From positions 1 through 33,585 of the forward strand of contig SYHW01000063.1 of assembly GCA_005799065.1 (NCBI GenBank): 33,585 nucleotides of DNA, in the 5' to 3' direction. The notes beneath the pieces were generated by a model, which saw only the letters and a program-made list of their open reading frames with translations, was not told where the DNA came from and ran no database searches. Numbering within the stretch: the first letter of the stretch is position 1; every line of letters starts with the position of its first letter. This DNA comes from Bacteroidota bacterium. Its GTDB lineage: Bacteria > Bacteroidota > Bacteroidia > UBA7662. Positions 1 through 33,585 of this stretch are shown piece after piece. The position numbers were made by a program, and so were the translations under genes.

Positions 1-30
1 ATTGACCTTGGTTGGTAACCAAAAATTGAT

Positions 31-1386
31 TCAATTTAAAGCTACTTTTGATGTTGATTGGGCTTTGGTAAAGGTAATCCTGTTAAAGCGAATCGTTAGC
101 ATCAGCGCAGAACAGGCGAGGCCTAGACCTAAAGCAGACCAAATCCCTTCCACCCCGTAGGAAAGCACATTGGATAGAAACCAAGCCAAGGGAAGGGCGA
201 TCAGCCAATACGCGAGCAACACATATATGGTGGGCATTCTGACATCCTCCATCCCCCGCAATAGACCAACTGCAACGGCTTGAATGCCGTCGGCCAATTG
301 AAATGCTGCCGCTATAATCAATAAGCGAGCAGCTACCTGAATGACTTTTGGGTCGTTAATATATAATGCAGGCAATTCCATGCGCAGAAACCAGAACAAA
401 ACCCCACAAAAGCCCATAAATGCAGCGGAAAGGGTGAGCGCAGAAAAGCCTGATCTGCGCGCTGATGTAAGGTCGCCACGTCCTCTGGCTTGTCCAATTC
501 GGATGGCACCAGCCGATGAAATGCCAATAGACACCATGAAACTGATGCTGGCCAGATTAATGGCTATTTGATGGGCAGCGAGTGGAACGCTTCCTAGATG
601 GCCAATCATGAGAGCAGCCAAACTGAATGCTGATGTTTCGGCCAGGTACTGCAAGGACCCGGGCAAGCCCAACTTGAGAATTCGCTTGAGGGTTGAATGG
701 CAATAATCAGACAAGCGCCAATGTAAGATGCGAAAGGCACGAAGCCTTGCGCCGTTAGCCATAATGCCCAACATGAGCAATGCAGAGGCTGTCCTGCTTA
801 AAGTGGTGGCCCAAGCCGCACCTTCAAGTCCCATTTTTGGAAATCCCCAGTTACCATAGATTAATAACCAATTCCCAAAAATATTGAGGGGAATCATGAT
901 CAGGCCGATCATTAATGGTGGATACATGATTTCAAGCCCTTCACTAAACTGCCTCAGACTCTGAAACAGCATAATGGGCAGCATAGAGAGTACGACAATT
1001 TGAAGATAGGGTTGAGCCAAAGCCACCACCCTGTCGGGTTGCCCCAGCAGATGCATTAGATAGGTCGACGGATACATGGTGCCCACCAAAAGCAATCCAA
1101 CCACCCCGGCGATGATTAGGCCATTTTTGAGGGTTTTTTCGAGTAAATGGTCATCACCTGCACTTTTGGCCATCGAAGTGAGCGGAGAGATCACGAACAT
1201 TAGACTCATAGCGCACACCATGGGTACGAAAAATAGTCCAGACGACAGCGCCACGGCGGCAAGGTGATCCGCACCCAAAGGGCCAATCATAATGGAATCG
1301 ATAACGGATAGCGCCACTTGGCTTAATTGACCCAAAACAACAGGCCAAGCCAGCAGCACAATACTTTTCCATTCTTGTCCACCCAT
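31..1386 (-). CDS. MATE family efflux transporter
   Basis: 451-aa multi-spanning ORF with MATE-like N-terminus (LAWPVVLGQLSQVALSVIDSIMIGPLGADHLAAVAL) and typical internal repeat; ATG start. Confidence 0.9.
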   Translation of the reverse strand: MGGQEWKSIVLLAWPVVLGQLSQVALSVIDSIMIGPLGADHLAAVALSSGLFFVPMVCAMSLMFVISPLTSMAKSAGDDHLLEKTLKNGLIIAGVVGLLLVGTMYPSTYLMHLLGQPDRVVALAQPYLQIVVLSMLPIMLFQSLRQFSEGLEIMYPPLMIGLIMIPLNIFGNWLLIYGNWGFPKMGLEGAAWATTLSRTASALLMLGIMANGARLRAFRILHWRLSDYCHSTLKRILKLGLPGSLQYLAETSAFSLAALMIGHLGSVPLAAHQIAINLASISFMVSIGISSAGAIRIGQARGRGDLTSARRSGFSALTLSAAFMGFCGVLFWFLRMELPALYINDPKVIQVAARLLIIAAAFQLADGIQAVAVGLLRGMEDVRMPTIYVLLAYWLIALPLAWFLSNVLSYGVEGIWSALGLGLACSALMLTIRFNRITFTKAQSTSKVALN

Positions 1387-1416
1387 AGCGCTGCAAAAAT
1401 GCGCGAAAATTGGCGA

Positions 1417-3126
1417 TTAGGAAGTTTTATTTTGATAACGAACCCTACGCAAATCGAGCAGATCTAAGGGGTGGGCCGGAAGGCCGTGCACATATTTCTG
1501 TTCAAGGCGCAACGTTTGGTCGTAATACAATACAATAAAAGGCGTTTCGTCAAGAAGCATGGAGTCCATGCGTTCATAAAGGCGATATCTGAGGTGTTCA
1601 TCGGTGGTTTCGAGCGCTTGTTCATACCAAGCATCATATTGTGGATGAGCAAAACGGGTATAGTTGGGGCCATTGGGAGCGGCATAACCAGAATACCCCA
1701 ATGCCAAGTAATTTTCGGCATCCGGGTAATCGGCAATCCAACTCCCGCGAAACACACCGCGCTCGCCTTTATTGATCATTTGACGTAAGGTGGGGCCCGG
1801 GCTGGCCTCGAGATCCACGACGACGCCGATTTGCGCCAGTTGGTCCTGAACAAAAACGGCCATATCCATATAGGAAGGATTGGTAGCCAATGTAAATCTG
1901 ATGCTTCCGTTGATGTAGCCTTTCCCTTTTAAAATCTGTCGTGCTTGTTCAACAGCCTCTGATGGCGTACGTTTCTTGTCATGCTGGGCAGAACCTGTCG
2001 AATAGGTACTGATGGGCTTGGAACTCGGGTCAATCGATCCTGGTAGTCCAGGAGGTATGAGCCCACCATAGGCTGGAATACCTATCCCTCCACGCAAATA
2101 ACGAACAAGTTTCTCCCGGTTGATGGCCAACGAAAGTGCTTTGCGAACCAGTGGATCCTGCAGCGCAGGATGACAGGCCTTCAGCTGGTAGTCGTTGAGT
2201 ATTCCCAAGTATTCCGTATTCAGGTAGGGGGCACGCACCACTTTAAATCGTTCGCCATATTCCGATCGCAATTCATTGTTTTTCAAAAATAGCTCATCGC
2301 GAAAAGCGGGCTCCACCCCGTTCAAAAACTCAAGTTCTCCGCTCAGAAAGGCTAAAAATGCAGATTGTTTGTCGGCCAAAAATTTGATATGAACTGCTTC
2401 TAACCACGGAAGGCGTTTCCCATTTTCCACTTCGAAATATCGTGGGTTCTTATGGAGAATTAGGCCATCTCCCGGTCGATAGTAGGCCAATTGAAATGGT
2501 CCACTCCCAACCGGATGAATGCCCATCGACTGTCCATAACAGGCTACTGCTTCTTTTGCAACTATGCTGCAATAGGCCATGCCCAACATGCCGAGAATGG
2601 GTGGGAATGGTCGGATCAATCGCAGTTCAAAAACGCTGTCGTTTGGCGCGTAAAATCCATCTCCTGCCAATTTGCCTTGAAATATCCATGCGCCGGGTGA
2701 TGCCAAACTGGGTTCACAAAGACGACGTAAACTGAATACGACGTCATGCGCCGTCAGCTTTCGGCCAGAAGTTCCTTGAAAACAAGGGTCTTGGTGAAAT
2801 AGAACGTCCCGTCTAAGAAAAAACCGATACAACTTGCCCTGATCCATGATCTCCCAGTGTGTAGAAAGTTGGGGTTGAACATTCAGGTTTTCATCAACGC
2901 TAACCAAGGTGCTGAAGAGCTGGGCGACGGCCCGAATATTGGCTTGGTCTCTGGCAAACGCCGGGTCGAGTGAACTGATACCGCCTTCCTGATTGTAGCG
3001 GAACACGCGTCGATCCACCGAATGATCGGGTGCGGTGCAAGATGCCCCTATAAAAAGGGTATAAAAAAGTCCTACAAAAACTGTGAAGATTGTCGAATAG
3101 CGCCTTAATTTTGTAGGTTGCTTCAT
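1417..3126 (-). CDS. ABC transporter substrate-binding lipoprotein, family 5 (peptide/DppA-OppA type)
   Basis: SBP_bac_5-like sequence ([56 protein letters not shown]); signal peptide with lipobox-like LFIGASC. ORF track starts at a TTG (3150); ATG at 3126 gives a better signal peptide. Confidence 0.88.
3106..3113 (+). promoter_or_regulatory. Bacteroidetes -7 box TAATTTTG possibly driving parA
   Basis: Matches TAnnTTTG, within the 5' end of the divergent SBP gene, 54 nt before the parA ATG. Confidence 0.3.
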
Positions 3127-3167
3127 GCCCGCTAAATAAACACATTTCAACCCATTCCAGACACTTT

Positions 3168-3971
3168 ATGGCCCGAATTATAGCTATTGCCAACCAAAAG
3201 GGAGGAGTCGGCAAAACAACGACAGCCATCAATTTGGCCAGCAGTCTGGCGGTCCTGGAATACCGAACCTTGTTGGTTGATGCTGATCCGCAGGCCAATG
3301 CTACTTCTGGAATCGGTATAGACCCGCGTTTGGTGAAAACGGGCTTATATGAATGTATGGTCAATGAAGTGCCCGTCCAAAATAACATCATTGAAACCGA
3401 TGTACCCAACCTTTATCTTCTGCCAGCCACCATTGATTTGGTGGGTGCGGAAATCGAATTGGTCAATCGGCCGGCTCGTGAATACATCATGCAACGGGTT
3501 TTGGCGCAGGTACGCGAGCAATATGAATTTGTGATCATCGATTGTAGTCCATCGCTCGGACTCATCACCATCAACGCACTAACGGCGGCAGATTCGGTAG
3601 TGATACCCGTTCAATGTGAGTATTTTGCCCTTGAAGGTTTGGGAAAACTACTGAACACCATCAAGATTGTTCAGAATCGCTTTCAGGAGCAGTTGCAAAT
3701 CGAAGGAATCTTGCTGACCATGTATGATCCCCGCTTACGCCTGTCTAATCAGATTGTAGACGATGTTCGCCAAAATCTTTCGGCCATTACATTCGATACG
3801 CTTATTCATCGGAATATTCGTTTAAGTGAGGCGCCCAGCTTTGGACGCTCAGCCATTATGCACGATGCGGCCAGTAAAGGGGCCATTAATTACCTGAATT
3901 TGGCTCGAGAAATTCTACAAAAAAACAACCTCACTAGAGTGGCCATCGAACAAGATCCGCATGTGAATTAA
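3168..3971 (+). CDS. parA: ParA/Soj chromosome partitioning ATPase
   Basis: [28 protein letters not shown] deviant Walker [28 protein letters not shown]. Confidence 0.96.
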
Positions 3972-3972
3972 A

Positions 3973-4857
3973 ATGAATATGAATCAAAATCGAAGAAACG
4001 CTCTTGGCCGAGGATTGGGCGCACTGTTGTCTGCAGCCGATGCAGAAAATCTGATGGTTCAGGCTACCTCCAATTCGATGATCTCGGTCCGGCAGATTGA
4101 AACCAATCCGCTTCAACCACGGACCGATTTCGATGAAAAGGCCCTCAAAGAATTATCGGCCTCTATAAAAATACACGGAGTTATACAGCCGCTTACGGTT
4201 CGCCGGTTGGCAGCAGGTCAATACCAGCTTATTTCGGGTGAGCGCAGACTCAGGGCATCCAGATTGGCTGGCTTGAAAGAGGTTCCCGCCTATGTGATTG
4301 ATGCTACCCACCAAAGCATGTTGGAAATGGCTTTGGTTGAGAATCTTCAACGGGCCGACCTCAACCCGATGGAAATTGCCATCAGCTTGAGTCGACTGCA
4401 AGAGGAGTGCCAAGTCATTCATGAAGAATTGGGTGATCGAGTAGGAAAGGATCGAAGTACGGTCACCAATTACATGAGGTTGTTGAAGTTGCCTCCAGAA
4501 ATACAATCGGGAATACGCGACGGAAAATTGGATATGGGACATGCCAAGGCGCTCATGGGCCTTGATCGGGTAGAGGTGCTCTTGGAAGTATATCGTCGTG
4601 CAGTGGCGCAAAAAATGAGTGTTCGGCAACTCGAGGCTTTGGTTAAATCCATGAAGGAAGGCAGTAGCCGTAAAAAATCAGCCCTTCATTCGCCGACCAC
4701 CCCTTCCGAATACCGGATCAGTCTAGAGCAACTGAAACGACAATTTGAATCAGCCGTACAAATCAAGGTTAATGGCAAGGGTGGAGGGGAAATCAGTATT
4801 CCCTTCAGCGACCCTTCCGACTTGAATCGGCTGCTCGATATGCTTTTAGAGGCATGA
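3973..4857 (+). CDS. parB: ParB/Spo0J chromosome partitioning CTPase/DNA-binding protein
   Basis: ALGRGLGALL N-terminal motif, NPLQPRTDFDEKALKELSASI, GERRLRASRLAGL, HTH region; directly follows parA. Confidence 0.96.
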   Translation: MNMNQNRRNALGRGLGALLSAADAENLMVQATSNSMISVRQIETNPLQPRTDFDEKALKELSASIKIHGVIQPLTVRRLAAGQYQLISGERRLRASRLAGLKEVPAYVIDATHQSMLEMALVENLQRADLNPMEIAISLSRLQEECQVIHEELGDRVGKDRSTVTNYMRLLKLPPEIQSGIRDGKLDMGHAKALMGLDRVEVLLEVYRRAVAQKMSVRQLEALVKSMKEGSSRKKSALHSPTTPSEYRISLEQLKRQFESAVQIKVNGKGGGEISIPFSDPSDLNRLLDMLLEA

Positions 4858-5453
4858 TCAACCATCCAACATGGTCGTTTTTTTTGGTGCTGTTCTGCTG
4901 GTGTTGTTCTACGCCTGTCGCTGCACAACAATCCTCTGGAGTGCCATCTGATTCGCTTTATCGCATTCGGGTTAAGCAGGCCACGCACAGATCGCTCTTG
5001 ATTCCGGGCTGGGGACAAGCCTACAACCGCAGTTATTGGAAGATTCCTGTTGTTTATGGGCTCATCGGATTTTCAGGTGCGCAGGCATCTAACTATCACA
5101 AACAGTACATTCGCTTCCGAGATGCATACCGTATAAGGGTCGATGGAGATACTTCAACAATCGATGAATATGCGCTTACCCAAACCAATGCTTTATTAAA
5201 GAGCAATCGGGATGCGTTTCGACAAGGTCGTGACACTTTTGTTCTTCTCACCCTTGGCTCCTATCTATTGCAGCTTGTTGATGCAGCTGTTGATGCCCAT
5301 TTGAGTTCTTTTACGGTGGGCGACGATTTGAGCTTGCAGTGGGATGTGGCCCCAGCCCGGTGGCTTGGCGGCCCCGGTGGCCACAGTGGAAATGCAGGTT
5401 TGGGTTTTGGAAATGGAGTCGGTTTACAACTAGGTCTTGTATATCATTTTTAA
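4854..5453 (+). CDS. DUF5683 domain-containing protein
   Basis: Signal peptide then ATHRSLLIPGWGQAYNRSYWKIPVVYG ... VDAAVDAHLSSFTVGDDLS, as in DUF5683; 4-nt ATGA overlap with parB. Confidence 0.82.
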   Translation: MINHPTWSFFLVLFCWCCSTPVAAQQSSGVPSDSLYRIRVKQATHRSLLIPGWGQAYNRSYWKIPVVYGLIGFSGAQASNYHKQYIRFRDAYRIRVDGDTSTIDEYALTQTNALLKSNRDAFRQGRDTFVLLTLGSYLLQLVDAAVDAHLSSFTVGDDLSLQWDVAPARWLGGPGGHSGNAGLGFGNGVGLQLGLVYHF

Positions 5454-5538
5454 TGGGCAAATTTCTTGGTCAGCCAATGGTTTTAGATAGCTGCTTTGGT
5501 AGTGTGGGTATTACTTTTTCATCATATAACAACAATAA

Positions 5539-6300
5539 ATGATGCGAATTGGTCTTTTGGGTTACGGAAAAATGGGGAAAGCCATTCATCGAAGGGCAGA
5601 TGAACTAGGATTCGATGTGGTATGGCACAGTCCATCACAATCAACTTATCCTTTGGTTTTTGAGTTTCCCAAAGATGTACCCGATTTGGACGTTGTCATT
5701 GAATTTTCAACACCTTCTGCCGCAACCGGGCACATTAGAGCTTGCCTGGAACGTGGAATACCTGTGGTTGTAGGCACAACGGGTTGGTATGCAGACTATG
5801 ATCAATTATCCGATTTGTGTACATCTCAAGGAGGAGCCATGTTGTGCGCCACCAATTTCTCGGTAGGTGTTCATTTATTTTGGGAATTTGCCGAACGCAT
5901 GACACAGTGGATGAAGCCTTGGACGAACTACCAAGTTGGGATTGAAGAAATACACCACACCGAAAAAAGAGATGCTCCGAGCGGCACGGCCTTGACCTTA
6001 AGGCAGCGTGTGCTTGCTCAGTTAGCATCTACTGCGCCGAACAATGCATTTTCGGCGGATATTCCGATTATATCGCACAGAACAGCTGGCGTCGTGGGTG
6101 CCCACCAATTGATTTTTCGTTCAGACCGTGATGAGATTAGCCTGCAGCACCAGGCTTTCGACCGCGATGCCTTTGCAGAAGGGGCATTGCGTGCGGCCCG
6201 CTGGATTATCGGCAAGTCCGGTGTTTTTGATTTTGGCGATGTCCTAAAAGAACAAATTGGATCGACCGCCCAAATTGGGGCTTCCCAAATTGGGGCTTAA
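5539..6300 (+). CDS. dapB: 4-hydroxy-tetrahydrodipicolinate reductase
   Basis: MRIGLLGYGKMGKAI Rossmann motif, VVIEFSTPSAA, EIHHTEKRDAPSGTAL active-site motif, C-terminal GVFDFGDVL. Confidence 0.95.
   Translation: MMRIGLLGYGKMGKAIHRRADELGFDVVWHSPSQSTYPLVFEFPKDVPDLDVVIEFSTPSAATGHIRACLERGIPVVVGTTGWYADYDQLSDLCTSQGGAMLCATNFSVGVHLFWEFAERMTQWMKPWTNYQVGIEEIHHTEKRDAPSGTALTLRQRVLAQLASTAPNNAFSADIPIISHRTAGVVGAHQLIFRSDRDEISLQHQAFDRDAFAEGALRAARWIIGKSGVFDFGDVLKEQIGSTAQIGASQIGA
6269..6298 (+). repeat. Perfect 15-bp tandem duplication at the 3' end of dapB
   Basis: CCCAAATTGGGGCTT at 6269-6283 repeated exactly at 6284-6298, followed by AA to complete the TAA stop. Confidence 0.95.
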
Positions 6301-6303
6301 GGA

Positions 6304-7335
6304 CTAAGAGAATAAACCCGGGGTGTAGCCGGGAGGTGTTAATCCCAAGTGTTTGTAGGCGGCTTCTGTGGCCTCCCGACCCCGGGGTGTTCTTTTGAGA
6401 TAGCCTTCCTGAATCAGGAAGGGTTCGTAGACCTCTTCAATGGTTCCTGGATCTTCACCGACAGCAGTGGCAATTGTTGTGAGGCCCACCGGGCCGCCTT
6501 TAAACTTCTCCACGACCGTCCGGAGGATACGGTTGTCCATTTCATCCAACCCATGTTGATCGACGTGGAGCGCCTCAAGAGCAATTTTTGCTATATCGGA
6601 GGTAATGATGCCCTTTCCTTTGACTTGCGCAAAATCGCGTGTTCGCCTCAGCAGGGCATTCGCTATTCGGGGGGTTCCACGGGATCTGCGCGCAATTTCA
6701 AAAGCGCCCGGTTCCTCAATCGGTACTTTCAGAATGTCTGCTGAGCGCAACACAATAGTCGTGAGGAGTTTAGCATCGTAGTATTCAAGACGTGCATTAA
6801 TACCAAAACGTGCGCGTAGGGGTGAGGTCAAGAGGCCCGATCGGGTGGTGGCCCCTATGAGCGTAAAAGGATTGAGGGTAATTTGGACGCTCCGGGCATT
6901 CGGTCCACTGTCGATCATGATATCGATGCGGTAATCTTCCATGGCCGAATAGAGGTACTCCTCAACCACCGGACTCAGCCGGTGAATTTCATCGATAAAC
7001 AAGACATCACCCGTATCGAGCCCTGTTAACAGGCCTGCCAAATCACCCGGTTTTTCCAAAACTGGGCCACTTGATATCTTAATGCCCGCCTCCATTTCGT
7101 TGGCGATGATGTGGGCCAGGGTTGTTTTACCCAAGCCGGGAGGACCGTGAAGCAACACATGATCGAGCGACTCGGAACGCATCCGTGCGGCCTGCACAAA
7201 AACACCCAGGTTGGCCAGAATTTCCTTCTGACCGGTGAAATCATCGAAACTCCGTGGACGAAGAAAACGCTCCAATTCGCGCTCTTGCTGATCTTGTACG
7301 GGCGATTCGCTGTTTGTGAGTGGATTCCTCGACAT
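6304..7335 (-). CDS. ruvB: Holliday junction branch migration DNA helicase RuvB
   Basis: [33 protein letters not shown] Walker [26 protein letters not shown]-terminal wHTH. Confidence 0.97.
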
Positions 7336-7340
7336 TCATC

Positions 7341-7348
7341 CAAAAATA
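7341..7348 (-). promoter_or_regulatory. Bacteroidetes -7 box TATTTTTG for ruvB
   Basis: Matches TAnnTTTG; 5 nt before the ruvB ATG (7335). Confidence 0.5.
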
Positions 7349-7402
7349 GAGGGAAATTGTCGGCCTACCTACTTATTATTGCACTTCCAAACAAAAAAGG
7401 CT

Positions 7403-8155
7403 TTGACGTCCGATTCATTGGTGGTTATTCCTACTTATAACGAAAAAGAAAACATCGAGGCGATGTTGGATCGGGTATTTTCCCTTACTCCGGCTTTTGA
7501 CGTATTGGTGGTCGATGATGGCTCACCCGACGGCACTGCTGGCTTGGTGAAGGCGAAAATGACCCTATATACTGGGCGATTGCATCTACTGGAGCGGTCG
7601 GGTAAACAGGGCTTGGGTACAGCCTATATTGCCGCCTTTAAATGGGCATTGGATCGACCCTATGAATACATTTTTGAGATGGATTGCGATTTTTCCCACA
7701 ATCCCAATGATTTGCCGCGCCTTCGTATGGCCTGTGTTTCAGGTGCCGAACTGGCAGTTGGCTCGAGATACATCACCGGAATCAATGTGGTGAATTGGCC
7801 CCTGAGTCGCGTTCTTCTCTCTGTTTTTGCATCACGTTACGTTCAACTCATCACGGGCATGCCAGTGAATGATGCCACGGCGGGCTTTAAATGCTACCGA
7901 CGGAAGGTGTTGGCGTGCATCAACTTAAACGAAATCAAATTCGTGGGATACGCTTTTCAAATCGAAATGAAATTCAAAGCTTGGTTTTATGGATTTAAGA
8001 TAGATGAAGTCCCAATAATTTTTACGGACCGAACGCTTGGTCAGAGTAAGATGACTCGAGGCATCGTTAAAGAAGCGGCTTTTGGCGTTCTCCAATTGAA
8101 ATGGTGGAGTTTATGGGCAAAGGGAAGGGGAAGTCGCGGCGAACCGATGCCATGA
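7403..8155 (+). CDS. GT2 family glycosyltransferase, polyprenol monophosphomannose synthase-like
   Basis: DSLVVIPTYNEKENIEAMLDRVF, VDDGSPDGTA, MDCDFSHNPNDLPRL, VGSRYI. No in-frame ATG near the N-terminus; TTG at 7403 (or 7379) is the most plausible start, so the start is uncertain. Confidence 0.9.
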   Translation: MTSDSLVVIPTYNEKENIEAMLDRVFSLTPAFDVLVVDDGSPDGTAGLVKAKMTLYTGRLHLLERSGKQGLGTAYIAAFKWALDRPYEYIFEMDCDFSHNPNDLPRLRMACVSGAELAVGSRYITGINVVNWPLSRVLLSVFASRYVQLITGMPVNDATAGFKCYRRKVLACINLNEIKFVGYAFQIEMKFKAWFYGFKIDEVPIIFTDRTLGQSKMTRGIVKEAAFGVLQLKWWSLWAKGRGSRGEPMP

Positions 8156-9000
8156 TTTCGACAAACAGCGTTATGATTCACTCCACACTCGAAGGCCTTT
8201 GGAATGCAGACCTTTCCAAGAGGAAAGAACAAAATTTCTTTTTGGTTGCGGGGCCTTGTGTCACGGAATCGACAGATTTATGCCTCGAAGTCGCATCGCA
8301 AGTTAAGATGCTCTGTGAACGATTACAGATACCTTATGTCTTCAAGGCGTCTTATCGAAAGGCAAACCGCAGTAGTTTGCGCTCCTACACGGGTCCGGGT
8401 GATGAAACAGGTCTCCAAGCACTTTCTGAGGTCCGAAAGCAATTGTCTATTCCCGTTCTCACCGATATTCACGAAGCCCATGAAGCCGCCATGGCCGCCG
8501 AAGTCGCTGATGTACTCCAGATACCTGCTTTTTTGTGTCGACAAACCGATCTTCTCCAAGCAGCCGGGGCAACAGCTAAAGGGGTAAACATTAAAAAGGG
8601 ACAATTTTCATCGGCGGCCTCTATGCAATTCGCTGTAGAAAAAGTGTTGGCCACTGGAAACTCAAAAATTTGGTTAACGGAGCGGGGAAATTCTTTCGGC
8701 TACCAAGATCTGGTTGTGGATTTCAGGAACATTCATGATATGCAACAACTGAACGTGCCGGTGTTGATGGATGTGACGCATTCGCTTCAAATTCCCAACC
8801 AGGCCATTGGCGTTACCGGAGGCAGGCCCGAGTTGATTCCATTGATCGCCAGGGCCGCCGTGGCCGCTGGGGCCGACGGATTGTTTATCGAAACACATCC
8901 CAATCCTTCAAAAGCCCTTTCGGATGGAGCCAACATGCTGCCGCTAAGCGATTTGCCTCAGCTTTTGGAGGTCTTGGTCCAGATCAGAAAGGCTGTTTAG
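8152..9000 (+). CDS. kdsA: 3-deoxy-8-phosphooctulonate synthase (KDO-8-P synthase)
   Basis: FFLVAGPCVTES, FKASYRKANRSSLRSYTGPG, VTHSLQIPNQAIGVTGGRPELIPLIARAAVAAGADGLFIETHPNP. ATG at 8152 overlaps the GT2 stop (ATGA). Confidence 0.95.
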   Translation: MISTNSVMIHSTLEGLWNADLSKRKEQNFFLVAGPCVTESTDLCLEVASQVKMLCERLQIPYVFKASYRKANRSSLRSYTGPGDETGLQALSEVRKQLSIPVLTDIHEAHEAAMAAEVADVLQIPAFLCRQTDLLQAAGATAKGVNIKKGQFSSAASMQFAVEKVLATGNSKIWLTERGNSFGYQDLVVDFRNIHDMQQLNVPVLMDVTHSLQIPNQAIGVTGGRPELIPLIARAAVAAGADGLFIETHPNPSKALSDGANMLPLSDLPQLLEVLVQIRKAV

Positions 9001-9126
9001 AATCTGAGGCCAGGTCTTCAAGTTCGCAGACTACAGGTTGCTAAGTGTATGATCAATTGAGACAATTTGTAACTATGTGTATGATGCGTTAAAACTATAT
9101 GTAGCTCGAATTATGAACATTACGCA

Positions 9127-11082
9127 TTAGTCGGGTAAAACCACAAAGGACGTTCGTCTGTTTTTGCTCTTACCGGTTTGGGACTCATTTTCGGAAATGG
9201 GTCGTGATTCCCCATATCCTTTGTAACTCATTCTTTTGGGATCAACACCTTGGACAACAAGAGCATCGTAAACACTTTTGGCACGTTTGCTCGACAGCTC
9301 CAAATTGGCCATATCCGACCCTATATCATCGGTATGACCTTGTATTTCCAAACGGATGCCCATATTCTGCCTTAGAAAATCGGATAACTTGAGGATTTCA
9401 GCGCTTGAAAAGGTATCCAGTTGGGATTCATTGGGGGCGAAAAACACATTTTGTAGGATCACCTCACGACCAGCCCGAATGGGAGATAAGGGAACCATAT
9501 AACGCTTATTGGCCGTATCCATATTCAGGTCAAAATGTTGGCTATGAAACAAATACCCACTCTTTTGAACCTGCAAGGCATAGCGTTCGCCGCGGGGCAG
9601 ACTCGTTAAAAAGCTGCCATCAGAAGGAAGGGTCTGCGCTTTAAATACAGATGCTTGGTCCGACAAGCGAATGATCTCTACCTGAGCCTCTATCGGGCGA
9701 CCACTAATAGAATCAACGACGGAACCTGCAACAAACGAGGCCAAAAAAGGCCTGAGATGAACGGGCAACTCAAACTGGTAAAGGTCACCCCGTCCGTAAC
9801 CACCCGCTCTCTCCGAACTCATCAATGCACTCTGACCTTCCCGCGTAACAAACAATCCGTTTTCTTCGCCGGTCGAATTAATCGGATACCCGAGGTTAAC
9901 GGCCAGAAGGAAAGAGCCGCTTGAATTTCTCCTCGCCATAAATAAATCGGATTTTCCCATGCCTGGGTGCCCGGTAGAGGTAAAATAGAGGGTTTGATCA
10001 TCGTGGTGGATAAAGGGGAACTTCTCATCACCTGGTGTGTTGATGTTAGAATCTAAAGGAATCGGAGTACTCCATACCCCGGTCGGCATACACCGGCTCA
10101 TCCAGATATCCGAGCCACCGCGGCCACCAGGCCTTTTGCTTGTGAAATACAATGTTCTCCCGTCAAAAGACAAACTGGGCTGCGATTCCCAATGGGACGT
10201 ATTGATGGGCGAACCTAAATTTTCCGGCTTACTCCAGCCAGCTGATGTGAATTTGCTGCTGTATAAGTCGCAACTGCCTTTGCCATCAGCCCGATTGCAG
10301 GCTGTGAATATAATCAAACGGCCGTCCTGACTCATGGTATGCCCGCCCTCATTGCTTGGGCTGTTTAAAGGTGGGGGTAGGGCTCTGGCCGAATCTAATG
10401 GCAGACCCATGACAAACCGCACACTCATCAAGTCCTCTTGTTTTCCGTCGACCAAACGGGTGAAGATCAGTTGCGAATGATCAGCATTATAAAGGGGTAT
10501 GTACTCATCGTCTTTTGAATTGACCAATGAGCCCAGGCTCACAGGAGCGAATTCGACAGGCCTTCGTTTGGCTTCTAAGGCGAAATCAGCGTCGATTTTC
10601 CCTTTTCGGGCCTCTTGAATGATTTCCTCAGGAAGTGTTGCGACATTCAATAATCGGCTCCAGTATGTTTTCGAGCTTTGAAAATCCTGATCGGCATGCG
10701 CCAGCTTTGCTAAATGCCAAACCGGTCGAAAAGACAGCTCGGGCTCGCGCTCATCTATCTTTTCAAAAGCTATACGGGCCTTTTCGACTTGACCGGCTTG
10801 GAGATATAATTCGGCTAAAGTAAGCTGAGCTTTTCCATATTGTGGGTATTTATTTAAGGTTGATTCCAAAACCTCAGTGGCACTTTCATAGTCTTTTTCC
10901 TGAAGGAATTTCAGGGCTCTTTGATACATTTCTTTGGCTTTTTCAGGAATAGGCGTTGTTTGTGCCCGCAATTGCGTATGCGGAGCTACAGAAGCCCATA
11001 TCCATGCTACGGCCCAGAACAGGAACAGATGCCGCGGAAGTCCAAACTCAAGACACCAAAATTTGTTCAATTTGGTGGTCAT
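9127..11082 (-). CDS. OmpA family protein with TPR and PD40/WD40-like repeats
   Basis: N-terminal TPR (YQRALKFLQEKDYESATEVLE), PD40-like repeats (GRTLYFTSKRPGGRGGSDIW; QTLYFTSTGHPGMGKSDLF), C-terminal OmpA motif (LEIQGHTDDIGSDMANLELSSKRAKSVYDAL). Confidence 0.92.
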   Translation of the reverse strand: MTTKLNKFWCLEFGLPRHLFLFWAVAWIWASVAPHTQLRAQTTPIPEKAKEMYQRALKFLQEKDYESATEVLESTLNKYPQYGKAQLTLAELYLQAGQVEKARIAFEKIDEREPELSFRPVWHLAKLAHADQDFQSSKTYWSRLLNVATLPEEIIQEARKGKIDADFALEAKRRPVEFAPVSLGSLVNSKDDEYIPLYNADHSQLIFTRLVDGKQEDLMSVRFVMGLPLDSARALPPPLNSPSNEGGHTMSQDGRLIIFTACNRADGKGSCDLYSSKFTSAGWSKPENLGSPINTSHWESQPSLSFDGRTLYFTSKRPGGRGGSDIWMSRCMPTGVWSTPIPLDSNINTPGDEKFPFIHHDDQTLYFTSTGHPGMGKSDLFMARRNSSGSFLLAVNLGYPINSTGEENGLFVTREGQSALMSSERAGGYGRGDLYQFELPVHLRPFLASFVAGSVVDSISGRPIEAQVEIIRLSDQASVFKAQTLPSDGSFLTSLPRGERYALQVQKSGYLFHSQHFDLNMDTANKRYMVPLSPIRAGREVILQNVFFAPNESQLDTFSSAEILKLSDFLRQNMGIRLEIQGHTDDIGSDMANLELSSKRAKSVYDALVVQGVDPKRMSYKGYGESRPISENESQTGKSKNRRTSFVVLPD

Positions 11083-11720
11083 CGCACGCCCAAATACTTA
11101 TGTGTCTGCAGAGATAAGCGCCAACTCGGGTTTTCCAACAAAAAAGGAAGAATGAAGTCTAAAGAAGCACGCTCGCGGCTCCATTCAGGTTGAAGAAACA
11201 GGGCGCATGATTGATTGACGCGTTCCGATTGCAAACGCGCCCATTCCAAATCCGTTTTGTTGTAAACAATCACTTTGAGTTCGTGGGCCAAGGGGTAATT
11301 TTCATCCAAAACAGGCTTGAATTTTTTGGGTGACAAACATATCCAGTCGAAATCGCCTCGAATGGGCCCTGTGCCAGCGGTTTCAAGCCAGATGGACACC
11401 GAAATCGCACGTAAAGAACGGCATAGGTCACCCAAATCGTATAAGGTTGGTTCACCTCCTGTAACCACTACGTTCTGAGCACCTGAATTCTGAACATCAA
11501 GCACCAGTTCATGAACCGTTTTCTGTGGATGAAGTTGGGCTGGCCATGACTCTTTTACATCACACCATACACATCCGACATCACATCCTCCCAGTCGTAT
11601 AAAGAATGCGGGCTTACCTTGATTGGCGCCCTCGCCTTGCAGTGAATAGAATGTTTCCATTACAGGAAGCAATCCCGTAGGCCATTCAGATGCTTGAGGA
11701 CCTAGTCCGTTATCCGCCAT
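11079..11720 (-). CDS. queE: 7-carboxy-7-deazaguanine synthase (radical SAM)
   Basis: METFYSLQGEGANQGKPAFFIRLGGCDVGCVWCDVKESWP with CX3CX2C motif, VVTGGEPTLYDL. Confidence 0.9.
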   Translation of the reverse strand: MADNGLGPQASEWPTGLLPVMETFYSLQGEGANQGKPAFFIRLGGCDVGCVWCDVKESWPAQLHPQKTVHELVLDVQNSGAQNVVVTGGEPTLYDLGDLCRSLRAISVSIWLETAGTGPIRGDFDWICLSPKKFKPVLDENYPLAHELKVIVYNKTDLEWARLQSERVNQSCALFLQPEWSRERASLDFILPFLLENPSWRLSLQTHKYLGVR

Positions 11721-12597
11721 AATGGCGCTTGTTTGCTGAATCGAGCGTGTTCCGCAGCAGCATAGAAATCGTCATGGGCCCTACGCCTCCTGGCACGGGG
11801 GTAATGGCGCTGCACCGAGGCGCTACCGTTTCGAAATCCACATCCCCCATGATTTTGTACCCGGAAGGACGTGAGGCATCAGGCACGCGGGTTGTGCCCA
11901 CGTCGATAACCACTGCACCTTCTTTCACCCAGTCGCCTTGTACAAAGCCAGGCTTTCCCAAAGCAGCAATAAGTATATCGGCTCTTTGGATGTGCTCCTT
12001 CAGATTTTGGGTTTTGCTGTGGCACAGCGTCACTGTGCAATTACCGGGCCGTGCCGATCGAGCCATCAATACACTCAAGGGTGAACCAACAATATGGCTT
12101 CGTCCCAGGATCACGCAATTCTTGCCCTCTGTTTCGATTTTGTAGCGGCGCAATAACTCGATGATGCCGGCGGGCGTGGCTGGAAGATATCCGGGCAAAT
12201 TCAGCAGCATCCGACCGAGGTTAATGGCGTGAAATCCATCCACATCCTTCGCAGGATCAATGGCCTCATTTATTTTCTCAGGGTTGATGTGATCGGGTAG
12301 GGGAAGTTGCACAATAAACCCATCGAGATCTTTGTCTTGGTTGAGCGACGCTACAAGCTCGAGCAACTCAGATTCCGTGATGGTGGACTCTTTTCTGATT
12401 AAGGTGGATTGAAATCCAACCCGTTCACAGGCTAAGATTTTGTTGTTTACATAAGTTTGAGAAGCACCATCATGGCCCACCAAGACTGCAGCCAAATGGG
12501 GGGGGCGCAGACCTTTGCTCAAGCGATTCTGAACCTCAATGTTGAGTTCCGAATGAATCTGAGCCGCGGTTGCCTTTCCGTCGATTAGGGTATACAT
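11710..12597 (-). CDS. folD: Bifunctional methylenetetrahydrofolate dehydrogenase/cyclohydrolase
   Basis: AAVLVGHDGASQTYVNNKILACERVGF, GFIVQLPLPDHI, DVDGFHAINLG, GRSHIVGSPLSVLMA, TPVPGGVGPMTISML. Confidence 0.97.
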   Translation of the reverse strand: MYTLIDGKATAAQIHSELNIEVQNRLSKGLRPPHLAAVLVGHDGASQTYVNNKILACERVGFQSTLIRKESTITESELLELVASLNQDKDLDGFIVQLPLPDHINPEKINEAIDPAKDVDGFHAINLGRMLLNLPGYLPATPAGIIELLRRYKIETEGKNCVILGRSHIVGSPLSVLMARSARPGNCTVTLCHSKTQNLKEHIQRADILIAALGKPGFVQGDWVKEGAVVIDVGTTRVPDASRPSGYKIMGDVDFETVAPRCSAITPVPGGVGPMTISMLLRNTLDSANKRHYGG

Positions 12598-14384
12598 CAG
12601 TCCAATTTTAAGACAGCTAAAAACGCATTTTGGGGAATTTCTACATTACCCACCTGACGCATTCGTTTCTTGCCTTTTTTCTGCTTTTCCAATAGCTTCC
12701 TTTTCCGGGAGATATCACCCCCGTAGCACTTGGCCGTTACATCCTTACGCAGCGCTTTGATGGTTTCCCTTGCGATGATTTTGGCCCCTATCGATGCCTG
12801 AATGGCAATTTCAAATTGCTGTCGGGGGAGGAGTTCTCTGAGTTTCTCACACATTTTTTTGCCCAATTCATAGGCTTTATCGGCATGGATGAGTGATGAT
12901 AAGGCATCAACCGGCTCTGAATTGAGCCTAATGTCCATTCGAACCAATTTCGATTGACGGTATTCGGTTAATTGATAATCAAAACTGGCGTATCCGCGGG
13001 AAATGGTTTTCAAGCGATCATAGAAGTCGAATACGATCTCACCCAAGGGCATATCAAAGCTAATTTCCACCCGATTGGTGGTGAGGTAAATTTGGTTTTT
13101 GATGATGCCCCTTTTATTCATGCACAGGGCGATAATTGGCCCAATGAACTCCGATTTGGTGATGATTTGTGCCGAAATATAAGGCTCTTCTATGAAATCA
13201 ATGGTACTCGGATCGGGCAGGTCGCTGGGGTTATTGACGGTGAGCTTTTTGCCCTTGGTAGTGGTGCAATAGTAGGATACGTTTGGAACAGTGGTGATTA
13301 CTGTCATATCAAACTCACGCTCCAACCGTTCCTGGATAATTTCCATGTGGAGCATACCCAAGAAACCGCAACGAAAACCAAAGCCCAAAGCGGCGGAAGA
13401 CTCTGGCTCGAAAACAAGCGAGGCGTCATTCAATTGCAATTTTTCCATGCTCTCCCTGAGTTCCTCGTAATCTTCGGTTTCTACTGGATAAATTCCAGCA
13501 AATACCATGGGTTTTACCACTTCAAAACCCTTGATCGACTCGGTCGAAGGACGCTCTAACGAAGTGATGGTATCGCCCACCTGAACTTCCTTTGCAGACT
13601 TGATTCCACTGATGATGTACCCAACATCGCCTGTAAGTACTTCTTCTCTGGGCTGGGGTTTGAGTTTAAGGATACCCACTTCTTCCGCGATATACTCCCG
13701 GCCGGTATTGATAAACTTGACGCGTTCTCCCGAACGAATCTTGCCATTAAATACCCTGAAATAGGCTACAACTCCTCTATAATTATTGTATACCGAGTCG
13801 AATATGAGTGCCTGTGCGGGGGCATGTGGATCACCTTTTGGGGAAGGAATTCGGGCCACAATGGCTTCTAGAACTTCAGCAACGCCAAGTCCGGTTTTTC
13901 CGCTGCAAGGGATTATTTCATCCCGACTGCATCCCAATAGATCCACTATTTGGTCGGAAACCTCATCGGGGTTGGCACCCGGCAAATCCATTTTGTTGAG
14001 CAGTGGAATGATGGTAAGGTCGTGCTCTAAAGCCAGATAGAGATTGGATATCGTTTGGGCTTCAATACCTTGCGAAGCGTCCACGATCAGAAGAGCACCT
14101 TCGCAGGAAGCAATCGCACGCGATACCTCATACGAAAAGTCGACGTGCCCAGGTGTATCGATCAAATTGAGCACGTAGTTCTGCCCATCCTGCGTGTAGT
14201 TCATCTGGATGGCGTGGCTCTTGATGGTAATGCCCCGTTCGCGCTCGAGGTCCATGTCGTCGAGCGTCTGTTCTTGAAGTTCGCGGGAGTCGACCGTTCG
14301 GGTCATTTGGAGCAATCGATCAGCGAGGGTACTCTTCCCATGATCAATATGGGCGATGATGCAGAAGTTTCTTATGTGTTGCAC
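12597..14384 (-). CDS. lepA: Elongation factor 4 (LepA GTPase)
   Basis: [51 protein letters not shown]; 595 aa. The start codon at 14384 is GTG. Confidence 0.97.
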
Positions 14385-14389
14385 GGGGT

Positions 14390-14397
14390 CAAAGTTA
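14390..14397 (-). promoter_or_regulatory. Bacteroidetes -7 box TAACTTTG for lepA operon
   Basis: Matches TAnnTTTG; 5 nt before the lepA GTG (14384). Confidence 0.5.
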
Positions 14398-14462
14398 CGT
14401 CGAATACCAATTAAAGTTTGCTTAAATCCCCTTTTGATTTCAATTTTTGGGTACTGTTTGAT

Positions 14463-14470
14463 TATTTTTG
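14463..14470 (+). promoter_or_regulatory. Bacteroidetes -7 box TATTTTTG for the LamG/gliding protein gene
   Basis: Matches TAnnTTTG; 20 nt upstream of the ATG at 14491; no well-spaced -33 TTG seen. Confidence 0.35.
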
Positions 14471-14490
14471 GCAGAAATTAAAGTGTCCTT

Positions 14491-16986
14491 ATGAGATCGA
14501 TCCTCGGAATGTTGTTGGGTATGTTCTTCACGACCCAAGCGTTCTCACAGAACTACAACATCACCTCTATTCCTTATTCACCCGCCCCTTGGGGTGGCCA
14601 AAGTCTAACCGGTACATTTACCCCTGGCGCAGATGATGGCGTTTCGGGTCCCTTTCCCATTGGGTTTGATTTTTGTTACTACGGCGTCACTTATTCAAAC
14701 GCTTGGGTTGGATCGAATGGATGGGTTTCATTCACCGGAGGACAACCCAATACATACACCTCGGCCTCGGTGCCCAGTGCGGTTGCCACAGTCCCTAAGA
14801 ATTGTGTCATGGGGCCCTGGCAGGATTGGTGGTCTAATCTCAATGGCAATGGCAACATCAGCTACCAAACCGTGGGTGTGGCGCCTTTCAGGAAGTTTGT
14901 GGTGAGTTTCGAAAACTTACCGATGTTTTCTTGCACGCAACTATTGGGGACATTTCAAGTGGTTATCAATGAATGTAATAATTCGATTGAGGTCCACATT
15001 TTGAACAAACCTCCTTGCCCCAGCTGGGCGGGCGGTACAGCTGTATTGGGTTTGCAAAATCTAACCGGAACTGTTGCCCACGTTGTTCCGGGGCGAAATT
15101 CGACCCAATGGGTGGTTACCCCAAGTGCTCCCGAGGGTTGGCTATTTACTCCGGTCGGCGCATGCGAAGCCGACGTGTTCGGAGGCTTTCAATCGACCCC
15201 GCTCGCATCGGGCTTCAGTAGCCTCGGGCAAGATTTAGAAGCCTATTATGCGTTTAGTGGCGATGCCACCGATGAAAGCGGGAATGGAAGAGATGGCTCG
15301 GTCAATGGATGTTTGTTGGCACCGGATCGCAACGGATATGTGCGAAGTGCCTATCAGTTTGATGGTGTCGACGATTACATTCAGCTGCCGTTTGGACTTA
15401 CAGCGCCGAGCATGAGTGTATCTGCTTGGTTCAGGACTACGGATGGCCAGGGTGAACAGGCCATTGTAGATGCAGACAGTGCTAATTTATTTGGAAACAG
15501 TATTCTCTTGGGATATCAGGCTGCCAACAATCGTCTGGATGCGCGATATCATGACGGCACTTATTCCACGACTTCGGTTTGTGATACAGGTCGATGGTAT
15601 CATGTGGTGGCCGTGTGGGAACCCGGACAGGTATCCACCTATCTCGATGGAAACCTCATTGGAACGAGCACATTTGCACAAGGAGTTAACGAGGGGGCCT
15701 TGTATACGATTGGACGACATACAGCGGCGGCGCCCAAATGGTTTACGGGTCGAATAGATGAAGTTGGTTTTTGGAGTCGGGCACTCAACGGCGGTGAAAT
15801 AAGAAATTTATACAATTCTGGCAAGTATACGGTCGTTGAAGTCCCGTGCTTTTCTGACAGTATTGTGCTTAAAGTGCGTGTGGGTACGGTTCTATGCTCA
15901 TCGGTCGACGTAGGGGGTTCCGAATTTCGGCTGTACACGCCTTCAGGCTCATTGATCCCTATTGATAGTGTTTTTTATGTTTGCAGTAATGGTCGTACTG
16001 ACAGCCTTTTTATTAGACTTCGACAGGAATTAATTTACAATGGCGACCATCATTTGGTGATTCGAAATGGACGGGATGGTGATGCCATCCTGGCCGAATG
16101 TGGAACGGGTGCCGATCCTTTCGATACCATAGTTGTTCGCGTTCAGGGCTGCTACGAATACAACACACCCATTCATATGCGCAATGCAACCGTTTCGCGC
16201 GACAATCAGTTCATCGATCTGACCTGGAACATGCCTGCCGATTTTGATTCAAGTTATTTTGATATGTATCGGGTCTATATGAATGATCGGCCTGGAGGCA
16301 CGATTTGGCGCGAAATTGTTCGTCTAGATAGTATAAGCGACACGACAGTTGTTGTACGAGAATTTGAGCCTAAAGATGAAACGCGCGATTTCCGGGTGGT
16401 ATTGCGCATGAAAATTTATGGTGATGTTATGGCCCGCGGGGATTCAGCGAATAATATTTGGTTGAGGGGGGGGGATGCAACGCTCACGGATGGAAACCGG
16501 GGTCGGGCATTATTAACTTGGTCTCCCTACAAGCCGTGGTCGGGTACATACGATGTCTATTTAGCTACTGCACAGGATACAGGAGTAGGAGAGCTTATTG
16601 GATCAACAAGCGACACTAGTTTTTCATTTGATAAACCCATCCGACCTGGTTTTTATGTGCTGCGTGTCACTACCCAACATCCAACGGATCCTTTTCGTGC
16701 ATGGAGCAATTATGTGCCCTTTGAGATTAAATTACGGGAGGTTGATGTAAAAAACGTTGTAACGCCTAATGGGGATGGCATCAATGATTTCTTTCATATC
16801 GAGGAAATAGAATACTTCCCCGATTCATACCTGACTCTTTTTAACCGCTGGGGACAAATCGTTTTTGAGCAGGCCGCATATCAAAATGACTATAGTCCAA
16901 CCGATTTAGAGGCGGGAACATATATTTATGTTTTAACGATTCCGGGAAAACCTGATTTGACGGGGGCGATGCGGGTTGTACGTTGA
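14491..16986 (+). CDS. Secreted LamG-domain protein with type-B gliding motility-associated C-terminal domain (T9SS substrate)
   Basis: Signal peptide; LamG-like region (YYAFSGDATDESGNGRDGSV...YQFDGVDDYIQLP...WYHVVAVWEPGQVSTYLDGNLIGT...GRIDEVGFWSRAL); C-terminal NVVTPNGDGINDFFHIEEIEYFPDSYLTLFNRWGQIVFE. Confidence 0.88.
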   Translation: MRSILGMLLGMFFTTQAFSQNYNITSIPYSPAPWGGQSLTGTFTPGADDGVSGPFPIGFDFCYYGVTYSNAWVGSNGWVSFTGGQPNTYTSASVPSAVATVPKNCVMGPWQDWWSNLNGNGNISYQTVGVAPFRKFVVSFENLPMFSCTQLLGTFQVVINECNNSIEVHILNKPPCPSWAGGTAVLGLQNLTGTVAHVVPGRNSTQWVVTPSAPEGWLFTPVGACEADVFGGFQSTPLASGFSSLGQDLEAYYAFSGDATDESGNGRDGSVNGCLLAPDRNGYVRSAYQFDGVDDYIQLPFGLTAPSMSVSAWFRTTDGQGEQAIVDADSANLFGNSILLGYQAANNRLDARYHDGTYSTTSVCDTGRWYHVVAVWEPGQVSTYLDGNLIGTSTFAQGVNEGALYTIGRHTAAAPKWFTGRIDEVGFWSRALNGGEIRNLYNSGKYTVVEVPCFSDSIVLKVRVGTVLCSSVDVGGSEFRLYTPSGSLIPIDSVFYVCSNGRTDSLFIRLRQELIYNGDHHLVIRNGRDGDAILAECGTGADPFDTIVVRVQGCYEYNTPIHMRNATVSRDNQFIDLTWNMPADFDSSYFDMYRVYMNDRPGGTIWREIVRLDSISDTTVVVREFEPKDETRDFRVVLRMKIYGDVMARGDSANNIWLRGGDATLTDGNRGRALLTWSPYKPWSGTYDVYLATAQDTGVGELIGSTSDTSFSFDKPIRPGFYVLRVTTQHPTDPFRAWSNYVPFEIKLREVDVKNVVTPNGDGINDFFHIEEIEYFPDSYLTLFNRWGQIVFEQAAYQNDYSPTDLEAGTYIYVLTIPGKPDLTGAMRVVR

Positions 16987-17053
16987 TATGAATATCTAGT
17001 TTAATTTTTATTTAATTTTTTGCAACCTACCTTAGCGAGGTAATTTATATTTC

Positions 17054-19183
17054 ATGAAGAACATTTTAACTTTATACCGATTGTTGTTCACTGTTTTGGT
17101 GGTGACTGGTTTTGGCATAGATGCCCATGCGACACACCTGGCTGGTGGGAGCATTCAATACAGACGCACCACAGTTGCAAACCAATATATTATTACCCTG
17201 ACCCTCTATAATGATTGTTCCGGTATTCAAAACCAAATCCCGTTCAACAACGCGAATTCAATTGTTTATTATCGCAATAGTTGTGGTGGCGCGCCGGTGC
17301 CCCTAACCGTTACATGGTTGCCAGGAACCGGGCAAGAAGTTCCTACGGCCTGTGTCACAGACCCCAGTACCTGCCAAGGTGGACAACGATATGGTCTTAG
17401 GAAATACGTATGGGAAGGTACCGTTACGCTTCCATTTAGCACAACCAATACAACCTGTAATGAGTGGTATTTTACCTGGGGCAATCAGAATAATGCAAAC
17501 ACGGGATATTGTTGCCGAAACAACAGCAACACACTGCAAGGAGCCTTGAACACGAATTTCTTTGTTGACTCATACCTCAACAATAACGCGGTGAACGGTA
17601 ACACCTCGGCAACCTTTGCAGGAGCATCAATCCCTGCTTATTGCATCAATGAGCCCATTAATGTTATTTTTGATGTAAGCGAAATTGAGGGTGATTCGAT
17701 AGTATACAGCTTGGTTCCCGCTCTTCAAGCGTATAATACCAATGTGAACTACGCCCCAAACTACTCTGCCGCGCTTCCGGCGATTACAGTCGGCGGGGTC
17801 ATCAACATTAACCCGACGAATGGTAACTTATCGTTTCTATCGGCCAATCCACAAACCTCCTTATTCGCACTCAAGGTAGATGAGTACCGTGCGGGTACCC
17901 TCGTGGGTTATGTAAAAATCGATATTCAAGTTATTTTGGGTGTAGGTAGATTTTGCGACAATGTGACACCGTCTTATAGGTATGATACAGTGGCCCGTGG
18001 ATGTGGAACATGGGATAGTTTAAACTACCAACTTGAGTTGCGTTCAAGGGTGCAATGTACATCGGTAGCACGTGATGGTTCCGACTTTCGGTTATACAGG
18101 CCTAATGGTCAGTTGATCCAAATTCAATCGGCCAGTCCAGATTCATGCGACTCACAGGATCGTACACGATATATCGATTTTGTTTTCGCAGAACCTCTTG
18201 ATCAGAATGGGTATTACAGCTTGGTATCGCGCAATGGGTCAGATGGTAACACGCTAGGAAATCAGTGTGATCTTTTTATGCCTTTATATGATACAATGTT
18301 GTTTTATGTATCTGACTGTTTCTTTTATGACCGGCCAATGACGCTGACCAATGTCAGCGTTGATTCACTAAATCCGGCACATCTTTATGTTAATTGGTCT
18401 GCTCCCGATAGCTTTGACTATAACTACTTCGTTGCGTACAATTTGTTCAGAGCAGCTCCTGGTGAAAATATTTTACCCCTTTCTGCCCGCATGCATCAAG
18501 AACCAAATTCTAATGTTCTTTCCTTCTATGATTATAGCAGTCCGGTGAATCCAAAAGACGGACCTATTCGCTACAACGTGAATATGCGCATGACCGATGG
18601 CAATGAAACGCGTCGTTCAAATACCATAGCATCCATTCGATTGGATGGCGCTTTTGCTTCCGTTGCTCCGGAAAATCGTATGGTAGACCTCATATGGACA
18701 TCCTACAACGGCTGGTCTAATCCGGAATATGCAGTTCAGTGGTTCGATTATAAAAACCCCGATCAAGGCTGGGTAGTCGTGGCTGGTCCCACCACAGACA
18801 CGACCATTCGTTACGAACGCCCTCGGCCTAAAGGTAAATACGCCGTACGCGTAAGAACAATTTCTCCAGATGGAATCCTGCGTTCTTATTCGAATCCTAT
18901 TGATTTCGAGATGCCCTCAAGGCCTGTTGAGATTCCCAATGTAATTACTCCCAATGGAGATAATATCAATGATGTTCTGGTTATTGAAAATCTGGATTAT
19001 TTCCCAGGTGCGATATTTCGGGTGTATAATCGTTGGGGACAAAAAGTATACGAATCGACCGATTATCAAAATAACTGGGGGGGTAATGGTTTAGAATCGG
19101 GTAGTTACTTCTATGAATTAATCATTACGGAGGATGGTCAACAGCAACAATACAAGGGAACTATGCGCATCGTTCGGGGGTAG
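17054..19183 (+). CDS. Secreted protein with type-B gliding motility-associated C-terminal domain (T9SS substrate)
   Basis: Signal peptide; THLAGGSIQYRR N-terminal module common in Bacteroidetes gliding-associated proteins; C-terminal NVITPNGDNINDVLVIENLDYFPGAIFRVYNRWGQKVYES. Confidence 0.88.
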   Translation: MKNILTLYRLLFTVLVVTGFGIDAHATHLAGGSIQYRRTTVANQYIITLTLYNDCSGIQNQIPFNNANSIVYYRNSCGGAPVPLTVTWLPGTGQEVPTACVTDPSTCQGGQRYGLRKYVWEGTVTLPFSTTNTTCNEWYFTWGNQNNANTGYCCRNNSNTLQGALNTNFFVDSYLNNNAVNGNTSATFAGASIPAYCINEPINVIFDVSEIEGDSIVYSLVPALQAYNTNVNYAPNYSAALPAITVGGVININPTNGNLSFLSANPQTSLFALKVDEYRAGTLVGYVKIDIQVILGVGRFCDNVTPSYRYDTVARGCGTWDSLNYQLELRSRVQCTSVARDGSDFRLYRPNGQLIQIQSASPDSCDSQDRTRYIDFVFAEPLDQNGYYSLVSRNGSDGNTLGNQCDLFMPLYDTMLFYVSDCFFYDRPMTLTNVSVDSLNPAHLYVNWSAPDSFDYNYFVAYNLFRAAPGENILPLSARMHQEPNSNVLSFYDYSSPVNPKDGPIRYNVNMRMTDGNETRRSNTIASIRLDGAFASVAPENRMVDLIWTSYNGWSNPEYAVQWFDYKNPDQGWVVVAGPTTDTTIRYERPRPKGKYAVRVRTISPDGILRSYSNPIDFEMPSRPVEIPNVITPNGDNINDVLVIENLDYFPGAIFRVYNRWGQKVYESTDYQNNWGGNGLESGSYFYELIITEDGQQQQYKGTMRIVRG

Positions 19184-19219
19184 CAAGATCGTTGCGTGGG
19201 TGTCATTCCCATCTAATCT

Positions 19220-19401
19220 ATATTACAAAGCTAATCTGATCTAAAGTACAAAGCTAATCTGATCTAAAGTACAGAGCTAATCTGATCTTTAGTACAGAGC
19301 TAATGTGATCTATAGTACAGAGCTAATGTGATCTTTAGTACAGGGCAATGTAACCTTTAGTACAGGGCAATGTAACCTTTAGTACAGGGCTTATGTGCCA
19401 T
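19220..19401. repeat. Tandem array of about 8 copies of a 22-23 bp unit (consensus-like wwAGTACAGAGCTAATSTGATCT)
   Basis: Consecutive units read by eye: 19220-19242, 19243-19265, 19266-19288, 19289-19311, 19312-19334 (23 nt each), 19335-19356, 19357-19378 (22 nt each), then a partial/divergent unit to about 19401. Confidence 0.92.
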
Positions 19402-19419
19402 CAGAAAAGAGCAAATGGG

Positions 19420-19581
19420 TCATTTGAAAATGGCACGATAGAGCATAACAAGTAAGGCAAAGGCAAACATGATGATGCTGACTCGGTTAATGCCATGCAT
19501 CATCCGCAGGTTCAAACCAGGCGATGGATTGGTATGGTCCTTTCGAAAGACGCGGATGAAATAGAATAGGAAGGATTTCAT
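19420..19581 (-). CDS. Small (53 aa) predicted single-pass membrane protein
   Basis: Reverse strand reads ATG...TGA: MKSFLFYFIRVFRKDHTNPSPGLNLRMMHGINRVSIIMFAFALLVMLYRAIFK*. Starts 29 nt after the rodA stop on the same strand; below the length cutoff of the supplied ORF track; one C-terminal hydrophobic segment. Confidence 0.65.
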   Translation of the reverse strand: MKSFLFYFIRVFRKDHTNPSPGLNLRMMHGINRVSIIMFAFALLVMLYRAIFK

Positions 19582-19610
19582 GACGGTATAAAGAACAATG
19601 GAGATTAGAT

Positions 19611-20885
19611 TTAGTTTAATCCGGTTCTGCGGCCGCTGTCCAGCCTGAGCATTATCCCGATCATGAGACCAAATGCGATTTGCGATGATCCACCATAGCT
19701 GAGCAGGGGTAGTGGTATGCCAATTACTGGCAGCAAGCCAATGGTCATGCCGATGTTCACAACAATATGCGCAAATAAGACTGAAGCCACACCATATCCA
19801 TAAACGCGACCAAATCGGTTACCCTGCATTTCGGAGAGTTCAAAAATGCGAAAAAGAACGAAGAGATACAATAGTAGAAGAAAGATTGATCCAACGAATC
19901 CAAATTCTTCCCCAATGGTACAAAAAATGAAATCTGTACTCTGTTCGGGCACGAAGTCAAACTTTGTTTGCGTTCCTTCGAGGTAGCCTTTCCCCAAAAG
20001 GCCTCCTGATCCTATCGCAATCAGAGATTGGTGAACATTATATCCTGCCCCTTTCACGTCGTCTACTTTGCCAAGAAGTACGTCAATTCTCTTTTTTTGA
20101 TGGGGTTGAAGAACATTCTCGTAGGCAAACTCGACCGAAGCAATCATTAAAAGCGAGGGAATAATATAGCTAAGTGAACGCAGGAAGGTTTTCCATCGCT
20201 GGCTCGATAATGCTACATAAAGAAATGATAGGCCTAGTACAATTCCTGCAGATATTTTTTCGTCGAATAACAGGGTTAAAACACCCAAAATTAATGCCCA
20301 AATTCCAAGTTGCATGAGTAGTGGAGACATTCCCTCTCGGTAAAGAACCAAAAGAAATGAGGCATACACTAAGGCGCTTCCGGTATCTTTTTGAAGCAGA
20401 AGACTCACCACGGGTAACAAGACCACAAAAAATAGGGTATTCTTAATGGATTGGGAACGAAGTTGGGTGCTTTTCTCGCGCAGTAAAAATGCGATCATCA
20501 GGATGGTGCCTAGTTTCAGAAATTCTCCAGGTTGCAGACCGAAACCACCAATGGAGAACCAAGCACGGGCTCCATTGATTTCATTGCCAACAAAGGCCAC
20601 TAAAATACTGAGGAACAGGAATATCAAATAAAATATGGGGGCTAACCCTTCAAAAAACCGCGCGTCAAGAGACAATACTATAATAATGCATATCCAGGAA
20701 ATCCCTACAAATGCGAGCTGTTTCATGGCGTTTCCACGCTCTTGATTCATCCAATCTTGGCCAGCATCATATACCGATGAATAAATGGTCAGCAAACCCA
20801 GAAGGCACAATGCGATATACGACAACAACAGGGGTTTGTCGACATACTGGAACACGGATTGCTGCCGTCGTGCTGTACCGCTCAT
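19611..20885 (-). CDS. rodA: Rod shape-determining protein RodA (SEDS glycosyltransferase)
   Basis: FtsW/RodA/SpoVE family: GARAWFSIGGFGLQPGEFLKLGTIL, EQSTDFIFCTIGEEFGFVGS, IGIPLPLLSYGGSSQIAFGLMIGIMLRL. Confidence 0.95.
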   Translation of the reverse strand: MSGTARRQQSVFQYVDKPLLLSYIALCLLGLLTIYSSVYDAGQDWMNQERGNAMKQLAFVGISWICIIIVLSLDARFFEGLAPIFYLIFLFLSILVAFVGNEINGARAWFSIGGFGLQPGEFLKLGTILMIAFLLREKSTQLRSQSIKNTLFFVVLLPVVSLLLQKDTGSALVYASFLLVLYREGMSPLLMQLGIWALILGVLTLLFDEKISAGIVLGLSFLYVALSSQRWKTFLRSLSYIIPSLLMIASVEFAYENVLQPHQKKRIDVLLGKVDDVKGAGYNVHQSLIAIGSGGLLGKGYLEGTQTKFDFVPEQSTDFIFCTIGEEFGFVGSIFLLLLYLFVLFRIFELSEMQGNRFGRVYGYGVASVLFAHIVVNIGMTIGLLPVIGIPLPLLSYGGSSQIAFGLMIGIMLRLDSGRRTGLN

Positions 20886-22696
20886 AAGATGTTTGCTTCG
20901 AGAAGCCTTTTTTCCAATTCGGGCCGTTTGATTTCGCCTTTTAGGTATTTCTCAATGAGCAAGCTGGCAATGGGGGCTGCCCAGACACCCCCAAATCCAG
21001 CGTTTTCGACAATGACGGCCAACGCAATTTTGGGGTTTTCTCTTGGAGCATAGCAAACAAAAACAGCATGATCTTTGCCGTGTGGATTTTGTGCAGTTCC
21101 TGTTTTGCCGCAGACTGTGATTCCCTCGATTCTGCCATACGCTGTGGCCGTACCGGCATCCACAACTCGCTGCAAGGCTTCATGCACGACAGCAAAATAA
21201 GGTCTGTCGATCCCGGTTTCAAATTTTTTCCCACGAAAATGTCGTTTATCACTGCCCGAACCGACGCTCCGAACCAGGTGTGGTGCATAGTACCATCCAC
21301 CATTGGCCACAGCAGACATGGAGGTGGCCATTTGAAGTGGACTCAACGCGATTTCACCTTGCCCAATTGATAATGAAATAATCGTATTGGCGCGCCACCG
21401 ACCTTTTCCATGGTATCGATCAAAGTATGCGTTGCGCGGAAGAACACCTTTCGTTTCATTGGGAATGTCTATACCCGTCCTTCGACCGAACGCAAATTGG
21501 TCCATATAATCGCGCCAGGTTTCGTACATTTTAGACGGAGGTGATCCGCTCGAATGGTGATCGATCACGTTTTTAAAAGTCCAACAATAATAGGGGTTGC
21601 AGGAAAACTGAATCGATTCTGTCAGGTCAAGTGCCCCATGAACGTGGGTGCATTTCACCGTGTGGCTTCCCATTCGATAACCACCTCCACAAGGATATCG
21701 TGTCGATGGATTAACTACGCCAAGTTGTTGGGCCACGAGGGCCTGAAATGGTTTAAAAATGGATCCCGGTGGGTATTGGGCCTGAATTGGACGGTTGAAT
21801 AAAGGTTTTAATGAATCGCGAGAAAGGACTTTATAATGTCTTGTTCGCGCCTTGCCTACCATTAAATTAGGGTCATAGCCCGGCGCACTCACCATCACCA
21901 ATATCTCGCCCGATTCAGGCTCAATGGCAACGACACTACCGCGTTTGTTGCGCATCAATTGTTCGGCATATTCTTGGAGTTTAATGTCGATAGACAATTC
22001 TAATTCATGCCCCGGTGTGGCTCCACTGTCGAGTGTGCCGTCTTTATAGGAACCGACAACCCGGTTGTGCACATCCACATAGCGATATCGTATTCCTCTA
22101 AGACCCCTCAAATAGGGTTCATATGTTTTCTCTAGTCCAGCAATACCAATATAGTCACCCGGCAAATAATAGCCCGAAGAAGCGTCAATGTCTTTGTCAT
22201 TGACCTCGCCCGTGTAGCCCAATAAATGACCGGCAATTGGTCTGGGGTAGTATCGTACTGCCCTCGATTCGGCATAAAAACCTGGAAATTCGAACAATCC
22301 CTCCTGTATGGCAGCAAATTCTTCGACACTGATTTGGGCAGCAAAAATGGATGGCTTAAATCGGGAGTGTCGAACGATTTGGTTCATGCGTTCTTCGAAT
22401 GTTTTCCTTTCTATACCCAGGAGTCTACAGAAGGCTGCCGTATCCATGTCCGATTTCACCTGCCGGGGCACCACCATAAGATTGTAGATGGGGCGGTTCA
22501 CCACAACCCGTTCCCTATTCCGATCGAAAATGACGCCGCGAGCGGGGTACACTATTTCTCTGCGTACAGAATTCTGACGCGACCAAATTTCATAAGAATC
22601 GTCGATGATTTGTAGGTAAAATAAGCGCAGCACAAAAATGCTAAACACCACAATGATGCTGATTTGAAGTACGCGTTGTTCTTCGGAAAACTTCAA
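20882..22696 (-). CDS. mrdA: Penicillin-binding protein 2
   Basis: PBP dimer domain, YPPGSIFKPFQAL (SxxK), FSCN (SxN), VCGKTGTAQNP (KTG); overlaps rodA by 4 nt. Confidence 0.95.
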   Translation of the reverse strand: MKFSEEQRVLQISIIVVFSIFVLRLFYLQIIDDSYEIWSRQNSVRREIVYPARGVIFDRNRERVVVNRPIYNLMVVPRQVKSDMDTAAFCRLLGIERKTFEERMNQIVRHSRFKPSIFAAQISVEEFAAIQEGLFEFPGFYAESRAVRYYPRPIAGHLLGYTGEVNDKDIDASSGYYLPGDYIGIAGLEKTYEPYLRGLRGIRYRYVDVHNRVVGSYKDGTLDSGATPGHELELSIDIKLQEYAEQLMRNKRGSVVAIEPESGEILVMVSAPGYDPNLMVGKARTRHYKVLSRDSLKPLFNRPIQAQYPPGSIFKPFQALVAQQLGVVNPSTRYPCGGGYRMGSHTVKCTHVHGALDLTESIQFSCNPYYCWTFKNVIDHHSSGSPPSKMYETWRDYMDQFAFGRRTGIDIPNETKGVLPRNAYFDRYHGKGRWRANTIISLSIGQGEIALSPLQMATSMSAVANGGWYYAPHLVRSVGSGSDKRHFRGKKFETGIDRPYFAVVHEALQRVVDAGTATAYGRIEGITVCGKTGTAQNPHGKDHAVFVCYAPRENPKIALAVIVENAGFGGVWAAPIASLLIEKYLKGEIKRPELEKRLLEANIL

Positions 22697-22705
22697 GTTG
22701 CTGAA

Positions 22706-23224
22706 TTATTTTGATTTATGAGCAGAACCATAGAAGGTGGTATATAGGCCCAACGAGCCCAACAATAGGATAAGTACGCCAGCAAGTGATCGAAGAAATA
22801 TCCAATGGAGTTCACTGAACGCTAAAGCCTCAAAAAAGTAGAGGCTGAATTGATGAATGGCAAATAATGGGATGGTGTAGGTTAAGAAACGCGCCCAGCC
22901 TAAACTATTTAATCGAATGCTTCCGGGGTCGTCGTACCGGCTTTTCAAAAGATACCAACGAACCCAATTTGGGCGAATGTAGGCCATGAATGTGCAGGCC
23001 AGCGCATGATATCCCCAATTTGCCGTAAACGCGTCGTAAGTTAAGCCGTATCCGAAAGCAAAGGTCATAAACAGCCAGGAGGGAAGGCCAACGGGTATAA
23101 TAGCTAAACCAAACACATAAATATATGGAGAAATGAGACCAAACAAGGCCATTTGATCAAGCAAAAGAACCTGTACGAGCATCAATACAGAGAGCCAAGC
23201 TGCATATCGTATCAGATCAATCAT
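22706..23224 (-). CDS. mreD: Rod shape-determining protein MreD
   Basis: 172-aa multi-spanning protein between mreC and mrdA; position and hydrophobic profile fit MreD. Confidence 0.85.
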   Translation of the reverse strand: MIDLIRYAAWLSVLMLVQVLLLDQMALFGLISPYIYVFGLAIIPVGLPSWLFMTFAFGYGLTYDAFTANWGYHALACTFMAYIRPNWVRWYLLKSRYDDPGSIRLNSLGWARFLTYTIPLFAIHQFSLYFFEALAFSELHWIFLRSLAGVLILLLGSLGLYTTFYGSAHKSK

Positions 23225-24170
23225 CGGTTGCTATTTTATCTTCAAGTCGCAGGCGTTCCTCCCTCTTTTTGTAGTCGATGAGATGGACATACTGTACCGA
23301 CCGGAAGTCGGTAAATAAATCTACCCCGATTCGGTAAACACTTTCGCCATCAGGAATTCGGTGGCTGCGCACCCGACCAACAGGTATACCCGGCGGAAAG
23401 GTCAAAGAGTATGCGCTGGTATACACGGTATCACCCTTCTTTACTGGAACATGCATTGGGATGTCGATGAGGGTGGCGCGATTAATCATACCACCCTCCC
23501 AAAATAAGGTGCCAACAGCATCTTTTTTGGCTAAGCCAGCACTTAAGCGTGCTTTGGCATGAATTAATGTGATGATCGTGCAAAAATGCTCAGAAACTTG
23601 GTCGACAATCCCGACCGCCCCTTTGGGGCCAGCAACGCCCATTCTGGGTTTAACACCGTCTCGTGAGCCGCGGTTCAATATCATATAGTTGTGGCGGTGA
23701 ATCGTGCTGTTGCCCACGACCCGAGCGGCAATGAACTTATATTCAGAGGAAGAGTCCGACGCTTTTGGGATGAGGGGGGTTTTTAAAAAGGGCGAGGCAG
23801 TAGCTAAGGCTTGGGATTGCATCGAATCAGGGTTATTGGAGATGTTCGTTCCTGTAAAGAGCGAATCAAAAGATCTAATTTGGGGTAAACTGACTAGGGC
23901 AGCAGAATCAGCCAGTTGATCCTGATACAATCGGGTACGTGCAATGGCTAACTGCTCATTTAACTCTTCGTTGGCGGCTCGTAATCCCCAATAACTTCTC
24001 CAAGCGTTTAATTGGTTGAGCGTGTTTCCTTGAAATTCCACCATGGTTGAACGCCAACGAGAATAATGATAAGGATCGTTACCCACCAGCATTCCAAGGG
24101 AAATAATCGAATAAAGCACAAACAATATGTGCAGCCTGATTCGATATAAGTAGTTCAGTATCGACCACAT
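23217..24170 (-). CDS. mreC: Rod shape-determining protein MreC
   Basis: N-terminal TM, coiled coil, beta domain (AARVVGNSTIHRHNYMILNRGSRDGVKPRMGVAGPKGAVGIVDQVSEHFCTIITLIH); adjacent to mreB. Confidence 0.93.
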   Translation of the reverse strand: MWSILNYLYRIRLHILFVLYSIISLGMLVGNDPYHYSRWRSTMVEFQGNTLNQLNAWRSYWGLRAANEELNEQLAIARTRLYQDQLADSAALVSLPQIRSFDSLFTGTNISNNPDSMQSQALATASPFLKTPLIPKASDSSSEYKFIAARVVGNSTIHRHNYMILNRGSRDGVKPRMGVAGPKGAVGIVDQVSEHFCTIITLIHAKARLSAGLAKKDAVGTLFWEGGMINRATLIDIPMHVPVKKGDTVYTSAYSLTFPPGIPVGRVRSHRIPDGESVYRIGVDLFTDFRSVQYVHLIDYKKREERLRLEDKIATDD

Positions 24171-24177
24171 GGCCGTA

Positions 24178-25200
24178 TTACGTCATCAAGAAGTTGAAGC
24201 GCTCGATATTTTTCAGCGCAATACCTGTTCCACGAACAACAGCCCGGAGCGGGTCATCGGCCACATGAACGCGCAAATGGGTTTTGGCACTGATGCGTTT
24301 GTCAAGTCCCCGGATCAACGCACCGCCTCCCGTTAAATAAATCCCATTCTCATGGATGTCTGACGCCAATTCGGGTGGGGTTATTTCTAGCGCTTTTAAA
24401 ATAGCGCCTTCTACCTTTGTGATCGATTTGTCTAGTGCTTCAGCGATTTCATGATACTCAATGTTGAACTGTCTGGGTATCCCCGAAACCAAATCTCGAC
24501 CGCTAACCAGCATAGTTGGCGGTGGTTCATCCAATTGAGAAAGAGCAGATCCAACCTGGATTTTAATGAGTTCTGCGGTTCGTTCGCCAATCAAAACATG
24601 GTGTTTATTGCGAACATATTCTAAAACATCTGTGGTGAATTGGTCGCCCGCCACACGAATCGACTGATCGCAAACTATGCCAGCCAGAGCAATGACAGCA
24701 ATTTCTGAAGTACCACCCCCAATGTCAATGATCATATTGCCTTTTGGCTCCTCTACGTCGATTCCAATTCCTATCGCCGCTGCCATCGGTTCATGGATTA
24801 AATAAACCTCCCGTCCCCCGGCGTGTTCAGCTGAGTCACGCACAGCCCGTTTCTCCACTTCAGTTATGCCCGAGGGTATGCAAATGACCATACGGAGGGA
24901 GGGGGGGAGCAGTCTCTTACCTGGATTGATCATGGCAATCATTCCTCTAATCATGTTCTCTGCCGCATGGAAATCCGCGATGACCCCATCTTTTAATGGC
25001 CGTATGGTCTTGATGTTCTCGTGCGTTTTCCCATGCATTTGCTGTGCCTGCCGACCAATTGCGATGACCTTATTGCTGCTCCGATCCACCGCCACAATAG
25101 ATGGCTCGTCTACCACAATTTTATCTTTGTGCATGATCAGTGTGTTGGCAGTACCCAAGTCGATCGCTATCTCTTGGGTGAAAAAATCAAATATGCCCAT
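24178..25200 (-). CDS. mreB: Rod shape-determining actin homolog MreB
   Basis: MGIFDFFTQEIAIDLGTANTLIMHKDKIVVDEPSIVA, IDIGGGTSEIAVIALAGIV, LTGGGALIRGLDKRI. Confidence 0.97.
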   Translation of the reverse strand: MGIFDFFTQEIAIDLGTANTLIMHKDKIVVDEPSIVAVDRSSNKVIAIGRQAQQMHGKTHENIKTIRPLKDGVIADFHAAENMIRGMIAMINPGKRLLPPSLRMVICIPSGITEVEKRAVRDSAEHAGGREVYLIHEPMAAAIGIGIDVEEPKGNMIIDIGGGTSEIAVIALAGIVCDQSIRVAGDQFTTDVLEYVRNKHHVLIGERTAELIKIQVGSALSQLDEPPPTMLVSGRDLVSGIPRQFNIEYHEIAEALDKSITKVEGAILKALEITPPELASDIHENGIYLTGGGALIRGLDKRISAKTHLRVHVADDPLRAVVRGTGIALKNIERFNFLMT

Positions 25201-25212
25201 TTATAAATTTCT

Positions 25213-26796
25213 TTAGTGTTTAAAATGACGAAGGCCTGTACAAACCATGGCCATGTCGTGAAGATTACAAAAATCGATGCTCTCCTGATCTCGAAGACTT
25301 CCACCAGGTTGAAGAATGGTTCGAATGCCTTCCGCACAAGCGGCTTCCACTGTATCCGCAAAAGGAAAAAATGCATCACTCGCCATGACCGAACCAGAAA
25401 GATCGAAGCCAAAACTTCGGGCCTTATGAACGGCTTGGCGGAGGGCCTCTATTCTCGATGATTGCCCCATGCCACTGCCAATCAATTGTTGATCCTTAAC
25501 CAACACAATGGCATTGCTTTTGGTGTGCTTCACCAATCGCTCTGCCAATTCAAGATCAAGCAGTTGAGCGGGGGATGGCTTTGCTGTTGTAACCACTTTC
25601 CATTGATTGGGGCTGCTGAGTTGTTCATCACGTGATTGCCACAGAATACCATTAAGAGCCGAGCGCAACGAGTAGGAGGGGAGATCGGTAGAAGTCTGAC
25701 GCAGAAGTATTCTGTTTTTTCTTTTTTGAAGCAAAGCCAAGGCATCAGGGTGGTAGTCGGGAGCAACCAAAATCTCGTAGAAAATTTTATCGATTTCCAG
25801 AGCCGTTTCTAAATCAATAGAAACGTTGGAAGCAATAATTCCTCCAAAAGCAGAAACAGGATCACCGGCTAGGGCTGCTTCCCAAGCGTGCAAAGCACCT
25901 GAACGATGAGCAACACCACATGGATTGTTATGCTTGATGACTGCAAATGAGGGAGATGGCAAATCCGCCAATAAGAAAAGGGCCGAATCTAGGTCTAATA
26001 AATTGTTGTAGCTCAACTGCTTACCACCCATCACCTCAACTACTTCTTGAATATTACCGTAAAAGCGGCCATCTTGTTGTGGGTTTTCGCCATATCTCAA
26101 AACCATCGGTGTAGAAGCAAGAAGATTCTGATGATTGAGCCCGACGGAATCACCCCGCATAATTCCGTCCGAATCACCCCGCACATTTCCGTCCGAATCA
26201 CCCAGTAAATATTCGCCTATGTGTTGGTCATACGCCATCGTTCTTTGGAATGCCGCTGTTGCAAACGTCCTGCGCAGCTCAGATTTTGTGCTGCCATTCT
26301 CTTCTTGCAGCACGCCAATCACTTTTGTATACTGGGTTGATGATGAAACGACCAATACGTCCTCGTAATTTTTGGCCGCAGCCCTCAGCAAGGCTACTCC
26401 GCCCACATCAATTTTTTCTAAGATTTCCTCGTGCGATCGCCCTTCCAAAACAGCCTGCTCGAAAGGGTAAAGATCCACCACCACCAAATCGATTAAAGGT
26501 ATTTGAAATGCTGCGAGATCGTTCAGGTCACTCATGTGCGACCGACGTGCCAGAATACCGCCAAAAATGTATGGGTGCAGGGTTTTGACTCGACCACCCA
26601 ACATCTCGCCGTACGAAGTCAGTTCTTCAACAGCGGTAACTTCCAGGCCATTTTCTCGGAGAAATGCATAAGTGCCACCTGATGCAATCAGTTGAACATC
26701 TAATTTTCGAAGACCATCAGCGAAGGATACAAGACCTTCTTTGCTGTAGACAGAAAGGAGCGCAGACCGGATGAATTTTGAGTTGTTTTGCGGCAT
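25213..26796 (-). CDS. purH: Bifunctional AICAR transformylase/IMP cyclohydrolase
   Basis: ALLSVYSKEGLVSFADGL, SGGTYAFLRENG, GGRVKTLHPYIFGGILARR, LRYGENPQQDGRFYG, IKHNNPCGVA, SDAFFPFADTVEAACAEGI. The ORF-track start (26808) is a TTG inside a promoter-like box; ATG at 26796 preferred. Confidence 0.96.
   Translation of the reverse strand: MPQNNSKFIRSALLSVYSKEGLVSFADGLRKLDVQLIASGGTYAFLRENGLEVTAVEELTSYGEMLGGRVKTLHPYIFGGILARRSHMSDLNDLAAFQIPLIDLVVVDLYPFEQAVLEGRSHEEILEKIDVGGVALLRAAAKNYEDVLVVSSSTQYTKVIGVLQEENGSTKSELRRTFATAAFQRTMAYDQHIGEYLLGDSDGNVRGDSDGIMRGDSVGLNHQNLLASTPMVLRYGENPQQDGRFYGNIQEVVEVMGGKQLSYNNLLDLDSALFLLADLPSPSFAVIKHNNPCGVAHRSGALHAWEAALAGDPVSAFGGIIASNVSIDLETALEIDKIFYEILVAPDYHPDALALLQKRKNRILLRQTSTDLPSYSLRSALNGILWQSRDEQLSSPNQWKVVTTAKPSPAQLLDLELAERLVKHTKSNAIVLVKDQQLIGSGMGQSSRIEALRQAVHKARSFGFDLSGSVMASDAFFPFADTVEAACAEGIRTILQPGGSLRDQESIDFCNLHDMAMVCTGLRHFKH
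26147..26204 (-). repeat. In-frame 24-bp tandem repeat inside purH (8-aa unit GDSDGNVR / GDSDGIMR / GDSVG..)
   Basis: Plus-strand units GAATCACCCCGCATAATTCCGTCC (26147-26170) and GAATCACCCCGCACATTTCCGTCC (26171-26194), then partial GAATCACCCA (26195-26204). Confidence 0.93.
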
Positions 26797-26805
26797 GATA
26801 TTCCG

Positions 26806-26813
26806 CAAAAGTA
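26806..26813 (-). promoter_or_regulatory. Bacteroidetes -7 box TACTTTTG for purH-mre-rod operon
   Basis: Matches TAnnTTTG; 9 nt before the purH ATG (26796). Confidence 0.42.
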
Positions 26814-26876
26814 GGTATTTTCAAGCATCAGCCCGCAGACAAAAAGCGGAAAAATTTGCTGAATAAATGAAAATCT

Positions 26877-28694
26877 TTAGGCGTCCACCAACGACAGACT
26901 GCGCTCCAAAAATCGGCTTAATTCAGCCCCCTTGAGCATGCCTTGAGCCAACAGTGCAAGGTCGTAGCTGTGCCTTATGAGGGACTGTTTTTTGTCTGGA
27001 TCCAGACATCCTGCGATGTGCAGCAAATGAGGATGGGCGGTGTTCAATACCACATCATAAGTTTCCGGCATCTGACCCATGCCAAACGGATGCCCTCCTG
27101 TGGCGGCCATTTCGTTCATGCGCCGCATAAACTCATTTCTGGTGATCATGACGGGTAGATCGTCGGCCGATAATGTAGCCGTTGTTACATTACGTTTTTC
27201 ATCACCCACGGTAAGGGTAAACAACTCTTTGATATCCGTTTCTTGCGCCTCGGATAGGACAGAAGGGGTGTTCTGCTCCTGCGGGATGAGTTGTTCGATG
27301 GGTTCTGAATCTACCCGCTTGAAGCGCACTTTTTCCAATTTCGACTCCTGATGGTTAAGGAAATGGCTGTCGATAACGCTGCCCATTTTAAGAACATCAT
27401 AACCCCGTCGCGTGGCGGCCTGAACATATGCATATTGCAATTCGGGATCTGATGTGTAAAGTATGACCAGGTTTCCGTCTTTGTCGCGTTGGTTGAGTTC
27501 AACCATTTTCTGATAGGCCTCCCAGTCGCGCTGATCGCCGTCGGTACTCGTATACAAACAGAAACCTGAGGAACGCTCGGCAAACTTCTCATCGCTGATC
27601 ATGCCATATTTTACAAATAATTCAAGGTGCTCCCATTTTCCACGGAATCCCTCTGCGTCGTCGCGGTACATTTCTGCTAGTTTGTCGGCTACTTTCTTGC
27701 TGATGTGGCTGTTGATCTTCCGCACATTCGAATCAGTTTGCAAGAAGCTTCTTGAAACATTGAGGGGGATGTCGGGTGAATCCAAGACACCATGCAACAG
27801 CCGCAGATAATCGGGAACAATATCCTCAACAGAATCGGTAATGAAGACCTGTCTGCTATACAGCTGAATCTTATTGCGACTCGGTTCAAATTCCGCTTTT
27901 AGTTTCGGGAAATACAAGATCCCTGTTAGATTGAAGGGGTAGTCGACGTTCAGGTGAATATGAAACAAGGGTTTCTCAGCCAGAGGATAAAGTTCTCCGT
28001 AAAATTTTTGATAGTCCTCATCGATCAATTCGGATGGTTTTTTGGTCCACAATGGCACTGTGGAATTGATTACTTCCTCCTCCAATTGAATGGGCACGGG
28101 TAGAAATCGGCAATATTTGCGCAGAATTTCGCGTAGTTTCCAGGTTTCTAAGTAATCGAGGGCATCTTCGCTCAGGTGAAGGATTACGTCCGAGCCCCTA
28201 TCTGTCCTTTGACCTGCACCAATTTCAAATTCTGTGCTCCCGTCGCATGTCCACCGAACCGGAGTAGCCCCATCTTTAAAGGAAAGGCTTTCAATCTCAA
28301 CTGAATCGGCTACCATAAATGCCGAATAGAACCCAAGTCCGAATGCCCCAATCATGTTGCTGTCCGTCTTTTCGCGGTACTGCTCCATGAACTCAGTCGC
28401 ACCACTAAAGGCGATTTGATTGATGTATTTATCAATCTCCTCGCCCGTCATTCCGATGCCTCTGTCTGAAATGGTGATGGTTTTCTTCTCTTTGTCGATC
28501 TTCACCCAGACCGAGGTGTCGCCTGTTTCACCTTTAAATTCACCGATAGAAGCTAATGCATTCAACTTTTGTGTTGCATCGACCGCATTACTGACCAATT
28601 CCCTCAAAAATACTTCCTGATTGGAATAAAGGGATTTTTTGATGATTGGGAAAATGTTTCCCGTATTGACCGAAATATGTCCTTTTTTTTCCAT
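26877..28694 (-). CDS. htpG: Molecular chaperone HtpG (Hsp90)
   Basis: LYSNQEVFLRELVSNAVDATQKL, ISDRGIGMTGEEI, IGAFGLGFYSAFMVAD, LNVSRSFLQTD. Confidence 0.96.
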   Translation of the reverse strand: MEKKGHISVNTGNIFPIIKKSLYSNQEVFLRELVSNAVDATQKLNALASIGEFKGETGDTSVWVKIDKEKKTITISDRGIGMTGEEIDKYINQIAFSGATEFMEQYREKTDSNMIGAFGLGFYSAFMVADSVEIESLSFKDGATPVRWTCDGSTEFEIGAGQRTDRGSDVILHLSEDALDYLETWKLREILRKYCRFLPVPIQLEEEVINSTVPLWTKKPSELIDEDYQKFYGELYPLAEKPLFHIHLNVDYPFNLTGILYFPKLKAEFEPSRNKIQLYSRQVFITDSVEDIVPDYLRLLHGVLDSPDIPLNVSRSFLQTDSNVRKINSHISKKVADKLAEMYRDDAEGFRGKWEHLELFVKYGMISDEKFAERSSGFCLYTSTDGDQRDWEAYQKMVELNQRDKDGNLVILYTSDPELQYAYVQAATRRGYDVLKMGSVIDSHFLNHQESKLEKVRFKRVDSEPIEQLIPQEQNTPSVLSEAQETDIKELFTLTVGDEKRNVTTATLSADDLPVMITRNEFMRRMNEMAATGGHPFGMGQMPETYDVVLNTAHPHLLHIAGCLDPDKKQSLIRHSYDLALLAQGMLKGAELSRFLERSLSLVDA

Positions 28695-28724
28695 GATGTT
28701 TTTTACTCACATATCGGCAACTAC

Positions 28725-28742
28725 TTTGCCACAATTGGCAAA
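28725..28742. promoter_or_regulatory. Perfect inverted repeat TTTGCCA-CAAT-TGGCAAA upstream of htpG; possible operator
   Basis: 7-bp arms, 4-bp spacer, in the 78-bp gap between the upstream kinase-like gene and htpG; no adjacent T-tract suggesting a terminator. Confidence 0.4.
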
Positions 28743-28772
28743 CTGACATTTTGTCGCATCACAAGCCGAATT

Positions 28773-29891
28773 TCACACCGCAAAACGATGCTGTTGCGAC
28801 AAAAGGTTCGGAATTCGTATCTGAAAGGTAGACCCTTTACCGACCTCACTCGTCAAGTGGATGTCGCCCCCCATTTGTTTCACAGTCTCTCGGACAATAA
28901 ACAAGCCCATTCCATAGGCATCTCCGGTTTCGCTGCGTTCAAATAAGCGGAACACACGTTCTTGCTGGGTTATCGCAATGCCCCTTCCATAATCGGTCAC
29001 TTCCAATTGAACAATGTCCGCTTGAATTTGGGCGGAAAGCGTTATTACTGCAGGTGCTTGGCCAAATTCAGCGCTGCGCGCGGCATTATTGAGCAATTCA
29101 AGTAAAACCATTTTGATTTTTTCGTAATCTCCGATCCAAATGCTGTTTTCAATCACTTCGACACGAATCCGATCATGCTCCAGGCCGTAAACTGCACAAA
29201 TCGCGTTGATCAGAAAGCGAAACAATCCATGGGCTTCCAGATTTTGGGGAAGAAGTTCCACCCGACTTCCCCGATATAAATCCCGAAAACGTGCTCTTCC
29301 GGAGCCCAATATGGTCAATCGTCTGAGAAGAAAATGGGCAAGCTCCTGCGCTGGCATTGTGTCTTGGTGTTCGACTACGGACCTGCAAAGGGCTTCTAAC
29401 TGTATGACAGGCTCGAAAAATTCAGTATCTATTTTATAAGTGAGCCAATCTCGAGTAGACCTCGACGTTTCAAGCTCTTGACGGATGGCTCCCATTTGCA
29501 TGTTGTTCCATGTTAATTCATAGGCGCGCTGAATGATGGAACGCAATGTCGGTACTAAATAAGGCGTTCGCACGGAACGGAATAAGGAAGCCATTAATGG
29601 ATTTCCATCAACTAATCCTGTATCCGCTTCTGCATGAAGCAGAATGCACTGACTTGATGAAAATTTCTGTTGCACCTCCGATATCAAATCAAATCCAGAG
29701 GCTTTTGCGAGCCGTAGGTGGGTGAGCAATACACAACCCGGACGGTTCTGCAGTACCTGAAGAGCCAAAGAAGCATCTGAGCAGGTAAACAGCTCGAAAA
29801 ACGATTGAAAATGTTCGCGAAACGTATTGCGTCCCGCTTCGAGTTCATCCACATATACAACCGGTATAAGGTGGGGGAACAAGCTGGTCAT
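28773..29891 (-). CDS. Degenerate hybrid sensor: pseudo-receiver plus HisKA-like region lacking His plus HATPase_c
   Basis: Receiver-like N-terminus (PVVYVDELEAGRNTF...CVLLTHLRLAKASGFDLI) and GHKL ATPase motifs (ELLNNAARSA N-box, VTDYGRGI, RVFRLFER, YGMGLFIVRETV, GKGSTFQIRIP). Confidence 0.82.
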   Translation of the reverse strand: MTSLFPHLIPVVYVDELEAGRNTFREHFQSFFELFTCSDASLALQVLQNRPGCVLLTHLRLAKASGFDLISEVQQKFSSSQCILLHAEADTGLVDGNPLMASLFRSVRTPYLVPTLRSIIQRAYELTWNNMQMGAIRQELETSRSTRDWLTYKIDTEFFEPVIQLEALCRSVVEHQDTMPAQELAHFLLRRLTILGSGRARFRDLYRGSRVELLPQNLEAHGLFRFLINAICAVYGLEHDRIRVEVIENSIWIGDYEKIKMVLLELLNNAARSAEFGQAPAVITLSAQIQADIVQLEVTDYGRGIAITQQERVFRLFERSETGDAYGMGLFIVRETVKQMGGDIHLTSEVGKGSTFQIRIPNLLSQQHRFAV

Positions 29892-29938
29892 ATGTTTGGA
29901 AGCGCGATATTATGAAAAAAATCAAAGAAATTGTTTTC

Positions 29939-29946
29939 TATTTTTG
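29939..29946 (+). promoter_or_regulatory. Bacteroidetes -7 box TATTTTTG for thiolase gene
   Basis: Matches TAnnTTTG; 5 nt before the ATG at 29952. Confidence 0.5.
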
Positions 29947-29951
29947 CGTTC

Positions 29952-31163
29952 ATGTCAAAAATACAGCCCGTTTATTTGGTCGACGCGTGTCGCACTCCCA
30001 TTGGAAAACTGGGGGGCTCACTGTCTAGGGTTCGTCCAGACGATCTCGCATCAATCAGTATCCGGGCTCTCTTGGCAAGAAATCCCAGTTTTGATCCGAA
30101 TGTGGTTGAGGATGTTGTGCTTGGCGCGGCCAATCAGGCCGGAGAAGATAACCGCAACGTAGCCCGAATGGCAGCGCTTTTGGCCGGACTTCCTGTAGGG
30201 GTGGGCGGGGTGACGGTGAATCGACTCTGTGCCAGCGGACTACAAGCACTAATCGATGCCTACCGGGCCATTGCACTGGGTGAAGGCGAGGCTTATATAG
30301 CAGGTGGTGTTGAAAGCATGACCCGTGCACCTTGGGTGATGGCCAAACCGGATCAGGCGTTTTCCCGAAAAATCGAAGCCTATGACACAACTTTGGGTTG
30401 GCGGTTCACCAACACGGCATTAGCAGATCGCTACCATCCCTACAGCATGGGTGAGACGGCAGAGAATGTGGCCGAACGGTATCGAATTAGCCGCGAGCAA
30501 CAGGACGAGTTTGCTTATTTGTCGCAATCAAATTATGCGCGTGCAGCCGCTGATGGCCAATTTCAATCCGAATTAGTGCCGGTGGAGGTCAAGTTTGAAA
30601 AAGCGTCCAGCAGAATGTTTGATGTAGATGAACATCCCAGATTCAGCAGCCTGGAGCAACTGTCTGCGCTCAAACCTGCCTTTCGAAAAGATGGTAGTGT
30701 TACGGCTGGAAATAGCTCGGGCATGAATGATGGTGCTGCTTGCGTTCTACTGGTGAATGAGTCCGCATTAAAGACCCACTCATTAACCCCATTGGCCCGT
30801 GTGATGGGTGCAGCTGCGGTTGGCGTAGATCCGGCCTATATGGGTATTGGTCCCGTACCGGCCATCCAGCGATTGTTAAACCGTACGGGAATCAAAATCA
30901 GTGACGTTGATCTTTTCGAATTGAACGAGGCTTTCGCGGCTCAAGCCGTGGCCTGTATTCAAGAATTACAAATAGATCCCCGCCGTGTCAATAAAAGGGG
31001 AGGGGCCATTGCATTGGGTCATCCATTGGGCTGTTCCGGTGCACGAATCACCACCACACTCGTGCACCAAATGAAGGACGATTCTGCTGTGCGATATGGT
31101 GTGGCAGCACTTTGTGTGGGCGTCGGACAAGGATTAGCCATAATGCTCGAAAATTGCGCTTGA
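29952..31163 (+). CDS. Thiolase / acetyl-CoA C-acyltransferase, PcaF/PaaJ-like
   Basis: VDACRTPIGKLGGSLSRVRPDDLA, GAANQAGEDNRNVARMAALLAGLP, VNRLCASGLQA, ELNEAFAAQA, GGAIALGHPLGCSGAR. ATG at 29952 preferred over the upstream 29931 start, which lies 5' of a promoter-like box. Confidence 0.93.
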   Translation: MSKIQPVYLVDACRTPIGKLGGSLSRVRPDDLASISIRALLARNPSFDPNVVEDVVLGAANQAGEDNRNVARMAALLAGLPVGVGGVTVNRLCASGLQALIDAYRAIALGEGEAYIAGGVESMTRAPWVMAKPDQAFSRKIEAYDTTLGWRFTNTALADRYHPYSMGETAENVAERYRISREQQDEFAYLSQSNYARAAADGQFQSELVPVEVKFEKASSRMFDVDEHPRFSSLEQLSALKPAFRKDGSVTAGNSSGMNDGAACVLLVNESALKTHSLTPLARVMGAAAVGVDPAYMGIGPVPAIQRLLNRTGIKISDVDLFELNEAFAAQAVACIQELQIDPRRVNKRGGAIALGHPLGCSGARITTTLVHQMKDDSAVRYGVAALCVGVGQGLAIMLENCA

Positions 31164-31957
31164 TGTTTTCAAGGCGCTATTTTATTTGGTTTGCCTATCA
31201 TGGAGCACGCTACCACGGATGGCAGGCTCAGAATAACGCCATTGGCATTCAACAGCTGCTTCAAAATGCAATGGCAACGCTGCTCAGAGAACCGGTGGCC
31301 ATTACCGGACAGGGAAGAACCGATACAGGTGTTCACGCACGGCAGATGGTTGCGCATTTCGACTTTATGTCTGAATTACCGGTAGACTTAGCCGGCAAAC
31401 TCAACCAATTGTTGCCTCCAGATATTCGCATCAGTCATATACATGAAGTGGCTCCCGATGCACATGCCAGGTATTCAGCCCTGAATCGGTTGTATCGCTA
31501 CTACATCCACCGAACACCGGATCCGTTTTTGGTGGATCGGTCATGGTACCTACAATCGCTCCCTAACGTTGAATTGATTCCTGATGCGGCGAAAATGCTC
31601 CTCCAACAATCGGATTTTGGTTGTTTCGCCAAAACGCATGGGGGCAACTATACCAATTTGTGCACAGTTACACGGGCGGACTGGGTCATCGACACGCATC
31701 AACTCATTTTTACCATTCAGGCCAACCGGTTTCTTCGGCAAATGGTGCGTGCGGTCGTGGGTAGTCTGCTGGCGATTGCCCAAGGAAAGAAGACAGTGGA
31801 ATGGTGGACTAGACTTTTACAAGACTCACCCGAACGGAAGTGCGGGCTGGCTGCACCTCCCTATGGATTGTTTCTCGAAGAAGTGGCCTATCCCAATACG
31901 ATTTATCTCAACCAATCACCAACCCCCTTATCGCTAACAGCCAAATCCTATGGGTGA
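31163..31957 (+). CDS. truA: tRNA pseudouridine(38-40) synthase
   Basis: FIWFAYHGARYHGWQAQNNAIGIQQLL, TGQGRTDTGVHARQMVAHFD, FLRQMVRAVVGSLL. ATG at 31163 overlaps the thiolase stop (TGATG). Confidence 0.94.
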   Translation: MFSRRYFIWFAYHGARYHGWQAQNNAIGIQQLLQNAMATLLREPVAITGQGRTDTGVHARQMVAHFDFMSELPVDLAGKLNQLLPPDIRISHIHEVAPDAHARYSALNRLYRYYIHRTPDPFLVDRSWYLQSLPNVELIPDAAKMLLQQSDFGCFAKTHGGNYTNLCTVTRADWVIDTHQLIFTIQANRFLRQMVRAVVGSLLAIAQGKKTVEWWTRLLQDSPERKCGLAAPPYGLFLEEVAYPNTIYLNQSPTPLSLTAKSYG

Positions 31958-33585
31958 AAAACCGAGCGTCAATAACGCTTATTTAATAAGGAAGACCCTT
32001 AATCTGCTTCGGGAAAACCGTTTGGTGGTCCTTTTTATTATGGTTTTGGTACTGGCTTTGGCCCTGATTTCACCTGTACGTCCTATGTTGATCCAAAACA
32101 TGGTGGATGGGCCGATGCAGCAAGGTGATGTGCATGGCTTGTTGAAGTATACCCTTTGGATGATCGGCCTTTTGATTGTAGAATCCTTGTTTCGTTATTA
32201 CTTTACTTATCAAAGTGCATGGCTCGGACAAGCTGTGGTGCGACAACTCAGGCAGAAGTTGTTTCACCACCTGACGACCCTACGTCTGAGTTATTACGAT
32301 CGTACGCCTGTGGGCACGCTCACCACCCGAACCATCAGCGATATTGAGTCGATTGCTGAAGTGTTTTCCCAAGGACTGCTCACCATTTGGGGCGATTTAT
32401 TACAACTCTTGGTTTTACTGGCCATCATGTTATACACCGATTGGCGACTCACGTTCATTGGGTTGATTGTTTTGCCGCCATTGCTTTGGGCTACCTGGCT
32501 CTTTAAAGAAAAGGTGAGAACCTCATACCAGGAAGTCAGGCGCGAAGTGGCTCGTCTCAATACCTATGTTCAAGAGCATTTGACGGGCATGGGCATTATT
32601 CAGGTGTTCAATCGCGAGAAGGAGCGCCTTAAGACCTTCGAGTCGGTCAACCACGAATTACAGCAGGCCCATTTAAGGGGCGTGCTATACTACTCGGTCT
32701 TTTTTCCTGTGGTGGAAATTCTCACCGCAGTGTCCCTAGGATTGGTGGTCAGCTGGGGCGCACTTCAAGCCGTGGGAGGCGGGGTGAGCCCTGGCATACT
32801 GATTGCCTTCATTCTCTACCTAAATCAATTTTTTAGACCCATTCGGTTGCTGGCGGATAAGTTCAACAGCCTGCAGATGGGGGTTGTGGCTGCGGAGCGG
32901 GTTTTTAAGTTGATGGAAGTCAATGAACAGGAAGAAGATTTTGGACAAACGAGGCCGTTGTCGAGCGATGGTTCGATTGTATTTCAAGATGTTCATTTTA
33001 GCTACCGACCTGATCTTCCCGTTTTGAAAGGTGTTAGCTTCCACCTTAAGCCTGGCAAACGGGTGGCATTGGTGGGGAGTACAGGCTCGGGCAAGACTTC
33101 TGTAGTCAATGTTTTAGGCCGATTTTATGCGCACAATTCGGGATCAGTCTATGTCGATGGTGTAGCTGTTGAAAATATCCCGCTGCCCGAACTTCGTGGT
33201 AGAATTGGATTTATACTGCAAGATGTTTTTTTGTTCTCAGGAACAATTTTTGAAAATATCAGCCTCAAAGACTCGGGAGTTACCCAAGACCAGATCAGGA
33301 ACCTCGCTCGTGATGCCGGAATTTATCGGTTTTTGGAACGGTTGCCGGGTGAGTTGGCCTATGAAGTGCGCGAGCGGGGCGCAGCTTTGTCGACCGGTCA
33401 GCGACAATTGATTGCATTTCTGCGGATGATGGTCCTCAATCCACCTATTGTGGTGCTCGATGAGGCAACGGCTTCGGTCGATTCAGAGACGGAAGCATTA
33501 CTTCAGACGGCATTGAATAGCCTATTGGCCAATCGTTCTGCTTTGGTAGTGGCCCACAGGTTATCGACCATACGCGATGCCGATG
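31950..33585 (+). CDS. ABC exporter, fused TM and ATPase domains (MsbA/lipid-drug type); truncated by window end
   Basis: Open frame from ATG 31950 (absent from the ORF track because it has no stop in the window): MGEKPSVNNAYLIRKTLNLLRENRLVVLFIMV..., Walker A GSTGSGKTS, signature LSTGQRQL, Walker B PPIVVLDEATASVD. Confidence 0.93.
   Translation, partial: MGEKPSVNNAYLIRKTLNLLRENRLVVLFIMVLVLALALISPVRPMLIQNMVDGPMQQGDVHGLLKYTLWMIGLLIVESLFRYYFTYQSAWLGQAVVRQLRQKLFHHLTTLRLSYYDRTPVGTLTTRTISDIESIAEVFSQGLLTIWGDLLQLLVLLAIMLYTDWRLTFIGLIVLPPLLWATWLFKEKVRTSYQEVRREVARLNTYVQEHLTGMGIIQVFNREKERLKTFESVNHELQQAHLRGVLYYSVFFPVVEILTAVSLGLVVSWGALQAVGGGVSPGILIAFILYLNQFFRPIRLLADKFNSLQMGVVAAERVFKLMEVNEQEEDFGQTRPLSSDGSIVFQDVHFSYRPDLPVLKGVSFHLKPGKRVALVGSTGSGKTSVVNVLGRFYAHNSGSVYVDGVAVENIPLPELRGRIGFILQDVFLFSGTIFENISLKDSGVTQDQIRNLARDAGIYRFLERLPGELAYEVRERGAALSTGQRQLIAFLRMMVLNPPIVVLDEATASVDSETEALLQTALNSLLANRSALVVAHRLSTIRDAD

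Follow-up and report, generated by a model that had tools for sequence, protein, structure and literature searches.

An apparent REC-DHp-HATPase pseudokinase, sole remnant of an ancestral operon, upstream of htpG in a Bacteroidota genus

The gene and its neighbors

The window considered here, that is, the whole stretch of 33,585 nucleotides that was analyzed, contains an intact open reading frame with an ATG start (28773..29891, minus strand) that encodes a REC-DHp-HATPase protein of 372 aa, called the pseudokinase in the following sections. The coordinates given in the earlier note were correct, and the gene lies on the minus strand, its plus-strand reading being broken by many stops. The protein consists of a pseudo-receiver domain (residues 8-125; 29517..29870, minus strand) that aligns without gaps to its intact relatives, a DHp region (residues 126-215; 29247..29516, minus strand) whose register against the relatives is likewise ungapped, and a linker followed by a HATPase_c domain (residues 216-365; 28797..29246, minus strand) that has a Pfam match and keeps the ATP motifs.

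The HATPase region is the only part placed confidently by the Pfam, NCBIfam and PDB searches. HATPase_c matches residues 254-361 (Pfam, 4.6e-21, above the cut-off), Response_reg matches residues 13-90 (0.0028, below the cut-off), and HisKA gives no Pfam match; the solved structures that match by sequence cover almost solely the HATPase region. AlphaFold2, run on two sequences only (the window protein and L031), gave a mean pLDDT of 37 and a pTM of 0.26, too low for the model to be interpreted.

The downstream neighbor is htpG (Hsp90; 26877..28694, minus strand), which also lies beside the intact REC-kinases of sister genera. The gap between the two genes is exactly 78 bp and they share a strand, as had been claimed. 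On the other side, a conserved and divergently oriented gene for a thiolase (acetyl-CoA acetyltransferase-like; 29931..31163, plus strand) bounds the deleted operon discussed below on its far side.

Loss of the phosphotransfer residues

Orthologs of the pseudokinase occur in the same genus in genomes G001 (95% identity) and G002 (62%), both full length, and in G003 as a contig-end fragment of 129 aa (77% identity, receiver only); with the genome of the window (G000), the genus sample comprises four genomes, one of which contributes a fragment only. The residue columns were read from an alignment of 48 sequences (45 relatives across the class and the three full-length genus members), which is gap-free over the relevant segments.

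The replacement of the receiver phospho-acceptor Asp by His58 (codon 29718..29720, minus strand), proposed in the earlier note, was borne out, as the column is Asp in 45 of the 45 relatives and His, His and Leu in the full-length genus members, with the Leu in G002; the G003 fragment has His at this position. The receiver Lys, also reported as lost, is Thr109 in the window protein (codon 29565..29567, minus strand), with Thr in all four genus members and Lys in 45/45 relatives. To these is added a loss missing from the earlier note, that of the receiver Thr, since column 86 is T or S in 44 of 45 relatives and His in the genus. The acidic pair at residues 15-16 (D15 and E16) is kept, as had been seen, and the prolines that follow the Lys position and occupy H+5 are still present. 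In the dimerization helix, the position of the phosphorylatable H-box His (codon 156; 29424..29426, minus strand) does hold Thr, in all three full-length genus members, against His in 44/45 relatives; the H-box reads YKIDTEFFEPV in the ungapped alignment, where the relatives have SASHDLRSPL.

The ortholog alignment, which had been named as a check, indicated that the same-genus orthologs (L002/L031 and L003, and the fragment L004 for the receiver) share the losses. T156 is conserved in both full-length orthologs, whereas H58 is not; its replacement by Leu in G002 leaves the His at position 58 without an evident special role. The alignments contain no conserved His elsewhere in the dimerization helix and no alternative receiver Asp, either of which would have spoken against the first reading.

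Profile-profile comparison reproduced the same ungapped register, with probabilities of 99.1% for the receiver, 99.9% for the ATPase domain and 100% for the full length. The DHp segment by itself gave a probability of 20% (E 0.001), ungapped and in the same register; because this partial profile is weak, the assignment of Thr156 is based on the ungapped register over the full length and on the flanking Y152 and P161. The Asp, Thr and Lys that define a receiver are thus represented by H58, H86 and T109 in a domain whose Pfam match is below the cut-off, and its close profile match to the intact family receivers, with the catalytic residues missing, identifies it as a pseudo-receiver. Similarly, in place of the H-box His of a histidine kinase the protein has Thr156, with no HisKA match. 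Judged by these residues, the pseudokinase is very probably unable to perform His-Asp phosphotransfer.

The ancestral operon

Directly upstream of htpG, the sister genera within the family (G005, G006, G008 and G010) encode an intact-looking REC-HisKA-HATPase kinase; in G005, a 136-aa response regulator lies between the two. Ahead of this kinase come a 7TMR-DISM sensor histidine kinase, a protein that we take to be GNAT-like (it was recognized by eye, with no significant Pfam match) and a ThiF-like protein. The flanks in G008 equal those of the window, with the thiolase on the far side, as read in this one sister locus (L041), and with purH and mreB after htpG. The window thiolase is 71% identical over 101 aa to its G008 counterpart, and the identities to the sister-genus flanks are 64-67% for HtpG, 49-54% for PurH and 85% for MreB, whereas the pseudokinase is 21-23% identical to the syntenic REC-kinases. 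As the flanking proteins are still similar, the REC-kinase must have changed exceptionally fast.

In the genus of the window, whose members have small genomes, the interval between the thiolase gene and htpG holds the degenerate REC-kinase alone. Genome-wide searches of the four genus genomes found no cassette sensor kinase (generic HATPase matches only), no GNAT partner and no second REC-kinase of the family; the loss of ThiF was read at the locus. In the sequence tree, the genus branch has a length of 4.04 changes per column, where the median end branch has 0.35, and it falls outside all others at the root of the drawing; placement of the genus by this tree was rejected, and orthology therefore rests on synteny. 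By this gene order, the pseudokinase is all that survives of an ancestral ThiF/GNAT/7TM sensor kinase/REC-kinase operon, in which the partners were probably lost first and the sites afterward.

This cassette is also common in other parts of the class, and in a phylum-wide sample of 396 genomes, strong matches to the REC-kinase family were found within this class only. The class operon (L035-L043 and L103-L119; e.g., L041, 1396-6453) encodes the ThiF-like protein, the GNAT-like protein, the 7TMR-DISM kinase and the REC-HisKA-HATPase kinase. In some copies a single-domain response regulator is added, along with a divergent solo receiver whose sequence ends in NEQLEFLLRQKLLS. The operon is possibly a module that combines signal synthesis and sensing, and no description of a ThiF/7TMR-DISM operon was found in the open-licence PMC papers searched.

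The intact kinases L035-L043 resemble the pseudokinase in domain order, length and flanks, the sister-genus members being orthologous by synteny and L041 sharing the thiolase and htpG on its two sides. They differ in that the D, T, K and H residues and the partner genes are present, and they are mutually 37-78% identical (pairs compared) against 19-25% to the pseudokinase.

Independent erosion of single domains was also observed in this family. L119 (G303, 3909-5015) keeps the receiver Asp and Lys, has Asn for the H-box His and has lost the ATP motifs, with the partner genes present. L118 (G290, 908-2134) has lost the receiver acidic pair and Thr and keeps the His and the ATP site; it has no neighboring partner genes, no GNAT partner was found in the 84%-complete genome of G290, and its receiver may have decayed in parallel, likewise after its partners were lost. 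Degeneration in the REC-kinase family is thus not unique to the window genus; the double loss with the ATP site kept was not seen elsewhere among 395 class genomes sampled.

Domain conservation and the ATP site

Ten residues of the ATP site (N269, D300, G302, G304, F314, F317, G327, G329, G351 and G353) are present in all three full-length genus members. The earlier description of the ATP motifs as intact holds for the Mg-Asn (N269) and for the G1, F, G2 and G3 motifs, and was overstated for the N-box, in which the first Asn is E265 (Gln in G002) and the Lys/Arg is R272 (Cys in G002). The protein therefore has the HATPase_c domain with the N, G1, F and G2 boxes that is expected of a histidine kinase, with the N-box partly altered. 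The two altered positions sit near catalysis, and their changes are compatible with nucleotide binding without phosphotransfer; the motifs as a whole suggest that the pseudokinase binds ATP.

Compared with the family, the genus has kept 18 of 29 conserved columns in the ATPase domain and 12 of 46 in the receiver and DHp regions, and 22 of these 46 carry a new residue that is fixed in the genus (Fisher p about 0.003 each for kept and for replaced columns, the columns being treated as independent though they are not). Within the genus, all three domains are constrained, with the receiver and DHp regions no less conserved than the ATPase part; between G000 and G002 the identity is 56.7% for the ATPase domain versus 67.5% for the receiver. 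Because the ATPase domain is not the best conserved, selection may act mainly on a function other than nucleotide binding. These figures could be taken to mean that the pseudokinase binds one of the remaining histidine kinases or response regulators as a decoy or heterodimer partner, with ATP playing no role, since the receiver and DHp regions are domains for protein contact, are better conserved within the genus than the ATPase domain and carry many of the substitutions fixed in the genus. However, the residues of the ATP site have been selectively retained relative to other family-conserved positions, and we regard this explanation as unlikely.

The retained ATP motifs have also to be weighed as a sign that the protein is still an ATP-consuming GHKL enzyme, either an ATPase or a Ser/Thr kinase of the SpoIIAB/BCKDK type acting on another protein (or on T156). 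Some ATP-hydrolyzing GHKL proteins carry Glu at the N-box Asn, which Glu265 resembles; T156 is conserved in the full-length orthologs, and HATPase_c_2 scores just above its cut-off (28.5 vs 27.4). Yet HATPase_c far outscores HATPase_c_2 (75.8 vs 28.5 bits), which drops below the cut-off in G002, where Glu265 is Gln. Furthermore, the window ORFs include no substrate or neighbor gene of an anti-sigma or dehydrogenase system and, specifically, no anti-anti-sigma partner as would go with a SpoIIAB/RsbW-type kinase, so that an enzyme of this kind is decidedly unlikely.

A phosphatase-only role was considered as well. In HisKA phosphatases, Thr or Asn is expected at H+4, where the pseudokinase has Glu160, and this role is therefore not favored.

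htpG and its promoter

The 78-bp gap contains a sigma54-type -24/-12 element, TGTCAG...TGGCAAAGTAGTTGC (28717..28748, minus strand), with an upstream TGACA/TGTCA repeat. The pattern TGTCAG-N-TGGCAAAGTAGTTGC has a single match in G000 and recurs before htpG in G001 and G002; TGGCAC-N5-TTGCA precedes htpG in G006 with a similar layout, which G008 and G010 show in looser form. The element with its upstream repeat recurs before htpG across the family (L032, L033, L035, L037 and L041). G001-G003 have a sigma54 gene, which was not found in G000, whose genome is 85% complete. As htpG is among the sigma54 promoters in Flavobacterium psychrophilum (PMC9723704), a promoter of its own is to be expected for htpG in this phylum, and the element in the gap would start htpG transcription separately, after the pseudokinase gene.

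The earlier note had read the adjacency as a possible link to stress control, in which the pseudokinase would regulate htpG by co-transcription or would act as a stress sensor on HtpG or its promoter. The short gap, the common strand and the persistence of the adjacency in three genus genomes (in the fourth, the contig stops short of htpG) and in the sister genera are in keeping with it. This link was not supported, however: the adjacency is common to fully intact REC-kinases, hence already existed before function was lost, and tells little about htpG, which moreover has its own sigma54-type element in the gap. Outside the family, the cassette is not beside htpG in the loci read, and the REC-kinase seems to be wholly absent from genus g2. 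Regulation of htpG is accordingly very unlikely.

Selection on the pseudokinase gene

The dN/dS of the pseudokinase is 0.18 between G000 and G001 (dS 0.14, unsaturated) and about 0.14 to G002, where synonymous sites are near saturation. The neighboring truA gives equal values (0.175 for G000-G001 and 0.144 to G002), indicating that the pseudokinase gene is not decaying. The G001 ortholog (L032, 3313-4443) carries a 12-bp in-frame, duplication-like insertion (ASGIASG) in a receiver loop.

That the gene is a functionless remnant of the deleted operon might be argued from the disappearance of all operon partners, the long branch of 4.04 changes per column and the insertion in the G001 receiver, but a frame open in three species, dN/dS of about 0.14-0.18 and constraint on all three domains largely refute it and make it scarcely credible. 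These values indicate that the pseudokinase is still functional, having settled under purifying selection after its divergence. Orthology by synteny, the missing His and this dN/dS range together place it among the pseudo-histidine kinases on sequence evidence.

Proposed function and known systems

The ancestral REC-kinase, judged by the intact residues of its relatives, was presumably phosphorylated on its receiver and autophosphorylated on the H-box His. In the window genus, the neighboring genes were deleted and the receiver Asp, Thr and Lys and the H-box His were lost, with the nucleotide-binding residues retained. The present protein would then be a folded, probably dimeric pseudokinase that does not transfer phosphate, in which ATP or ADP occupancy of the HATPase domain may reset the arrangement of the DHp and pseudo-receiver, and these two regions may serve as protein-binding surfaces that modulate a partner. 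A plausible partner would be found among the few kinases and response regulators that remain; G000 has seven receiver matches (five above the cut-off) and G006 has 28, and the few two-component proteins left in this lineage are the obvious candidates.

The reading of the protein as a pseudokinase or ATP-binding switch, first suggested in the earlier note, gained support from the ortholog alignment, the syntenic intact relatives and purifying selection. It draws on the genus-wide losses at the covered positions as against near-invariance in 45 relatives, on the preferential retention of the ATP-site residues, on purifying selection and on the precedent of DivL. We infer the inability to transfer phosphate, ATP binding, dimerization, the switch and any partner from these comparisons, and consider that a dimeric pseudokinase acting as an ATP-bound allosteric adaptor or switch, DivL-like in principle, has about an even chance of being right. 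That it is a genus-specific ATP-gated regulator, a switch based purely on nucleotide binding that connects to other signaling proteins and uses its dead receiver and dead dimerization helix as surfaces for input and output, is a more tentative proposal and on the doubtful side.

DivL of Caulobacter lacks the H-box His, has neither kinase nor phosphatase activity, and senses a response regulator; its ATP binding is weak despite a recognizable domain (PMC4211667). The likeness lies in a histidine-kinase architecture with the H-box His replaced and the transmitter reused as an interaction module, the absence of kinase and phosphatase activity being demonstrated for DivL and probable for the pseudokinase. 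DivL differs in containing PAS domains, having Tyr at the site and working with DivK and CckA, whereas the pseudokinase has Thr at the site, a dead receiver fused N-terminally and its ATP motifs kept; the sequence match between the two (4q20) spans residues 251-362 only. The pseudo-receiver likewise resembles other bacterial pseudo-receivers, which in the relevant part of a 2025 review have the receiver fold without D, T and K and with the acidic pair kept (PMC12632262). Most of those covered in that part belong to response regulators or to hybrid kinases whose HisKA works, such as ShkA and CikA, unlike the pseudokinase, in which the attached transmitter has also lost its His.

Significance

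According to the same review (PMC12632262), key residues are missing from about 6% of bacterial receivers and from 0.9% of HisKA domains, and the mechanisms of bacterial pseudo-receivers are a mystery. Pseudo-receivers and pseudo-histidine kinases are recognized, but mostly one at a time. At the present locus, both losses occur in one protein, the sister genera still have an intact-looking ortholog in that chromosomal slot, and the accompanying event, the deletion of the partner genes, is visible. The locus therefore offers a clean before-and-after pair for testing how a phosphotransfer protein may become a non-catalytic switch.
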